Program-made: the position numbers and the translations under genes | From: Thermovibrio guaymasensis | Lineage (GTDB): Bacteria; Aquificota; Aquificia; Desulfurobacteriales; Desulfurobacteriaceae | DNA: 64,000 nt | NCBI RefSeq assembly: GCF_003633715.1 | Contig: NZ_RBIE01000002.1 | Coordinates: forward strand, 186,001 to 250,000 | Reading direction: 5' to 3' | Shown: positions 1 through 64,000 of the stretch, piece after piece | How positions within the stretch are numbered: position 1 is the stretch's first letter | Layout: the number at the start of each line of letters is the position of its first letter | Notes under the pieces: generated by a model | What the model saw: only the letters and a program-made list of their open reading frames with translations | What the model was told of the DNA's origin: nothing | Databases searched by the model: none

Positions 1-360
1 GTTTTTCATACCCTCAAAGAGGTACTTACCGTCGTGTAGAACGTTTGAAGCCTTCCCGTGCATTAACTTCTTAGCCCTAACTATCCTTGCCCCGAAGGCA
101 AAACCTATCGATTGGTGGCCGAGACATATACCCAGAATTGGAACTTTCCCAGCAAAGTGTCTTATCGCCTCAACGGAAACTCCAGCCTCTCTAGGGGTAC
201 AGGGGCCAGGAGATATGATAAGGGCCTCCGGTCTCTTCCTCTCTATCTCATCAACGGTTATCCTATCGTTCCTGTAGACCTCAATGTCAGCCCCTAGCTT
301 GCCGAAGTACTGGACTACGTTGTAGGTAAAGGAATCGTAGTTGTCTATCATCAAAATCAT
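1..360 (-). CDS. trpG: Anthranilate / aminodeoxychorismate synthase glutaminase subunit, 3' end cut by window edge
   Basis: This is the amidotransferase subunit that hydrolyses glutamine and passes ammonia to the chorismate-binding subunit for tryptophan or folate synthesis. 120 codons are visible, starting [14 protein letters not shown], the usual family N-terminus. The oxyanion motif PGPCTP lies near residues 51-56 and the class I glutaminase nucleophile is Cys79 in GICLGHQ. The reading frame is open to the left edge, so the catalytic His-Glu part is missing. The start lies 4 nt after the stop of the upstream znuA-like gene, so the two are probably co-transcribed. A second ATG at codon 4 is an alternative start. 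TrpG and PabA cannot be told apart from this fragment. Confidence 0.9.
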
Positions 361-364
361 CACC

Positions 365-1195
365 TTACTCCTTTAAAGAGGTACATATTTTCTCTCCCCA
401 GCTAGATAAGGCTTTTACGTAATTTCCCTCCGGAAGCGGATTGAGAATAAGGACCTTTGCTCCTACTTCCCTTGCAACGGTTTCGGGAACTTTCCTATCA
501 GCAAAAACCTCACCTATTACAAGCTTTGCACCCTCTTTTTTAGCTTCTTCAATAACTTCCTTCAACCTCTCTGGAGTTATCCTCTCTTCGGGAGTCCTGG
601 CTATTTCAATTACCCTAAGCCCGAAGGTTTCTAAAAGGGGCTTCCATACGGGGTGGTAGATTACAACGGCCCTACTCTTTGCACCCTTAAGGCAGGAACC
701 TATCCTACCGACAAGCTGATCAATCATAGCAGCGTAGTCTTCAGCCCTCTTTGTGTAGTAAGTTTCCTTCTTCGGATAGAAAGCCGTTAACCTCCGTGCA
801 ACTTCAAAGTAAACCTCCTCCATAAGGATAGGGTTCATCCAGAGGTGATAGCCGGGCTCCTTAACCTTCGGGTACTTCTTTGAAAAGAGGGCTCCAAGGT
901 TCAGTACCTTATTCTCATCAACTCCCTTAAGGGCCCAGTCGTCCAAACCGAGGCCGTGAACTATTACCAGCGAAGCCTCCTTTTCAAGCTTTACGTCCGA
1001 AGGTTTTGGCTCGTAGCCGTGGGGGGAAACACCACTTTTTAAAATTGAGTGGTACCTAAAGTCCCTTCCCCCTATGTACTCTGCAACGCTCTTCCAGACT
1101 GGAAGAGTTGTCACTACAAGGGGTTTTCTGCTCTTTTCCTCAAAACACCCAAAGAGAAAAGCTAGACCCAGTAGAACAAAGACTAGTCTTTTCAT
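365..1195 (-). CDS. znuA: Zinc/manganese ABC transporter substrate-binding lipoprotein (ZnuA/TroA family)
   Basis: This is the periplasmic metal-binding component of a zinc or manganese uptake ABC transporter. Residues 1-17 form a lipoprotein signal ending in LFGC (Cys17). The typical metal-site motif [12 protein letters not shown] has its His at residue 59, and HLWMNP and a later YHPVW supply further expected ligands. At 276 residues it is slightly short for the family, and it lacks the His-rich loop seen in many ZnuA proteins. No permease or ATPase gene is beside it, so its partners must be encoded elsewhere. A GGAGG ribosome site lies upstream of the ATG. The metal preferred cannot be read from sequence alone. 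Confidence 0.85.
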
Positions 1196-1220
1196 TACTT
1201 TAACCTCCGCCAGCTGTCAC

Positions 1221-1229
1221 TGGTATAAT
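1221..1229 (+). promoter_or_regulatory. Extended -10 promoter for carA
   Basis: TGGTATAAT at 1221-1229 is an exact extended -10 element (TGn plus TATAAT), about 30 nt before the carA start. No good -35 hexamer is present at the normal distance, as is usual for extended -10 promoters. Confidence 0.6.
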
Positions 1230-1258
1230 TTAAGCCAATTTCCAAGTGGAGTAGGCAA

Positions 1259-2398
1259 ATGCTAAAGAGGAAGAAAGCAATTCTCGCTTTAGAAGACGGA
1301 ACTTACTACGAAGGCCTCAGTTTTGGGGCAGAAGGGGAAACTTACGGAGAAGTAGTATTCACAACGTCTATGACGGGGTATCAGGAGATAATAACCGACC
1401 CCTCATTTAAAGGACAGATAGTAACGATGACCTGCCCTTTAATAGGGAACGTCGGAGCAAACAGAGAAGACGTTGAGTCTGATGGACCAAAAGCTGAAGG
1501 ATTCATAGTAAAGGAGATATCTGAGATCTATTCCAACTGGAGGGCGGAAAAGTCCTTTGAAGACTACCTGAAGGAGTACGGAGTAGTAGGAATCTGTGAA
1601 ATTGACACTAGGGAACTAACGAAGAAGCTAAGAAGTGCAGGAACTATGAGGGGAGTTATCTCAACAGTTGACCTTGACGTAGACAGTCTAATTTCAAAGG
1701 CCCGTTCAATTCCTCCAATGGAAGGTTTAAACCTCGTTGATGAAGTTACAACGAAAGAGCCCTACGAGTGGGAACTTGGAACCTGGAAGCTGGGAGAGGG
1801 ATACCCAAGGAGAAAGGACTTTAAGTACTCCGTTGTAGTCCTAGACTTTGGAATCAGGTACAACATCTTAAGGAACCTGGTTGACGTAGGCATAAAACCT
1901 ACAGTAGTTCCGGCAAACACTCCCCCTGAAGATATCCTGAAGATGAAGCCTGATGGAATATTCCTATCCTGCGGCCCGGGAGACCCTGCCGCAGTAACCT
2001 ACGCAATTGAGACTATCAGATACCTTATTGCAACCTACAACAAACCCATATTTGGAATATGTCTAGGACATCAACTTACTGCTCTTGCCCTCGGAGCTTC
2101 AACCTATAAGCTGAAGTTTGGCCACAGGGGAGCCAACCAGCCTGTAAAGAACAAGAAGACCGGAAGGGTTGAAATTACCGCTCAAAACCACGGCTTTGCA
2201 GTCGATGAAAGTACTCTGCCTGAAGAGCTTGAGGTTACCCATTACTCCTTAAACGATGGAACTGTTGAAGGGTTAAAGCATAAGACAAAACCCCTCTTCA
2301 CAGTCCAGTACCACCCTGAGAGCTCCCCCGGCCCCCACGACTCAAGGTACCTATTTAGGGAGTTTGAAAGGCTAATAGGGGATTACAGGGGAAGGTAA
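1259..2398 (+). CDS. carA: Carbamoyl phosphate synthase small (glutaminase) subunit
   Basis: CarA supplies ammonia from glutamine to CarB for carbamoyl phosphate, the precursor of pyrimidines and arginine. The 379 residues match the normal family length. The N-terminal CarA domain carries LEDGTYYEG and the conserved TTSMTGYQEI. The C-terminal class I glutaminase domain has its nucleophile at Cys268 in GICLGHQ and the His-Glu pair in QYHPESSPGP. The carB gene is not adjacent. The stop codon directly abuts the ATG of the next gene (TAAATG), so carA leads a plus-strand run that continues to lon. Confidence 0.96.
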   Translation: MLKRKKAILALEDGTYYEGLSFGAEGETYGEVVFTTSMTGYQEIITDPSFKGQIVTMTCPLIGNVGANREDVESDGPKAEGFIVKEISEIYSNWRAEKSFEDYLKEYGVVGICEIDTRELTKKLRSAGTMRGVISTVDLDVDSLISKARSIPPMEGLNLVDEVTTKEPYEWELGTWKLGEGYPRRKDFKYSVVVLDFGIRYNILRNLVDVGIKPTVVPANTPPEDILKMKPDGIFLSCGPGDPAAVTYAIETIRYLIATYNKPIFGICLGHQLTALALGASTYKLKFGHRGANQPVKNKKTGRVEITAQNHGFAVDESTLPEELEVTHYSLNDGTVEGLKHKTKPLFTVQYHPESSPGPHDSRYLFREFERLIGDYRGR

Positions 2399-3523
2399 AT
2401 GGTCTACGATATAATCGTTTCCGGCCTCGGACCGGCCGGCTGCTCCTTCTTAAAGGAGCTCTCTGGTTCAGGGCTAAAAGTGCTTGCAATTGAAAAAGAG
2501 AAGTTTCCGAGGAAAAAACCCTGCGCCGGAGGGCTAACACCAAAAGCCTACAAACTCCTCTCCTCCCTTTTCCCAAAGCTAGAGAAGGTCGTAAGGGCCC
2601 GCTCAAAGGAGATAGAGCTCCACTACAAAAGTAGGACTTCATTAATAAAGAGTAGAGAACCTTTAACTTTCCTTACAGACAGGAGCGAACTTGACAATTT
2701 CCTGTTTGAGGAGCTCCCCTCTGAAGAGCTCAAAATCCACACGGGGGAAAGGTGCATCTCCGTAGAGAGGTTAGAGGACGGGAAAATATCTGTAAAAACA
2801 GATAAAGATTCCTACACCTGCAGAGTTCTAATTGTTAGCGACGGGGCAAACAGTAGAGTAGCAAATCAGCTTAAAGTGGAAAGGGATTTGGGGTTTACTT
2901 ACGAAATTGACGTAGAAGGGAAAGGGGAAGATAGAATAGTAATTGACTTTACCCACTTTTCATGGGGCTACTACTGGGCCTTCCCAAAGGGAAACTTCAT
3001 AACAACAGGAGTAGGGGAGTTTAAGAGTAAGGAGAACTTTAAAAGGCTCTACCAGCTCCTTAAAGAGTTTAACGAAAAACACGGATTCAAAGGAAAGGAA
3101 ATCTGGAAGGGAGGATTTCCAATTCCAGCAGGAAAGGGAAAGAACGACGTCTACAGGGATAGGGTTCTCTTCTTAGGAGATGCGGGAGGTCTAGTTGACC
3201 CTTTAACAGGAGAGGGGATTTACTACGCAGCTAGAAGCGGGGTTTTAGCTGCTAAAGTTATTAAGTCTTCCTTTGAAAAGGGGAACTTCAAAGTCTTAAG
3301 AACCTACAAAGAGTTAGTTGACAGTGAAATGGGAGAGGAGTTTAAATGGGCAAGAATTACCGGAAGGCTCTTTTTTCCCCTTAGGAACTTAAACTTCTTC
3401 CTAATAGAGCGCTCAGAAAAGGTGTCCGCCATCGCAGCAAAGTTAATGTCGGGGGATATTTCTTATAGAGAGAGTTTCTTCTCCTTCTTTAAAGCTGTTC
3501 CAGGAGCCCTATTAAAAATCTAA
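2399..3523 (+). CDS. FAD-dependent geranylgeranyl reductase family protein
   Basis: This is a flavoprotein of the geranylgeranyl reductase family, which saturates isoprenoid double bonds in lipids or quinone side chains. The 374 residues show the dinucleotide-binding motif GLGPAG (residues 10-15), the PRKKPCAGG segment near residue 40 typical of this family, and the second FAD motif LGDAGG about residue 259. There is no membrane segment. The natural substrate is unknown; menaquinone or archaeal-like polyprenyl groups are possible. It starts immediately after the carA stop with no intergenic space. This physical coupling with carA has no obvious pathway logic. Confidence 0.8.
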   Translation: MVYDIIVSGLGPAGCSFLKELSGSGLKVLAIEKEKFPRKKPCAGGLTPKAYKLLSSLFPKLEKVVRARSKEIELHYKSRTSLIKSREPLTFLTDRSELDNFLFEELPSEELKIHTGERCISVERLEDGKISVKTDKDSYTCRVLIVSDGANSRVANQLKVERDLGFTYEIDVEGKGEDRIVIDFTHFSWGYYWAFPKGNFITTGVGEFKSKENFKRLYQLLKEFNEKHGFKGKEIWKGGFPIPAGKGKNDVYRDRVLFLGDAGGLVDPLTGEGIYYAARSGVLAAKVIKSSFEKGNFKVLRTYKELVDSEMGEEFKWARITGRLFFPLRNLNFFLIERSEKVSAIAAKLMSGDISYRESFFSFFKAVPGALLKI

Positions 3524-3537
3524 ATCGGGAGGGAATA

Positions 3538-4737
3538 TTGCTTCAAGTATCAATCAAACCGGGAAGGGAAAAGAGGATAAGGGGGTTTCACCCCTGGGTT
3601 TACAAAAACGATATTCTCTCCTTCTCAAGGAGGCCAAAACCTGGGGAGCTCTGCATCGTAAGGGACCACAGGGGAAGTTTCCTTGCAAAGGGTTACATAA
3701 ACCCTGATAGCTACATAGCAATAAGGATTCTAACCTTCAAGAAAGACGAAGAGATAGACTATCAGTTTTTCGTAAAGAGAATAGAAGAAGCCCTCTCATA
3801 CAGGAAAGAGCTTGTTCCTGAAAACTGCACAGCCTTCAGATTAATTCACTCTGAGGCCGACTATCTTCCAGGTTTAATTGCAGACTACTACGACGGATAC
3901 TTGGTAATTCAGGTCACAACCCTCGGAATGGAGATTCTAAAAGAAACGGTCGTTAGGGCTTTAGTTGAAGTTGTCAAACCAAAGGGTATTTACGAGAAGT
4001 CAACCGTCCAGACAAGGGAGCTTGAGGGATTGCCATTAATTGAACAGCCCCTATACGGTGATGTCCCCGAAAGAGTAGTAATCCTTGAAAACGGGATAAA
4101 GTTCAACGTCCAAATAGTTGGAGGACAGAAGACAGGCTACTTCCTTGACCAGAGGGAGAACAAGCTCCTATTTGCAAAGGAGTTCGTAAAGGAGGGAGAT
4201 AGAGTCCTTGACGCCTTCTGCCACCTTGGAGGTTTCGGAATTCACGCTGCAGTCATAGGAAAAGCTAAAGAAGTCGTAGCACTTGATAGCTCACAGCTTG
4301 CCCTTGACCTTGCTAAGGAAAACGCCCAGTTAAACGGGGTTGCAGACAGGTTTACCTTCGTTAAGGGGGATGCCTTTAAAGTCCTAAAGAAGATGAGCCA
4401 GGAAGGGGAAAAGTTTGACTCAATAGTTATAGACCCTCCAGCCTTCGCAAAGAGTAAGACCGTAGTCCAGCAGGCAAAGAGGGGTTATAAGGAGTTCTTC
4501 TTAAGGGGACTAAAGATGCTAAAGCCGGGAGGAAGGATAGTCGTCTGTTCATGCTCCCACCACATAACTCCGCCAATGCTTGAAGAAATCCTCATATCTG
4601 CAGCCTACGACACAAGAACCCCACTGAGAGTCCTCTACACAACTTACCAGGCAAAGGACCATCCCTTCGTCCTTCAGATTCCGGAGAGCAGGTACTTAAA
4701 GTGCATATTCGCAAGGAGATTTGAGTGGGAGGTATAG
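3538..4737 (+). CDS. rlmI: PUA-domain class I SAM-dependent rRNA methyltransferase (RlmI family)
   Basis: This is a probable 23S rRNA m5C methyltransferase. Residues 1-75 form a PUA RNA-binding domain (GFHPWVYKND is characteristic). The catalytic Rossmann domain follows, with the SAM motif VLDAFCHLGGFG near residues 222-233, the acidic VVALDSS strand, and the motif IV DPPAFAKS about residue 299. The C-terminal half contains VCSCSHH, which matches the catalytic Cys region of this family. The start codon is TTG at 3538, chosen because GGGAGG lies 6 nt before it and the PUA fold begins at once. The next gene, galU, begins right at its stop. Confidence 0.85.
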   Translation: MLQVSIKPGREKRIRGFHPWVYKNDILSFSRRPKPGELCIVRDHRGSFLAKGYINPDSYIAIRILTFKKDEEIDYQFFVKRIEEALSYRKELVPENCTAFRLIHSEADYLPGLIADYYDGYLVIQVTTLGMEILKETVVRALVEVVKPKGIYEKSTVQTRELEGLPLIEQPLYGDVPERVVILENGIKFNVQIVGGQKTGYFLDQRENKLLFAKEFVKEGDRVLDAFCHLGGFGIHAAVIGKAKEVVALDSSQLALDLAKENAQLNGVADRFTFVKGDAFKVLKKMSQEGEKFDSIVIDPPAFAKSKTVVQQAKRGYKEFFLRGLKMLKPGGRIVVCSCSHHITPPMLEEILISAAYDTRTPLRVLYTTYQAKDHPFVLQIPESRYLKCIFARRFEWEV

Positions 4738-5616
4738 ATGATAAGGAAAGCCGTAATACCCGTTGCAGGGCTCGGAACAAGGTTCTTACCGGCGACGAAA
4801 GCACAGCCTAAAGAGATGCTCCCGATAGTTGATAAACCCGTAATCCAGTACATAGTTGAGGAGGCTGTAAGGGCAGGAATAAGACAGATAATCTTCGTTA
4901 CGGGAAAGCACAAAAGGGCAATAGAAGACCACTTTGACAGAAACCTTGAGCTTGAAAGGGCACTTGAGGAAAAGGGAAAAGAAGAGCTCCTTAAAATAGT
5001 TAGGGAAATTTCAGAACTTGCAGAATTCATATACATAAGGCAGAAAGAGCCCCTGGGCCTTGGACACGCCATACTAACTGCAGAGCCTGCAGTTGGAAAC
5101 GAACCTTTTGCCGTTTTCCTTGGAGACGACGTTATGGTCTCTGAACCACCTGCGATAAAACAGCTCATTGAAGTCTTCAACAGGTTTAAGTGCTCAGTTC
5201 TCGGCCTTCAGGAGGTCCCCGAGGAAGAGGTAAGTAAGTACGGAATTGCTGGAGGCAAAGAGGTTGAACCTGGAGTAATAAAGGTTGACCAGTTAGTAGA
5301 GAAGCCTTCACCGGAGGAAGCTCCCGGAAACCTTGCAATTGCAGGTAGGTACATCTTAACCCCCAGAATATTTGAGATGCTGAGGAAGACAAGGCCAGGA
5401 AAAGGAGGCGAAATTCAGCTTACAGATGCAATAGCTCTTCTCTCAGAGAGAGAGGCCATATATGGTAGGATAATGGAAGGTAAGCGTTACGATACAGGTA
5501 ATAAGATTGGTTTCTTAGAAGCCACTGTTGACTTTGCCCTATCAAGGGAAGACCTTAGAGAACCGTTTTTAGAATTCCTTAAGAAAAAACTCAAACCGGG
5601 AGAGAGAGATGGCTGA
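4738..5616 (+). CDS. galU: UTP-glucose-1-phosphate uridylyltransferase
   Basis: GalU makes UDP-glucose from UTP and glucose-1-phosphate for cell-surface polysaccharides. The 292 residues are the usual length. The nucleotide-binding signature [17 protein letters not shown] begins at residue 11, and LGDDV near residue 129 supplies the metal-binding Asp. [10 protein letters not shown] and the KRYDTGNK segment near the C-terminus are typical of the family. Its last 8 nt overlap the start of lon, which suggests coupled translation. UDP-glucose could feed an exopolysaccharide, but no glycosyltransferase cluster is present in this window. Confidence 0.95.
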
Positions 5617-8014
5617 GATAATGCAAGGGCCTATTCAGGAGCCCAAGTTCCCTGAGGAACTACCGGTTCTCCCTTTAAGAGACGTTGTTGTATTTCCAAT
5701 GATGATAGCTCCCCTCTTCGTTGGAAGACCTTTCTCCCTAAACGCTGTGGAGGAAGCCCTAAGGGAACACAAACTAATCTTCCTTGCAACTCAAAAGGAC
5801 AAGGAGATAGAGGAACCGACGAGGGAAGACCTCTACGATTACGGAACCGTCGCCGTAATCCTTAAAGCAATGAGAATGGGCGACGGAAGGGTAAAGATCT
5901 TAGTTCAAGGACTTGGAAGGGCAAAGATTAAGGACCTTAAAAAAGAGGAAAACCTTTACAGGGCCGTCCTTGAGTACATTCAAGAGCCTGAATACAGGCC
6001 TAAGAGTATAGAGGAAGAGGCCCTCATAAAGCTGGTTAAAGATCAGCTTGAAAGGGTAGTTGCCCTCGGAAAGCAAATTCCACCAGACATTGTAGCGATC
6101 CTCCGCTCAATTGAAGACCCCGGACGCCTTGCAGACTTAATCGCTGCACAGATTGAGCTCTCAACTGAGGAGGCAGTAGACCTCTTATCAACAGAGGACC
6201 CTATTGAGAGGTTAAAGAAGATCAGCCAGAAGTTGGAGCACGAGATCAAGGTCCTTGAGGTTCAGGAGCTAATCAGGACAAAAGCCAGAGAGTCTATGGA
6301 GAAGGAACAGAAGGAGTACTTCCTCCGTCAACAGCTAAAGGCTATAAGGAAGGAGCTGGGAGAGGAGGAGGAAAAGAGCAAGGAAATTGAGGAGTACAGA
6401 GAAAAAGTTAAAAAGGCGAAAATGCCAAAGGAGGTTGAGGAAGCCGTACTTAAAGAGCTTTCTCGCCTTGAGAAGATGCACCCTGAATCGGCCGAGGCTG
6501 GAGTTTTAAGGACCTGGATTGAGTGGATGATAGAGCTCCCTTGGTCAAAGAGAACCAGGGATAAACTTGACATAGAGAGGGCAAGGCAGATCCTTGATGA
6601 AGACCACTACGACCTTGAGAAGGTTAAAAGTAGGATACTTGAATACCTAGCCGTCAAGGCCTTAATGAAGAAGAGGAGGAAGAAGGTTAAGGAAGTTAAA
6701 CAGCCTACAATATGCTTTGTAGGCCCACCGGGAGTAGGTAAAACTTCACTTGCCCGTTCAATTGCAAGGGCTTTAGGGAGGAAGTTCGTAAGGATTTCTC
6801 TTGGAGGAGTAAGGGACGAGGCTGAGATAAGGGGGCACAGGAGGACTTACGTAGGAGCCATGCCCGGTAAGATAATTCAGGCCCTAAGGAAGGCCGGAAC
6901 TAAAAACCCTGTAATCCTCCTTGATGAAATTGACAAGATGTCCTCAGACTTCAGAGGAGACCCTGCAGCAGCACTCCTTGAAGTCCTAGACCCTGAGCAG
7001 AACAAGGAGTTCGTTGACAACTACATAAACCACCCTTTTGACCTTTCAGAGGTACTCTTCATAGCAACGGCAAACACCCCTCACACAATACCTGAACCCC
7101 TATACGACAGGCTTGAAGTCCTGAACATTCCCGGCTACACAGAGTATGAGAAACTTCAGATTGCAAAGAAGTACATAGTTCCAAAGCAGATGAAAAACCA
7201 CGCACTAACTGAGAAGGATATTGAGTTTACAGACTCAGGACTCCTACACATCATAAGGCACTACACCAGAGAAGCTGGAGTAAGGAACCTAGACAGGAAG
7301 ATTGCTGCAGTGTGCCGTAAAGTGGCCCTCTGGATCAGCGAGGGCAAAGAGAAGAAGTACAAGATTACCAAAAAGATGGTTGAGAAGATACTGGGAGCTC
7401 CAAAGTTCATTCCAGAGCTTGAGCTCGGAGAGGATGAAGTTGGAGTAGCAACGGGCCTTGCCTGGACTCCGGTAGGAGGAGACGTCCTCTTCATTGAAGT
7501 TGTAGTAACAAAGGGAAGCGGAAGGCTAATCCTTACAGGAAGGCTCGGTGAGGTTATGAAGGAGTCTGCCCAAGCTGCCCTGGGATTTATTAAAGCAAAC
7601 GCCGAAAAGTACAAGATAAAGCACGACTTCTCAAAGATTGATATCCACGTCCACGTACCGGCAGGAGCGATTCCTAAGGACGGTCCATCTGCTGGAATAA
7701 CGATTGCAACGGCAATGCTCTCAGCCCTTACAGGTAGAAAGGTACACAAAGACGTTGCAATGACAGGAGAGATAACCCTAGGAGGGAAAGTCCTACCTGT
7801 AGGGGGGCTAAAGGAGAAGATCCTCGCAGCCCTCAGGTACGGAGTGAAAACTGTAATCCTCCCTGAGAAGAACAAACAGGAGGTTATGGAGGAACTACCC
7901 GAAGAGGCAAAGAAAAAGGTCAAGCTCATGTTTGTAAATAGGATTGAGCCGGTATTTGAAACTGCCCTCTACCCTGAGGAGAGTAAGGGAAAAGGAAGGA
8001 AAGTCAAGAAGTAG
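5609..8014 (+). CDS. lon: ATP-dependent Lon protease
   Basis: Lon is a cytosolic AAA+ protease that degrades damaged and regulatory proteins. Its 801 residues have the normal architecture: an N-terminal substrate domain (about 15-210), a coiled region, the AAA+ module with Walker [10 protein letters not shown] near residue 372 and Walker [10 protein letters not shown], and the C-terminal protease domain. The catalytic dyad is Ser694 in KDGPSAG and Lys737 in GGLKEKI, 43 residues apart as in the E. coli enzyme. It is the last gene of the carA-galU run. A strong hairpin with a T run follows the stop. Confidence 0.97.
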
Positions 8015-9284
8015 ATTCGGGGGGAATTCCCCCCTTTTTAAGCATAGCCTTTTTCAGCTCAAAGAGTGAGGAAGCCAATAAACCTATAAGTGAAACTATC
8101 AGACCGGTCGGAATAATAACGTTGTAGTCGTAGGTTATCTCAAGGGCTAAAACAACGGCAGTAAAGGGAATCTTCATAACAACTCCGACAAAGACTGCCG
8201 CTCCAACGGCTGCAAAGTAAAAGGGCTCCACTGAGAACCCTACTCCTTTCAACCCCTCCCCAAATCCATAACCTATTAGAGCTCCTATACTCATTAAAGT
8301 TATAAACAGCCCTCCTACGGCATTGGCGTAGAGGGAGATTGCATTTGTAAAGATCCTCAAAATTACAAGGGAAAAGATAACGATCAGGGGAAAGTGGAAA
8401 TTACTGTTTATAAGAGATTCTACAACTTCATGTCCAGAAAAGCCTGAGTAGGGAGATACCTTAAGAAGAACACCTACTGTAACTCCTACGACGATAGAAG
8501 TTAAAACGGCCTCTTGAGTTCTGTTTAACCTCCTTGATAAAAAGGACGTTAGGTAAAAGAAAACCCTATCCCTCAAAGTAAGGTAAAGGTAAATTCCAAG
8601 TGAAATTACCGGAATAAATAGGAAGATTGAGAATAGGTAATCGGGATGGATTTCCTTTCCTATTGAGTAGCTGAACATTAAAGGTTTTAAAAAGAGAAGT
8701 GCAACCAAAAAGGAGGTGAAGCTACCAAGGAGGAGAAATCCAACGAAATCCTTTATCAGGGAGTAGGCAACAGTCTCAACTGCAAAGAGAATTCCTGTAA
8801 TAGGGGAAACGAACACTGCTGCAATTCCGCTGCTTGCACCTATTCCTATTGCAATTTTAAGGAGCTCCTTCGGTAGCTTTAAGAACTTGTTAATCTTATA
8901 GGCAATCATCGTGCCTATTGCAGCAGAAGGTCCTTCATTTCCAACTGCAAAACCGCTTCCTATTGAGAGAGCTGAGGAAACTATTTTAAGGGCAAGGTCT
9001 GACATCGTAAAAGTAAGCCTATTCTCACCAAGGGCCTTTGAAATCTCTCTTATTCCGTACTCCCTTGCCCTATCGTTATAGAGAATTATTAAGTTAACCA
9101 TCAAAATGGAAGAAGTCGGCACAAAGATAACGTACCACCAAGGAAGGTTGGGTATTGTCCTGTAAGGATCTCCTAAGTAAAAGAGGTATGAAATACTCTT
9201 AGTTAAAAAGACGTAGAAAGAAATTGCTATACCTGTAAAGAGACCCGTTAGGAGAGAAAGGACAAGTAGCTTTAGCTTCCACAT
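8004..9284 (-). CDS. ClC-family anion channel or transporter
   Basis: This is an integral membrane protein of the ClC chloride channel/antiporter family, with about ten or more hydrophobic helices over 426 residues and no C-terminal CBS domains. The gating-glutamate motif GNEGP (Glu117) and the GGLF motif corresponding to GxFxP are present. Two positions are unusual. The GSGIP-type selectivity motif is replaced by REYGIRE at residues 74-80. The second glutamate of the LF-x-x-EE proton path is Thr171 (FAVET). It could therefore be a channel or an atypical exchanger. Its 3' end overlaps the lon 3' end by 11 nt. It starts 28 nt after pepA. Confidence 0.85.
8019..8039 (+). terminator. Intrinsic terminator of lon
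   Basis: Six G, AATT, six C, then TTTTT begins 5 nt after the lon stop codon. This is a classical rho-independent terminator. It lies inside the last codons of the convergent ClC gene, so the stem also encodes part of that protein's C-terminus. Confidence 0.8.
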
Positions 9285-9296
9285 CCCTTAAAGGGA

Positions 9297-9313
9297 AAGG
9301 GGGGAAAGCCCCC
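9297..9313 (-). terminator. Weak terminator-like hairpin after pepA
   Basis: On the minus strand, GGGGG-CTTT-CCCCC starts at the pepA stop codon and is followed by CTTTCCCTTT. The T run is interrupted, so this may only reduce readthrough into the ClC gene rather than stop it. Confidence 0.35.
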
Positions 9314-10746
9314 TACTCTTCCTCATTTAGAATAAACTGGGCTAAAGTCCTTACAGGCTGGCCGGTGGCTCCCTGTCTGTAGTACTTCCAGTCTCTATCA
9401 AGGAACGCAGGTCCAGCTATATCAATGTGAGCCCAGCTCTTTACCTTGTCCTTATTAACAAACTTCTTCAAGAAAAGGGCTGCAGTAATGGCTCCACCGT
9501 AACGGCTCTTACCGACGTTTTGAATATCTGCATAGGCTCCCTTTATCTCCTCTTCAAGGTCCCGGTCAAGGGGAAGTCTCCAGAACTTCTCCCCTGTCTC
9601 CTCAGAGAGGGAACAGAGCTCCTTTGCAAGTGAGTCGTCCTCTGTAAAAAGACCGCTGGTGTAGTGTCCAAGGGCAACAACACAGGCCCCTGTAAGGGTT
9701 GCCATGTCAATCATAAAGTCCGGTTCTAGTTCACTTCCGTAGAGTAGAGCATCTGCAAGGATTAACCTTCCTTCAGCGTCGGTTGAGAGAACCTCAACGC
9801 TTACACCGTTCCTGTAGACAATTATGTCGTCCGGCCTGTACGCCTTTCCGTCTGGCATATTCTCAACTGAGGGAATTAAACCGTGAACCTCAACGTTAGG
9901 CTGGAGCTCCCCTATTAACTTCATAATACCTAAAACTGCACAGGCTCCCGCCTTGTCCGACTTCATCGTTTTCATAAACTGCTCGGGCTTTATGTTAAGA
10001 CCTCCACTGTCAAAAGTCACACCTTTACCTACAAGGACAACTTTCTTTTTAGCCTTCTTAGGCTTATAGGCAATGTGAATGAACCTTGGAGGGTTCTTAC
10101 TTCCCCTTCCAACTGTTAGAATTCCAACCATCTGGTTGCTCTCTAACTTCTTTTCGTCAAAGACCTTACAGTCAAAGCCGTACTCCTTTGAGAGCTCTTT
10201 AGCAACTTCAGCAAGTTTCTCAGGATTAATAACGTTTCCCGGCTCGTTTACCAGGTCCCTCGTAAAGTTAGCGGCCTCTGCAAGGGCCCTTCCGAGCTCA
10301 AAGGCTTTCTTAAATTCCTTCTGCCCTGCAACGGTTAACTTCTCTACTCCTTCCCCTTTTTCCTTCTTGTACTTGTTAAACTGATAGTTTCCTAAGACTA
10401 AACCTTCAGCAGTTGCCTTTGCTCCCTTCTCCTTTAGCTTGTCAACGCCGAGGAGCTCGCAGACTACCCTCTTAGCCTTCAGTTCCTGGGCCTTCCTTAT
10501 ACCCTTTGCAGCAGCAATCCTTACTGCTTCCTGATTAACCTCACCTTTTTTACCAAGACCTACAAATATAACGCTCTTGAAAGCTTGACCTGGAAGAACA
10601 GCAACTTCCCCCTTCTTTCCGTTAAAAGAGAGGGCTTTAAGCTTTTCCTTTTCCTCCTTTTCTACCTCCTTAAGACCTTCGTAAACTCCCGTAATAAGGG
10701 CATCAGCCTTCTTACCTTTAATCTCCGTCTTAAACTCTATCTTCAT
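9313..10746 (-). CDS. pepA: Leucyl aminopeptidase (M17 family)
   Basis: This is a two-metal cytosolic aminopeptidase that removes N-terminal amino acids during peptide turnover. The start used here is the ATG at 10746 because AAAGGAGGT lies just before it; a longer reading frame adds ten residues but lacks such a site and would overlap the upstream gene. That gives 477 residues. The metal- and bicarbonate-binding motifs of M17 are visible: VGKGVTFDSGG with the K-x-D pair, MKSDKAGA, and the signature STDAEGRL, where Ser replaces the common first Asn. The C-terminal half is well conserved. The non-catalytic N-terminal domain covers roughly residues 1-160. Confidence 0.93.
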   Translation of the reverse strand: MKIEFKTEIKGKKADALITGVYEGLKEVEKEEKEKLKALSFNGKKGEVAVLPGQAFKSVIFVGLGKKGEVNQEAVRIAAAKGIRKAQELKAKRVVCELLGVDKLKEKGAKATAEGLVLGNYQFNKYKKEKGEGVEKLTVAGQKEFKKAFELGRALAEAANFTRDLVNEPGNVINPEKLAEVAKELSKEYGFDCKVFDEKKLESNQMVGILTVGRGSKNPPRFIHIAYKPKKAKKKVVLVGKGVTFDSGGLNIKPEQFMKTMKSDKAGACAVLGIMKLIGELQPNVEVHGLIPSVENMPDGKAYRPDDIIVYRNGVSVEVLSTDAEGRLILADALLYGSELEPDFMIDMATLTGACVVALGHYTSGLFTEDDSLAKELCSLSEETGEKFWRLPLDRDLEEEIKGAYADIQNVGKSRYGGAITAALFLKKFVNKDKVKSWAHIDIAGPAFLDRDWKYYRQGATGQPVRTLAQFILNEEE

Positions 10747-10759
10747 TTCAGCACCTCCT

Positions 10760-11251
10760 TTAACCTTTTTGATCAAACTCCCTCAGAGCCGGACTCTTCC
10801 TTCCCTTCCTGTAGTTCTCAATCTCCTGGGGGATGAGTTTCCTCAACTTCCTCTGAATCAAGAAGTTAAGGACAAATAGTGTAAAGACGGGAAGAGACGC
10901 TCCGACGAAAGCGCTCTTTATGTTAAGTGAGAGAACTTTAAAGGCTTCTCCAGAGTACTGGACGATGAAATCTATCATAAGGAAAAAGAGGTAAAGTGAA
11001 ACTATGAAGTAAACCTGCTTAACGTACTCAACGTAATCAAGGATTAGGGCCGTAAGGAAGGTTATCTTAAAGCTAAAGGTAAGGGCGTAAGCGAAACCCC
11101 CCGGTTTAATGGCGTTTAACGGCAAGAAATCTTTAAAACTTCCTTCCTCCAAGAACTTCAAGGCTGCATTTACCCTCATAAGCCCCGTAATGGTTGGTAG
11201 AGAGATAATTAAGAACACTATAAGTCCCCAAAGCAACATCGTCCAGCTCAT
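10760..11251 (-). CDS. Multi-pass membrane protein of unknown function
   Basis: I do not recognise this 163-residue protein. It has four hydrophobic segments, roughly residues 5-25, 55-75, 80-100 and 112-132, followed by a positively charged cytoplasmic tail (RKLRKL, then NYRKGRKSP). Its start overlaps the stop of the upstream TPR lipoprotein gene by 4 nt, and pepA follows 13 nt after its stop, so it sits in the middle of a three-gene unit. The coupling to the TPR lipoprotein suggests an envelope role, but there is no stronger clue. Confidence 0.7.
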   Translation of the reverse strand: MSWTMLLWGLIVFLIISLPTITGLMRVNAALKFLEEGSFKDFLPLNAIKPGGFAYALTFSFKITFLTALILDYVEYVKQVYFIVSLYLFFLMIDFIVQYSGEAFKVLSLNIKSAFVGASLPVFTLFVLNFLIQRKLRKLIPQEIENYRKGRKSPALREFDQKG

Positions 11252-13023
11252 TTACTCTCCTCCTTTCCTATCTCCTTTAGGATTTTTATAGTCCTCTTGA
11301 GTATTCCCGGTTCTTCCTTTTCAATTTCCATATTCTTATTCTCAAGTATTCCCTGAAGGGCCTTCGTCAAGTACTTTTCAGCCTCCTTTCTCCTTCCAAG
11401 CTTAAAGAGGCACTCCCCGTAGTGCTGGTTTATCACAGTATCTTCAGGTTTCTTTTCTAGGGCTCTCTTTAAGCACTTACAGGCCTCTTTATACCTTCCT
11501 AGCTTATAGAGAACCCAACCTTTCGTATCAAGGAACGCAGGGTTTTCCAGTTCGGCCTTTAAGGCTTCATCTATAAGCTTTAAAGCTTCATCAAGGTTCT
11601 TACCCCTTTGAGCGTAGAAGTATGCAAGGTAGTTGTAGGCATCAGGGTTGGGCTTTACCTTTAGGAGCTCCCTAAGGTACTTCTCAGTTTCCTCAAACTT
11701 ACCGAGCTTTTCGGAGAAGTAGGCAAGGTAAAAGAGAAGTTTAGGATTGTCCTTAAACTGTTCCTTCCAGTCCTTTAGGAGCCTGTAGGCTTCCTCAGTC
11801 TCTCCAAGCTTATCTGCTACAAGGGCAAGCTTTATAAGGTACTGAGGATTACCGGTTAACTGCCACAGCCTTTCATAGTAAGCTTTTGCATCCTGAAGTC
11901 TACCGAGCTTGTAACTTACAACCGCTAATCTCTCAAGAACTGTAGGGTTCTCTGGGTAAAGGTCAAGGGATTTCTCGTAGGCTTCAACTGCCGTCTCAAG
12001 CTGGCCCGACATCTCGTAGGCCAAGCCCAACATAAAGTAAACGTTTGGATTATCGGGATTTAGCTTAGTAATTCTCTCTATTATCGGAATTACCTGCTTG
12101 TACTCCCCTATCTGAAAGAGGTTTGCCGCAAGCCAAGAAAGGAGCTTTAGGTTATAGGGTTCAAGCTCTGCAAGTTTGTTTATTAACTTAACGGCCTCGT
12201 CGGGCTTGTTCTGGAGGATATAAACGACTATTAGCTCCCTTAAGGCATAGGTATTTTCAGGATCCTTCTTCAGGACTTCCTTTAGGAACCTCTCAGCTTC
12301 AGCATACGACCTTTGCTCTTTAAAGAGCTTTCCAAGGAGAATGTAAGCACTTTCAAAGTTTGGATTGATCTCTATACTCCTTTCAAGGTGCTCCCTTGCC
12401 TTTCCGTAGTCTCCCTTCAGGTAGTAAACCTGACCTATGAAGTACTCAATTAGGTAGTCTTTAGGAAATTCCTTCTCGGCTTTTCTAAGGAACTCCAGCG
12501 CCTCATCGCACTTCTTCTGGTTAATGAGTAAGTCTGAAAGGAATATGTACGTATCCCTATCCTTCTTTACATCTAAAATTCTCCTGTAGAGCTCCTCTGC
12601 CCTGTCAAACTTCTTTCTAACAACGCTAATTCCCGCAAGTAGTTTTAAAGCCCTGACGTTCTGGGGGTCTAACTTTAAAACTTTAGATAGGTAACTTTCA
12701 GCTCTATCGTAATCCTTTAGGGCTGTTGCGAGCTTCGCCCCCTCCAAGAGGAGGTCTACGTTGTTTGGGGCTTCTTCTATTGCCCTATCAAGGGCCTTTA
12801 GAGCCTCCTGATACTTACCCTGAGAGTGAAAGTTAAGGTAGAGCATGTAGTAGTAAAGGTAGTTCGGCTTGTAGGAACTTTTTTTAACTTCAACAGCAGC
12901 TTTCTCAACTTCCTCTTTTTTCGGCTGAGGTGGAGCCTCTTTAATTTCTTTCTTTTTTATTTCCTTAAGCATTCCACAGGAAGAGAGAGTTAAAATTACG
13001 ACAAGGAAAGTTAACTTCCTCAT
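11248..13023 (-). CDS. Tetratricopeptide-repeat lipoprotein
   Basis: Residues 1-16 form a lipoprotein signal with lipobox LSSC (Cys16), followed by a charged Lys/Glu linker. The remaining 570 or so residues are about fifteen TPR units of 34 residues, recognisable by repeated pairs such as A-x-K-A-L-x-x-A and L-x-P-x-N/D-P. The protein is probably anchored to a membrane facing the periplasm and acts as a scaffold for assembly of envelope complexes. Similar large TPR lipoproteins assist pilus, secretion or polysaccharide systems, but nothing here identifies a partner. It shares a 4-nt overlap with the next membrane protein gene. Confidence 0.85.
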   Translation of the reverse strand: MRKLTFLVVILTLSSCGMLKEIKKKEIKEAPPQPKKEEVEKAAVEVKKSSYKPNYLYYYMLYLNFHSQGKYQEALKALDRAIEEAPNNVDLLLEGAKLATALKDYDRAESYLSKVLKLDPQNVRALKLLAGISVVRKKFDRAEELYRRILDVKKDRDTYIFLSDLLINQKKCDEALEFLRKAEKEFPKDYLIEYFIGQVYYLKGDYGKAREHLERSIEINPNFESAYILLGKLFKEQRSYAEAERFLKEVLKKDPENTYALRELIVVYILQNKPDEAVKLINKLAELEPYNLKLLSWLAANLFQIGEYKQVIPIIERITKLNPDNPNVYFMLGLAYEMSGQLETAVEAYEKSLDLYPENPTVLERLAVVSYKLGRLQDAKAYYERLWQLTGNPQYLIKLALVADKLGETEEAYRLLKDWKEQFKDNPKLLFYLAYFSEKLGKFEETEKYLRELLKVKPNPDAYNYLAYFYAQRGKNLDEALKLIDEALKAELENPAFLDTKGWVLYKLGRYKEACKCLKRALEKKPEDTVINQHYGECLFKLGRRKEAEKYLTKALQGILENKNMEIEKEEPGILKRTIKILKEIGKEESK

Positions 13024-13085
13024 TACCCATCCTTTTCTTAAATTTTTCCTAAGTAGAGTCTAATTATAGTAGGTTAAGGGGAGTA

Positions 13086-15542
13086 ATGGAAAAGATACTA
13101 AAGAGGATTAAAGACCTCCTCTTTCTCATAGTAAAGGAAGACTTTAAGTACTTTAGCAGGGTTAAAGACCCGGATAAGGCGCTCATAAACCTGTTTAACG
13201 AGCTCTTGCCCTACCTTGACGGAAAGAGGAAAAATTGGGTTAAAAAAGTCATTAAGTTCCTTAAGGTCTACCCAGAGCTCCCCCTTGAAAAGAGAAAGAA
13301 GCTCCTCAAGGAGATCCACTCCGTCATAACCCTAAAGTTTACGCTTGAAGAGATTGAAGAGGAAAAGGAGAAGGAAACTCCCGTTGAGAAGTTAAAGGTA
13401 AGTGGAGAGAAGTTAAAGGAGAACAAAAGGAAGTACCCAATAAGGGCCTTCTTTAAGAAAGTTGAGGAACTTCCGGACAAAGTCATAAGCAAGAGGGTAA
13501 AAAACAGGCTCAAGAAGTTGGGAGTAGAGAACCTGATAGATGCAATTTACTACCTCCCCTTTAGGTACGAGGACCGCTCAACTGTTACCCCTATGGCTTA
13601 TCTAAGACCAGGTAGGGAGTACCTGGTAAAGGGAAAGGTAGTTTCAGTCTCAGAGATTGAAACCCCTAAGAAGAAAAAGAGGCTACTTAAGGTCCTCCTT
13701 TACGATAGAACGGGAACGGTCACCCTATACTTTTTCAACCAGAAAGTCTTTCCATACTACAGGAAACTGTTTAAGGGAGCTAAGGAGCTTGGAAAGGAAG
13801 TCCTCGCCTACGGAACTGTAAAGAGGGAAACTTCCGGGTTTACGATGGCCCACCCTGAAGTTGAGATCTACCAGGATGGGAAGTTGGAGAAGTTTGGAAA
13901 GGTTATTCCTATATACCACACTGCCGAAGGACTAAAGCAAACAACCGTAAGGAAGGACGTCCAAAACCTAGTAAAGAAGGTAGTCCCTTTCCTGAGGGAA
14001 TACCTGCCAAAAAGTATACTTGAGAGAAACGGTTTTCCAACTGCACCTGAAGCCGTCTGGAAAGTCCACTTCCCAGACGGGAACGTAAAGGAGCTCCTTG
14101 CCTTCCAGAGCCCCCAGCAGAAGAGGGTAATATTTGACGAACTCTTCCTCTTCCAGCTAGCTCTCGCAATCCACAGACAAAAGATAAAGCAGGAAAGGGG
14201 AATCTCCTTTCCTGTAAATCACCAGATGATTGAGGAGTTTAAGAAAGCCCTTCCCTTCACACTAACGAAAGCCCAAGAGAGGGTCTTAAGGGAAATAGTT
14301 GAGGATATGAAGAGGCCCGAGCCTATGAACAGGCTCGTTCAGGGAGACGTCGGAAGCGGTAAAACCGTAGTTGCAGCAGCAGCAGCCTTCTTTGCAGCAA
14401 GGAGCGGTTACCAAACTGCAGTAATGGCCCCAACTGAAATCCTTGCAAACCAGCACTACAAGAAGTTTAAGGACTTCCTCTCTCCCTATGGGGTAAAGGT
14501 TGGACTTCTTACCGGAAGCATGACAAAGAAGCAGAAAGAGAGCATTTATAGGGCAATAAAGGAGGGATTCTTTGACGTAGTTATAGGAACCCACGCCTTA
14601 ATACAGGAAGGAGTTGAGTTTAAGAACCTTGGCCTCGTAATTATTGACGAACAGCACAGGTTTGGAGTTAAACAAAGGGTTGAACTCAAAAAGAAGGGGG
14701 TGCTTCCAGACGTCTTAGTTATGACGGCAACTCCAATTCCAAGGACCCTAGCCATGACTGCCTACGGGGACCTAGACGTTTCGGTAATAGACGAACTTCC
14801 TGCAGGAAGGAAACCAATTGAGACAAAAATACTCTTTGAGGATGAAAGGGATAGGCTCGTTGAGTTCCTAAAGGGGGAGCTCTCCAGAGGAAACAGGATT
14901 TACATAGTCTATCCCCTGATTGAAGAGAGCGAGAAGTTGGAGCTTAAAGCTGCGACCCAGATGTACGAGTACTGGAGTCAGAAGCTCAAGCCCTTTAAAG
15001 TAGGGCTCCTCCACGGGAGGATGAAGCAGGAAGAGAAGGACAGAGTAATGGAGAAGTTCAAGAGGGGAGAGATAGAGGTTTTAGTCTCAACAACCGTAAT
15101 AGAGGTAGGCGTTGACGTTCCTGAGGCTACAGTAATGGTAATTGAGCACGCCGAAAGGTTCGGCCTAGCCCAGCTCCACCAGTTAAGGGGAAGGGTAGGA
15201 AGGGGAGACAGGAAGTCCTACTGCTTCCTCTTAACGAGCAGGGGCGCAGGGGAGGATTCAATAAGGAGACTGAAGGTCCTTGAGGGAACGAACGACGGGT
15301 TCAAAATTGCAGAGGCAGACCTTGCATTTAGAGGTCCGGGGGAGATATTCGGAACCAGGCAGTCTGGAGTAGGGGACTTTAAAGTTGCAGACCTAAGGAG
15401 GGACTACCACCTTCTTAAGATTGCAAGGGAGGAGAGCTCCCGCCTGATAGAGGAGAACCCGGAACTAAAAGGGCTTGACGATTTGAAGGAGCTCCTAACC
15501 TTTAGATTCGGTCAAAAGCTTGACCTAGTTGAAGTAGGTTAG
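13086..15542 (+). CDS. recG: ATP-dependent DNA helicase RecG
   Basis: RecG remodels stalled replication forks and branched recombination intermediates. The 818 residues are longer than E. coli RecG because of an N-terminal helical extension of about 130 residues, rich in Lys and Glu, as seen in other thermophilic bacteria. The wedge (OB) domain follows, about residues 165-290. The helicase core contains Walker A GDVGSGKT near residue 420, motif DEQHRFG near 520, TATPIPRT, and QLRGRVGR in motif VI. GGGGAG precedes the ATG. Its stop overlaps the convergent pyrD stop by 4 nt. Confidence 0.96.
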   Translation: MEKILKRIKDLLFLIVKEDFKYFSRVKDPDKALINLFNELLPYLDGKRKNWVKKVIKFLKVYPELPLEKRKKLLKEIHSVITLKFTLEEIEEEKEKETPVEKLKVSGEKLKENKRKYPIRAFFKKVEELPDKVISKRVKNRLKKLGVENLIDAIYYLPFRYEDRSTVTPMAYLRPGREYLVKGKVVSVSEIETPKKKKRLLKVLLYDRTGTVTLYFFNQKVFPYYRKLFKGAKELGKEVLAYGTVKRETSGFTMAHPEVEIYQDGKLEKFGKVIPIYHTAEGLKQTTVRKDVQNLVKKVVPFLREYLPKSILERNGFPTAPEAVWKVHFPDGNVKELLAFQSPQQKRVIFDELFLFQLALAIHRQKIKQERGISFPVNHQMIEEFKKALPFTLTKAQERVLREIVEDMKRPEPMNRLVQGDVGSGKTVVAAAAAFFAARSGYQTAVMAPTEILANQHYKKFKDFLSPYGVKVGLLTGSMTKKQKESIYRAIKEGFFDVVIGTHALIQEGVEFKNLGLVIIDEQHRFGVKQRVELKKKGVLPDVLVMTATPIPRTLAMTAYGDLDVSVIDELPAGRKPIETKILFEDERDRLVEFLKGELSRGNRIYIVYPLIEESEKLELKAATQMYEYWSQKLKPFKVGLLHGRMKQEEKDRVMEKFKRGEIEVLVSTTVIEVGVDVPEATVMVIEHAERFGLAQLHQLRGRVGRGDRKSYCFLLTSRGAGEDSIRRLKVLEGTNDGFKIAEADLAFRGPGEIFGTRQSGVGDFKVADLRRDYHLLKIAREESSRLIEENPELKGLDDLKELLTFRFGQKLDLVEVG

Positions 15543-16444
15543 TCTTTTAAGGCTTCGTTAATTTCCCCTATGCTGTTAAAACCTTCCTCCCTCATGTATT
15601 TCTCTATTCCCTCTACAATCTCCTCTACCGCCTTGGAATTGAAGAAGTTGGCAGTTCCTACCTGAACGGCCTTTGCTCCGGCTAGGAAGAACTCAATCGC
15701 ATCTTCCCAGGTTGAAATTCCGCCTATCCCAATTACGGGAATCTTTACAGCCCTTGAAACTTGGTAGACCATCCTCACAGCAACGGGCTTTATCGCAGGA
15801 CCCGATAATCCTCCGAACTTATTCTTTAACCTAGGCTTTTTCTTCCTTATATCTATCGCCATTCCAAGGAGCGTGTTAATTGCAGAGAGAGCATCTGCAC
15901 CTGCACTCTCAATAGCCTTTGCCACCTCAACTATATCGGTAACGTTCGGAGAGAGCTTAACGATTAAAGGCTTATCAAGAACCTTCTTCACTTCCTCAGT
16001 TAACCTTGCAGCTTCAACAGGATCAACTCCAAAGGCAAGCCCACCCTTTTTAACGTTGGGGCAGGAAATGTTAAGCTCTACAGCGTCAACGCCTTCGGCT
16101 CCACTAATCTCCTTTGCAACTGCAACGTACTCTTCAACAATGCTACCGTAGATGTTCGCAATAACCCTACACTTATACTTCTTTAACTTCGGAACTATTT
16201 CCCTTAAAAAGTACTCAACACCGGGATTTTGAAGGCCTATCGCGTTTAGCATACCGCAGGGAGTTTCCCAGATACGGGGAGGTTCGTTTCCCTCCCTCGG
16301 CTTTATTGAAAGCCCCTTAACGCAAACGGCTCCTACCCTGTTTAGGTCAACGTAAGGAGCATATTCAAGTCCAAAGCCGAAAGTTCCCGAGGCCGTCCAG
16401 ACAGGGTTTTCAAACTCAACTCCAAATAACTTAACCTTTAACAT
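15539..16444 (-). CDS. pyrD: Dihydroorotate dehydrogenase, catalytic subunit (class 1B type)
   Basis: PyrD oxidises dihydroorotate to orotate in pyrimidine synthesis. The 301 residues show the class 1 features: NPVWTASGTFGFG near the N-terminus, NISCPNV with the catalytic Cys, KLSPNVTD, and the FMN phosphate-binding IGIGGI. Class 1B enzymes need an iron-sulfur partner, PyrK, which is not in this window. The ATG at 16444 overlaps the upstream rlmD stop by 1 nt; an in-frame GTG one codon earlier is equally possible. Tight coupling to the rRNA methyltransferase gene suggests a two-gene operon. Confidence 0.94.
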   Translation of the reverse strand: MLKVKLFGVEFENPVWTASGTFGFGLEYAPYVDLNRVGAVCVKGLSIKPREGNEPPRIWETPCGMLNAIGLQNPGVEYFLREIVPKLKKYKCRVIANIYGSIVEEYVAVAKEISGAEGVDAVELNISCPNVKKGGLAFGVDPVEAARLTEEVKKVLDKPLIVKLSPNVTDIVEVAKAIESAGADALSAINTLLGMAIDIRKKKPRLKNKFGGLSGPAIKPVAVRMVYQVSRAVKIPVIGIGGISTWEDAIEFFLAGAKAVQVGTANFFNSKAVEEIVEGIEKYMREEGFNSIGEINEALKD

Positions 16445-17742
16445 CACCTTACCTTCCTCAAGACTGCTATTGTCTCAACGTGATAGGTTTGGGGAAACAT
16501 ATCTAAAACCTTCGCCCTTTCCATATTTACGCCAAACTGGTGAAAAGCCGCAATGTCCCTTGCAAGGGTTGAAGGATTACAAGAAACATAAACTATCTTC
16601 TTTATCCTTGGAAGAGCTGCAAGGGTCCTTACTATCCTCTCGTTTAAGCCGCTCCTTGGAGGGTCAACTATAACAAGGTCGGGGCTGTAGTCCTTAACTA
16701 TCTTTAAGGCCTCTTCAGTCTCCCTACAGAAAAACTGAATGTTCCTTAAACCGTTAATATCCTTATTGTAAAGGGCATCACTCACAGCCCAAAAGTTTGA
16801 CTCAACACCAAAGGCCCTGTGGACGTACCTACCAACAGGTATAGTTAAAGTTCCAACTCCACAGTAGAAGTCCCCTGCAAGCATGTACTGGTGTTCCATA
16901 GCCACACGGGCCACCCTATCTATCAGGTTACCTACCTGAAACCTGTTAACCTGGAAGAAGGAGTCTGCACTTACCCTGAACTTAAACTTATCTACAATCT
17001 CGTAAGTAAAATCCCTTCCAAAGAAATCTAGCCTCTCCGGATAACCTTCCCTATTGGTCCTGTAAATACCGTAACCTACCAGGTTAACCTTTAAAATTTC
17101 TCTCAACCTCTCCAAGGGAAGATCAAACCTCTTAAACCTTCCCTGATAGACAATCTTTAGGAGGACTTCATCCTTACTTGAGGAGTAAACGTGAAACTCT
17201 GCTGGCTGAGTAGGGAGCTCTTTTAAGAGTTCCTTGAGCTTAGGAAATATATCTTCAATATCCTCCTTTAATAGAGGACACCTATCTACATCAACAACAA
17301 AGTGGGAGTTCTTAGCAAAGAAGCCAACTCTACCTGCTTTTACCTTTATCTGAGCTCTATTCCTGTAGTTCCAAGGAGAAGGAGAAGGAATGACTTCATC
17401 AATGTTTGGCTTCTTTATCTTACCTATCTTCTGTAAGTTCTCCTCAACTATTAACCTCTTTGCCTCTACCTGGTCACTGTACCTTACGTGCTGCCAGTCA
17501 CATCCTCCACACTTTCCAAAGTAGAGACACCTTGGTTTAACCCTACTTCTGCCCCTTTCAAGGATTTTTACCACTTTTGCTTCACTGTAACCGCTCTTTT
17601 GGACAGTCTCCTCTGCAACTATTAAGTCTCCAGGAGCAACTTGAGGAACAAAAACAGCCTTTCCGTTCAACCTTCCAAGGCCTTTACCACCGTAAACTAA
17701 CTTCTCTATCCTAAGTTTAAACTGCTTTCCTCTCTGTTTCAA
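16444..17742 (-). CDS. rlmD: 23S rRNA (uracil-C5)-methyltransferase, RlmD/RumA family
   Basis: This SAM-dependent enzyme methylates a uridine in 23S rRNA (or tRNA in some relatives). The 432 residues begin with a TRAM RNA-binding domain (about 5-65). A four-cysteine iron-sulfur motif follows ([16 protein letters not shown], near residues 72-87, plus an earlier or later Cys). The C-terminal methyltransferase domain contains [14 protein letters not shown] and the nucleophilic Cys in YVSCNP. The start is TTG at 17742, supported by AGGAGGAGGT about 8 nt upstream. RlmD, RlmC and TrmA relatives are hard to separate by eye. Confidence 0.88.
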
Positions 17743-17832
17743 AGGAGAAACCTCCTCCTAAGGTGGGTCAATTATACGAATTTTGCTACGATAATAATTA
17801 CAAGTAGAAACTACCAGCAAAGGAGAGAGGAG

Positions 17833-19638
17833 ATGAAGATAAAGACGAAGCTCGCAATTTCCCTCGTAGTAGAAGTTCTAATAATCTTTTTACTGACGGA
17901 GTTCGCTTACCACAAAATAGAGGAGTTCAGACACCTAAACAACCTGGTTAGCACAGTAGCTGAAGTTGAACAGGATTTGTTGAAGGCCGAATCGCTAATT
18001 ATGGAAGGTAAAGAGGAAAAAGCTATAAAGGAACTAGAGAAGGACATTGAAGAACTTAACAAGTTCTCTCAGCCTGAAGCCACTAAGGTTTATACATCGG
18101 TAGTCTCAATAATATCTCAAATCAGCTCAGGAAAAGATCCTGAGTCAATTATTAATTTAATTGAAAGTAAAGCTAAAGAGCTCCAGCAGATTGAAGAAAA
18201 ACTGAAGGAAGAAAACTGTGAACTTATCCAATTCACAGGGGACGTTGTAAGAATTATTCCTCTCTTCAGTTTAATTATCATCGGTCTAGGAGCTATAAGT
18301 ACCTACAGGGCTATAGTAATGCCTATAAACGAAATGACAAGAACAATGAAAGAAATTGAAAAAGGAGACCTTACAAAAGCCCTCAGGATCGCTAGGGATG
18401 ACGAACTAGGAACCCTTGCTAAAGAGTTCAACAACTTTTTAGACTGGATTAAAAATACCTTTAAGGAACTTGAAAAGCTTTCTGCAAAAGTCTCAAACGA
18501 AGCAAGTATGCTGGTTGTAGAACTCTTCAACACAGACCTTAAGAACCAGGACATCAAAGAAAAGTTCAAGGAACTTTCTATATCCTCTGAAGTCCTTGCA
18601 AACTCTATATCTGATGTGAATAAACTCATAAACTCCTCATCTGAAGAAGTCCGCGAGGTTAACGAAGAAACTGAGAAAGGAGAAAAAATCGTTGAGAACT
18701 CCGTCTCCGACGTTCAGAAGCTGGCAGATGAGGTAATTAGCCTTAAGGATAAGGTTAACGAACTCCAGCAGAGCTCAGTAAAAATTCAAAACGTAGTTGA
18801 AACGATAAAGAGCATCGCCGATCAAACGAACCTACTTGCCCTCAACGCTGCAATTGAGGCTGCAAGGGCAGGTGAAGCCGGAAGGGGTTTTGCAGTCGTT
18901 GCTGAAGAAGTTAGAAAGCTAGCTTCCAGAACCGTAGTTTCAGCTGAGGAAATTGGGAAAATCGTCAATACAATCATCTCTCTTATTGAAAGCTTCTCAA
19001 AAGAGCTTGAAGGAAGGGCTAACGAGGCATTTACTGTTAAGCAGGAAATGGCCAAAACTAGAGACGTTTTGATAAACATTAAGAAGAAGGTAAATTCCCT
19101 CTCCGAAGCCACCCAAACTGTTCTGTTCTCATTGAAACAACAGCTTAACGCCCTTGACATGGTTAGGGACAACATAGCAGCTATAAATGAGGAAATTTCA
19201 GGCTTCCAGAAAATCTTCGGAAAGCTTCAGGATAGGATCATAAAAACTCGCTCCTCAATTAAAACTGCCCACGAAAACACATCTTCATTTAACATAGGAA
19301 TACTTTCATCTGTAATTAAAGGAATTGAACTGTTCTCTGACTGGCTCTCAAGGCTTCCAAACGCCCCTGATAACCCGCTACTGGTCGATTACGACCAGTC
19401 AGCCCTAAAAGAGTGGTTTGATAAAGACGCTACTGTGTTGAAGAATAAAGGACTAGCTGACCTAATTAATGAACTTGAAGAAAGTGTTGAATCTGCATTT
19501 AGGAAGGCAAAGGAGATAGTTAAGTCACTAAAGGAAGGTAAAACAGACGATTCCCTATTTGAAGAACTTGAAGCAGAAGCATTAAAAGTTATAGAACTTT
19601 TTGAAAAACTTACAGAAAGAGTTGAGGAAAATGACTAG
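17833..19638 (+). CDS. Methyl-accepting chemotaxis protein with degenerate C-terminal CZB-like domain
   Basis: This 601-residue transmembrane chemoreceptor has TM1 at about 7-25, a small periplasmic helical sensor domain (about 30-135), TM2 at about 138-158, a HAMP domain and a long cytoplasmic coiled coil. The highly conserved hairpin tip ([19 protein letters not shown]) is near residues 329-347. The last 105 residues look like a chemoreceptor zinc-binding (CZB) domain in outline (FSDWL, then LKEWFDKD, then a [16 protein letters not shown] helix), but the zinc-binding His and Cys residues are missing. The stop codon overlaps the start of a PilZ gene by 8 nt. GGAGAGAGGAG precedes the ATG. The ligand is unknown. 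Confidence 0.9.
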
Positions 19639-20227
19639 GAAAGATGGTATTTCCTACATTGAAGAGAAGTGTGAGGATGGAAGAATAATAAATCTTCCTC
19701 TCTTCTTTAGCTTTCACGTTGAGGAAGAGGAAGGAAACAGGTTAATTGTTTCAAGATTCCTTCCTCCAGGAATAGAAAAGCATCTTCTAAACAGTAAGTT
19801 CTATGTACTTAAGGATTTTGAAGGTTCAGTTCTTATAGAGGCTCAGCTGAAGATTTCAAACGGAAAGTTCATTCTAGAGCTCCTGAAGGAAACTTTTGAA
19901 GAAAAAAGGGTCTCTAAGCGCCTTATGTTCTGTCCAGAAGACTTAGGAGAGTTTGAGTTATGGAGGGAGGGGGCTATTGTCAGCCACGTAAAAGTGCTTG
20001 ACATCAGCCTTTCCGGAATAAGAATATTAGTCAATAAGAGATTGGATCTGTCACTTGGAGAACTTCTAATTCTAACTCAGGGAACGAAAATTATGAACAT
20101 TCAAGTAATCAGAGTTTCTGAAAAAGACGATTACCTTGAAGTTGGAGCAAAAATCTTTAGCACAAACTTTAACTTAATAACTTTCCTTAGTCAACACTAC
20201 GTTGAAACAGTTAAGAAGTTCCTTTAA
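19631..20227 (+). CDS. PilZ-domain protein, probable cyclic di-GMP receptor
   Basis: The 198-residue protein has a variable N-terminal half (residues 1-90, resembling the YcgR N-terminal beta domain) and a C-terminal PilZ domain. The cyclic di-GMP signature is intact: R93-x-x-x-R97 and D124-x-S-x-x-G129. The start used is the ATG at 19631, with GAGG upstream, overlapping the chemoreceptor stop by 8 nt; a reading frame ten codons longer is less likely. The coupling implies that this receptor and chemosensory signalling act together, perhaps on a flagellum or pilus. Its 3' end overlaps convergent mqnC by 4 nt. Confidence 0.85.
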
Positions 20228-21291
20228 AACTCCCTTAATCTCCTGTACAGAGTGTCCCTCTGTACAGGTTTATAACCTGCATCCTTTATGAGTCTGATAA
20301 TCTCTTCCAGCGGCATTCTAAACTTAACTCCTGCCGCTGCAACAACGTTTTCCTCAATCATCAGAGAACCAAAGTCGTTTGCCCCAAACTTGAGGGCCAC
20401 CTGAGCCATCTTTCCTCCCTGGGTAACCCATGAAGCCTGAAGATTCTCAAAGTTATCAAGGTAAATCCTTGAAACGGCAAGAACCCTTAAATACCTCTCT
20501 CCACTTGCCTTTTCCTTAATCTCTCTACCAAGCTCTGTATTGTCCGGCTGATAACTCCAAGGAATAAAAGCTGTAAAACCTCCAGTCTCATCCTGAAGTT
20601 CCCTTATAACCCTTAAGTGCTCAACGATATCCTCATCATTATCCAAACTTCCAAACATCATAGTTGCAGTTGTCCTCAAGCCTAGCTTATGGGCGGTTCT
20701 ATGAACATCCAGCCACTTAGCAGTCTTAATCTTATTGGGAGCTATTCTGTCCCTAACCCTGTCCGTAAGTATCTCTGCCCCTCCTCCAGGTATTGAACCA
20801 AGACCAGCTTCCTTTAAACGCCTTATAACCTCCTCAACAGATAGGTTGGAGATTTTTGATATGTGAACTATCTCAGGTGCAGAGAAGCCGTGAACATGAA
20901 TGTTGGGAAATTCACTTTTAATAAAGTTTAAGAGCTCCTCGTAGTACTCAATTCCGAGCTTAGGGTGAAGACCCCCTTGAAGTAAAATCGCAGTTCCTCC
21001 AAGCTCCACAGTTTCTTTAATCTTTTCTTTTAAGGTCTTCCTATCTATCACGTAAGCATCAGGGTCTCCCTCATCCCTGTAAAAGGCACAGAACCTACAC
21101 TTGCAAATACAAACGTTCGTGTAGTTAATGTTCCTGTCTATAACAAAAGTAACTACCCTTTCTGGGTGAATTCTGTTCCTCACAAAGTTTGCAAGCTGTC
21201 CCAGAGTTAACAGGTCTTCTTCTTTCAGTAGTTTTAAAGCTTCTTCTTCACTTATCCTTCTCCCTGAAAGGACCTTTTCAACAACCTCCAT
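20224..21291 (-). CDS. mqnC: Cyclic dehypoxanthine futalosine synthase (radical SAM)
   Basis: MqnC catalyses the spiro-cyclisation step of the futalosine route to menaquinone. The 355-residue protein carries the radical SAM cluster motif C61-x3-C65-x2-C68 in NVCICKCRFCAFYR. The family-typical stretches SAPEIVH, GLGSIPGGGAEIL and FGANDFGSLMIEENVV follow. MqnE is the nearest relative, but CAFYR plus the IPGGGAEIL and SWVTQG segments favour MqnC. Its presence implies the organism makes menaquinone by the alternative pathway, as expected for Aquificota and Campylobacterota. No other mqn gene is in the window. Confidence 0.92.
   Translation of the reverse strand: MEVVEKVLSGRRISEEEALKLLKEEDLLTLGQLANFVRNRIHPERVVTFVIDRNINYTNVCICKCRFCAFYRDEGDPDAYVIDRKTLKEKIKETVELGGTAILLQGGLHPKLGIEYYEELLNFIKSEFPNIHVHGFSAPEIVHISKISNLSVEEVIRRLKEAGLGSIPGGGAEILTDRVRDRIAPNKIKTAKWLDVHRTAHKLGLRTTATMMFGSLDNDEDIVEHLRVIRELQDETGGFTAFIPWSYQPDNTELGREIKEKASGERYLRVLAVSRIYLDNFENLQASWVTQGGKMAQVALKFGANDFGSLMIEENVVAAAGVKFRMPLEEIIRLIKDAGYKPVQRDTLYRRLREF
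20242..20268 (+). repeat. Perfect 11-bp inverted repeat, possible hairpin after the PilZ gene
   Basis: CCTGTACAGAG, a 5-nt spacer (TGTCC), and the exact complement CTCTGTACAGG. It begins 14 nt after the PilZ stop and is followed by GTTTATAA on the plus strand. It also lies within the last codons of mqnC. It may act as a weak terminator or RNA 3' end for the chemoreceptor-PilZ transcript, or as a protein-binding palindrome. Confidence 0.6.
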
Positions 21292-21332
21292 ACTTCTCTC
21301 CCTGGGGAATATAATTAAGACAATTCAAGTCT

Positions 21333-22025
21333 ATGGAGATTAACTTGGAGTGTCAAATCTGCGGTGGTAGTGGCTGGATTATAGAGGAAATTAACGGAAG
21401 GCGATTTGCAAAGAGGTGTAGGTGTCAGTTTGAAAGCTTCAGCAGGACATACCTTTCCTCTTCAGGAATTCCCGCAAGGTACAAGTCCTGTAAGTTCAAA
21501 AACTACTCTCCCCAAACACCTTACCAGCTTAGGGCCCTCAAGTTCTGTAGAGAATTCTTCTTCCTCTACCCTTTCGTTGAAAGGGGAATCCTACTTTACG
21601 GCCCTCCGGGAACGGGAAAGACCCACTTAGCAGCAGCAACTCTAAGGAACATCATTGAGTATAAAGGCTTAAAGGGAACCTTCTGCGACTTCAGGAACCT
21701 CTTAATTGAGTTAAAGAACTCTTTCTCCTCCAGTGAATCAACAGGTGAAATCCTTGACTCAGTTAGAAAAGCTCCATTACTTGTCCTTGACGATGTAGGA
21801 GCTGAAAGGAATACAGAGTGGGCAAAGGAAATCTTAGGGGAAATAATTAACTACCGATACACTCAAAACTTACCAACAATAATAACTACAAACTTAAGGT
21901 TTGACCTATACACCGACGACTCCTTCTCTGCCAAGTTTGATACGAGAACAGAGTCAAGGCTGTACGACATGTGTAAAATCTTAAAGGTGGAAGGTGATGA
22001 CAGGAGGAAAAAGAATTACCTATAA
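21333..22025 (+). CDS. DnaC/IstB-like AAA+ ATPase, probable replicative helicase loader
   Basis: The 230-residue protein begins with a zinc-finger-like Cys cluster (C7-x2-C10-GGSGW, then C29-R-C31), as in DnaC- or DnaI-like loaders. The AAA+ domain contains Walker A GPPGTGKTH near residue 90, Walker B LVLDDVGAE, sensor-1 TTNL, and an arginine finger region SRLYDMC. It is likely to deliver DnaB helicase to replication origins. IstB transposition helpers have a similar fold, but no transposase is nearby, so the loader role is preferred. Its 3' end overlaps nadK by 29 nt. Confidence 0.82.
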   Translation: MEINLECQICGGSGWIIEEINGRRFAKRCRCQFESFSRTYLSSSGIPARYKSCKFKNYSPQTPYQLRALKFCREFFFLYPFVERGILLYGPPGTGKTHLAAATLRNIIEYKGLKGTFCDFRNLLIELKNSFSSSESTGEILDSVRKAPLLVLDDVGAERNTEWAKEILGEIINYRYTQNLPTIITTNLRFDLYTDDSFSAKFDTRTESRLYDMCKILKVEGDDRRKKNYL

Positions 22026-22893
22026 GAACATCGGGATAATAGCTAACCCGACAAAACCTGAAAGTGCACAAGGTATAGAAAGGGTACTAAAGAAGCTCCA
22101 CCAGTACGATGTAAGCATTTACATTGATGAGGAGAGCTGCAAGTTAGTAGAGAAGAGCAAGTGCTCTTCATACGAAAAGGTTAAAGTCGTTGATAGGCTC
22201 GTACTTCCCGACAAGGTTGACGTTATACTAGTTCTAGGAGGGGATGGAACTTTTCTTACAGTTGCAAAGCTAGTTGACAAAAAGCCGGTTCCTCTACTTG
22301 GGATAAACTTTGGAACTCTAGGCTTTTTAACCGAAATCCCGATAGAAAAGATTGAGGAGTGCATAGATAAGCTAATAGCAGGAGAATTCATAGTTGAAAA
22401 TAGACCAGTTTTAAGGGTGAAGGTCGTAAGGAAAAACGGGCACATTTTAATCTACAGGTGCGTCAACGAAGTAGCCATAAAGAGGGATACACTAGCTAGA
22501 ATTATAGAGATTGACGTTGATGCAGACGGGGAGTACCTAACAACATTTAGAGGAGACGGAGTAATAGTTGCGACTCCAACCGGCTCAACTGCTTACTCCC
22601 TCTCTGCCGGCGGACCTATCCTTTACCCAACCCTTAACGCAATGCTGTTAACTCCAATATGCCCCCACACACTTACAATGAGGCCACTGGTTTTAAAGGG
22701 TGAAACCTGCCTTACCGTAAAGTTGAAGACAGAAAGCGAGAACGTTATGGTCATATTTGACGGACAGGAAGGAATAGAATTAAGGGTAGGGGACTTAATA
22801 GAGATAACTCGCTCCCCCTACGACTTACTGATTCTGAGAGACCCAGCAAAGTCTTACTTTGAAACCTTAAGGGAGAAACTAAAATGGGGATAG
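21997..22893 (+). CDS. nadK: NAD kinase
   Basis: NadK phosphorylates NAD to NADP. The 298-residue protein has the catalytic GGDGTFL motif near residue 75 and the NAD-binding NEVAIKRD. The glycine-rich GDGVIVATPTGSTAYSLSA is near residue 190. The start used is the ATG at 21997; an in-frame GTG one codon earlier overlaps the same GGAAGG ribosome site. The beginning lies 29 nt inside the upstream ATPase gene. The next gene begins 10 nt before its stop, so nadK sits in a tightly packed four-gene run. Confidence 0.95.
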   Translation: MTGGKRITYKNIGIIANPTKPESAQGIERVLKKLHQYDVSIYIDEESCKLVEKSKCSSYEKVKVVDRLVLPDKVDVILVLGGDGTFLTVAKLVDKKPVPLLGINFGTLGFLTEIPIEKIEECIDKLIAGEFIVENRPVLRVKVVRKNGHILIYRCVNEVAIKRDTLARIIEIDVDADGEYLTTFRGDGVIVATPTGSTAYSLSAGGPILYPTLNAMLLTPICPHTLTMRPLVLKGETCLTVKLKTESENVMVIFDGQEGIELRVGDLIEITRSPYDLLILRDPAKSYFETLREKLKWG

Positions 22894-23678
22894 TTGCAGG
22901 ACTTACAGCTACCGCCGTTGCAGTACTAGTCTTTCTCTTTTCAATAAATCAAGGTTTTAAAACCCCTGAGAGTGCCCAGTGTTACAAGGGTAAAGTTTAC
23001 GTTTCAAACGTTGGAAACCTTCCTCCTGATGCTAAAGATGGGGACGGTTACATAGCCCTCGTTTCTAAGGACGGAAAAATCCTAAACGATAAATTCATTA
23101 CAGGTTTAAACGCCCCCAAGGGAATAACTTTCTGTAGTGGAAAACTCTTCATTACCGATATTGACAGGGTTGTTGTTGCAGACCCTGAAAGGGGTAGAAT
23201 TCTAAAAGGGGTACCGATTAAAGGAGCAAAGTTCCTCAACGATGCCGCCTGTTACAGAGGAAAAGTCTTCGTATCAGACACTCAAACTAACTCAATATAC
23301 ACTGTTGACTCAGAAAATTACTCTGTGAAGCTCTACATTAAGAGCCATAAGCTAGAAGGTCCTAACGGGCTTGCTTTCACAAAAGATGGAAAACTAATAG
23401 TTGCAAGCTGGGGGGGAGGAAAGTTAATTGAGGTAGACGGTGGAATAAAAGTGCTTGCCTCCGGCTTTGAAAACCTTGACGGAGTAGCAATATCTAAAGA
23501 TGGAACTATCTTCTTCTCAGACTTCTCAGCAGGTAAAATTTACGCCTACAAGGACGGAAGAGTGTTTACAGTTGCTCAAGGCTTAACATCTCCAGCCGAC
23601 ATCGGATACTGCCGGGGAGAGCTCCTCGTTCCTGAGTTCTTAATGAACGACGTGAAAGTAATGAAGGTTAAGCTATGA
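22884..23678 (+). CDS. Membrane-anchored beta-propeller protein (SMP-30/NHL-like)
   Basis: The 264 residues start with a hydrophobic segment (about 4-20) that is a signal anchor. The rest is a repeated beta-sheet pattern: GKVYVSN, GKLFITD, GKVFVSD, DGKLIVAS and DGTIFFSD, each about 40-45 residues apart. This suggests a six-bladed propeller of the SMP-30/gluconolactonase or NHL type exposed to the periplasm. Catalytic metal ligands of true lactonases are not obvious, so a binding role is as likely. It overlaps nadK by 10 nt and rapZ by 4 nt. Its function is unknown. Confidence 0.7.
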   Translation: MGIVAGLTATAVAVLVFLFSINQGFKTPESAQCYKGKVYVSNVGNLPPDAKDGDGYIALVSKDGKILNDKFITGLNAPKGITFCSGKLFITDIDRVVVADPERGRILKGVPIKGAKFLNDAACYRGKVFVSDTQTNSIYTVDSENYSVKLYIKSHKLEGPNGLAFTKDGKLIVASWGGGKLIEVDGGIKVLASGFENLDGVAISKDGTIFFSDFSAGKIYAYKDGRVFTVAQGLTSPADIGYCRGELLVPEFLMNDVKVMKVKL

Positions 23679-24595
23679 AAAGGATCGTTGTAATTACAGG
23701 TGAAGCTGGAGCAGGAAAATCCTCAGCGATAAAGCACCTTGAAGATTTAGGTTTCTACTGTATAGAAAACATCCCTCCAGACTTAATCCCCGAATTTATA
23801 AAGTTAATTGAGAGGAGTTCTGAGATTGAAAAGGCAGCCTTAGTTATTGACATAAGAAACCCTAAGTTTCGCTCGTCTGCCCCCCAGATGTTAAGGAAAC
23901 TAAAGAATAGATACCCTCTTGAAATCTGGTACTTTACTGCCGATAAAGACTCTCTACTAAAGAGGTTTAAAGAAACTAGAAGGCCTCACCCCCTTCAGAA
24001 ATACCTTCCACAGGAGAACCTAGAAAAACTTATTGAAAAGGAAAAGGAGTTTTACGAAGGGGTAAAAGAACTCTCAGATAAGAACATAGATACAACGAAC
24101 CTCACGGTTCACGACCTTAAGAGGAAAGTAAAGGAGCTCCTTAAAACAGGAAAGTTAAACCTTCAGGTTAACTTTATCTCCTTCGGCTTTAAGTACGGAG
24201 TACCTCTCTCTGCAGACAACGTATTTGACGTACGTTTTCTTCCAAACCCCCACTTCGTTCCAGAGCTCAAAGAGAAAACGGGGAGGGACAGGGAGGTTCT
24301 TGACTACATACTTAAGTTTGAACAAACTAAGAAAACCTTTGAATTAATTTACAACTTCGTTAAGTTTACCCTTCCCCTTTACGAAAGAGAGGGTAAATCA
24401 TACATAACCTACGCCGTTGGGTGTACTGGAGGTCAGCACCGCTCCGTTGCCTTTGCACAACTCCTTGCAGAGAAAGTTGCAGAGGAATTTCCGGAGTACG
24501 AAGTCTTCGTTGAACACAGAGAGCAGGGAATAAGGGAAAAAGTAGAGGGGCAAAAAGCCCCTACTGAGAAAGCTTTTCCTGAGAACGACAGATAA
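23675..24595 (+). CDS. rapZ: RNase adapter / nucleotide-binding protein RapZ (YvcJ family)
   Basis: RapZ-family proteins bind nucleotides and RNA; in E. coli RapZ steers RNase E to the small RNA GlmZ and so controls amino-sugar synthesis. The 306-residue protein has the P-loop GEAGAGKS at residues 8-15 and the family stretch LGFYCIENIPPDLIPEF. The C-terminal domain contains FGFKYG, DVRFLPNPHFV and the GCTGGQHRSVAFA motif. The extra C-terminal tail of about 15 residues overlaps the convergent coiled-coil gene by 35 nt. A small GGGGC-AAAAA-GCCCC hairpin lies in this overlap at 24547-24561. Confidence 0.93.
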   Translation: MKRIVVITGEAGAGKSSAIKHLEDLGFYCIENIPPDLIPEFIKLIERSSEIEKAALVIDIRNPKFRSSAPQMLRKLKNRYPLEIWYFTADKDSLLKRFKETRRPHPLQKYLPQENLEKLIEKEKEFYEGVKELSDKNIDTTNLTVHDLKRKVKELLKTGKLNLQVNFISFGFKYGVPLSADNVFDVRFLPNPHFVPELKEKTGRDREVLDYILKFEQTKKTFELIYNFVKFTLPLYEREGKSYITYAVGCTGGQHRSVAFAQLLAEKVAEEFPEYEVFVEHREQGIREKVEGQKAPTEKAFPENDR

Positions 24596-25082
24596 ACTGC
24601 TGAAGGTTATTAAGAACTCTTTCAAGTTCCCTCAGGTAGTACTTATAGTCCCTCTTAAGGAGACTCAGCTCTTTCTCTAAAGTCTCCTCTTCCTCAAGGA
24701 GCCTATTTTCTTCAAAGACAAGCTCTTTATACTTCTGTCTTAGATCTTCAATCTCAGAGCTTAACTTCTCAGCCCTTTCAACTAACCTGTTCCTCTGTTC
24801 AAGCAACCTCTCGTACTCCCTCGGAGAATCTGCATCCTGGAGCAACTTCCTGTGGCGGGCAATCTTATGCCGGAGCTCCCTAAGCTCCCTCTCCTTCTCC
24901 TTCAACTCCTTTAAAACTGAAAGGACCCTCTTTTCAACTTCAAGAAGGCTCTCCTTAAGGGCCGAAAGCCTGCTCTCCTTCTCCTCAATGAGAGCCGAGA
25001 GCTCCTCCACCTTCCTCTTTAAACTCTCAGCGTGCTCCCCTAACTTCTCAACCTCCTCAACTAGCGCCTTTAACCTCTCCAT
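24561..25082 (-). CDS. Coiled-coil protein resembling the helical part of zinc-ribbon CT398/FlgZ-type proteins
   Basis: The 173 residues are almost entirely heptad-patterned coiled coil, rich in Leu, Glu, Lys and Arg. A central break, DADSPREYERLLEQ at about residue 83, resembles the helical hairpin turn of C4-type zinc-ribbon proteins such as HP0958/FlgZ. The C-terminal zinc ribbon of that family is absent: there is only one Cys, near residue 165. It may be a divergent or truncated relative. It overlaps the upstream DUF996 gene by 26 nt, so the two are probably translated together. Confidence 0.65.
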   Translation of the reverse strand: MERLKALVEEVEKLGEHAESLKRKVEELSALIEEKESRLSALKESLLEVEKRVLSVLKELKEKERELRELRHKIARHRKLLQDADSPREYERLLEQRNRLVERAEKLSSEIEDLRQKYKELVFEENRLLEEEETLEKELSLLKRDYKYYLRELERVLNNLQQFICRSQEKLSQ

Positions 25083-25602
25083 CTCTCTCCTCCTTCATGT
25101 TTTCTTGAGTTGTAAAGAAAGCAACCGTCAACACTATCCATCCTATCCAGCTGACAACTGCTCCAACGGCAACAACAGTTAGAATCGCTCCCCAAAAGAG
25201 GAGCTTTCCTCCCCAATCAAACAGACCGTTTGCCGTAATTAAGGCTATTTCTGAAAAGACCTTTTTCATATAGTAGGAACCAAAGACCGTAGCAGCATAC
25301 ATTATTGTAAAGGCTACAACCATTAACCCGTAAGCGAATATCCCCTCTTGCTCCTGAGATAGAGAAAGGATACTACCTACACCAAAAATTAATCCAACAA
25401 AAACACCTACAATATAAATAATAATCCCCTTTACGAAATCGCTAAAAAACTGAGGCCTTCCTCGAGAGTCTGAAAAGTTCTTAAGGGCAATAGCAAGTAG
25501 AACAAAACCGACTAAAGCTAAAACCCCTCCTGCATAAGGAATTACTCCAAAAACGATAAAAAGGCTTCCCAATCCCCCTAAAACCTTAGTATTACTGTCC
25601 AT
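25057..25602 (-). CDS. DUF996-type membrane protein
   Basis: The 181-residue protein has five to six hydrophobic helices and the DUF996 N-terminal pattern KVLGGLGSLFIVFG followed by a loop with NFSDSRG. The ATG at 25602 was chosen because GAGGAGGAGGTAGGG stands just before it; a reading frame nine codons longer has no such site. The family is common in thermophilic archaea and bacteria and has no established function. The gene follows the cimA terminator, so it needs its own promoter, which I could not identify with confidence. Confidence 0.75.
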   Translation of the reverse strand: MDSNTKVLGGLGSLFIVFGVIPYAGGVLALVGFVLLAIALKNFSDSRGRPQFFSDFVKGIIIYIVGVFVGLIFGVGSILSLSQEQEGIFAYGLMVVAFTIMYAATVFGSYYMKKVFSEIALITANGLFDWGGKLLFWGAILTVVAVGAVVSWIGWIVLTVAFFTTQENMKEERDGEVKGAS

Positions 25603-25662
25603 CCCTACCTCCTCCTCGTTATTAATCATTATTTCTTTCAGCTATTAAAACTAGCTCAGGAG

Positions 25663-25690
25663 AAATAAAAAGGAGAGCTTAGAGCTCCCC
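25663..25690 (-). terminator. Intrinsic terminator of the lysC-cimA operon
   Basis: On the minus strand, GGGGAGC-TCTAA-GCTCTCC forms a 7-bp stem with one G-U pair and is followed by TTTTTATTT. The cimA stop codon TAA lies in the loop. Confidence 0.75.
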
Positions 25691-27289
25691 TTCCTCTCTT
25701 TCGTCCTCAAGACTCAGCTTATACTTAAAGGCATCAGCAAGAGCAAGCCACGAAGCTTCAATTATGTTTGGAGAAACCCCTACCGTTCCCCACTTACGTT
25801 TCCCATCTGTACTCTCAATTAAAACTCTGGGAGAAGCCTCCGTTCCTGCAGTTTCATTTAAGATTCTTACTTTGTAATCTGTAAGCTTTACTTCTTTAAT
25901 TGACGGGTAGAACTTCTCAAGAGCCTTCCTCAAGGCCTTATCAAGGGCCTCAACAGGTCCCCTTCCCTCTGCAGCCGTATGCTCAAACCTCTCCTTAAGT
26001 CCCCTCTCTCTTGCAACCTCTTCAGGTATCTCAACCTTTATCGTAGCTTCAGCATAGGCCTCTTCGTCTTCAGAACGCTTTTCAGTTAGAACCCTAAAAC
26101 CTTTAAGCTCAAAGTACTTCTTTCCCTTTCCCAGAGCTTCCTTTAACAGGAGTTCAAAGGAAGCTTCTGCACCCTCAAAGTGGTAACCTTGAGCTTCAAG
26201 TTCCTTAATTTTTTCAAGGATTTTCTTAACTTCCGGTGATTTCTTATCAAGTTCAATACCAAGTTCCTTAGCTTTACTCACTATATTGCTACGACCTGAG
26301 AGCTCTGAAACCATAATTTTCCTTTTATTTCCAAGCAGCTCAGGCTCAACGTGCTCGTACAACTTAGGGTTTTTCTCAACTGCAGAGACGTGAACGCCCG
26401 CCTTGTGGGCAAAGGCATTCTCTCCAACGTAAGGAAGGTTAACAGGATGGGGGCGGTTGCTGAGCTCAGAAACTAGCCTTGAAACGTGGTAGAGCTTCTT
26501 TAAGTTCTCCTTCGGGATGCACTCTATCCCCATCTTTAAAACGAGGTTAGGTATTATTGAACACAGGTTAGCGTTTCCCGTCCTTTCTCCAAGGCCGTTT
26601 ATAGTTCCCTGAACTTGAACAGCCCCTTTTTTAACGGCGATTAGGGAGTTAACAACTGCCATATCGGCATCGTTGTGGGCGTGAATTCCTATCGGAGAAC
26701 TTACTTCCTTTAAGACAGCGTCAATTATCTCCTCAGTTTCGTACCACAGGGTTCCACCGTTTGTATCGCAGAGGACTAAACAGTCTGCTCCTGCTTCCTG
26801 AGCAACCTTTAGAGTCTTAACGGCGTATTCAGGGTTTGACTTGTAACCGTCAAAAAAGTGTTCAGCGTCAAAGAAAACCTCATCAAAGTACCTCTTCAAG
26901 TACTCTACCGTCTGGTATATGAGCTCAAGGTTTTCCTCAAGGGTTATCCCAAGTCCTTGAGTTGCATGAAGGTCCCAGGACTTACCAAAAACCGTCACTG
27001 CAGGAACATCCGTCCTTACAAGCTGCTGGATGTTAGGATCCTCTTCAACCTTAAGACCCTTCCTCTTTGTTGAAGAAAAGGCAACAACTTTAGCCCTTTT
27101 AAGTTTAAGTTTCCTTACTTCATCAAAGTAGGCAACGTCCTTTGGATTTGAACCTGGCCAACCACCCTCAATATAGTGAACTCCAAGTTCGTCAAGGGCT
27201 TGAGTTATCCTTAACTTGTCCTCTAAAGAGAAGGAAACTCCCCTTGTCTGAGCTCCATCCCTCAAAGTTGTGTCGTATATGTAGACCAT
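25679..27289 (-). CDS. cimA: (R)-citramalate synthase
   Basis: CimA condenses pyruvate and acetyl-CoA to citramalate, the first step of threonine-independent isoleucine synthesis. The 536 residues match the longer CimA type. The DRE-TIM catalytic motif TTLRDGAQT at residues 7-15 starts the barrel; [12 protein letters not shown] and the metal-binding HAHND follow. A C-terminal regulatory (LeuA dimer-type) domain covers about residues 395-525. The GGWPG segment distinguishes it from 2-isopropylmalate synthase. It is 19 nt downstream of lysC, with leuB and leuD, which process citramalate further, a few kilobases upstream on the same strand. Confidence 0.93.
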
Positions 27290-27308
27290 CTACTTCACCT
27301 CTAAAAGG

Positions 27309-28553
27309 TTAAAGCTGCTTTACCCTTTCGCTTTCCTCTTTGTCAAGTCCGAAAGCCTCATGAAGAACCCTAACTGCAAGCTCTGTAAACTTCTCATCAA
27401 TGATGCAGGAGATCTTAATCTCAGAAGTTGAAATCATTATTATGTTAATCCCATATTTTGCAAGGGTTTCAAAGACCTTCCCTGCAACTCCTGCGTGGCT
27501 CCTCATTCCAAGACCGACTACGGACACTTTGGCAATTCTGTCATCCCTTATTACCTCTTTCGCTCCAATCTCTTTAGCTATCTCCTTCGTAATCTTCTCC
27601 GCCTTACCGGCATCGTTCTTGTCCACCGTAAACGAAATATCGGTAAAACCGTCAACTGAAACGTTCTGAACTATCATATCAACGGGAATGTTTGCCTCTG
27701 CAAGGGCATCAAAGAGCTTAGCGGCAATCCCCGGCTTGTCTGGAACTTTAACTACAGTAATCCTGGCTTCATTTTTATTGTGGGCAATTCCCCTTACGAC
27801 CACCCTTTCCATAGTCTCATCTTCCTCCTTAATAAGCGTTCCTTCGTCTCCAGTAAAAGTACTGCGTACCCTTAGTGGAACTTTATACTTCATTGCAAAC
27901 TCAACTGAACGAATTTGAAGGACCTTTGCACCTAAGGAAGCAAGCTCAAGCATTTCTTCGTAAGAAAGGACAGGAATCCTCCTTGCTTCTGGAACGATCC
28001 TCGGGTCTGCAGTATATACTCCGTCAACGTCTGTATAGATATCGCACCTATCTGCCTTTAAGGCCGCTGCAAGGGCGACTGCTGAAGTATCCGAACCTCC
28101 CCTACCAAGGGTCGTAATCTCTCCCTCTTCAGTAATACCCTGAAACCCGGTAATTATTACGATCTTACCCTCTTCAAGGTGTTTTAAAATCCTTGAAGTA
28201 TCTATCTCAAGGATTCTGGCTTTAGTAAAAGCCTTATCCGTCTTTATTCCCGCCTGCCAGCCGGAAAGGGCTACGGCAGGATAGCCCATGTGGTTAAGGG
28301 TAATTGATAGGAGACCGGCCGAAACCTGTTCTCCCGTTGATACTACAAAGTCCATATCCCTTTCGTTTGGCTCCTGAGTTATTGACTTAACGAGGTTAAT
28401 AAGCCTATCCGTTTCACCTGCCATAGCAGAAACAACAACAACGACCCTATTTCCCTTTTCCTTCTCCTCCAAGATTCTCTTAGCAACAAAATCCCTGATT
28501 CTCTCTATGGAGCCCATAGAGGTTCCGCCGAACTTCTGAACGATTAAAGCCAT
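27309..28553 (-). CDS. lysC: Aspartate kinase
   Basis: LysC phosphorylates aspartate, the entry step to lysine, threonine and methionine. The 414-residue protein begins with the kinase motif KFGGTSMG and contains [10 protein letters not shown] and GRGGSDTSA. Two ACT domains at the C-terminus (about 265-340 and 345-410; typical [15 protein letters not shown]) are the feedback site for lysine or threonine. A good ribosome site (CTGGAGG) precedes the ATG, and a plausible promoter lies about 40 nt upstream. It is followed by cimA in the same direction, so aspartate-family and isoleucine synthesis are linked. Confidence 0.95.
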
Positions 28554-28591
28554 CGGGAAAGCCTCCAGGTAATTAAGAAATTTAAATGGAG

Positions 28592-28620
28592 ATTATAAGA
28601 GTAAATCTATTACTTGAGAA
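28592..28620 (-). promoter_or_regulatory. Probable lysC promoter
   Basis: On the minus strand TTCTCA (28620-28615), a 17-bp spacer and a perfect TATAAT (28597-28592) stand 39 nt before the lysC ATG. The -35 matches the consensus at four of six positions. The -35 overlaps the end of the upstream LysM gene. Confidence 0.5.
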
Positions 28621-29611
28621 CCTCTAGTGGGTTAATGTGATAGGTCTTTCCCTTATAGACTTTACTTATATCAAAATAAAGTCCGCTCCTCCTCCAAACT
28701 CCGCTAGCACCAGCTGTTCCTATTACAGTCCCCCTCTTTACTATCTGATTCTTCTTAACGTATATTTTATCAAGGTTTCCATAAACCGTTTGAAAGCCCT
28801 TTGGGTGCTGAATTATTACAAGGTTTCCGTAAGCTTTCAGGAACTTATCGTTAGTTCCTGCAAACTTAACAATCCCGGTTTCTGCTGCCCTTATGGGAGC
28901 TCCCGGCTTACTGAGAATAAATATTCCGGGATATCCGTTTTCCCTTACAGTAGGGTCAACCCTTCCATCAAGTGGAAAGTGGAATTCGATAGGCCTGTTC
29001 AGCTTTAAGACGTCCTTATAGCCTACAAGAATCTTCAACTTTTGACCGGGCCTCAGTATGTAAGGTTTCCTAAGGTGGTTTAACCTAATGATTGACCTTG
29101 GAGAAACCCTCAACTTCTTAGCTATCTTTAAAACAGAATCCCCTTTCTTTACCCTGTAATACTTATAAACGGGAACCTTTGTAAGACCGTTAGGAGCAAA
29201 CTTAGCTTTTTTACTCAGATCAACCTTTTTACGCTTTACAGAAGAGACCTTTACAGGAACTTTTAGTTTTTGGCCGACACGGATTACTGAGCTTCTAAGC
29301 CTATTTATCCTCTTAAGCTCCTTTACAGTAGTTCCAAACCTCTTTGCAATCTTACCTAGGGTATCTCCCCTTTTAACCCTATAGGTGATGAGCTTTAACT
29401 TTTTACTCTTAGTGGGAATTATTAACTTTTGACCTGGATAGATTACGTTTGAGCGGAGCCTATTTCTCCTTTTAATTTCCGAAACACTTACTCCAAACTT
29501 TTTAGCAATTTTCCCTAAAGTATCACCTCTCCTAACTCTATATATCTCATCTGCTAGGGAAAGTGTTGATAGAAAGAGGAAAAGGCTAATAAAGAATGAG
29601 AAAATCCTCAT
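28610..29611 (-). CDS. Secreted triple-LysM protein with degenerate LytM (M23-like) domain
   Basis: The start at 29611 follows GGGGAGAG and gives a clear signal peptide (about residues 1-20, ending SLA). Three LysM peptidoglycan-binding modules follow, each with R-x-G-D-T/S, near mature residues 23-65, 75-117 and 150-195. The C-terminal 125 residues have the LytM/M23 fold outline (PGAPIRAAETGIV, VIIQHPKGFQTVYGNL, IGTAGASG). However, the zinc-binding motifs are changed: NGYPGIFI replaces H-x-G-x-D, and SGLYFDI replaces the final H-x-H. Like EnvC and NlpD, it is therefore probably not a peptidase but an activator of cell-wall amidases. It overlaps the upstream acylphosphatase gene by 26 nt. Confidence 0.87.
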   Translation of the reverse strand: MRIFSFFISLFLFLSTLSLADEIYRVRRGDTLGKIAKKFGVSVSEIKRRNRLRSNVIYPGQKLIIPTKSKKLKLITYRVKRGDTLGKIAKRFGTTVKELKRINRLRSSVIRVGQKLKVPVKVSSVKRKKVDLSKKAKFAPNGLTKVPVYKYYRVKKGDSVLKIAKKLRVSPRSIIRLNHLRKPYILRPGQKLKILVGYKDVLKLNRPIEFHFPLDGRVDPTVRENGYPGIFILSKPGAPIRAAETGIVKFAGTNDKFLKAYGNLVIIQHPKGFQTVYGNLDKIYVKKNQIVKRGTVIGTAGASGVWRRSGLYFDISKVYKGKTYHINPLEVLK

Positions 29612-29864
29612 ACTCTCCCCTTGGCTCTGTAAACTCATACTCTACTCTATCTACTTTTGCAAAGAAAGGCCCTTCGTAGAGCTTAGATAGGAGCTCTTTA
29701 AGTTTTTCTTCCTCTCCCTCTGCGTACACCTCAACGCTTCCATCCGGAAGGTTCCTCACAAAACCCTTAAGTCCGAGCTCCTTTGCCTTCCTCCTAGTCC
29801 AAGCCCTGTAACCAACTCCCTGAACGATCCCGTAAACAAAAGCATGGAGACCCTTTATGGCCAT
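29586..29864 (-). CDS. acyP: Acylphosphatase
   Basis: This 92-residue enzyme hydrolyses carboxyl-phosphate bonds. The family signature is complete: VYGIVQGVGYRAW with catalytic Arg19 or neighbour, and GFVRNLPDGSVEVYAEG with the catalytic Asn. Length and fold pattern are normal for the family. Its start overlaps the patatin gene end by 10 nt and its end overlaps the LysM protein gene by 26 nt, so it is firmly part of this minus-strand run. Confidence 0.93.
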   Translation of the reverse strand: MAIKGLHAFVYGIVQGVGYRAWTRRKAKELGLKGFVRNLPDGSVEVYAEGEEEKLKELLSKLYEGPFFAKVDRVEYEFTEPRGEYEDFLILY

Positions 29865-30604
29865 AGCTTACTTTCCTCAAGGACTTTTAGAGTATCACTA
29901 AATGCAGTCTCAACAAACTCATCAATCAAATCAAAGTCAAAGGGACTTTCAGACTTTCGGTGGTTAACAATGATATCACAGTAAGGAAATCTCCTCTCCT
30001 GGTTTTCCATAACGCTAGCAAGGCTTGTCCTTAAGCTTACGTTCACCAGAGAATTAGGGTTAAACTCAGTTATACCCGTATTCACGTTTGAACAGACGTT
30101 AACCTCAACCCCCTCTGCCTTTGCCATCTCTGCCGGAAGGCAGTTCCTTATCCCGCCATCAACGTAGTACTTGCCGTTAATTTCCCAGGGAGAAAAGAGA
30201 GGAGGAATTGAAGAAGATGCTGTAACAAAGTCCGGCGCACTTCCTTCCTTCTTAAACTCTACCCTTAGAGTCTTTAAGTTTACAACGGCAAGACCAAAGG
30301 GTATTTTAAGTTCCCTAATGTCTATATCTCCAACTAACTTCCTTAACTCCCTGTATAAACCGTCCAACTTAAAGAGGCCTCCCCTAAAGGAGGGAGAGGC
30401 CAACTTACGCCAAGAGACGCTCTTAGCAATTTCAAGGATTTCATCGGGACTGTAGCCTGCACAGTAGAGAACCCCAACTACAGCCCCGGCGCTTGAACCA
30501 CAAACAAAGGAGGGAGCAAACCCTTTATACTCTAAAGCCTTTAAGAAACCTATGTGGGCCGTTCCCTTTACAAAACCGCCCGAAAGGGTAACTCCGATTT
30601 TCAT
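29855..30604 (-). CDS. Patatin-like phospholipase (RssA/NTE family)
   Basis: The 249-residue protein is a Ser-Asp dyad lipid acyl hydrolase. The oxyanion loop GGFVKG (residues 9-14), the nucleophile motif GSSAG near residue 38, and the catalytic DGG in YVDGGIRN near residue 152 are all present. The family includes RssA-type proteins and secreted virulence lipases. No signal peptide is visible, so it probably acts on the inner face of the membrane. The start directly follows the stop of the UPF0173 gene. Confidence 0.85.
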   Translation of the reverse strand: MKIGVTLSGGFVKGTAHIGFLKALEYKGFAPSFVCGSSAGAVVGVLYCAGYSPDEILEIAKSVSWRKLASPSFRGGLFKLDGLYRELRKLVGDIDIRELKIPFGLAVVNLKTLRVEFKKEGSAPDFVTASSSIPPLFSPWEINGKYYVDGGIRNCLPAEMAKAEGVEVNVCSNVNTGITEFNPNSLVNVSLRTSLASVMENQERRFPYCDIIVNHRKSESPFDFDLIDEFVETAFSDTLKVLEESKLWP

Positions 30605-31297
30605 TTAGAATTCCAGCTCTTCACCTGGCTGAAGGATCTGAACCTTCACCCCCCTTGCCTCTGCCAGCGCCTTAAAGTCTTCAGGCTCTGCATCAATTAT
30701 CGGCCACGTCTTAAAGTGCATAGGAACTGCAACCTGAGGTTTGATCATCTCTGCAGCTATTGCTGCGTCGCGAACGTCCATCGTAAAGTTCCCCCCTATC
30801 GGAAGGAGAGCCACGTGAATATCCTCGTACTTACCAAGGAGTTCCATATCGGAAATAAGTCCGGTATCCCCTGCGTGGTAAACGTTCTTACCCTCAACCT
30901 CAACTATTACTCCACAGGGACTTCCCAGAGTAACAACCTGGTCGTTTTCAATTACAGAAGAGCCGTGGGCAGCAGGAACAAGTTTTACCCTTCCAAAGGG
31001 GAACTTGAAACTCCCTCCTATGTGCATGGCATGAACGTTACCGGCTCCCTTTAAACTGCAGTACTGGCAAACTTCATAGATACTAACTATTGTGGCTCCC
31101 GTCCTCTTTGAAAGCTCAACTGCATCACCCAAGTGATCGCCGTGGCCGTGGGTAACGAAAATGTAGTTTAAATCTGTGAAATCCTCAGGTTTTGCAATCT
31201 TCCAGGGATTTCCAGTTAAAAAGGGGTCTATTAAAGCCTTTAAACCTTCACCTTCTAGGTAGTAAGCAGAGTGTCCCAGATACCAAAGCTTTGCCAT
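30605..31297 (-). CDS. UPF0173 metallo-beta-lactamase-fold hydrolase
   Basis: The 230-residue protein has the metal-binding HGHGDHLGD motif near residue 51, further His ligands at AAHGSS and HAGDTG, and PMHFKTWP near the C-terminus. It starts with LWYLGHSAYYLE, as usual for UPF0173. The family is widespread in bacteria and archaea and its physiological substrate is not settled. It is separated from the Roadblock gene by 9 nt and abuts the patatin gene. Confidence 0.88.
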   Translation of the reverse strand: MAKLWYLGHSAYYLEGEGLKALIDPFLTGNPWKIAKPEDFTDLNYIFVTHGHGDHLGDAVELSKRTGATIVSIYEVCQYCSLKGAGNVHAMHIGGSFKFPFGRVKLVPAAHGSSVIENDQVVTLGSPCGVIVEVEGKNVYHAGDTGLISDMELLGKYEDIHVALLPIGGNFTMDVRDAAIAAEMIKPQVAVPMHFKTWPIIDAEPEDFKALAEARGVKVQILQPGEELEF

Positions 31298-31306
31298 CTC
31301 TTCCCC

Positions 31307-31663
31307 CTAAAGGGTTTTAATTAATTTGGGTAGTTTACTCCTTACCCTAAACCTCATCCTACCGTAGAGTGGACTCCTCTTAGCTACAACAACTAAGTAA
31401 GTTTCGTTAATAAGCTTATAGGCTAAAAACTGGTACTTTTCTGAAAAGAGGAGGAGTTCCTTAAGATCATCCTCCTCATTTGAAATATCCTGAATAAACT
31501 CGCTCAGAGTATTAAGGGGATTAACCAGCTGAGTCGCAACCTCTTCAGGGTCAATGGATGTCTCTTTATCGTACCTATAGACGATAATTCCCTCTTCGTC
31601 TATAACAAGAACAGACTCTACTTCAGGGTTCTCTTGGGCAACTTCCTTAAGTAACTCTTCCAT
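31307..31663 (-). CDS. Roadblock/LC7-domain protein (MglB-like)
   Basis: The 118 residues fit a single Roadblock/LC7 fold: an N-terminal helix, then VESVLVIDEEGIIVYRY, a long central helix, a strand (YQFLAYKLINETYLVVVAK split by a turn) and a short C-terminal basic helix. Proteins of this type activate small Ras-like GTPases such as MglA in polarity or motility switching. No small GTPase gene is next to it, so the partner must be elsewhere or the protein works alone. It is 12 nt after asd. Confidence 0.72.
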   Translation of the reverse strand: MEELLKEVAQENPEVESVLVIDEEGIIVYRYDKETSIDPEEVATQLVNPLNTLSEFIQDISNEEDDLKELLLFSEKYQFLAYKLINETYLVVVAKRSPLYGRMRFRVRSKLPKLIKTL

Positions 31664-31675
31664 ATCCCTTTCCCC

Positions 31676-32692
31676 CTAAACCAGCCCCTTTTCAACTAAG
31701 AGCTCTGCAATCTGAACAGCGTTTAGAGCTGCTCCTTTCCTCAGGTTATCTCCAACAATCCAAAGGTTTAGACCGTTCTCTATTGTATCATCTTTCCTAA
31801 TCCTTCCTACAAGGACTTCGTCCTTTCCTGCAACGTCAATCGGAGTTGGATAGATCAAGTTCTCAAAGTCATCAACGACCTTAACGCCGGGAGCTTTGCT
31901 CAGGAGCTCCCTCGCCTCCTCAACAGAGATAGGCCTTTCAAACTCAAGGTTAACTGCCTCACTGTGTCCGATAAAAACTGGAACCCTAACGCAGGTCGGA
32001 GAGACCTTTATTGAATCGTCGTGCATAATCTTTTTGGTTTCATTTACCATCTTAAGCTCTTCCCTCGTGTAACCACTTTCAAAGAACTTATCTATGTGAG
32101 GAACACAGTTAAAGGCGATCTGCTTTGGAATCTTCTTTGGAGGAGGAACAGGCTTACCTTCTAAAACTGCCCTAGTCTGCTCTTTAAGCTCTTCAATTGC
32201 CGCAGCTCCAGCTCCGGAAACTGCCTGATAGGTTGAAACAACGACCCTCTTAATCTTCGCAAAGTCGTGAAGGGGCTTTAGAACTACAACCATTTGAATT
32301 GTAGAACAGTTGGGGTTAGCAATTATCCCTTTGTGCCACTCAACGTCCTCAGGGTTAACTTCAGGAACCACTAAAGGAACATCTGGGTCCATCCTGAAGG
32401 CCGAGCTGTTATCAATTACAACTGCTCCCCTCTTAACTGCTTCAGGAGCGAACTCTTTGCTCCTCTCCCCTCCTGCTGAGAAGAGGGCTATGTCAACTCC
32501 TTCAAAACTTTCAGGGCGGAGCTCCTGAACCTCAACCTCTTCACCTTTAAAAGGCAGCTTCTTCCCTGCAGAACGCTTAGAGGCAAGGAGAACCAGTTTC
32601 TTAACGGGAAAGTTCCTCTGCTCTAAAGTCTTTATCATCTCACGGCCAACAGCCCCTGTAGCCCCTACAACAGCTACTGTATATCCCTTCAT
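31676..32692 (-). CDS. asd: Aspartate-semialdehyde dehydrogenase
   Basis: Asd reduces aspartyl phosphate to the semialdehyde for lysine, threonine and methionine. The 338 residues contain the NADP-binding VGATGAVG at 9-16, SAGGERSKEFA, the catalytic Cys in ANPNCSTIQM near residue 128, the TYQAVSGAG motif, and the C-terminal VGDNLRKGAALNAVQ. It follows leuB by 10 nt. Its substrate comes from LysC, encoded about 4 kb downstream on the same strand. Confidence 0.95.
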   Translation of the reverse strand: MKGYTVAVVGATGAVGREMIKTLEQRNFPVKKLVLLASKRSAGKKLPFKGEEVEVQELRPESFEGVDIALFSAGGERSKEFAPEAVKRGAVVIDNSSAFRMDPDVPLVVPEVNPEDVEWHKGIIANPNCSTIQMVVVLKPLHDFAKIKRVVVSTYQAVSGAGAAAIEELKEQTRAVLEGKPVPPPKKIPKQIAFNCVPHIDKFFESGYTREELKMVNETKKIMHDDSIKVSPTCVRVPVFIGHSEAVNLEFERPISVEEARELLSKAPGVKVVDDFENLIYPTPIDVAGKDEVLVGRIRKDDTIENGLNLWIVGDNLRKGAALNAVQIAELLVEKGLV

Positions 32693-32702
32693 CTCCCTCT
32701 CC

Positions 32703-33782
32703 TTAAACTTCTTTTAGTTCTTGAGCTATTAGATCTCCCATCTCCTCCGTTGAAACGAGCTCACACCCTTCAGAGTATATGTCCTTAGTCCTGTAGCCCT
32801 TTGAAAGAACTCTCCTAACTGCCTTGTCTATTGCTTCCTCAACCTCCGGCATGTTAAAGGAGTAAGTAAACATCATAGCTGCAGAGTTAATGGTCGCTAT
32901 CGGGTTGGCAACATTCTGACCTGCGATATCGGGGGCTGAACCGTGAATAGGTTCGTAAAGGCCTATTTTCCCGCCGATTGAGGCTGAAGGAAGCATACCG
33001 AGGGAACCTGTAAGCATTGCACAGGCGTCAGAGAGGATGTCTCCGAAGATGTTCGTCGTGACTATTACGTCAAACTGCTTCGGCCATCTGATAATCTGCA
33101 TAGCCGCGTTATCTACGTACATGTGGTTAAGCTCAACGTCTTGATAATCTTGATGAACCTTTTCTACAACCTCCCTCCAGAGAACGGTTGCCTCAAGGAC
33201 GTTAGCTTTATCTACACTGGTAACCTTCTTATTCCTCTTCCTAGCAACTTCAAAGGCTACCCTTGCAATCCTCTCAACTTCGTGTTCGTAGTACCTCAGG
33301 GTATTTATACCTACCCTCTCATCTCCATCTACGAAGATTCCCCTGGGAATTCCAAAGTAAATTCCACTAGTGAGCTCCCTAACTACCATTATGTCAACGC
33401 CCTTGATAACTTCAGGCTTTAAGGTTGAAGCATCCAGGAGCTCGTCGTAAAGCTTAGCAGGCCTTAAGTTTGCAAAGGCGTTTAACAGTTTCCTCATTCC
33501 AAGGAGAGCCCTCTCGGGCCTTATCTCAAAAGGAAGGTTATCCCACTTTGGACCGCCAACTGCTCCAAGGAGAACTGCATCTGAGGAGAGGATTAACTCT
33601 TTAGTTTCGTCTGGAAAAGGAACTCCAGTTTCATCTATTGCTGCACCGCCGATTAAACCGTACTTGTAGTTGATCTTAAATCCAAACTTCTCAGAGGCAG
33701 CGTCCATAACTTTCACTGCCTGTTTTACTATCTCAGGTCCTATTCCATCTCCAGGAAGGACTGCAACTGTAAACTCTTTCAC
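32703..33782 (-). CDS. leuB: 3-isopropylmalate dehydrogenase
   Basis: LeuB performs the oxidative decarboxylation in leucine synthesis and, in citramalate users, the matching step toward isoleucine. The 359 residues contain [11 protein letters not shown] at the N-terminus, the GAVGGPKWD segment, and [11 protein letters not shown] with substrate-binding Arg residues. Also present are the metal-binding [17 protein letters not shown] and the NAD-binding [12 protein letters not shown]. These fit LeuB rather than isocitrate or homoisocitrate dehydrogenase. It lies 9 nt after leuD. Confidence 0.95.
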
Positions 33783-33791
33783 TTCAACCTC

Positions 33792-34295
33792 CTATTTCAA
33801 GCCTAGTTTCTGCTTTGCGTACTCCATTAAACCGCCGGCTTCCATAATCTTCCTAATATCCTCAGAAATTGGAGTAGCCTTAAACTCTTTCCCTTTGGTT
33901 AAGTTCTTAATTACTCCGGTCTCAGGGTTTATCTCAACGATGTCCCCTTCCTCAATTCCCTCAACCGCTTCTGGAGACTCAAATATGGGAAGACCTATGT
34001 TTATAGCGTTTCTGTAGAAAATCCTTGCAAAGGACTTTGCAATTACAGCACTTACCCCTGCGGCCTTAATAGCTATTGGAGCGTGTTCCCTTGAAGAACC
34101 ACAGCCGAAGTTCTTACCTGCAACTATGATATCTCTAGGTTTTACCTTCTTTGGAAACTCAGGATCTGCATCCTCCATAACGTGCTTTGCAAGTTCCTGG
34201 GGATCTGAGGTATTTAGGTACCTAGCTGGAATTATCTCATCCGTATTGATGTCATCCCCAAACTTAAAGACCCTTCCCTTCAAAACTTCACTCAT
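33792..34295 (-). CDS. leuD: 3-isopropylmalate dehydratase small subunit
   Basis: LeuD is the swivel domain partner of the iron-sulfur protein LeuC; together they isomerise isopropylmalate, and citramalate in the CimA route. The 167-residue length fits the short (archaeal-like) LeuD form. [15 protein letters not shown] and the [14 protein letters not shown] signature are present. LeuC is not encoded in this window. An AGGAGG ribosome site precedes the ATG. This is the first gene of the leuD-leuB-asd run. Confidence 0.94.
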
Positions 34296-34454
34296 TCCTA
34301 TCCTCCTAAAGAAATTGCTATGGAAATTCTAATAAAGAGTATAGGCAGAGGAAAGAATTCTAGGAAATTATTGAATTTTATTGAAAATTGGAAGTCCCAA
34401 AAGGAAAGTAGGAAGGATTATCGGGCGGGAATATTAGATGGAGGTAAAAATATA
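34296..34454 (-). other. 159-bp gap between the tRNA cluster and leuD
   Basis: AT-rich DNA with no coding sequence on either strand that I would support. It probably holds the end of the tRNA transcript and the leuD promoter, but I see no clear hairpin with a T run and no convincing -35/-10 pair. Confidence 0.5.
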
Positions 34455-34531
34455 TGGAGCGGGCGACGGGATTCGAACCCGCGACCCTCAGCTTGGAAGG
34501 CTGATGCTCTAGCCAGCTGAGCTACGCCCGC
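34455..34531 (-). tRNA. tRNA-Gly (anticodon TCC)
   Basis: The reverse strand folds as a complete cloverleaf: acceptor GCGGGCG/CGCCCGC, D-loop AGCTGGCTA, anticodon loop CTTCCAA, T-loop TTCGAAT. A genomic CCA end is present at 34455-34457. Last member of the four-tRNA cluster. Confidence 0.95.
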
Positions 34532-34535
34532 TCAT

Positions 34536-34612
34536 TGGTTGCGGGGGCGGGATTTGAACCCGCGACCTCCGGGTTATGAGCCCGGCGAGCTACCAGACTG
34601 CTCTACCCCGCG
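34536..34612 (-). tRNA. Initiator tRNA-fMet (anticodon CAT)
   Basis: Cloverleaf with anticodon loop CTCATAA. Initiator features are present: a C1-A72 mismatch at the top of the acceptor stem (CGCGGGG against CCCCGCA) and three G-C pairs at the bottom of the anticodon stem (GGG/CCC). CCA is encoded. Confidence 0.95.
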
Positions 34613-34616
34613 ATAG

Positions 34617-34702
34617 TGGTGGAGGGGGCAGGATTCGAACCTGCGTAGGCGTAAGCCGGCGGATTTACAGTCCGCTGCCTTTGACCACTCGGCCACCCCT
34701 CC
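34617..34702 (-). tRNA. tRNA-Tyr (anticodon GTA)
   Basis: 86 nt with CCA, a class II tRNA with a long variable arm. Acceptor GGAGGGG/CCCCTCC, anticodon loop CTGTAAA, T-loop TTCGAAT. Confidence 0.95.
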
Positions 34703-34706
34703 ACTA

Positions 34707-34783
34707 TGGTGCCGGCTGAGGGAGTCGAACCCCCGACCTGGTGATTACAAGTCACCCGCTCTAGCCAGCTGAGCTAAGCCGGC
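34707..34783 (-). tRNA. tRNA-Thr (anticodon TGT)
   Basis: Cloverleaf with acceptor GCCGGCT/AGCCGGC, anticodon loop CTTGTAA, T-loop TTCGACT and encoded CCA. It is the first tRNA of the cluster, about a dozen nt after the predicted transcription start. Confidence 0.95.
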
Positions 34784-34803
34784 ACTCATCGTGGACGCTG
34801 AAT

Positions 34804-34831
34804 AATATAGGAAGGTTTCATAAGGTGTCAA
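34804..34831 (-). promoter_or_regulatory. Promoter of the tRNA Thr-Tyr-fMet-Gly cluster
   Basis: On the minus strand TTGACA (34831-34826) is followed after 16 bp by TATATT (34809-34804), or after 18 bp by TATTAT. This is a near-consensus housekeeping promoter directed at the tRNA genes, about 20 nt before tRNA-Thr. The sequence after the -10, CAGCGTCC, is G/C-containing as at many stringently controlled stable-RNA promoters. Confidence 0.75.
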
Positions 34832-34880
34832 GTCCTTCCCGACTACTAAATTTAAAACTACAAAAATCGGAGGTAGAGAG

Positions 34881-35543
34881 ATGATAGACCTTCACACCCA
34901 TACTCTCTTTAGTGATGGAGAACTCCTTCCCAGCGAGCTAGTTAGAAGAGCAGAGGCCATTGGCTGCAGGGCAATTGCACTGACAGACCACGTTGACTAC
35001 TCAAACTATAAGTTCGTCCTTGAAAGGCTGTGGGAAACTGTTGAAATACTGAACGAAAACACTTCACTTTTAGTTATTCCCGGAGTTGAGATAACCCACG
35101 TTCCTCCCTTAAAGATTCCCGAGCTGATAGAGAAGTGCAGGGAAGAGGGAGCTCTAATAGTTGTCGTTCACGGAGAGACAATTGTTGAACCGGTTTCACC
35201 GGGAACCAACAGGGCAGCAATTGAGGGAAGGGCTGACATACTAGCCCACCCAGGGCTCATAACGAAGGAAGAGGCTGAACTGGCAAAGGAAAGAGGAGTC
35301 TTCCTTGAGATAACAACCAGGAGAGGCCACAGCATAACGAACGGGCACGTTGCAAAGCTGGCAACTGAGGTTGGAGCTCCAATGGTCATAAACACCGATT
35401 CCCACTCTCCAGGAGACCTAGTTACAAGGAGCTTTGCCCTCAAAGTGGGTATAGGTGCAGGCCTTACGGTAGCTCAGGTTGAAGAGTGTTTTTCAAACAG
35501 TGAAAGGATCGTCAAGAGGTTGACTGAAAAACTGAAAAGGTAA
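34881..35543 (+). CDS. PHP-domain phosphoesterase (histidinol-phosphatase-like)
   Basis: The 220-residue protein is a compact PHP-fold metal-dependent phosphoesterase. Motif I DLHTHTLFSDGELLP (residues 3-17), motif II TDHVDYS, the GVEITH strand, ILAHPGLI and the late NTDSHSPGD supply the usual His and Asp ligands. Relatives include histidinol phosphatase and PHP-type YcdX proteins; the substrate cannot be decided. GGAGGTAGAG precedes the ATG. The tRNA-Sec gene starts 12 nt after its stop, so both may share a transcript. Confidence 0.82.
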   Translation: MIDLHTHTLFSDGELLPSELVRRAEAIGCRAIALTDHVDYSNYKFVLERLWETVEILNENTSLLVIPGVEITHVPPLKIPELIEKCREEGALIVVVHGETIVEPVSPGTNRAAIEGRADILAHPGLITKEEAELAKERGVFLEITTRRGHSITNGHVAKLATEVGAPMVINTDSHSPGDLVTRSFALKVGIGAGLTVAQVEECFSNSERIVKRLTEKLKR

Positions 35544-35555
35544 AATTTAGCCTGT

Positions 35556-35650
35556 GGAGGCGGACGGGGGCTGGTGTCCCCCCCGGACTTCAAATCCGGT
35601 GGCCCCGCTAGGAGCGGGGTGGTGGGTTCGATTCCCATCCGCCTCCGCCA
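35556..35650 (+). tRNA. selC: Selenocysteine tRNA (anticodon TCA)
   Basis: The 95-nt sequence has the marks of tRNA-Sec: an 8-bp acceptor stem GGAGGCGG/CCGCCTCC, a long D stem (GGGGG/CCCCC), anticodon loop CTTCAAA reading UGA, and a long variable arm (GCCCCGC/GCGGGG). It has TTCGATT in the T-loop and an encoded CCA. It implies that the organism inserts selenocysteine at some UGA codons. Its last base is directly followed by the stop codon of convergent radA. Confidence 0.95.
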
Positions 35651-36967
35651 CTAAACTAAAAGCTTTTCAGGTATCTCCTCCACCCTCTTAACGTCACTAA
35701 CCACTTCAAGGCCGTTTTTTTCAGCCTCTCTCAGCCTCAGCTCTTCAAGCTTTACTCTCCTAACTTCTCCAGTTAGGCCAATTTCACCAAAGACTGCGAT
35801 ACTCTCTTTAACAGGCCTTTCGTAGTAACTTGAAGCAATTGCAGTTGCAACGGGCAGGTCAACTGCAGGTTCGTCAACCTTAACGCCCCCAACTACGTTA
35901 ACGAAAACGTCAAAGTTCCTTAGGGGAATCCCAAGCTCCTTTTCAAGGACTGCGACAATTATTGAAAGCCTGTTAGGGCTAATTCCCTTTGCCCTCCTTT
36001 GGGGAGTCGTGAAGATTGCCCTTGTAACGAGGGCTTGGACTTCTAAGAGTATCGGCCTACTTCCCTCAATCCCTGCAAAGATAACAGAACCCGGTTTTCC
36101 CTTAGGCCTTTCTGATAGGAAAAACTCTGAAGGGTTTGGAACCTCCCTTAGTCCCCTATCAGTCATCTCAAAAACTGCAAGCTCGCCGGTACTTCCAAAT
36201 CTGTTCTTTAAACTCTTAAAGATCCTAAAGTTGTATCCCCTGTCCCCCTCAAACTGGAAGACTGCATCAACTATGTGTTCCAAAACCTTAGGACCTGCAA
36301 TGTTTCCCTCTTTCGTAACGTGGCCTACGATAAAGGCGGTTATTCCCATTCCTTTACAGAGGTTTGTTATGAATGCTGTAGACTCCCTAACCTGTGAGAC
36401 TGAACCTGCAGAACTCTCAATGTAGGGAAGGTAAAGGGTCTGAATAGAGTCAAATACAACGAAGTTTGGTTTAATCTCTTTTATGTGCTTCTCAATCTCC
36501 TCAAGGTTGTTTTCAGAGAGAATCAGGAGGTTATCCTCATCAATTCCGAGCCTATCGGCCCTCAGGGCAACCTGCTGGGGAGACTCTTCTGCGGTAACGT
36601 AGAGGGCCTTACCCCTCTTTGCAAAGATTGAGGAAATTTGAAGTAAAAAAGTTGACTTCCCTATTCCCGGTTCTCCGGAAACAAGGGCTACCGAACCTTT
36701 AACTACTCCCCCTCCAGTTACCCTGTCAAACTCGCCTATTCCAGTTAAGAAGCGCTCTTCCCTGTCCTTACCTACTTCTCTTATCGGAAGAGGTTTAGAT
36801 ACGGTAGGAGTTACCCAGGAGCTCCTAGGGTTCTTATTAGACCTGCCTTCCCTTAAAACCTCCTCTACTAAAGAGCCCCAAGCACCACATTCTGGACACC
36901 TTCCAGCCCACTTCGGACTTCTGTAACCACACTCCTGACACACGTATACGCTTTTTCTCTTTGCCAT
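35651..36967 (-). CDS. radA: DNA repair protein RadA (Sms)
   Basis: RadA is a RecA-like helicase acting in recombination intermediate processing. The 438 residues contain an N-terminal four-cysteine zinc finger (VCQECGY and GRCPECG), Walker A GEPGIGKST near residue 92, the RadA-specific KNRFGSTGE motif, and a C-terminal Lon-protease-like domain without its active site. The ATG at 36967 is preferred to a TTG four codons upstream because family members begin directly before the zinc finger; neither has a strong ribosome site. It converges on tRNA-Sec with no spacer. Confidence 0.95.
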   Translation of the reverse strand: MAKRKSVYVCQECGYRSPKWAGRCPECGAWGSLVEEVLREGRSNKNPRSSWVTPTVSKPLPIREVGKDREERFLTGIGEFDRVTGGGVVKGSVALVSGEPGIGKSTFLLQISSIFAKRGKALYVTAEESPQQVALRADRLGIDEDNLLILSENNLEEIEKHIKEIKPNFVVFDSIQTLYLPYIESSAGSVSQVRESTAFITNLCKGMGITAFIVGHVTKEGNIAGPKVLEHIVDAVFQFEGDRGYNFRIFKSLKNRFGSTGELAVFEMTDRGLREVPNPSEFFLSERPKGKPGSVIFAGIEGSRPILLEVQALVTRAIFTTPQRRAKGISPNRLSIIVAVLEKELGIPLRNFDVFVNVVGGVKVDEPAVDLPVATAIASSYYERPVKESIAVFGEIGLTGEVRRVKLEELRLREAEKNGLEVVSDVKRVEEIPEKLLV

Positions 36968-37001
36968 AAAAGGGACCAAATCGGTTTAAAGAGAATATAG
37001 G

Positions 37002-37151
37002 CTACTTCTCAGAGAAAACTGCAAGCATGTAAACGATAAAGGCAAAAATAAAGAGAAAGAGAATTAAATACCAGGAAAGCTTAAAGATTTTCTTCGTAAG
37101 GCACCTCTCTCTCTTCTTCTCCCTGTAGTAGTCCCTGTCGTAAATTCCCAT
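37002..37151 (-). CDS. 49-residue single-pass membrane protein with YDRDYY N-terminus
   Basis: A short reading frame begins MGIYDRDYYREKKRER, continues with a basic segment, and has one hydrophobic helix (about residues 26-45) before ending FSEK. Its ATG lies 2 nt after the cysS stop, with AGAGGT at good spacing, so it is translated from the cysS mRNA. The M-G-x-YDRDYYR start is a motif I recall at the N-terminus of various small or multi-domain bacterial membrane proteins, where its role is not known. The protein is probably real and conserved, though too short to judge by length alone. Confidence 0.7.
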   Translation of the reverse strand: MGIYDRDYYREKKRERCLTKKIFKLSWYLILFLFIFAFIVYMLAVFSEK

Positions 37152-37153
37152 AG

Positions 37154-38569
37154 TTATAACCTCTTATAGACTGTTCCGGTTGGTAGGTCTTCAAGGACTA
37201 TTCCAAGCCCTTTCAACCTGTCCCTGATTAAATCTGCAAGAGCAAACTCCTTCTTCTTCCTGAGCTCCCCCCTGACTTCAATTAAGAGCTTTATTAGCTC
37301 CTCCTCAATTCCCTTAACTTCACCTGTTTCAAGCTTAAAACCTAGAGTTTTTAGAGAACCTTCAACGAAGTTAACAGCGTCTATCAAGGATAGCTTCTCT
37401 TCTTTTGTTAACTTCCCTTCCTTTAAAGCCCTATCCCTTAAAAGGTTACCTTCCTTTACAACTTCAAAGAGAACGCCGAGAGCTTTGGCTGTGTTAAAGT
37501 CGTCATCCATTGAAAACTCAAATTCCCTCTTATAAGCTCCTACATCAACAGGAGAACCCTCTCCTTCAACAACGTCTAGCCCATCAATAGATTCCCTTAG
37601 TCTAATGAAGTTCAACAACCTGTCAAAGGTCCTCTTTGCCTCTTCCAACCTCTCAAATGAGAAGTCAATTGGGCTCCTGTAGTGGGTAGAAAGGAGGAAT
37701 AACCTTAAAACGTCCGGCCTGTACTTCTTCAGGATATCCTTTATGGTAAAGAAATTGCCCAAACTCTTACTCATCTTTTCCTTATTTACCATTACAAAGC
37801 CGTTGTGAACCCAGTAGCGGGCAAAGATTTTCCCCGTGTAAGCCTCACTTTGAGCTATCTCGTTCTCGTGGTGGGGAAAGATCAGGTCAAGTCCTCCTCC
37901 GTGGATGTCCATTGTCTCACCGAGGTACTTCATAGACATTGCAGAACACTCAATGTGCCAGCCCGGCCTTCCGTAACCCCAAGGAGATTCCCAGCCCGGC
38001 TCACCCTCTTTGCTTGCCTTCCAGAGGGCAAAGTCAAGGGGATTCCTCTTCTTCTCCCCGGGCTCTATCCTCGCACCGGCTAACAGCTCATCAACCTTCC
38101 TCTTTGAAAGCTTTCCGTACTCTGGGAACTTCTCAACGCTGAAGTAAACGTCGCCGTCAACATGGTAGGCGTACCCTTTCTCTATCAAACCGTCTATCAG
38201 CTCAATGATTTCCCTTATGTGTTCTGTAACCCTCGGCTTATAGGTAGGCTCTTTCACGTTAAGGGCTTTCATGTCCTCTTCGTAAGAGGCTATATACTTA
38301 TTTGCAACCTCATACCAAGGAATTCCCTCTTCCCTAGACCTCCTTATTATCTTGTCGTCAATGTCTGTATAGTTCCTAACGAAGATAACTTTATAGCCCC
38401 TGTACTCAAACCACCTCCTTATAACGTCAAAGACAACAGCACTCCTTGCATGGCCTATGTGGGCGTGGTCGTAAACCGTAGGACCGCAAACGTACATCTT
38501 TACCGTTCTATCCTCAAGGGGCTTAAACTCTACCTTCTCTCCTCTCAGAGTATCCGTTAGCCTTATCAT
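37154..38569 (-). CDS. cysS: Cysteinyl-tRNA synthetase
   Basis: CysS charges tRNA-Cys. The 471 residues contain the [16 protein letters not shown] segment at residues 28-43 (HIGH motif with the first zinc Cys), [13 protein letters not shown] with a further zinc Cys, [11 protein letters not shown], and the KMSKS loop near residue 268. Length is normal. The upstream AAAAGGGAG is the ribosome site. It is followed by a small membrane protein gene 2 nt after the stop. Confidence 0.96.
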
Positions 38570-38635
38570 CTCTGCTCCCTTTTCGTTTTGGTCTTTAAAT
38601 ATATTTCACTTTGAAAAAGTAAAAGGGAGGTAACC

Positions 38636-39430
38636 TTGAAGGAGAAGTATACATTTAACGACCTAGTTAAGGTCATGGAGAAACTCCGCTCAGAGGAAGG
38701 ATGTCCGTGGGATAGGGAGCAGACCCACAAGAGCTTAATTAAATACCTACTGGAAGAGGCCTACGAAGTCGTTGACGCAATATTAAAGAATAAGGACGAA
38801 GAGCTTAAAGAGGAGCTGGGAGACCTCCTACTTCAGGTTGTCTTCCACTCACAGATCGCCAAGGAAAGGGGAGCTTTCACTGTTGATGACGTTATTGACC
38901 GAATAACGAGAAAGCTAATTTTCCGCCATCCCCACGTATTTAAGGGAAAGGAGGGAATAGAGACTCCGGAGGACGTAAGTAGGGAGTGGGAAAAGTTAAA
39001 GGAGAAGGAGGGAAAGAAGAGGGAGAGTATCTTAGATGGAATTCCAGAGAGTATGCCGGCACTGGAGAGGGCATACAAAATTCAGAAGAGAGCTGAGAAG
39101 GTAGGATTTGACTGGAAGGACTTTAAAGGAATTAAAGAGAAAATAGTTGAAGAGCTAGACGAAATTGAGCAGGAGATAGAGAGGGGAAACAGGGAAAAAC
39201 TTGAAGAGGAAGTTGGAGACCTCCTCTTTATGGCGGTAAACCTTGCTAGGTTCCTAAAGGTTCACCCGGAAGTGGCCCTCAGAAAGGCAAACCAGAAGTT
39301 TGAGAGGAGGTTTAGGTATATGGAAAAGAGGGCCAAGGAGATGGGGAAGGAACTCAAGGAGATGGATACTGACCAGATGGAGGAACTCTGGAAGGAGGCC
39401 AAGGAGAAGGAGGAAGTTGGTAATATTTAA
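38636..39430 (+). CDS. mazG: Nucleoside triphosphate pyrophosphohydrolase MazG
   Basis: MazG hydrolyses nucleoside triphosphates to monophosphates and clears abnormal nucleotides. The 264 residues hold two tandem MazG domains. The first has CPWDREQTHKSL and the E-E-x-x-E type LLEEAYEVVDAI; the second has EELDEIEQEIE and LEEEVGDLLFMAVN. The start is TTG at 38636, behind GGGAGGT, and matches the domain start. It leads the plus-strand run that ends with ruvB. Confidence 0.93.
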   Translation: MKEKYTFNDLVKVMEKLRSEEGCPWDREQTHKSLIKYLLEEAYEVVDAILKNKDEELKEELGDLLLQVVFHSQIAKERGAFTVDDVIDRITRKLIFRHPHVFKGKEGIETPEDVSREWEKLKEKEGKKRESILDGIPESMPALERAYKIQKRAEKVGFDWKDFKGIKEKIVEELDEIEQEIERGNREKLEEEVGDLLFMAVNLARFLKVHPEVALRKANQKFERRFRYMEKRAKEMGKELKEMDTDQMEELWKEAKEKEEVGNI

Positions 39431-39457
39431 AGACCAAACGGCCAACTTGGAGGGAAA

Positions 39458-39940
39458 ATGCCACTATTTAGGAAAGTTCTATACCCTACAGACTTTTCAG
39501 AGCTTGCAGAGATAGCAAAGGATTACGTAAAGAAGTTGAAAGAGGCCAACGCTAAAGAGGTTGTAGTCCTCCACGTGATTCATCCCCTTGAGTTCTCAAT
39601 CCCCCAGTTTGACGATCCATTTGCCCTTGACGTTGCAACTCTATATGCGCACCTGCCGGAAATTGAAAAGGCCATTTTAAAGGGCCACGAGGAGAGGTTA
39701 GAAGAGATAAAAAGAGAACTGGAAGCTTTAGGGTACAGAGTTAAAACTATCCTTACTGTTGGAGAACCTAAGAGGGAGATCGTAAGAGTAGCAGAAGAGG
39801 AGAAGGTGAATGTTATAGTGATAGGCTACCACGGAAAGAGCCTTATAGAGAGAATACTTGAGATTGGAAGTACCGCAAAGGCGGTAATTAAGGAAGCCAG
39901 CTGTCCAGTTCTCGTAGTAAAGAAAAAGGAGGAAGGTTAA
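39458..39940 (+). CDS. Universal stress protein (UspA family, ATP-binding type)
   Basis: The 160 residues form a single Usp domain. It starts LYPTDFSE, and the C-terminal motif IGYHGKSLIERILEIGSTA matches G-x2-G-x9-G-S/T, which binds ATP in this family. Its role may be stress survival or redox adaptation. Its stop overlaps the mtnA start codon (TAATG), and it follows mazG by 27 nt. Confidence 0.88.
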   Translation: MPLFRKVLYPTDFSELAEIAKDYVKKLKEANAKEVVVLHVIHPLEFSIPQFDDPFALDVATLYAHLPEIEKAILKGHEERLEEIKRELEALGYRVKTILTVGEPKREIVRVAEEEKVNVIVIGYHGKSLIERILEIGSTAKAVIKEASCPVLVVKKKEEG

Positions 39941-41001
39941 TGGGAAGGATTAAGGATATAAGGCCTCTCAAGTGGACTGGAGAGAGTTTACTTCTCCTTG
40001 ACCAGAGGAAACTTCCCCTTAAAGAGGAGTGGATAGAGTGCAGAGATTATGAGTGTGTAGCAAGGGCAATTGAAAATATGGTCGTTAGGGGAGCTCCCGC
40101 AATCGGCGTTGTTGCAGCCTACGGAGTAGTGCTCGGAGCAAAGGAGGTTGCCGAGAAAGCAAAGAGCTACGTTGACTTTAAGGCAAAAGTTGAGCTCATT
40201 ATAAACAGGTTGGCAGCAACGAGACCTACCGCAGTTAACCTCTTCTGGGCCCTTAAGAGAATGAGGAGGATAGTAGAAGCTGGAAAGAGCATAGAAGACA
40301 TAGTTGCAGCCCTTGAAACTGAAGCAGTAAACATTGAAAGGCAGGACGTTGAAACAAACAGGAAGATAGGCTTCTTCGGAGCGGAGCTCCTATCCTCAAG
40401 GGAGGTAATACTTACCCACTGTAACACAGGAGCCCTTGCAACTGCAGGTTACGGAACGGCCCTTGGAGTAATCAGGGCTGCAGTAGAGATGGGAAAGGAG
40501 GTTACAGTATTCGTTGATGAAACAAGGCCTTACCTTCAGGGTGCAAGGCTAACTGCGTGGGAGCTCCAAGAGGAAGGAATCCCCTACTACCTGATAACCG
40601 ACAACATGGCCGGATACTTTATGTCCCTTGGAGAAATAACGTGCGTAATAGTTGGAGCAGATAGGATAGCAAGGAACGGAGACACTGCAAACAAGATAGG
40701 GACCTACTCCCTATCTGTCCTTGCAAAGGAACATGGAATACCATTTTACATAGCCGCTCCAACATCAACCTTTGACCTATCAATCAGGAGCGGTTCGGAA
40801 ATCCCGATTGAGGAAAGGAGTGAAGAGGAGGTTCTCTACTGCCACTGTAAGGACTGTAGAATTGCCCCCTACGGAGCTAAGGTAAAGAACCCGGCCTTTG
40901 ACGTTACTCCCCACGAGAACATCACAGGGATAATAACAGAAAAGGGTGTAATAAACGCTCCCAACGAGGAGAAAATAGTTGAGTTCTTCAAAGAGGCGTA
41001 A
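39940..41001 (+). CDS. mtnA: S-methyl-5-thioribose-1-phosphate isomerase
   Basis: MtnA converts methylthioribose-1-phosphate to the ribulose form in methionine salvage. The 353 residues show MVVRGAPAIGVVAAYG, the catalytic Cys in LTHCNTGALAT, DETRPYLQGARLTAWEL, and the catalytic Asp in VGADRIARNGD. Members of this fold also include eIF2B-like and ribose-1,5-bisphosphate isomerases, but the RPYLQG and CNTGALAT patterns are those of MtnA. Its 3' end overlaps the GspK-like gene by 23 nt. Confidence 0.93.
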   Translation: MGRIKDIRPLKWTGESLLLLDQRKLPLKEEWIECRDYECVARAIENMVVRGAPAIGVVAAYGVVLGAKEVAEKAKSYVDFKAKVELIINRLAATRPTAVNLFWALKRMRRIVEAGKSIEDIVAALETEAVNIERQDVETNRKIGFFGAELLSSREVILTHCNTGALATAGYGTALGVIRAAVEMGKEVTVFVDETRPYLQGARLTAWELQEEGIPYYLITDNMAGYFMSLGEITCVIVGADRIARNGDTANKIGTYSLSVLAKEHGIPFYIAAPTSTFDLSIRSGSEIPIEERSEEEVLYCHCKDCRIAPYGAKVKNPAFDVTPHENITGIITEKGVINAPNEEKIVEFFKEA

Positions 41002-41851
41002 GGGCTTTGTCCTCTTCGTAGTCCTCTTTATAGTTTCCGCCCTGGCCTCCTTCCTCTTCTCAATATACTACCTCTCCCAGCTGACCTACAGGAAGACTGA
41101 AGAGCTTAAAGACTACACAGTTGCCTACCACGCTGCGGTTTCGGCTTTAAAGATCGCCCTTAAGTTCTTAAAAGAGGACAGGAACAATTTTGACGGAGAA
41201 GGAGACGAGTGGTCAAAGCCGATAGCCTACAACTACAGGGGAATATCAATCTTAATAAACATTAACGATGAATGCGGAAAAGTTAACGTAAATAAACTTG
41301 ACGATAGACGCCTCTTTGAAGTTCTAAAAAGGCTTTTTGACAGGATAAACGTAGAACAGCCCGTTGCAGACTCAATTAAGGACTGGATTGACAGGGATAA
41401 CTTCCCCGAACCTGAAGGGGCTGAGGAAAACTACTACATGGGGTTAGGTTATAGACCTACAAACGGACAGTTAAAGAGCTTGGGAGAACTCCTCTACGTT
41501 AAAGGAATGGACGAGAAAACCTTTAAAAAGTTAGAGAGATACCTTACCATCTACGGAAGTGGAAAGGTAAACGTCAATTCAGCCCCTAAAGAGGTTCTAC
41601 TTTCGCTGTCTCCCAACATGAGCCAAGAGGCAGCCGATAGTATAATTGGGGCCAGGCCGATAGAGGACATAACGGTTATTAGGGAGCTCCCGGGAATTAC
41701 CAAAGAGCTCTACTTTGAGATTCGCCCGTTGATAACGAACAGGTGTAACTACTTTAGAATAGACGTGACAGCATCTTACGGAGATACAACTGCACAGATT
41801 AGGGCTTTCTCAGAAAGGGGAAAGCTCCTTGAGTGGAAGGTAATTCAATGA
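40979..41851 (+). CDS. gspK: Type II secretion minor pseudopilin GspK
   Basis: GspK caps the type II secretion pseudopilus. The N-terminus RRKGFVLFVVLFIV is a type IV prepilin-like signal, with cleavage expected after Gly9 and no Glu at position 5 of the mature form, as is typical of GspK. The 290 residues then contain a large alpha domain and two helix-hairpin-helix-like segments (KVNVNKL, KVNVNSAP) that occur in this family. The start is TTG at 40979 behind GAGGAGA, inside the end of mtnA. It forms a block with the GspL-, GspM- and GspN-like genes. Confidence 0.85.
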   Translation: MSSSKRRKGFVLFVVLFIVSALASFLFSIYYLSQLTYRKTEELKDYTVAYHAAVSALKIALKFLKEDRNNFDGEGDEWSKPIAYNYRGISILININDECGKVNVNKLDDRRLFEVLKRLFDRINVEQPVADSIKDWIDRDNFPEPEGAEENYYMGLGYRPTNGQLKSLGELLYVKGMDEKTFKKLERYLTIYGSGKVNVNSAPKEVLLSLSPNMSQEAADSIIGARPIEDITVIRELPGITKELYFEIRPLITNRCNYFRIDVTASYGDTTAQIRAFSERGKLLEWKVIQ

Positions 41852-43062
41852 TCGGAGTTGACTACGGCAGTAAAGAGGTTAAGTGGTTTGACGGTAAAAG
41901 GTTCGGAAAGGGCCTACCAGAAAAGAGAGGACTTACCGTAGGCCTTTCATCAGTAAACACCTTGATTAAGGAGACCTCTTTCCCCCTGTGTAGAGGGAGA
42001 CAGCTTGAAAAGCTTGTTATTAACGAGGTTACAGCGGACATTCCCGTTGACCCTTCCCTCCTTTCGGTAGCCTACTGTCCAGTTGAGAAGTTAGAAAAGG
42101 GGTGCAGGTTCTTAATTTTCGTTGAAAAGAAGGAAGTGATAGATTCGCTACCTGAATGGTTGAGGGAAACTTCTTTAATAACTCTTGACTTAATCGGAAC
42201 AGCCGCAGCAGTTAACCTCCACTATAAAGGGGAAAGAGTTGACGTCTTAGACGCCGGAGAGGGGAAACTATCACTTTTAAAGTTTGAAGCGGGAGTAATA
42301 AAGAAGGCTGAAATTTTCAGGGGAGGTTTCAGGAAAGAAGGACCTTGGAGGGAGATTCTCCCAAAACTTGAAGGTTCAGAGAAAGTAATCCTCATAGGTG
42401 GAGGAGCTCTTTCTAAGGAGGTCAGGAAGATTCTAAAACCCTTCAATGTAGAAATACCGGAGTTTGAACCCTTCGGAAGTGAGACTCCCCTCTACTTTAA
42501 CGCTTACGGCCTTTACAACTTCAAGGAATCTCCGTGTAGGGCGATTTTCAGCCAGCCTTCCCTCTTCTCATCTGAGCTCTTTGAAAAGAACAGGAGTCTC
42601 TTAATAAGGACTTCGGTTCTAACTATAGCTTCACTCATTCTCATTACCACTGCTCAAGTTCTACAGCTTCAGTATGCCAAAAAAGAATACCAACAGGTTA
42701 AGAAGGAGATAAACGAGGAGCTCTCTAAGGTAATGGGGGAGAAAATCCTCCTACCTGAGGTCCAGATACCCCAGAAGTTAAAAGAGTTAAAGGAACTAAA
42801 GGAGATCCTAAAGTTAGACCAGCCTTCGGCACTCCTATACCTCAAGGGTATCTCTGATAGCGTCGTAGAGGGAATAAGGGTAATTGAAGTAAGCGGAAGT
42901 GCATCCTCAGGTCAGTTTACGGTCGTTGGGAGGAGCTCTCAGGAAGAGAGTTTAAGGAAGTTCTCAGAAAACCTGAAAAACAGGTTTGAAAAAGTCTCAA
43001 TCTCACTAGCAAAGAACAGAAAGTTCAAAATAACTATCTGGGGACTTAAGGTTGGAGGCTAA
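41848..43062 (+). CDS. gspL: GspL-like type II secretion inner membrane protein
   Basis: The 404-residue protein has an N-terminal actin-like cytoplasmic domain (starts MIGVDYGSKEVKW; an ILIGGGALSKEV strand-turn near residue 180) and one membrane helix at about residues 250-270. A periplasmic coiled coil and ferredoxin-like domain follow. This matches GspL, which links the GspE ATPase to the membrane platform; a PilM-PilN fusion would look alike. The ATG at 41848 overlaps the GspK stop (ATGA) and follows GGAAGG; an in-frame GTG five codons upstream is less likely. Confidence 0.78.
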   Translation: MIGVDYGSKEVKWFDGKRFGKGLPEKRGLTVGLSSVNTLIKETSFPLCRGRQLEKLVINEVTADIPVDPSLLSVAYCPVEKLEKGCRFLIFVEKKEVIDSLPEWLRETSLITLDLIGTAAAVNLHYKGERVDVLDAGEGKLSLLKFEAGVIKKAEIFRGGFRKEGPWREILPKLEGSEKVILIGGGALSKEVRKILKPFNVEIPEFEPFGSETPLYFNAYGLYNFKESPCRAIFSQPSLFSSELFEKNRSLLIRTSVLTIASLILITTAQVLQLQYAKKEYQQVKKEINEELSKVMGEKILLPEVQIPQKLKELKELKEILKLDQPSALLYLKGISDSVVEGIRVIEVSGSASSGQFTVVGRSSQEESLRKFSENLKNRFEKVSISLAKNRKFKITIWGLKVGG

Positions 43063-43606
43063 CAGGATAAGGGAAGTTATAGTTCACTACCTCTCTTCAA
43101 TAAGCGACAGGGAGAGGAAGATTATACTTTTTGGAATTCCGATTCTCCTAATTTCCCTCTACTTAATCGTTATAATCCTTCCAATCCTAGAAACTAAAGA
43201 GAGGTACAGAGAGAAGGAGGAGCTCTTAATCAAGAAAGTAGAGAAGTTAAAACCCCAAGTGGAAGAGTTAATCCTCCTCCAGGAGGAGATAAAGCCGGTT
43301 CTAAGAAAAGTTAAAAGGGGAAGCGAACTTGATGTAGTATCTTACGTTAAAACGGTTGCAAGGATGGTTGGACTTGAACTAAAGAGAATAAAGCTTCTCC
43401 CTGGAACAACCGAAAACGGAATAGAGGTAGACACAGTTTCCGTCTCCTTTAAGGAACAGCCCCTAAATAAAGTCTCCAGGTTACTCTTTAAGCTTGAAAC
43501 CTCCAGCTACTACTTTAAGACGAACACGGTCAAGCTCTCAGACTACGACGAGAACGGTTTAGTATCCGGAAAAGCCACCCTTTACTTCTTCAGGGGAGAG
43601 AAATGA
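43052..43606 (+). CDS. gspM: GspM-like type II secretion inner membrane protein
   Basis: The 184-residue protein has a short cytoplasmic N-terminus, one membrane helix (about 25-46) and a periplasmic coiled coil, then a ferredoxin-like C-terminal half. The topology and position after GspL identify it as GspM (or PilO-like). The start is a TTG at 43052 inside the end of the GspL-like gene; no better start is available before the membrane helix. The next gene overlaps it by 4 nt. Confidence 0.72.
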   Translation: MEANRIREVIVHYLSSISDRERKIILFGIPILLISLYLIVIILPILETKERYREKEELLIKKVEKLKPQVEELILLQEEIKPVLRKVKRGSELDVVSYVKTVARMVGLELKRIKLLPGTTENGIEVDTVSVSFKEQPLNKVSRLLFKLETSSYYFKTNTVKLSDYDENGLVSGKATLYFFRGEK

Positions 43607-44331
43607 GAAAACTAACGTACCTTCTGCTCTTTTTAGTCTCCTTCCTCCTTTTCCTCTACATTAACTTCCCCTTTGAAAGGTTTGCCGAAAGTCTAATATG
43701 TCAGAAAGGGATAACAGCCCAAGAGGTTGAAGTAAATAGGTTTCCTCCTGAAGTGATCTTAAAGGGGGTGAAAAAGAGAGAGCTCCCTTTTAAAATTGAA
43801 ACCTTAAAGTTAACTCCCTCCCTAAACCTAAAGGACTTTAAATATTACTGTAAGGTCTGTAGAGGTGAAGTTGAGGGCAATTTCACCTACCCGCCTGGAG
43901 AAGTAACCTTTAATGCAAGAGGAATCAAACTAAACAGGTGCAATAAGGGTAAACTTGAAGGGGAGCTTTACGGAAAAGGGTCCTTAAAGTTTAAATCGGG
44001 GAACCTTACCTCAGGAAGAGGAGAGTTAAGGGGAAGTAAACTGAAGTTAAGGGAAGTTAAATTTGGCCTCTTCCAGGCTAAGCTCCTCGACCTTGGAGAG
44101 TTTAAGGGAAGTTATAGAACCATCGGGAAGAACTTAGTTGAAGTTAAAGGGAAGGGGGAAGGGAAGGACGCCTACTACACAGTTTCGGGAAGTATTAACA
44201 TTAATCCTAAAAGACCTTCAAACTCCTACGTTAACCTGAAAGTATCTGTTAGAGTCAAGAAAGAACCTCTAAAGGGGAAGAGGTTTACCTTTAACTTAAG
44301 GGGCTCTCTAAACAACCTGAGGCTCTGGTAA
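43603..44331 (+). CDS. gspN: GspN-like type II secretion protein
   Basis: The 242 residues begin with a membrane anchor (about 4-22). The rest is a beta-rich repeat-like region with many G-x-L/V strands (EVILKGV, LEGELYGKGSL, GRGELRGSKL), as in GspN proteins of delta-proteobacteria and related phyla. GspN is a poorly understood accessory of type II secretion, related in fold to AsmA-like proteins. Its stop overlaps the ruvA start (TAATG), placing a secretion gene and a recombination gene in one unit. Confidence 0.65.
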   Translation: MRKLTYLLLFLVSFLLFLYINFPFERFAESLICQKGITAQEVEVNRFPPEVILKGVKKRELPFKIETLKLTPSLNLKDFKYYCKVCRGEVEGNFTYPPGEVTFNARGIKLNRCNKGKLEGELYGKGSLKFKSGNLTSGRGELRGSKLKLREVKFGLFQAKLLDLGEFKGSYRTIGKNLVEVKGKGEGKDAYYTVSGSININPKRPSNSYVNLKVSVRVKKEPLKGKRFTFNLRGSLNNLRLW

Positions 44332-44879
44332 TGGTTGAATTCATCACAGGTGAGGTTGTAGAAAGGGGAGAAAACTTCGTAGTTCTAAAGTGTGGAAACT
44401 TTGGCATTAAGGTCCTTACCCCCTCTTCAAAGGAGCTCTCAGGCCAAATAACCCTATTTACCCAGCTAATTTTACCCGCTGAAGGTAGCCCAACCCTTTA
44501 CGGTTTCAGAACAAAGGAAGAGAGGGAAATATTTAGACTGCTTCAAAAGATCCCTAAAGTAGGAACAAAGGTTGCCCTCTCCATCCTTTCAAACTTTAAC
44601 CCTGAAGAACTTAAAAACATCGTTCTATCTGGAGACTACGAAAAGCTAACAAAAGTTCCGGGACTCGGGAGGAAACTCTCTCAAAGAATTGTCCTTGAAT
44701 TAAAAGGAAAAATCAAAGAAGAAGGGGAAATTCCAGAGGAGCTCTACCAGGTTTTAAAGGCCTTAGGCTATAAAAGGAGTGAAGTTAAGTCGGCCCTGAA
44801 AGGAATAAATTTAGAAGGGCTCTCCTTAGAGGAAGCCGTCAAGGAGGCCGTCAAACGCCTTTCAGGGAGTAAGGCTTGA
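44331..44879 (+). CDS. ruvA: Holliday junction branch migration protein RuvA
   Basis: RuvA binds the Holliday junction and loads RuvB. The 182 residues have the OB-fold start (FITGEVVERGENFVVLKC), two helix-hairpin-helix motifs (LQKIPKVGTKVALSIL and LTKVPGLGRKLSQRIV), and the flexible C-terminal domain III (ALGYKRSEV onward) that contacts RuvB. It overlaps ruvB by 4 nt. Confidence 0.95.
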   Translation: MVEFITGEVVERGENFVVLKCGNFGIKVLTPSSKELSGQITLFTQLILPAEGSPTLYGFRTKEEREIFRLLQKIPKVGTKVALSILSNFNPEELKNIVLSGDYEKLTKVPGLGRKLSQRIVLELKGKIKEEGEIPEELYQVLKALGYKRSEVKSALKGINLEGLSLEEAVKEAVKRLSGSKA

Positions 44880-45799
44880 TAGAAAGACCAAAGAGATTCT
44901 CAGAGTTTATCGGTCAGGAGAGAGTAAAGAGGGTTTTGAAAGTAGCAGTAGAGTCTGCAAGGAGGAGGGAAGAACCCCTGGACCACGTTCTCTTTTACGG
45001 ACCGCCGGGAACCGGAAAGACTACACTTTCAACGATAATAGCAAAGGAGCTTGATAGAGAAATTAAAATGGTTTCAGCCCCAACCATAGAGAGGAAGGGA
45101 GACCTCCTTGGAATACTCACGAGCTTAAAGGAGGGGGACGTCCTCTTTATTGATGAGATACACAGACTCAACAGGGCAGTTGAAGAAACCCTCTACAGTG
45201 CAATGGAGGACTTTAGAGTTGACGTCGTAATGGGGGGTAAGAGGACAGTTTCAATAGAGATTCCTCCCTTCACCTTAATAGGTGCAACTACAAGGTTAAA
45301 CCTTTTAACTCCTCCTCTAAGGAGCAGGTTCGGGATAGTTTGCAGGCTGGAGCTCTACACACCTGATGAGATGAAGGAGGTAGCCAGGAGGGGTGGAGAG
45401 AAGCTGAAACTAAACCTTGACGAGGAGGCCCTTGAACTTCTCGGCAGGTGTTCAAGGGGAACCCCTAGGATCCTCAACCAGATCCTAAAGAGAGTCAGGG
45501 ACTACGCAACAGTCCACAACTGGGAAAAGGTAGGGAAGAAGGAGGTTGAGAAGGTATTAGGTGAACTAGGCATTGACTCTTACGGGCTTGATAGGCTTGA
45601 CAGGAAGATACTTGAAACTATCGCAAAGGTCTTTAAAGGAGGGCCTGTAGGACTAACAACCCTCGCAACTGTTTTAAAGGAGGACCCGGAAACGATAGAG
45701 AACGTCCACGAACCCTACTTAATAGAGATGGGATTTATCGTAAAGACCCCAAGGGGAAGGATGCTAACTGAGAAAGCTTGGGCTATCATTAAAAGATAA
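44876..45799 (+). CDS. ruvB: Holliday junction branch migration ATPase RuvB
   Basis: RuvB drives branch migration. The 307 residues are a little short because the N-terminal tail is trimmed: the protein starts at once with RPKRFSEFIGQERV. Walker A is GPPGTGKTT near residue 43, Walker B FIDEIHRL, the sensor GATTRLNLLTPPLRSRFG, and the C-terminal winged helix ends with TPRGRMLTEKAW. The start is TTG at 44876 overlapping the ruvA stop (TTGA). It is the last gene before the accessory island. Confidence 0.95.
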   Translation: MIERPKRFSEFIGQERVKRVLKVAVESARRREEPLDHVLFYGPPGTGKTTLSTIIAKELDREIKMVSAPTIERKGDLLGILTSLKEGDVLFIDEIHRLNRAVEETLYSAMEDFRVDVVMGGKRTVSIEIPPFTLIGATTRLNLLTPPLRSRFGIVCRLELYTPDEMKEVARRGGEKLKLNLDEEALELLGRCSRGTPRILNQILKRVRDYATVHNWEKVGKKEVEKVLGELGIDSYGLDRLDRKILETIAKVFKGGPVGLTTLATVLKEDPETIENVHEPYLIEMGFIVKTPRGRMLTEKAWAIIKR

Positions 45800-45828
45800 G
45801 ATTATTAATATTTGAGATATAAGTCCTA

Positions 45829-45857
45829 TTGATAGATATCAAGTTACCATCTATAAT
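45829..45857 (+). promoter_or_regulatory. Promoter of the island's plus-strand genes
   Basis: TTGATA (45829-45834), a 17-bp spacer and an exact TATAAT (45852-45857) stand 28 nt before the start of the outer membrane protein gene. This is a near-consensus housekeeping promoter and marks the left edge of the island. Confidence 0.75.
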
Positions 45858-45885
45858 TAATTTTACAATTAAGGGGTAACTAAGT

Positions 45886-46662
45886 ATGTTTAAGCTAAAG
45901 TCAGGAAAATACTATCAAATCTGTAGAGTATCGTTGTTAGCCATACCCATAGCAGTTATTCCCTTATGCCAAACTTTAAAAGCTTTTCCCCTTGAAGAGT
46001 TAAAGTTCTTCAAAGAAAAACCTTCAATAACAATGGATATAAAAAATCCAGATAAAATTGGCCTTCCAACGGGGAACGAGGAATCCTACGGGATATCTTA
46101 CTCAGTGGAAAATATGCCGGTAATTCCAGATATAAGAGTTAAATACGTACACCTTCATTCTTCCGGCAAAAAAACGTTAGATCGGGATTTCTCGTATGCA
46201 GATTTAAATTTCAAGTCGGGAACGGAACTCCACTCCAAAATTACAGGCGACAACATAAAACTTACCTTCTACTACCAGCCTCTTGACAGGTTCAACTACG
46301 ATTTTATAAACCTTGAACTTGGAGCTAATCTCCTATTCATAGACTACAAATTAGAAAATACCTTTGAGTACAAAGGTGGATACAGCAAAGAAACGGATAC
46401 CCTCTCAACAATGATCCCGAGCTTACACTTAAAAGTGTCGCTAAATCCAACTTACTACCTAAAATTATCAATCAAGGGGGCACTACCCATAGGAAATAAA
46501 ACAGACAGAGAGTTTGAGTGTGAGGCGGAATACTTCCTAAACCCACAGCTCTACCTTTTCAGCTCCTACAACTACAGCTACACTAAAGCCCATGATATAA
46601 ACGGTTTTGACTTTAAAACGACCTCTAGAGGCGTATCTTTTGGTCTTGGTTTACTTTGGTAA
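45886..46662 (+). CDS. Outer membrane beta-barrel protein (TIGR04219-like)
   Basis: The 258 residues start with a signal peptide (about 1-33, ending KAF). The mature part alternates hydrophobic and polar residues as in a small beta-barrel and ends VSFGLGLLW, with the terminal aromatic residue used for outer membrane insertion. The VIPDIRVKYVHL and KLTFYYQPLDRFNYDFINLELG segments resemble the TIGR04219 outer membrane family. The function is not known. It is transcribed from its own promoter and is followed 27 nt later by the CsgD-like regulator gene. Base composition is visibly AT-richer than that of ruvB. Confidence 0.7.
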   Translation: MFKLKSGKYYQICRVSLLAIPIAVIPLCQTLKAFPLEELKFFKEKPSITMDIKNPDKIGLPTGNEESYGISYSVENMPVIPDIRVKYVHLHSSGKKTLDRDFSYADLNFKSGTELHSKITGDNIKLTFYYQPLDRFNYDFINLELGANLLFIDYKLENTFEYKGGYSKETDTLSTMIPSLHLKVSLNPTYYLKLSIKGALPIGNKTDREFECEAEYFLNPQLYLFSSYNYSYTKAHDINGFDFKTTSRGVSFGLGLLW

Positions 46663-46689
46663 TTTTAACAAAAAGAGTAGGAGTAAAAT

Positions 46690-47316
46690 ATGGAGAAAAT
46701 GAGGGTTTCCTGTGCTTTAACCAGTAAGTTTATCTCTGGGCTTATCAAGGATAAGGTAAATAGTTTAGGAGAGGAGATAAAGTTCGTTTCCTACTGGCAG
46801 AACGCAGATATAGTAATAGTTGACGATAATTTCCTCTTAAATAACTTATCAGAAGTCAATAAAATCATAGATGAGAATAAAATCCTCGTTCTATTGGACT
46901 ACGAACTTTCCGAAGATGATATTGCTGTTTTCCTCAAACTCTTTCCAATAAAGGGGATAATTTATAAAGATATGGATCCTAAACTCCTTAAAAAACTTCT
47001 TTACTCAGTTAAAAACGGTGAAATCTGGATTAAACGTTCTATGTTTCAGTATATACTTAGAGAAAACCTCTCATTAAAAACCTTTTCAACAAAAGAACTG
47101 CAAATTATTCACTACTTACTTAAAGGATATACCAATAAAGAGATTGGAAAACAGCTTGGTTTAACAGAACAAAGCATTAAATACCACATTAATCAATTAC
47201 TAAAGAAGCTTCAATGTGAAAATAGAACACAGTTAATAATAAAACTAATTAAATTTAGAAAATTAATTCAAGCTCTCATAAACCAAAGAGAGCAGATGGA
47301 ATGCTTAAACGCGTAA
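46690..47316 (+). CDS. LuxR-family regulator, CsgD-like
   Basis: The 208-residue protein has an N-terminal receiver-like domain (about 5-125). It keeps the C-terminal pattern IKGIIYKDMDPKLLKKLLYSVKNGEIWI but lacks the usual N-terminal Asp pair, so it may not be phosphorylated. The C-terminal LuxR helix-turn-helix is clear (FSTKELQIIHYLLKGYTNKEIG, then SIKYHINQLLKKL and NRTQ). Size, domain order and atypical receiver resemble CsgD, the curli and biofilm regulator of enterobacteria. The nearby csgEFG genes support that role, but it is inferred from context. A GGAGTAAAATATGG start context is present. Confidence 0.78.
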   Translation: MEKMRVSCALTSKFISGLIKDKVNSLGEEIKFVSYWQNADIVIVDDNFLLNNLSEVNKIIDENKILVLLDYELSEDDIAVFLKLFPIKGIIYKDMDPKLLKKLLYSVKNGEIWIKRSMFQYILRENLSLKTFSTKELQIIHYLLKGYTNKEIGKQLGLTEQSIKYHINQLLKKLQCENRTQLIIKLIKFRKLIQALINQREQMECLNA

Positions 47317-48767
47317 CCTTACTAGCTCACGTTTTAATTCTACTTTCAATGAAAGGAACAGAGGGGGCAGTAGTAGGTAATTCCTACTACTGCGTTCAAG
47401 TTCTATCCAGCGTAAGGGTAACAGAAAAGGAAAAAATCACATTTAGAGAACTCAGCAGAACTTTTAATGAGGTAAGGATTGAAAAAATTGGAAAGTACTA
47501 TACTCTTAGAGTCGGTTTTTGGGACGAAATTGGAAAAGCGAGGAAAGCTCTAAACAAACTAAGAAAGTTAGGTTTTAAGAAAGCTTTCTTAAGAAAGTGC
47601 TACTTCTACCCTAAGAGGTGGATTCTGCCTAAAAAGGAAGTTTCCCATCCAAGCAAACAGGAAGGAAGAAATAAACAACGACCTATTAAAGCTCTCAAAG
47701 AAAAGCCTTATGAAAGTAGGAGACTCTATAGCCTAGTAGAGTCCCTTACAAAGGACATTAACAAAAACGAAAATGGAGTAACAGAGGAAGAGACATACAA
47801 AGTCAATTTCCCGGAAACGAGAAAGGGAAAAAGGAAGGAAAAGAATGTAAAACTATCCGTTGGAACTTCAATCAATAGAGAACTTTCTAAAAGCTACACA
47901 TTTACCCAACTATCCTACAAAGGAGTAGGACTAAGAGTTTTAAGGAAAGGAGAAGAAAACAAACTAGGAGTAGCAGTAAAAGAGTTCTTTAAAGAAAAGT
48001 GGATAAAGGATACGGTCTTACTAAAAGGAGGAATTATTAGAAGAGAGAACTTCCTTGAAGCCTGGAGCCCTATTTCACTTGAAGCTTCAACAGACTTTGT
48101 TGATAAGAAGTTCTCTATTTCCCTGTCATATCAGGGCTTCAGGAATTACAAAAACCAGTTAAACCTCAGAGGACTCCTAGCGTTTAACAGCAAATTAAAT
48201 TACTACTTCACAAACACTTCAGGCATTACCGTTTCTTACCTCTATACTAAGTTCACAAACGGGAGAAAGTCCATCTTTTCAACAGGTAGCAGGTTCAACT
48301 TAAAGGGTTGGAAGGAGAGTTTTTCCTCCTTTGTCTCTTTGAGAGGGAACTCTTACTTCCTGCAACTGGGGAAGGAGTTTAAGGGTATAAACCTAAATGT
48401 CTTCACCGATAAATCGCTGAGTTTTCCACCACAGGCTAAAGGAAATCTTTACTTTGGAAGGTGGATTACTTTCTTCAGTATAGACCCCATGAATCTAACC
48501 GGCGCAAGGGTAACTCTCCCGGTTAAGAACTTCTCATTCATAAGCTCAATCTATTTAACAGACGGTAAAGGAAAAAGGCTTATACTTGGAGAAAAGAAGT
48601 TTAAAAGCAAAGGCAAATTTGTAGGACTGGACTTTTCCCTTAAGTACAGACTAAAAGTGTTCAGAGAGAATTTAAATTTTGGAGGCGGAATATTTTTACC
48701 CGGAAGTGCATTTGAGGACAGAAAACCGAGGACGGGTGGATACCTTGATGTCAAGGTTAGCTGGTAA
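47301..48767 (+). CDS. Secreted SPOR-domain protein with C-terminal beta-barrel
   Basis: The 488 residues begin with a signal peptide (about 1-22). A SPOR-like peptidoglycan-binding domain follows (about 27-105: YYCVQVLSS, then KYYTLRVGFW and LGFKKAFLRKCYF), then a charged linker (about 110-180). From about residue 185 to the end, amphipathic strands separated by short turns suggest a 14-16-stranded outer membrane barrel, ending LDVKVSW with a terminal Trp. A protein joining the cell wall to an outer membrane pore would fit a secretion or export role. It overlaps the regulator gene by 16 nt and the lipoprotein gene by 20 nt. I do not recognise a named family. Confidence 0.65.
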   Translation: MLKRVTLLAHVLILLSMKGTEGAVVGNSYYCVQVLSSVRVTEKEKITFRELSRTFNEVRIEKIGKYYTLRVGFWDEIGKARKALNKLRKLGFKKAFLRKCYFYPKRWILPKKEVSHPSKQEGRNKQRPIKALKEKPYESRRLYSLVESLTKDINKNENGVTEEETYKVNFPETRKGKRKEKNVKLSVGTSINRELSKSYTFTQLSYKGVGLRVLRKGEENKLGVAVKEFFKEKWIKDTVLLKGGIIRRENFLEAWSPISLEASTDFVDKKFSISLSYQGFRNYKNQLNLRGLLAFNSKLNYYFTNTSGITVSYLYTKFTNGRKSIFSTGSRFNLKGWKESFSSFVSLRGNSYFLQLGKEFKGINLNVFTDKSLSFPPQAKGNLYFGRWITFFSIDPMNLTGARVTLPVKNFSFISSIYLTDGKGKRLILGEKKFKSKGKFVGLDFSLKYRLKVFRENLNFGGGIFLPGSAFEDRKPRTGGYLDVKVSW

Positions 48768-49788
48768 AGCTCTTACCCTCCTTCCTTTACTTTTATTTTC
48801 GTGTTCAAGCCCTCCTTTAACCTACCAGCAAATTTCAACCTGCAGTGTTGAAGCTAAAAGGCTAAACGAAGTTGAGAAGCTAGCAGATAAAGGCTTTGGT
48901 GAAGCACAACTATGTGCAGGAAAACTCCTTTTAAAAGAAGGAAAGAGCACTAAAGCAAGGAAATATCTCCTTAAAGCGTTTAAACAGCTCTCCGGCAGGA
49001 AAAGGGGAGAGGCAGCCTACCTAGTAGGTAAAACCTATCTAATGGAGAAAAAGGTAAATAGAGGAAGAAGCTGGTTCTTTAAAGCGATAGAGAACGGTTA
49101 CCCAAACAGGGAATTCTTTAAAACAAGCCACTACTTAAGCCTTAAAGAACTAAAGGAGATTGAGGAACTTGGTAAGGAAGAGCCGATACTTTACTTATAC
49201 TTGGGAGACTACCTAAGGGAGAATGAGCTCTACAAAGGAGCTCTCTTTTACTATCAGCTTGCAATAAGGTACGGGATAAAGGAAGCAAGAATCGGTTCAG
49301 CCGTTAGCCTCTTTAAGTTAGGAAACAGAAAACTTGCAGTTTCAATCCTTAAAGAAGAGTTTAGAAAGGGTAAAAAAGAGGCTGCCAACGTACTGGGAGA
49401 ACTTTTACTTGAGGAAGCATCCTCTGTAGGTAAGGGAAATTGTTTACTAATAAGCGAATCGGACCCGGAGGAGTTCTTAAGAAGGAGAATTAAACAAATT
49501 AAGGAAAAAGCCAGGTTATATAAGGAAGCGTATAGCTGGTTTATAAAAGCAAACAATAGAAGGAAAGCCAAAGAGAGCTTTTACCTGTACGAAGTTTACT
49601 CTCTGAAAAAAAGGGCTCCCCTCCCCAGAGGAAACTTCACAGTTCAAGAACTAAAGAGGCTGTGCAGAAAGGGAAACTTCTGGGCAGAATACTTACTATC
49701 CCAGAGGATAAAAACCCCCACTTCAAAGGCCGCCTCTATCCTTTACGAAAAGCTATTTAACTATCCAGCTTACCTTGAGGGAAGATAA
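48748..49788 (+). CDS. Sel1/TPR-repeat lipoprotein
   Basis: The start at 48748 follows GGTGGA and gives a lipoprotein signal with Cys near residue 19 (LLLFSCSS). A longer frame starts inside the previous gene and would bury this signal. The 346 residues contain Sel1-type helical repeats, e.g. GFGEAQLCAGKLLLKEG, GEAAYLVGKTYL and ALFYYQLAIRYG. Lipoproteins of this kind (AlgK is an example) work beside outer membrane barrels in polysaccharide export. Coupling to the preceding barrel gene supports such a pairing, but this is inference. The 3' end overlaps the convergent GGDEF-like gene by 32 nt. Confidence 0.7.
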   Translation: MSRLAGKALTLLPLLLFSCSSPPLTYQQISTCSVEAKRLNEVEKLADKGFGEAQLCAGKLLLKEGKSTKARKYLLKAFKQLSGRKRGEAAYLVGKTYLMEKKVNRGRSWFFKAIENGYPNREFFKTSHYLSLKELKEIEELGKEEPILYLYLGDYLRENELYKGALFYYQLAIRYGIKEARIGSAVSLFKLGNRKLAVSILKEEFRKGKKEAANVLGELLLEEASSVGKGNCLLISESDPEEFLRRRIKQIKEKARLYKEAYSWFIKANNRRKAKESFYLYEVYSLKKRAPLPRGNFTVQELKRLCRKGNFWAEYLLSQRIKTPTSKAASILYEKLFNYPAYLEGR

Positions 49789-50278
49789 AGGGCAATTTAA
49801 ATTCACCTTTAAGTTCTCTGACACTAATCTTCATAAGTGCCTTTAGGTTTACCCCGTCATAAGGGATAATCTTAAAAGAGTAATTTAAACTGCCGACAAT
49901 CAAACCATTTTTCCTCATAACATACCTTATTCTTGAAAGAATTTTCTGAATGTTCACCCCTTCCGCAGGAGGCTTAGAAGTAACAACCGCAACAGAATAG
50001 ATGTTCTCAGACAAACTGGCTACAAGGTCATAGGATCTAAAGCTTTTAACCAAGTCTACCTCAAAATTCTTTCTCTTCTCCTCAGACAGATAAAGAACTC
50101 TGAAGAAAACAAGAACTATCTTTTCCCTCTCCCTTACACACTTTACAACTTCCCTTGATAAGCTCTTTAGGAATTCCTCTGAACTCCTTATTATCCTGTT
50201 GCTCGGATCCTCAAACTTGAACAAAAAAGGGTAGGAATCCCTTCTATCCTTAAACAGATGATCCCTCAAAGCCTCCAT
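49757..50278 (-). CDS. Small protein resembling a degenerate GGDEF domain
   Basis: I do not recognise this 173-residue protein with certainty. Its central part follows the GGDEF-domain order: a hydrophobic strand IVLVFFRVLYLS, then SFRSYDLVASLSENIYSVAVV where the catalytic GG(D/E)EF would sit (here SLSENIY), then VGSLNYSFKIIPYDGVNLKALMKI, matching the S-x-G-x-A-x-x-P-x-D-G and helix that follow. The substrate- and metal-binding residues are missing, so it could not make cyclic di-GMP but might bind a nucleotide or a partner. GGAGGGAGAG precedes the ATG. It follows the ankyrin gene by 103 bp. Confidence 0.5.
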   Translation of the reverse strand: MEALRDHLFKDRRDSYPFLFKFEDPSNRIIRSSEEFLKSLSREVVKCVREREKIVLVFFRVLYLSEEKRKNFEVDLVKSFRSYDLVASLSENIYSVAVVTSKPPAEGVNIQKILSRIRYVMRKNGLIVGSLNYSFKIIPYDGVNLKALMKISVRELKGEFKLPFIFPQGKLDS

Positions 50279-50381
50279 CTCTCCCTCCTAAAAAAGTATC
50301 GTACACTCTTTCATTGTATAGAAGAACAGAAACCTTACCTTTAAACCTTTTAAAAACTTCAAAGAGAAATCAGTTTTAAAC

Positions 50382-52952
50382 TTACAGTTGCTTTTCATTC
50401 CCCGAAAGTACAAAATCAACCATCTCTTTAAGTACATGAAACTTACCACTCTTAGCTGCCTCAACCAGAGGCGTAATGCCTTGGGAATCCTTCTCATCAA
50501 GACTTGCACCTGCTTCCAGCAGAACCCTAACTACCTTGGCAGAATCGCTTGAGGCGGCATAGTGAAGGGGTGTCTTCTTAAGTATATCCTCAGGAGACGG
50601 ATTAACTCCGGCCTCTATGAGAAAACGGGCAAACTTTGATGCGCCAAACATACCGCAGAAGTGGAGTGGCGTTTTTCCAAAGTTATCCTTAAAATCAAGA
50701 TAGGCTCCCGCTTCAACTAAAACTTTGGCAGTTTCAATATCATCACTCTTTGAAACAAGGTGGATAGGAAGCCTTCCAAAGTTATCTTTCTGGTTTACAG
50801 GAACTCCCTTTTCTACCAGGAAAGCGGCGCACTTTGGAGCTCCAAGGGCCGCAGCATAGTGAAGCAACGTCTGCCCCTCCTTCCCTAACTGGTTTAAAGA
50901 AAGACGGCCACTTTCAATTAGAGCCTTTAGAAAACCTACCCTGTCCGACTTCAAAATTGACTTAACAAGAGGACTTTCAGGAGTAAAACCTGAGCCAATG
51001 TAATCTGTAAAGGTGGAAAAGAGCTCCTCATCTCCAACTTCCATTACGTAGTCAAGGGGGGTCTTTCCCGAAGAGTCGGCTTCGCTGATAAGGTCAGGAG
51101 AAGACTCCATGAGAGACGAAACTGCATCCCTGTTTCCCGACATAACGGCAAGATGAAGGGGAGTCCTGCCCTCAACATCCTTTAAACTAACGTCAGCTCC
51201 TTTTTCAAGGAGCAAATTTAATACTTTACTGCTCTTTGAGATAACGGCAAGGTGGAGGGGAGTTTGCCCCTGGTTATCCGTAACGTTTAAATCGGCCCCT
51301 CTCTCAACCAGAATGTTGGCAACCTCAAAACTGTCCTTCGGAGCGCAAAGGTGAAGAGGAGTTTTCCCTCCCTTATCCTTAAGGTTAACGTCAGCTCCGC
51401 TATCAATCAACATCTGTGAAACTTCAGGGCCGTTGATAAAAGCAGAAATGTGAAGGGGAGAAACCATGTGAGGGTCTAAAACGTTAGGGTCTGCTCCTGC
51501 CTTTAGGAGAATCTCCACCAATTCCGGACTGTTAAGCTCACAGGCGTAGTGTAAGGGAGTTCTTCCAACTTCATCGGCCCTTTTAATGTCAGCACCTGAA
51601 AGTATAAGCTTCCTAACGCTCTCAGGCTGGTTCTTCAAGACGGCATAGTGGAGTGGAGTCCTTCCCTTCTTATTCTCCCTGTTTACGTCAGCCCCGCTGC
51701 TCAAGAGAAACTGCAGAACCTCTAAACTACCGTTTGCAGCAGCGTAGTGAAGAGGAGTTCCTCCAAACACATCTTCCGCCTCAATCTGTGCTCCAGCCTC
51801 AAGGAGGGCCTTAACCACTTCAACTGCGTTAATGGCAGCAGCGTGGTGAAGCGGAGTCTTCCCTTCTCCTCCCCTCTCATTGGGATTAAAACCTTCCCCA
51901 ATCAAGAGCTTAAGGGAGTTGACTGACTTTGAAACTGCAGCCTCAATTAAAAGCCCCTTATCCTTCAGCTCACCTTTTGAATCCCCTTTAAGGAGGAGCT
52001 GAAGGATTTCAACGTTGTCGTTGGCTACTGCGTAATGGGCCGGAGTCCTGCCTAAGCTGTCAACTTCAGAAACCGAAGCTCCATAAGAGATGAGGAGTTC
52101 AACCAAGTCCTTAAAGTTCCTTGAAACTGCATAGTGGAGTGGCGTCTTTCCTAGCTTATCCTTACTTCCAGGATCAGCTCCCAAATCAAGGAGGGCTCTG
52201 ACAACGTCAAGGTCTCCAACGTTTACAGCATAGTGAATCGGGTAGAGGTTATCGTTATCCGGAATGTCCTTAAGAAAAAACAGCTCCTTAACCAGAAAAA
52301 GGTTCCTGTTATTAACCGCTTTGTGCAGGGCAGTTTGCCCCCTTAAGTCCCTCTCCTTTACTTCTGCTCCCTTTTCAATTAAGAAGAGAACTGAGCTCTG
52401 CGCGTCCTTTTCAGCCGCAAAGATTAAAGGTGTGTACCCAAGAGAATCCTTATAGTTTAGGTCTGCGCCTGATGAAATAAGCAGGGTCATAGTTTCCGGT
52501 TTTGACTTAGCAGCAGCGTAAAAGAGGGGAGTCCTACCCTTCTTATCGGGTATATCAGGGTTCTCTACCTTACCGATTAAGAGCTTAAGAACCTCTAAGC
52601 TCCCTGCACTTGCAGCGTAGTGGAGGGGAGTCCTTCCCTCCTCATCAACAGAATCGGGTTGAGCTCCGAGGGAGAGTAACTTCTGGGCTGCCTCAACAGA
52701 GTTGGCGGCTGCAGCGTAGTGAAGAGGAGTTCTGCCCTTCTTATCCCTTTCGTCAAGTGAGAGGCCCAGCTTAACGAGGAGTTCAACGATTTCAGCAGCG
52801 TTAGACTTGGCTGCAAGGTGGAGGAAAGACTGTCCCTTTTCGTTAACTGTAAACGGGTTTTCTCCCTTACGAACTCCTTCTGAAAAGAGGTTTATGTCCT
52901 TTGAAAGGATTCCGCTCAATAGGAGAGAGCTCTTTTGTTTAACGCTATCCAT
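50382..52952 (-). CDS. Giant ankyrin-repeat protein (about 25 repeats)
   Basis: The 856 residues are built almost entirely of 33-residue ankyrin repeats. I count about 25, most with the G-R/K-TPLHYAA start and L-L-x-x-G-A-D-V-N end. Two or three around residues 310-345 and 630-670 are degenerate. There is no signal peptide or membrane segment, so the protein is probably cytoplasmic and forms a long superhelical binding surface. GAGGTAATAG precedes the ATG at 52952. It follows csgG by 161 bp on the same strand. Ankyrin proteins are not a normal part of curli loci, and the partner is unknown. Confidence 0.9.
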   Translation of the reverse strand: MDSVKQKSSLLLSGILSKDINLFSEGVRKGENPFTVNEKGQSFLHLAAKSNAAEIVELLVKLGLSLDERDKKGRTPLHYAAAANSVEAAQKLLSLGAQPDSVDEEGRTPLHYAASAGSLEVLKLLIGKVENPDIPDKKGRTPLFYAAAKSKPETMTLLISSGADLNYKDSLGYTPLIFAAEKDAQSSVLFLIEKGAEVKERDLRGQTALHKAVNNRNLFLVKELFFLKDIPDNDNLYPIHYAVNVGDLDVVRALLDLGADPGSKDKLGKTPLHYAVSRNFKDLVELLISYGASVSEVDSLGRTPAHYAVANDNVEILQLLLKGDSKGELKDKGLLIEAAVSKSVNSLKLLIGEGFNPNERGGEGKTPLHHAAAINAVEVVKALLEAGAQIEAEDVFGGTPLHYAAANGSLEVLQFLLSSGADVNRENKKGRTPLHYAVLKNQPESVRKLILSGADIKRADEVGRTPLHYACELNSPELVEILLKAGADPNVLDPHMVSPLHISAFINGPEVSQMLIDSGADVNLKDKGGKTPLHLCAPKDSFEVANILVERGADLNVTDNQGQTPLHLAVISKSSKVLNLLLEKGADVSLKDVEGRTPLHLAVMSGNRDAVSSLMESSPDLISEADSSGKTPLDYVMEVGDEELFSTFTDYIGSGFTPESPLVKSILKSDRVGFLKALIESGRLSLNQLGKEGQTLLHYAAALGAPKCAAFLVEKGVPVNQKDNFGRLPIHLVSKSDDIETAKVLVEAGAYLDFKDNFGKTPLHFCGMFGASKFARFLIEAGVNPSPEDILKKTPLHYAASSDSAKVVRVLLEAGASLDEKDSQGITPLVEAAKSGKFHVLKEMVDFVLSGNEKQL

Positions 52953-53113
52953 CTATTACCTCATTAGTTATTTTACAAATTATTTTACAAATACTAAATA
53001 ATACAACATACTTTACAGAAAATGGACAAACTTTTGGTTACCCATTAGGAAACAAAAGTTTCAAAAAAAAATTAAACCAAAGGATCTCTTTATTTAAACT
53101 TTAAACAAACTTT
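52953..53113 (-). other. Gap between csgG and the ankyrin gene
   Basis: 161 bp of very AT-rich DNA with runs of A and T and no coding sequence. It probably holds the csgG transcript end and the ankyrin gene promoter. A CCTTTGG mini-stem followed by TTTAATTTTTTTTT on the minus strand is the only terminator-like element, and it is weak. Confidence 0.4.
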
Positions 53114-54118
53114 TTATTTCCTGTTTTTCTTTGATTTTTCATACCACTGAATAAGGTTTCTCTCCTCTTTTACCCTCTTTAAGTACTGTGCCAGTTCCTT
53201 CTCCGTAAAGTCCCTTCCCAGTATTCTCCTGAGGTTATCCTCTTCCTTTTTAAGCTCTTCTGTTTTCCACTTAAAGTACTTTTGAACAACGGGAGAGTAA
53301 ATATCTGAAGGGTTCTTAGGCTGCCAATACCCCTTTACCATTCCCTCAACTATTAAAGCGTAGAGAGCCTTCTCTATAGCCCCTTGAAGGGCATAAAGCC
53401 CGGGTTCGTTAGTTGTTACCCCAGTCTCAAGCTGGAAGAGCCTCTTCCACTTTACGTACTTAAAGGCGTGAACGTCAAGCTCTCTAGAAAGGAGAGTTTT
53501 GGTAGCAGTCACGGTTAAGAGAACCTCTCCGGTTTTAGCGGCAATTGCCCTAAGGTAAACTGTAACCCTATCTCTCCTGAGCTGAGTAGAACCGCCAACT
53601 CCGAAGTACTTGGCTCCAAAGCCTCCTGTAACTACATCAGTGTCATAACCGATTATCCCGCCAGTTAAGATAATAGGAGCAAACTTAAGGGGTGGAAGTA
53701 CATCCCCTTTAGGCTTTAAACCTTTCTTCTTAAGCTCCTGTTCTATGGAGCTCCTTATTATCCTCCTCTCAGTCAGCAGGTCCGCAAGGCTCTCCCTCTC
53801 CAGCGGGAGGAACCAGCCACTATCGTAAGCTGCTTTAATTAGAATAGATGCTGCTCCCTGAGTAACTGCAGTTGAAAAAGTACTTATATTGTTATAGACC
53901 TTGTACTGACCGGTCTGGTCCCTGAAGTTGTAAATGGCAACCGGAATAAGCTCTTTAGGGGGAGGAAGGAACTGAAGGAGACTGTGGGCCGGAGGTTCCT
54001 CATTGACAACCGGGGGTTTAACTGAGACTGGAGTTGAGGGAGCTATAGAGTTGTAGGCACAGCCGGAAGTCAAAAGGACAAGTAGCCCAAAGGCAGCAGT
54101 AAACTTAAATTTGGACAT
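53114..54118 (-). CDS. csgG: Curli secretion channel lipoprotein CsgG
   Basis: CsgG is the outer membrane lipoprotein that forms the nonameric channel exporting curli subunits. The 334 residues start with a lipoprotein signal, Cys20 in LLTSGCAYN. Family features follow: PVAIYNFRDQTGQYK, GAASILIKAAYDSGWFLPLERE, LTERRIIR and the GGIIGYDTDVVTGGFGAKYFGVGGSTQLRRD stretch in separate pieces, then VTVYLRAI. A C-terminal extension of about 60 residues beyond the E. coli length is rich in Lys and Glu. GAGGGGGTGAT precedes the ATG. It lies 53 nt after csgF. Confidence 0.93.
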   Translation of the reverse strand: MSKFKFTAAFGLLVLLTSGCAYNSIAPSTPVSVKPPVVNEEPPAHSLLQFLPPPKELIPVAIYNFRDQTGQYKVYNNISTFSTAVTQGAASILIKAAYDSGWFLPLERESLADLLTERRIIRSSIEQELKKKGLKPKGDVLPPLKFAPIILTGGIIGYDTDVVTGGFGAKYFGVGGSTQLRRDRVTVYLRAIAAKTGEVLLTVTATKTLLSRELDVHAFKYVKWKRLFQLETGVTTNEPGLYALQGAIEKALYALIVEGMVKGYWQPKNPSDIYSPVVQKYFKWKTEELKKEEDNLRRILGRDFTEKELAQYLKRVKEERNLIQWYEKSKKNRK

Positions 54119-54171
54119 AAAATCACCCCCTCAAATGGTAGGGGTATTTTATCAAGTTAAACTTTCGTTTT

Positions 54172-54588
54172 CTACTTGTTATACATTGGAACTTCAACGG
54201 TAGTTTGATTTCCAGTAGTAGTATCCACTAAAATAACTTGAATATCCGTTCCTGTGGGCTTCACTTGAACTTGAAAGTTTCCTATTTCGTAAGTTCCAGG
54301 TTTAAGTTCTTCTTCACCAAAAGCAGCATCAGCTATTTTAGATGCCAGTCTGCTTAGAATTAAATACTTCAAACGGTTTTTAAAATCTTCCAGCTCTGAT
54401 TCTTTCTGTTCCTCCCTTTTAGTAGGAGGATGGTATATATTCTGCTTTTCTGCCTCATTAAAGAAACCATACCAGTAGTCAGGATCTCCGCCAAAATCGG
54501 GAATTAAGAACTTGTAGGTCATAGTTGAGGAGTAAGAAGTTGAAGAAAGAAAAAACAATATAAGTCCTGATAATAATACTTTCCTCAC
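54172..54588 (-). CDS. csgF: Curli assembly factor CsgF
   Basis: CsgF sits at the CsgG pore and couples secretion to nucleation on the surface. The 138 residues have a signal peptide (about 1-20). The mature N-terminus TMTYKFLIPDFGGDP closely matches the CsgF pore-binding peptide pattern T-M-T-F-x-F-x-N-P-x-F-G-G-N-P. The C-terminal part carries YEIGNFQVQV and VILVDTTTGNQTTVEVP, the usual beta-strand ending. The start is GTG, behind GGAGGG. It lies between csgE and csgG. Confidence 0.92.
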   Translation of the reverse strand: MRKVLLSGLILFFLSSTSYSSTMTYKFLIPDFGGDPDYWYGFFNEAEKQNIYHPPTKREEQKESELEDFKNRLKYLILSRLASKIADAAFGEEELKPGTYEIGNFQVQVKPTGTDIQVILVDTTTGNQTTVEVPMYNK

Positions 54589-54602
54589 TTTCCCTCCAAA
54601 AA

Positions 54603-55058
54603 TTAGAATTTTTCATTCTCTGCTTTAAACTTTAAAAAATCTGTAAGCAAGTATTTAAGTACCCTCTTTGAGGCAACTACTGCCTGTCTTTGCATGTCAA
54701 AATTTGAAGTAGTCGGTTTCAACATGGAGTAATATACTATTCTCATATATATATTGTCTCCTACTTTAATGTAAATCCAACTTTGGCGAAAAGAAGGTTT
54801 TTTCTCCTCTATTATAATAAAATAGCTGTCTATTCCCTTAGGGGGTTTCCAAACCTCACTGAAGGTTTTGTAAAACTTATGTCCCCACGGAGTTTTAGTT
54901 TTATCTATTATTAAATAGTCTATATCACTGTTACTGGAACTTCCAAAAGAGGGTAAAGAAAAAGAAAAAAGAACAAATAAAGAAAATAAAATAAAGAGGA
55001 AGGGAGCTACTACCCCCTTCCTCTTTATCCTTACAGCCGAACAATAATTAGTTAACAT
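54603..55058 (-). CDS. csgE: Curli assembly factor CsgE
   Basis: CsgE is the periplasmic adaptor that caps CsgG and directs curli subunits to it. The predicted protein is 151 residues from the ATG at 55058, which overlaps the curlin stop. Residues up to about 38 would form a long signal peptide with a basic segment (RIKRK) and a hydrophobic core. The mature part holds DYLIIDKTKTPWGHKFYKTFSEVW, IIIEEKKPSFRQSWIYIKV and KPTTSNFD, which fit CsgE. Other ATGs at 55064 and 55076 are possible starts. A terminator-like hairpin lies within its first codons. Confidence 0.85.
   Translation of the reverse strand: MLTNYCSAVRIKRKGVVAPFLFILFSLFVLFSFSLPSFGSSSNSDIDYLIIDKTKTPWGHKFYKTFSEVWKPPKGIDSYFIIIEEKKPSFRQSWIYIKVGDNIYMRIVYYSMLKPTTSNFDMQRQAVVASKRVLKYLLTDFLKFKAENEKF
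54974..55028 (-). terminator. Terminator-like hairpin between curlin and csgE (probable attenuator)
   Basis: On the minus strand a perfect 14-bp stem, ATAAAGAGGAAGGG against CCCTTCCTCTTTAT with a 10-nt loop (55028-54991), begins 20 nt after the curlin stop. It is followed by a T-rich run (TTTATTTTCTTTATTTG). It lies inside the 5' coding part of csgE, so some transcripts must read through. Coding of csgE across a strong terminator suggests attenuation. Confidence 0.8.
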
Positions 55059-56889
55059 CAACATGAACACTAGCATTCGTACCAGATACTGTCTTCTGGT
55101 ATATTTTAACAACATTATCGCTAGAAGAGATAGAGATGTCAGCAAAGGCAGTATCAGATCCTTTCTGGTATACAAGAACCTGGTTGTTGTTAGCACCAGC
55201 TGCGATGCTGAGCTTAAATGTGGCAGTCAGATCAGCCTCTTGGTATAGTGCAATCTGGTTATTGCTGGCAGGATCACTGGAAGTTCCAATGTCTATATCC
55301 ATTTTAGCTGCTCCGGCACTTGCAATCTGAGTTAAACCTTCATCAGCATCAAATTTTAGGTCATCAACGCCGGAGACAGAACTTGGATTATCAAGAGCAA
55401 CGATCTTGTTGCTGTCACCGTGGATGAAGATATCAGTATCAACTCCCTGTCCCTTAATCTCGTCAACACGAATTAGGTTCTTATTTCCTGTAATGGAAGT
55501 CTTAAAGCTAAGGGTTTCGCTATCTTTAGTATTGTCAATCTTCTCAACAATAACTTTGTTTTCATCTCCCGAAATGTCCATAGCAAGAGTAGCATCTTTC
55601 TCTGAATCAACATCCTTAAAGGTTACAGTGTTTGATGTTCCTACAATGTCAAGGGTATCATCGCTGTAACCCTTAACTGTTAAGTTACCATCAACACTTC
55701 CACCTAAAATCTGGAAGACGTTTGTTCCATCCCCATTATTGTCCATGTTAATCTTAGCCGTAAGTTTTCCATCTACAGTAAGGTCATCAATAATAACTTT
55801 GTTAGCTCCTGAGGCCTTGTCGTTATCCTGAGTAATTGTAATATTAGCTTCTCCTACGCTAACTTCTTGAGAGTTTGCTATTACAACGCTGTTAGTACCG
55901 TCACCTTTCTGAGTAATGTCAAGGGTAATATCACCACTTGTTGACTTGAAGGCTGTTGAATCATCCACACCTAGAGTAATTGTGTCCTTATTACCCTCTT
56001 GATCAGCATTTAGAGTAAAGGCTGAGTTACTGTTAACGTTCTTAATTTCAATAGTTCCTTCTGTTCCGGTCTGAGTAATACCTAAGTCGGCATTAGCTCC
56101 AGTTACAAGCCTGTTAACTATGAGCTTATCAGCTCCGTTCTGCTCCATAGCTTTAGAATCATCATTATAAGCGTGAACGCTTAAATCTCCTCCAACATCA
56201 ACACCTGTTGAGTCAACACCTGTTGAGTCTGAACCGAAGTAAGCTTCGTTACCACCTCCGTGTTGCCACATATTAATTGAAATAGAACCGTCCGCTTCAA
56301 TCTTGGAGAAGTGAGTTTTGTTAACTCCATCATCCTGAGAAAGATTGATTGTTATTGATGCACCATCCTTCGTGCTCTTCACGAGACCGAGGTAAGTCTC
56401 ATCTTTTCCATCTTGTGAAAGGCTTACAGTAATATCTCCATTATTAGAGATCACGCTTGGAGAACCTGCAGGAGCATCTGAAAGTGTCTCCTTAACGAAC
56501 TTGTTATCTCCACCGGACTGCTTAATAGTAACCTTAACAGTTCCCTTAGCGTTGTTTTCAAATTTTGAGTAATCGCTCTCATCTGCAGTCTTGAAGACTA
56601 ACTTAGCATTATTAGCACCAATCTGGTTGTTACCATCGTGCTGAAAACCGTAGAGGTAAGTGTTCTTACCGGCTTCAATAACATAAGCTTTGTTTGGGCT
56701 GTCTTTTGCACTCTTTTGCTCAAACTTCTTATCTGATTCATTTTCGCTCTTAGCTACATTAGCTTCTCCTGAGTAGTGCTGTTCTACAACAAGCTCATCC
56801 TGAGTTGCCGCATTGGCCAATCCTGCGTAGGATACTCCTCCTACCGCTAGGAGCGCTAGTGATGTTTTGAGTAGCTTCCTGACTCCCAT
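55048..56889 (-). CDS. Large curlin-like amyloid subunit
   Basis: The 613-residue protein starts with a signal peptide ending near AGLANA. The mature part is made of about 20 imperfect units of 20-30 residues with the curlin outline x-V-x-I-x-Q-x-G-x-x-N-x-x-x-V, e.g. VTIKQSGGDNKFV, VSLSQDGKDETYL, INMWQHGGGNEAYF, LDITQKGDGTNSVVI and LVYQKGSDTAFADI. Gln, Asn and Gly positions match CsgA repeats, but the protein is about four times the size of E. coli CsgA and more acidic. Its position before csgE, csgF and csgG supports export by CsgG. A strong AAAGGAGGAGGT ribosome site precedes the ATG. No small CsgA or CsgB gene is present. Confidence 0.85.
   Translation of the reverse strand: MGVRKLLKTSLALLAVGGVSYAGLANAATQDELVVEQHYSGEANVAKSENESDKKFEQKSAKDSPNKAYVIEAGKNTYLYGFQHDGNNQIGANNAKLVFKTADESDYSKFENNAKGTVKVTIKQSGGDNKFVKETLSDAPAGSPSVISNNGDITVSLSQDGKDETYLGLVKSTKDGASITINLSQDDGVNKTHFSKIEADGSISINMWQHGGGNEAYFGSDSTGVDSTGVDVGGDLSVHAYNDDSKAMEQNGADKLIVNRLVTGANADLGITQTGTEGTIEIKNVNSNSAFTLNADQEGNKDTITLGVDDSTAFKSTSGDITLDITQKGDGTNSVVIANSQEVSVGEANITITQDNDKASGANKVIIDDLTVDGKLTAKINMDNNGDGTNVFQILGGSVDGNLTVKGYSDDTLDIVGTSNTVTFKDVDSEKDATLAMDISGDENKVIVEKIDNTKDSETLSFKTSITGNKNLIRVDEIKGQGVDTDIFIHGDSNKIVALDNPSSVSGVDDLKFDADEGLTQIASAGAAKMDIDIGTSSDPASNNQIALYQEADLTATFKLSIAAGANNNQVLVYQKGSDTAFADISISSSDNVVKIYQKTVSGTNASVHVDVN
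56199..56228. repeat. 15-bp exact tandem duplication in the curlin gene
   Basis: The 15-mer CAACACCTGTTGAGT occurs twice in a row (56199-56213 and 56214-56228), keeping frame and encoding a duplicated STGVD unit. It looks like a recent slippage or recombination event in the repeat protein. Confidence 0.9.
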
Positions 56890-56891
56890 GA

Positions 56892-56952
56892 TACCTCCTC
56901 CTTTGGTTGGTTTTATGATTTAGCTTCTGTGATTAAGTATAGGGAGGAGGTA
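56892..56952 (-). promoter_or_regulatory. Ribosome-binding-site hairpin in the curlin leader
   Basis: In the mRNA, UACCUCCUCC (56952-56943) is the exact complement of GGAGGAGGUA (56901-56892), which contains the whole Shine-Dalgarno sequence of the curlin gene. The 10-bp stem closes a 41-nt loop. A second pyrimidine tract (ACUCCUCCC, 56963-56955) can pair with much of the same site. Such a fold would block translation until it melts or is displaced. Confidence 0.65.
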
Positions 56953-56997
56953 GAGGGAGGAGTTACTTTTTCAGTTTAAGTTGAGGAAAATTTTTGT

Positions 56998-57034
56998 TTT
57001 AACCGATAGTTTCTTTTTCTTTAACCTAAAGTTT
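56998..57034 (-). repeat. Two 15-bp direct repeats in the curlin leader
   Basis: On the minus strand AAACTTTAGGTTAAA (57034-57020) and AAACTATCGGTTAAA (57012-56998) agree at 13 of 15 positions and are 22 bp apart, about two helical turns. They lie about 30-65 nt downstream of the predicted transcription start. They could be operator sites or an RNA element. Confidence 0.6.
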
Positions 57035-57068
57035 GTTCTTTTTTACCTATTCAATTTTGTTGGCAGTA

Positions 57069-57097
57069 ATTATACAATTTTTTTCTCAATCTGTCAA
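57069..57097 (-). promoter_or_regulatory. Consensus promoter of the curlin-csgEFG operon
   Basis: TTGACA (57097-57092), a 17-bp spacer and TATAAT (57074-57069) match the sigma-70 consensus exactly. Transcription would start near 57062, giving a leader of about 170 nt before the curlin ATG. Confidence 0.85.
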
Positions 57098-57131
57098 GTA
57101 AGTATGGCTAACAGCAGCAACTGTGATGTTC

Positions 57132-57162
57132 ATAATAATAGTTCTCATTACTTAATTGTCAA
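57132..57162 (-). promoter_or_regulatory. Possible second upstream promoter
   Basis: Another TTGACA (57162-57157) stands 65 bp further upstream with TTATTA at 18 bp or TATTAT at 19 bp. Spacing is longer than ideal, so it is weaker than the main promoter. Confidence 0.4.
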
Positions 57163-57183
57163 CCTCTGACTCTGAAGAAAAAA

Positions 57184-57218
57184 AAGAAAATAAAAAGGGG
57201 GCCTAAAAGGCCCCTTTT
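57184..57218 (-). terminator. Intrinsic terminator of serA
   Basis: On the minus strand AAAAGGGGCC, TTTTA and GGCCCCCTTTT form a strong stem followed by TATTTTC and a further T run. It begins about 23 nt after the serA stop and separates serA from the curli operon. Confidence 0.8.
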
Positions 57219-57240
57219 ATGCTGGAAGTGAGAAAGGAGT

Positions 57241-58842
57241 CTATAGGTTAACCTGCTTAACCTCTAAGATTTCAGGAATCTCTTTAATTTCCTCAATTGC
57301 CTGCTGGGGAACGTCGTCGTCAACCAGGATAACTCCCTTGGCCTCCCTACCCTTTTCCTTCCTGCCAAGCTGGAAGCCTGCAATGTTAACCTTATACTTA
57401 CCTAGGATAGAGCCTAGCTTACCAATAACCCCCGGAACGTCGTAGTTCCTTATCAGGAGGAGCTTTCCTTCGGGGGTAAGGTCAAAGAGGAAACCGTTTA
57501 TCTCAACAATCTTCGGGAACTTGTCGTCCATTACAGTTCCGGCAAGCGTGAACTCCTCTCCGTTCTCTCCCCTGCAGACTACCCTAATCAATTTCTTAAA
57601 GTTGATTCCCTCAGGCCTTTTAACCTCGGTAATCTTTATACCCTTTTCCTTTGCAAGGAAAGGAGCGTTAATCAGGTTGACTGGAATGTCAACTACCTTC
57701 TCAAGGAAACCCTTAAGGAAGGCTGTTGTGAGAGGCTTTGTGTCCTCTCCAAGGTCTCCCCTGAACTCTAGGATAATCTCCTTAGCCCTTGAGCAGGCAA
57801 CCTGAACTGCAAAGAGGCCAAGCTTTTCAGAAAGCTCCATGAAGGGCTTTAAGACCTTAGCCGCTGCAATATCCTCAAAGGGAGCGTTTACGGCAAATTC
57901 AACCTCCTCTCCCCTTAAGGCTGCAAGGACCTGATTTGCAATTATTACTGCAACGTTTGTCTGGGACTCAAAGGTGTTTGCACCTATGTGGGGAGTAACA
58001 ACTATGTTCGGAGCGTCAAGAAGGATGTTGTCGGTTGAAGGCTCTTTTGAGAAAACGTCAACGGCTGCAGCCCTAACTTTACCGCTAACTAAGGCCTCAT
58101 AGAGGTCTTTCTCGTTTATTATCCCTCCCCTAGCTATGTTTAGGAGGATTACGCCATCCTTCATCTTCTCAATTTCTCTCTTTGTAATCATATTTCTGGT
58201 CTCTTCGGTTAAAGGAGTGTGGACGGTTATTATGTCTGAGCGCCTCAAGAGCTCCTCAAGCTCGTCAACAAGCTCAACTCCCAACCTCTCGGCCTTTTCC
58301 TTCTTTATGTAGGGGTCGTAGGCTATTACCTTCATGTCAAAGGCCTTTGCCCTTATACCAACCCTTGAACCTATCCTTCCAAAACCTATTATTCCGAGGG
58401 TCTTACCTGCAAGCTCAACCCCCATAAACTTTTTCCTCTCCCACTTCCTCTCCTCTTTCAAGGACTTGTGGGCGTAGGGAATTAACCTTGCAGCTGCCAA
58501 CATCATTCCCATAGTGTGTTCGGTTGCAGCTAGAGTGTTCCCCGTCGGAGCGTTAACTACGAGGATTCCCCTCCTTGAAGCTGCCTCAAGGTCTATGTTG
58601 TCAACTCCAACTCCTGCCCTTCCAACGACCTTTAACTTCTTTCCCCTCTCAAGGAGCTCCTCAGTAACGGGAGTTCCGCTCCTTGTTATAAGGGCGTGGT
58701 ACTCAGGGATAATTTCAAGGATTCTGTCAAAGTTCCTAAAGAGCTCCGGGTCGTAGGTAACTTCAACGTCGGGCTGTTTCTTAAGGAGCTCTATTCCCGG
58801 CTCTGCTATGTGCTCGGTTATAAGAACTTTAAACTTTTCCAT
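57241..58842 (-). CDS. serA: D-3-phosphoglycerate dehydrogenase (long form with ACT domain)
   Basis: SerA catalyses the first step of serine synthesis. The 533 residues match the long type. The N-terminal catalytic and NAD-binding domains have VVGRAGVGVDNID, the Rossmann motif GKTLGIIGFGRIGS, and the catalytic HIGA near residue 280. An intervening domain (about 315-450) and a C-terminal ACT domain (about 460-530, LIRNYDVPGVIGKLGSILG) follow. The ACT domain is usually the serine feedback site. It ends in a strong terminator. Confidence 0.96.
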   Translation of the reverse strand: MEKFKVLITEHIAEPGIELLKKQPDVEVTYDPELFRNFDRILEIIPEYHALITRSGTPVTEELLERGKKLKVVGRAGVGVDNIDLEAASRRGILVVNAPTGNTLAATEHTMGMMLAAARLIPYAHKSLKEERKWERKKFMGVELAGKTLGIIGFGRIGSRVGIRAKAFDMKVIAYDPYIKKEKAERLGVELVDELEELLRRSDIITVHTPLTEETRNMITKREIEKMKDGVILLNIARGGIINEKDLYEALVSGKVRAAAVDVFSKEPSTDNILLDAPNIVVTPHIGANTFESQTNVAVIIANQVLAALRGEEVEFAVNAPFEDIAAAKVLKPFMELSEKLGLFAVQVACSRAKEIILEFRGDLGEDTKPLTTAFLKGFLEKVVDIPVNLINAPFLAKEKGIKITEVKRPEGINFKKLIRVVCRGENGEEFTLAGTVMDDKFPKIVEINGFLFDLTPEGKLLLIRNYDVPGVIGKLGSILGKYKVNIAGFQLGRKEKGREAKGVILVDDDVPQQAIEEIKEIPEILEVKQVNL

Positions 58843-58885
58843 ACTTTACCTCCAAATCTCCTTGTGGTTGGAGATTATACACCCC

Positions 58886-59947
58886 TCAAACTGCACTAAA
58901 GAGAAACCTTAGAAGATTTGTAGCGTAGGAACCTGAAGGGAGGAAAAACTTTAGAAGGTAAGAACCTTTATTAACCTCTTCAATTTCAAAATCCTTAGGC
59001 TTTACAAAGGTTTTCCTTTTAAAGGAATGGAAGTAATCTGAAAGGTGAAATAGGGACTTCCTATCAACTCCGATTTGGCTAATTAAAGAATCGTAGAGGT
59101 CCAGTTTAGGGGTGAAAGCGGGGAGCTCCACAGGAACAGAAACACTTTCAAGGGGATAGTACAGGTAACCGAGTTTATACTTAAACTTAACTAAATTGGG
59201 AGTTTTTCCTTTAATTAAATCCGATAGAAGCCTATTAAAGAGGTAAGACTGGAAGACGTTTAACTGAAACTCAATCTCTTCCTTCGGAACCAGCTTTAGG
59301 GCTTCTTCAAAACTTCCGCCCCTTGAAAGGAAATCTGAAACCTTCCTCCTCCAGCCTCTAAAAAGGGAAGAGGCCTCCTTAAACTTCCCCTGAATGAATA
59401 ACTTCTTTGCCCTCCTTGAGAGGGAGCTCTCCCAGCCTGCAGGAGCAAAGAGGGAAACAAGTGCACACTTTGGGCCCTTTAGGAGCTCCTGAACGAAGAA
59501 CCTTCCACCCCTAACCGGTGTAAACCTCTGTTCTCCGTAGTAGTTAGGAATTCCTACATCCTCTAAAACCCTAAACCTCTCCTCAGGAACTTTCCTTACT
59601 CCCCTCACTAAAACTTCAAACCTGTTTCCCTCTATCAACTCCTTCGGAGGTCTATCAAGGTAACCTACAAAACAGAGCCTAAGGTTCTCATCTTTAATTT
59701 CCTTTAATTTTAAAGGTCTCCTAACAGCAATAAACTGAGTAGTTTCAGCGTTCTTATCCTTTAGACCGCCGTAGAGGATCTCCTTAGGAGAAACTCGGGA
59801 GAGTTTTGCAACTCTCCCTATGGCCTCCTTCGTCTCAATTCCCCTTTTAAAGAGGGTGTAGTACCTGTACTTTCCATCCCTTTTGGAGGGCTTTTCTTTT
59901 AAAACCTCAAATACTTTAAAGTCACCAGGTTTACTCTTAACTTTCAA
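58886..59947 (-). CDS. truD: tRNA pseudouridine synthase TruD
   Basis: TruD makes pseudouridine 13 in tRNA-Glu. The 353 residues show the N-terminal KSKPGDFKVFEV, the catalytic region ILYGGLKDKNAETTQ with its Asp, and PNYYGEQRFTP, both diagnostic of TruD. The start TTG at 59947 was chosen because GGGAG lies just before it; a TTG four codons upstream is possible but has no such site. It is a little short in the insertion domain. Confidence 0.9.
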   Translation of the reverse strand: MKVKSKPGDFKVFEVLKEKPSKRDGKYRYYTLFKRGIETKEAIGRVAKLSRVSPKEILYGGLKDKNAETTQFIAVRRPLKLKEIKDENLRLCFVGYLDRPPKELIEGNRFEVLVRGVRKVPEERFRVLEDVGIPNYYGEQRFTPVRGGRFFVQELLKGPKCALVSLFAPAGWESSLSRRAKKLFIQGKFKEASSLFRGWRRKVSDFLSRGGSFEEALKLVPKEEIEFQLNVFQSYLFNRLLSDLIKGKTPNLVKFKYKLGYLYYPLESVSVPVELPAFTPKLDLYDSLISQIGVDRKSLFHLSDYFHSFKRKTFVKPKDFEIEEVNKGSYLLKFFLPSGSYATNLLRFLFSAV

Positions 59948-60003
59948 AGTATCTCCCAAATCGGTTAAGATTAGAGAAAATCTATACTAAAGTAGGAGGA
60001 AGG

Positions 60004-60228
60004 ATGAAGGTTTACCTAATCGTATTTTCTCCAAACTGTGCAGAGGGAACCTTTATGTTTGCAGAGGAGCTTGAGTTTATAAACGACGCCCACGTTAAAG
60101 CTTCCGGCTACTTCTCATACAAAGAGGATATCTCCGAGTACAGAAGGCTGAAAGAGGAAGGGGCAAAGAGGAGAACCCTGATAATTCCCCAGAGCTCCTA
60201 CAACTTCATTGAAGAGCTTGAAGTTTAA
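60004..60228 (+). CDS. Small protein of unknown function
   Basis: This 74-residue protein starts KVYLIVFSPNCAEGTF. It looks like a small alpha/beta fold with the pattern strand, helix, YFSYKEDISEYRRLKEEGAKRRTL in pieces, and LIIPQSSYNFIEEL. The ribosome site AGGAGGAAGG is excellent, which supports it as real. I do not recognise the family. It precedes the HNH gene by about 50 nt. Confidence 0.65.
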   Translation: MKVYLIVFSPNCAEGTFMFAEELEFINDAHVKASGYFSYKEDISEYRRLKEEGAKRRTLIIPQSSYNFIEELEV

Positions 60229-60277
60229 ACTGGGGGTAGAGGGCATATAATATAGGGGAACCTATTTGGGAAAACAG

Positions 60278-60813
60278 ATGGTTCTCCACCCCGTTTTAGT
60301 CCTTGACAAGACTTACTATCCGGTGGCCATTTTCAGCCATAAGAAAGCCTTTCTCCTGGAGCTCCTAAACAAGTGCGAGGTCCTTGAACACTACCAAAAC
60401 GTCTTTCTTACATCTCCCTCAATGAAGTACCTGGCTCCCCTAACTATCAGGATTCCAGTCCTCCTTCGCCACTGGCAAACTTCAGCTCCAACCAGGAGAG
60501 CAATCTTCATAAGGGACAACTTTACCTGTGCTTACTGTGGAAAACTCGTAAAGGACAACGAGGCAACAATAGATCACATTATCCCTAAAAGTAGGGGAGG
60601 AAAGTGGAGCTGGGAGAACCTGGTAACCTGCTGCTCTGAGTGTAACCAGAAAAAAGGTGGAAGGACTCCTCAAGAGGCCGGAATGAAGCTCATGTTTAAG
60701 CCTAAAAGACCCTCAAACTTTCAGATTGACCTTAACAGGTGGAAGAAGAGGTTTAACCAGGAGTTCTTGGGAGCTCTAAGTCGATTTGGAGTTAACTGGA
60801 AGGAGAAAATAGG

Positions 60814-60817
<4 letters not shown>
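60278..60817 (+). CDS. HNH endonuclease
   Basis: The 179-residue protein has an N-terminal domain (VLVLDKTYYPV and FLLELLNKCEVLEHY) typical of a widespread single-domain HNH family, and a C-terminal HNH nuclease motif. A zinc-binding CAYCG pair stands at about residue 88, the catalytic ATIDHIIPKSRGG near 103, and NLVTCCSECNQKKGG completes the zinc site. The role of this chromosomal family is unknown; no phage or intron context is seen. The ATG at 60278 fits the usual family start; a TTG four codons upstream is also possible. Confidence 0.85.
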
Positions 60818-62323
<1,506 letters not shown>

Positions 62324-62370
62324 TTATAGTTTTGCTGATAGAATTGGGCAAGTACATTTGGAGGTGAAAG

Positions 62371-63753
62371 TTGGCTGAGAATAAGCTCTGGGGCGGAAGG
62401 TTTAAAGAGGGTACGAACGAGCTCGTTGAGGAGTTTACAGAGTCCGTCTCCTACGATAAGCGTCTTGCTCCCTACGACATAGCAGGAAGTGTAGCCCACG
62501 TTAAGATGCTTGAAAAGCAGGGAATTTTAACCTCCGAAGAGGCCGATAAGATAATCAAAGGCCTGAACGAGATTTTAGAAGAGATAGAGAGAGGAGAGTT
62601 TAAGTGGAAGAAGGAACTTGAAGACGTCCACATGAACATTGAAAAAAGGTTAACCGATAAGGTAGGACCGGTCGGAGGGAAGCTCCACACGGGCCGCTCA
62701 AGGAACGACCAAGTTGCAACTGACGTCCGCCTCTACGTAAGGAAGGAGATTAAGGAGATTTTGGACCTCCTTAAAGGTCTGAGGAGGGCCTTTGTAAAGC
62801 AGGCTGAGGAAAACCTGGGAGTAATAATGCCCGGGTATACCCACCTACAGATAGCCCAGCCTGTCCTCTACTCCCACCACATGCTCGCCTACTACCAGAT
62901 GTTCAAGAGGGACGCAGAGAGGTTTGAGGATACCCTAAAGAGGGTTAACGTTTCTCCCCTTGGCTCTGCAGCCTTAGCAGGAACGAGCTATCCACTTGAT
63001 AGGGAGTTTACGGCAAAGCTACTCGGTTTTAGCCAGGTTACGAGGAACAGCATGGACGCTGTAAGCGACAGGGACTTTGTGGCTGAGACCATATTTGACT
63101 GTGCAATGGTCATGATGCACCTTTCAAGGCTCTCAGAGGAGTTAATCCTCTGGTCAACCCAGGAGTTCAACTTTATAGAGCTCCCCGACGCTTTCTGCAC
63201 AGGAAGTTCAATAATGCCCCAGAAGAAAAACCCAGACGTTTCAGAGCTTACAAGAGGAAAGACTGGAAGGGTTTACGGAGACTTAGTCTCAATTCTAACT
63301 ACCCTTAAAGGCCTTCCCCTTACCTACAACAGGGACCTTCAGGAAGACAAAGAGCCTCTCTTTGATGCAATAGATACGGTAAAGATCGCCCTTAAGGTCA
63401 ACACACTCATAGTTGAGGGAATGAAGCCGAAGGCAGAGAGGATGAGGCAGCAGGCATCAAAGGGCTTCTCCCTTGCAACCGATCTTGCAGACTACCTGGC
63501 AAAGAAGGGAGTTCCCTTCAGAGAGGCCCACAGGATAGTCGGCCAGCTTGTAGCCTACTGTTTAGACAAAGGTAAAGACCTAAGCCAGTTAACTGTTAAT
63601 GAGTTTAAAAAATTCTCAGATAAGTTTGAAGAAGACGTTTTGGACCTAATGAGTCTTGAAGGTTCGGTAGCAAGTAGGAAAGTAATAGGGGGAACCTCCC
63701 CCGAAAGGGTTAAAGAGGAAATAGAGAGAATTAAAGAGGAAGAGGGATTTTAG
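62371..63753 (+). CDS. argH: Argininosuccinate lyase
   Basis: ArgH releases arginine and fumarate from argininosuccinate. The 460 residues contain [17 protein letters not shown] near the N-terminus, the [13 protein letters not shown] motif, [11 protein letters not shown] with a catalytic His, and the superfamily signature [12 protein letters not shown] near residue 280 with the catalytic Ser. The start is TTG behind GGAGGTG. It is followed 9 nt later by the transketolase gene. Confidence 0.96.
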
Positions 63754-63762
63754 GAGGTAGAT

Positions 63763-64000
63763 ATGGTAAGTTTTGAACCGGAGTTCTTCCTTAAGCGCAA
63801 CAGGGATATAGATGAAGTTACCCTAAGGGCAATAGCAAGGGAGGTGAGGAAGGACATCCTAAAGATGACTTCAAACGCTCAATCAGGTCACCCGGGCGGA
63901 GCAATGTCTGCAACAGACATAATAGTTACCCTCTACTACTACAAAATGAGGCATAACCCGTTAAACCCTAAGTGGGAAGAGAGGGACAGGTTCGTCCTCT
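63763..64000 (+). CDS. Transketolase (N-terminal part), cut by window edge
   Basis: 79 codons are visible, opening MVSFEPEFFLKR and continuing IAREVRKDILKMTSN and the thiamine diphosphate domain motif SGHPGGAMSATDIIVTLYY. These are transketolase N-terminal features. The frame runs off the right edge. The short lead before the SGHPGG motif would fit a split transketolase N-terminal subunit as well as a full-length enzyme; which one cannot be decided here. TAGGAGGT precedes the ATG. Confidence 0.88.
   Translation, partial: MVSFEPEFFLKRNRDIDEVTLRAIAREVRKDILKMTSNAQSGHPGGAMSATDIIVTLYYYKMRHNPLNPKWEERDRFVL

Follow-up and report, generated by a model that had tools for sequence, protein, structure and literature searches.

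Does the curli-like locus in this 64,000-nucleotide stretch of the genome (hereafter the window) encode a true curli system, and do the unusual genes around its csg genes belong to that system? All ten open reading frames were confirmed where an earlier note had placed them (Table 1). They form two convergent operons, and both ends of the interval that the note had delimited (45829 and 57097) fall on promoter-like sites. The block is also AT-richer, as had been claimed, with a GC fraction of 0.34-0.42 over most of its length and 0.42-0.48 in the ankyrin gene versus ~0.45 in the surroundings. Judged from sequence, the locus probably encodes a genuine curli system (type VIII secretion), in a ten-gene form specific to its lineage.

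Table 1. Features of the curli locus in window coordinates.
Feature	Position	Strand	Remarks
Promoter-like site TTGATA-17-TATAAT (11/12)	45829..45857	+	before regulator/barrel operon; consensus match only
Small outer-membrane barrel-like protein	45886..46662	+	258 aa, C-terminal Trp; weak OMP_b-brl match
LuxR-type regulator with N-terminal pseudo-receiver (NarL/VpsT/CsgD class)	46690..47316	+	208 aa
SPOR-barrel (putative)	47301..48767	+	SPOR domain ~residues 27-98, then all-beta region
TPR/Sel1-like lipoprotein	48748..49788	+	lipobox LLLFSC; ORF open from 48679
Degenerate GGDEF-domain protein	49757..50278	-	173 aa; SENIY in place of GGDEF
Ankyrin-repeat protein	50382..52952	-	~850-856 aa
csgG, lipoprotein, outer-membrane curli pore	53114..54118	-	Pfam and structure alignment
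csgF	54172..54588	-	Pfam
csgE	54603..55058	-	ATG at 55058, 11-nt overlap with curlin stop; ORF open to 55196
Hairpin, 20-bp, plus U-rich tail	54988..55031	-	just past curlin stop, within csgE signal-peptide region
Large curlin-like subunit	55048..56889	-	613 aa, signal peptide, degenerate QxGxxN/[VIT]x[VIT]xQ repeats
5' leader of curlin operon	56892..56952	-	predicted SD-sequestering fold
Promoter-like site TTGACA-17-TATAAT (12/12)	57069..57097	-	before curlin operon; consensus match only

The identities proposed earlier for csgE, csgF and csgG hold, with CsgG (PF03783, E 8.4e-56), CsgF (PF10614, E 2.4e-31) and CsgE (PF10627, E 2.7e-9) each above the curated Pfam cut-off. Their genes adjoin in the order csgE-csgF-csgG, and CsgG carries a lipobox (SGC) and finds its nearest CsgG structures in E. 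coli CsgG (E 3e-54). With the csgBAC-csgDEFG systems of Escherichia and Salmonella the locus shares the CsgG lipoprotein pore, CsgE, a CsgF bearing the conserved pore peptide at its N-terminus and a CsgD-class LuxR regulator, and probably also a secreted curlin-repeat subunit. It differs from them in having one large subunit instead of CsgA plus CsgB, no csgC, six extra conserved genes, alternative operon orders, and subunit and csgE in one operon with a hairpin between. No csgC was found at the window locus (open reading frames and Pfam) and no second curlin gene in the window genome. The locus thus lacks the separate CsgB nucleator and CsgC of the enterobacterial form, neither of which is required outside that form because csgC is limited to two gammaproteobacterial orders and CsgA and CsgB can be distinguished only in Gammaproteobacteria.

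Rather than an amyloid subunit, the large gene upstream of csgEFG might alternatively encode an adhesin, a non-amyloid beta-solenoid making use of the CsgG pore. Its repeats are degenerate, with few canonical QxGxxN or Q..Q units and a high Asp/Lys content; Pfam gave no match for the window copy, strict curlin regexes (QX10Q) showed no enrichment, and canonical curlins were matched only weakly in profile-profile comparison (probability 30%, E 6e-4). However, orthologues from two relatives pass the cut-off for the curlin repeat PF07012 (22.6 and 21.9 vs 20.7 bits), which bears out the earlier placing of csgEFG behind a single curlin-like gene, and the best PDB match of the six-member curlin profile is itself a curlin (8c50, E 0.014). 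A degenerate curlin motif is enriched over shuffles, the gene is linked to and co-varies with csgE and csgF, and the literature describes degenerate classes of curlin as well as curlins this large (PMC10192328). An adhesin is possible, then, though unlikely, and we continue to read the protein as a probable curlin. Its size had been presented as a departure from known curli, a claim that falls, since many-repeat curlins (4-62 repeats) are already on record (PMC10192328) and rule out the large subunit as a novelty.

Across 22 Desulfurobacteriaceae genomes, csgEFG was found in five, and over 136 genomes of the phylum CsgF was likewise found in only five. Every csgEFG-bearing genome in the family (5/5) has all ten genes together, namely curlin, csgE, csgF, csgG, the ankyrin, dead-GGDEF and LuxR/VpsT-like regulator genes, and those for the SPOR-barrel, TPR lipoprotein and small barrel. 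The cassette spans two genera, with two gene orders and two chromosomal sites, and a sixth genome (G008) retains IS-broken remnants of it without csg genes. A further locus, L008, is filed under a Desulfobacteraceae MAG, but we take this contig to be mis-binned: its SPOR and lipoprotein genes share 81-89% identity with their L010/L012 counterparts, and the MAG yielded no full-length ankyrin gene. The six loci compared below come from few species and partly from MAGs.

Comparison of these loci revealed a mosaic, in which the mature curlin, CsgE and CsgF occur as allelic types that cross genera whereas CsgG and ankyrin follow genus. Trees join L009 and L012 across genera for curlin (support 100/100), CsgE (99/97) and CsgF (100/100), and keep the window with L009 for CsgG (100/99) and ankyrin (100/100). 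Where the genus clade was rejected by AU tests, p lay between 2e-13 and 5e-3. Between L010 and L012, DNA identity falls past the curlin signal peptide and recovers within csgG. At the level of sequence, this pattern implies that substrate, CsgE and CsgF have moved as a single block, by inheritance or by exchange, against a shared pore. An assembly chimera, or the sorting of an old polymorphism, could also give rise to trans-genus types: L012 comes from a fragmented genome (G018) on an 18 kb contig, and the L009 type has diverged from the L012 type (58% for curlin), which marks an old event that ancestral sorting would fit too. Yet both block edges lie inside genes with flanks of the matching genus type, and the window, on a 307 kb contig, shows the same conflict independently, its CsgE and CsgF grouping with the other genus, such that we hold this explanation to be distinctly unlikely beside block exchange. 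That the complete cassette passed horizontally from one genus to the other in recent times is rejected, as the identity of ankyrin and the five accessory proteins across genera is only 23-43%.

The six extra genes could still be chance or co-transferred neighbours, an unrelated surface island beside a curli core. In this direction point csgEFG loci without partners in other phyla, partners that lie partly on the opposite strand in the window's genus, and relatives of the barrel, ankyrin and SPOR proteins elsewhere in family genomes (for the small barrel, a paralogue in most of them). Nine such loci from Desulfobacterota (L065-L073) resemble the cassette in csgEFG order and, in most, a LuxR-class regulator nearby, and differ in carrying canonical QxGxxN-rich curlins. 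In their neighbourhood no gene was detected for an ankyrin, dead-GGDEF or SPOR-barrel protein, for the lipoprotein or for a barrel; they may be compared with the lone Thermodesulfobacteria and Desulfovibrionales curli systems of Dueholm et al. 2012 (PMC3521004). Nevertheless, we consider an unrelated island improbable. The ten genes are kept together over five genomes and both genera, sites and orders; in one genus, at another chromosomal site than the window's, they form a single co-oriented operon with genes overlapping or almost touching; and no full-length partner orthologues were found elsewhere in family genomes except at the decayed G008 locus. The gene-neighbourhood check that the earlier note had proposed therefore supports its one-system reading, with csgEFG lacking its neighbours only outside the family. 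Because the loci of the other phylum lack the extra genes, the ten-gene form represents a lineage-specific curli variant.

Two of the partners suggest how this variant may be controlled. The protein described earlier as GGDEF-like does have the fold, as its AF2 model (pLDDT 77) finds only GGDEF domains among the top Foldseek matches (best E 1.9e-6) and its profile matches real GGDEF proteins (E ~1e-8), but its active site is lost. The I-site is retained (R81xxD84 and R116), and across orthologues this triad is invariant in 6/6 while the active site is lost in 6/6. By sequence it is a catalytically dead GGDEF domain, and a receptor is a better reading of it than an enzyme. A GGDEF fold without active site, paired with an RxxD I-site and a second Arg, likewise marks the degenerate c-di-GMP receptors of the PelD type (PMC7112168), whereas the cassette protein stands alone at 150-173 aa, without the other PelD domains, and is linked to curli instead of a polysaccharide operon. 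The CsgD-like regulator reported opposite csgEFG is a LuxR-class protein (LuxR HTH, Pfam E 3e-16, above the curated cut-off), a class too broad to be diagnostic alone. Its profile aligns with NarL and VpsT along most of the protein, and its invariant W113 and R116 line up with Trp and Arg in the c-di-GMP motif of VpsT (W-L-T-R), the third position being K/R instead of T (W-I-K-R vs W-L-T-R).

The ankyrin protein is confirmed by Pfam (E 6e-175, above the curated cut-off), and no signal peptide was seen in its sequence. Absent from the earlier note was a SPOR domain (Pfam E 3.4e-5, over the cut-off) on the 47301-48767 protein, beyond which lies an all-beta region of ~16 strands with a final Trp. 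We regard the protein as a putative peptidoglycan-binding outer-membrane barrel, its predicted structure being of low confidence (pLDDT 43) and too poor for structure search. The neighbouring "Sel1" lipoprotein is a lipoprotein by its lipobox, and the Sel1 name did not stand, as it matched only weak TPR models below cut-off. A homologous adjoining pair of SPOR protein and TPR lipoprotein occurs as an AlgE/AlgK-like exporter pair in alginate-like loci of the same family (L020-L024; lipoproteins, E down to 1e-37; SPOR parts, E ~1e-24 or better). The cassette differs in having no synthase or sugar genes, and homology of the SPOR proteins is confined to the SPOR part.

Within the curlin operon, the position of the terminator hairpin after the curlin stop is conserved in 6/6 loci. 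In the leader, an anti-SD UACCUCCUCC (56952-56943) is predicted to pair with the SD AAGGAGGAGGUA (56903-56892), and an SD-sequestering fold is predicted in 6/6 loci. Rfam at gathering cut-offs returned no known riboswitch or other cis-regulatory RNA for the leader, just tRNAs. We refrain from reading it as an RNA thermometer, given that the predicted SD pairing hardly shifts with temperature, that SD pairing alone is common among control genes (median 0.66), and that the L009 fold is no better than shuffles.

Under the curli reading, the LuxR/VpsT-like regulator would turn the cassette on, and the dead-GGDEF protein may signal c-di-GMP to the regulator or to the machine. The curlin would be exported by Sec and then threaded through CsgG, with CsgE as cap and CsgF as outer adaptor, and the hairpin would allow much more subunit than machinery. 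Substrate specificity would reside in CsgE and CsgF, leaving CsgG as a generic pore. For the ankyrin protein, SPOR-barrel, lipoprotein and small barrel we infer roles: SPOR-barrel and TPR lipoprotein may make up another complex in the envelope, which would tie the system to peptidoglycan or else position or export matrix, and the cytosolic ankyrin solenoid could scaffold the aggregation-prone subunit or act as its holdase. Tentatively, the whole might be an amyloid factory gated by c-di-GMP, with a pair of outer-membrane complexes. In one, a CsgG pore would take interchangeable curlin, CsgE and CsgF modules that pass between genera as one block; the other would be the SPOR-barrel/lipoprotein complex, anchored to peptidoglycan and related to an alginate-like exporter, with a cytosolic ankyrin holdase alongside.

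Our observations place curli in Aquificota, a deep-branching thermophilic phylum, from a heat-loving hydrothermal-vent bacterium; no earlier report of curli in this phylum was found in the literature searched. They also define six conserved partner genes as candidates, and the dead-GGDEF gene within the cassette suggests that c-di-GMP may feed directly into this curli locus. Finally, the mosaic offers a natural experiment on which Csg parts recognise the amyloid subunit; its prediction is that the subunit needs a matching CsgE and CsgF but not a matching CsgG.

Ten genes lie between ruvB and serA in this region of the window, and Pfam assigns three of them unambiguously to csgG, csgF and csgE, with the E. 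coli pore as the nearest solved structures to the window CsgG. This bears out the earlier note, which had named these genes from their motifs and guessed rightly at Aquificota, as the relatives carry the labels Desulfurobacteriaceae and Thermovibrio. CsgG was present in 5/22 genomes of the family and CsgF in 5/136 genomes of the phylum, these being the identical five, and all five hold the ten genes together. The cassette forms two convergent halves between serA and ruvB in the window genome and in G001, and one co-oriented operon at a different site in the three genomes of genus g6. Profile searches with the partner proteins other than LuxR revealed full-length partner orthologues only in the cassette genomes and in one further genome, G008, and nine csgEFG loci of another phylum, used as an outside control, had canonical curlins, usually a LuxR gene, and none of the other partners. 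We therefore accept the ten genes as one system, as had been proposed from the sequence, and as one specific to this lineage.

A sixth locus, L008, sits on a short contig with the order SPOR-barrel, lipoprotein, curlin, csgE, csgF, csgG; the contig is filed under a Desulfobacteraceae MAG, its SPOR and lipoprotein sequences are 81-89% identical to those of genus g6, and it is probably mis-binned. G008 represents a natural stage of decay of the cassette, keeping the 173-aa, barrel, LuxR, SPOR and lipoprotein genes and an ankyrin fragment, with two contigs ending within the barrel and ankyrin genes at one identical transposase sequence; searches there for csgF, csgG and curlin gave no match. These remnants occupy a third site, adjoining guaB/argH.

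Features of the window and of related loci
Feature	Location	Strand	Remarks
Four tRNAs	window 34458-34783		clustered close to the selenocysteine tRNA
Selenocysteine tRNA	window 35556-35646	+	Rfam RF01852, 80.8 bits
Ten-gene cassette	window 45829-57097		between ruvB and serA
Terminator-like hairpin and T tract / CsgE signal-peptide coding	window 54988-55058	-	shared bases, 5/6 loci
Genus g6 operon			dead-GGDEF, barrel, LuxR, SPOR-barrel, lipoprotein, curlin, csgE, csgF, csgG, ankyrin
Sixth cassette locus	L008, JALVMZ010000237.1
G001 small ORFs	L077 1731-4688		extra, between cassette and ruvB, including a short ankyrin protein; the window is without them
G008 remnants	L018 and L019, contigs C38 and C12		insertion-sequence copies in barrel and ankyrin genes
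Alginate-like exopolysaccharide loci	L020-L024 (G002, G007, G016, G018, G003; Desulfurobacteriaceae)		ManC-type GMP/PMI, GDP-mannose/UDP-glucose dehydrogenase, GT2 synthase, PilZ+HlyD protein (Alg44 type), beta-helix proteins

The gene that precedes csgE, co-oriented with it, encodes the curlin-like subunit, a 613-aa protein that combines a signal peptide with degenerate, curlin-like repeats. This window copy gave no Pfam match; orthologues at the orthologous position in G001 and G013 exceed the curated PF07012 cut-off of 20.7 bits (22.6 and 21.9 bits), and the degenerate curlin motif of Sleutel et al. (PMC10192328) occurs in the window copy 6 times vs 0.5 in shuffles. Searches across the family revealed no second curlin gene. 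Sigma-70-like sites, matches to the consensus only, precede the curlin gene (perfect) and the other cassette half (11/12). Directly 3' of the curlin stop, a hairpin of 20 bp runs into a U-rich tail (-30 kcal/mol, z -5.2), and at the equivalent position all six loci have a G+C-rich hairpin ahead of a T-rich stretch, in differing sequences. The csgE ATG overlaps the 3' end of curlin in five of them, the exception being L012, where csgE starts 3' of the hairpin. Because hairpin and T tract encode the CsgE signal peptide in those five loci, terminator and signal peptide use common bases, and one stretch of DNA is under two constraints. The placement is consistent with a hairpin that would attenuate transcription past curlin and leave the subunit in excess. 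The curlin leader also holds a complement of its own Shine-Dalgarno site in 6/6 loci (0 to 36 of 1000 upstream-part shuffles do equally well, per locus; an equally long, GC-rich match in 0/24 control genes), which is weaker evidence and on which we base no mechanism.

The 173-aa protein is, by profile (about 1e-8 to real GGDEF proteins of the family) and predicted fold (top Foldseek matches all GGDEF domains, best E 1.9e-6), a GGDEF domain. All six orthologues have lost the signature (SENIY, SWGVY, SDTTY, SNGIF, SDSTY, AGDLY) and the DxDxF metal motif, and all keep the I-site RxxD and a distal Arg. PelD binds c-di-GMP by an equivalent triad (PMC7112168), by analogy with which the protein is a putative c-di-GMP receptor. 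The LuxR protein profile-matches NarL and VpsT; c-di-GMP binding by VpsT requires R134 (PMC3359988), and in the aligned stretch the cassette protein keeps the Trp and Arg but differs at the third position.

In the 488-aa protein a SPOR domain at the N-terminus is accompanied by a C-terminal all-beta region whose last residue is Trp; the predicted structure is too poor for a fold search. The protein adjoins a TPR-like lipoprotein. Since relatives hold the same kind of pair within the alginate-like locus, at the exporter position, the cassette pair probably derives from, or has a common origin with, the exporter pair; our guess is that it anchors or positions the curli system. The window genome and G001 are without the lipoprotein of the alginate-like locus.

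Earlier surveys (PMC3521004, PMC10192328) already describe curli from many phyla, curli encoded in a single operon, and large curlins with many repeats. The text of neither survey mentions Aquificae, the literature searched yielded no curli report for Aquificota, and, as far as our tools show, the ten-gene form, the dead-GGDEF link and the exchange of a block within the cassette are undescribed.

By pairwise identity, the dead-GGDEF, barrel, LuxR, SPOR, lipoprotein, CsgG and ankyrin proteins follow genus, with 77-95% between L010 and L012 (both genus g6) and 23-43% across genera, but 76-79% for CsgG. For curlin, CsgF and CsgE, L009 (genus g1) goes with L012, against genus, at identities of 58% vs 25-30%, 71% vs 46-55% and 55% vs 45-52%. 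Trees support L009 with L012 for curlin (100/100), CsgF (100/100) and CsgE (99/97), and the window with L009 for CsgG (100/99) and ankyrin (100/100). AU tests, whose p values are somewhat optimistic as the groups were chosen after the identities were seen, reject window+L009 for curlin (2e-13), CsgF (1.4e-4), CsgE (5e-3) and CsgE+CsgF (1e-5), and reject L009+L012 for CsgG (7e-5) and ankyrin (2e-43). DNA identity between L010 and L012 runs at 82-92% as far as the curlin leader, 37-51% across most of mature curlin and 50-65% through csgE and csgF, returning to 78-94% within csgG and ankyrin; one edge of the block therefore falls at the signal-peptide boundary and the other within the 5' part of csgG. 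Divergence within types marks the event or polymorphism as old, and on the simplest reading of these sequences subunit, CsgE and CsgF are a matched set that moves as a single block on a shared pore.
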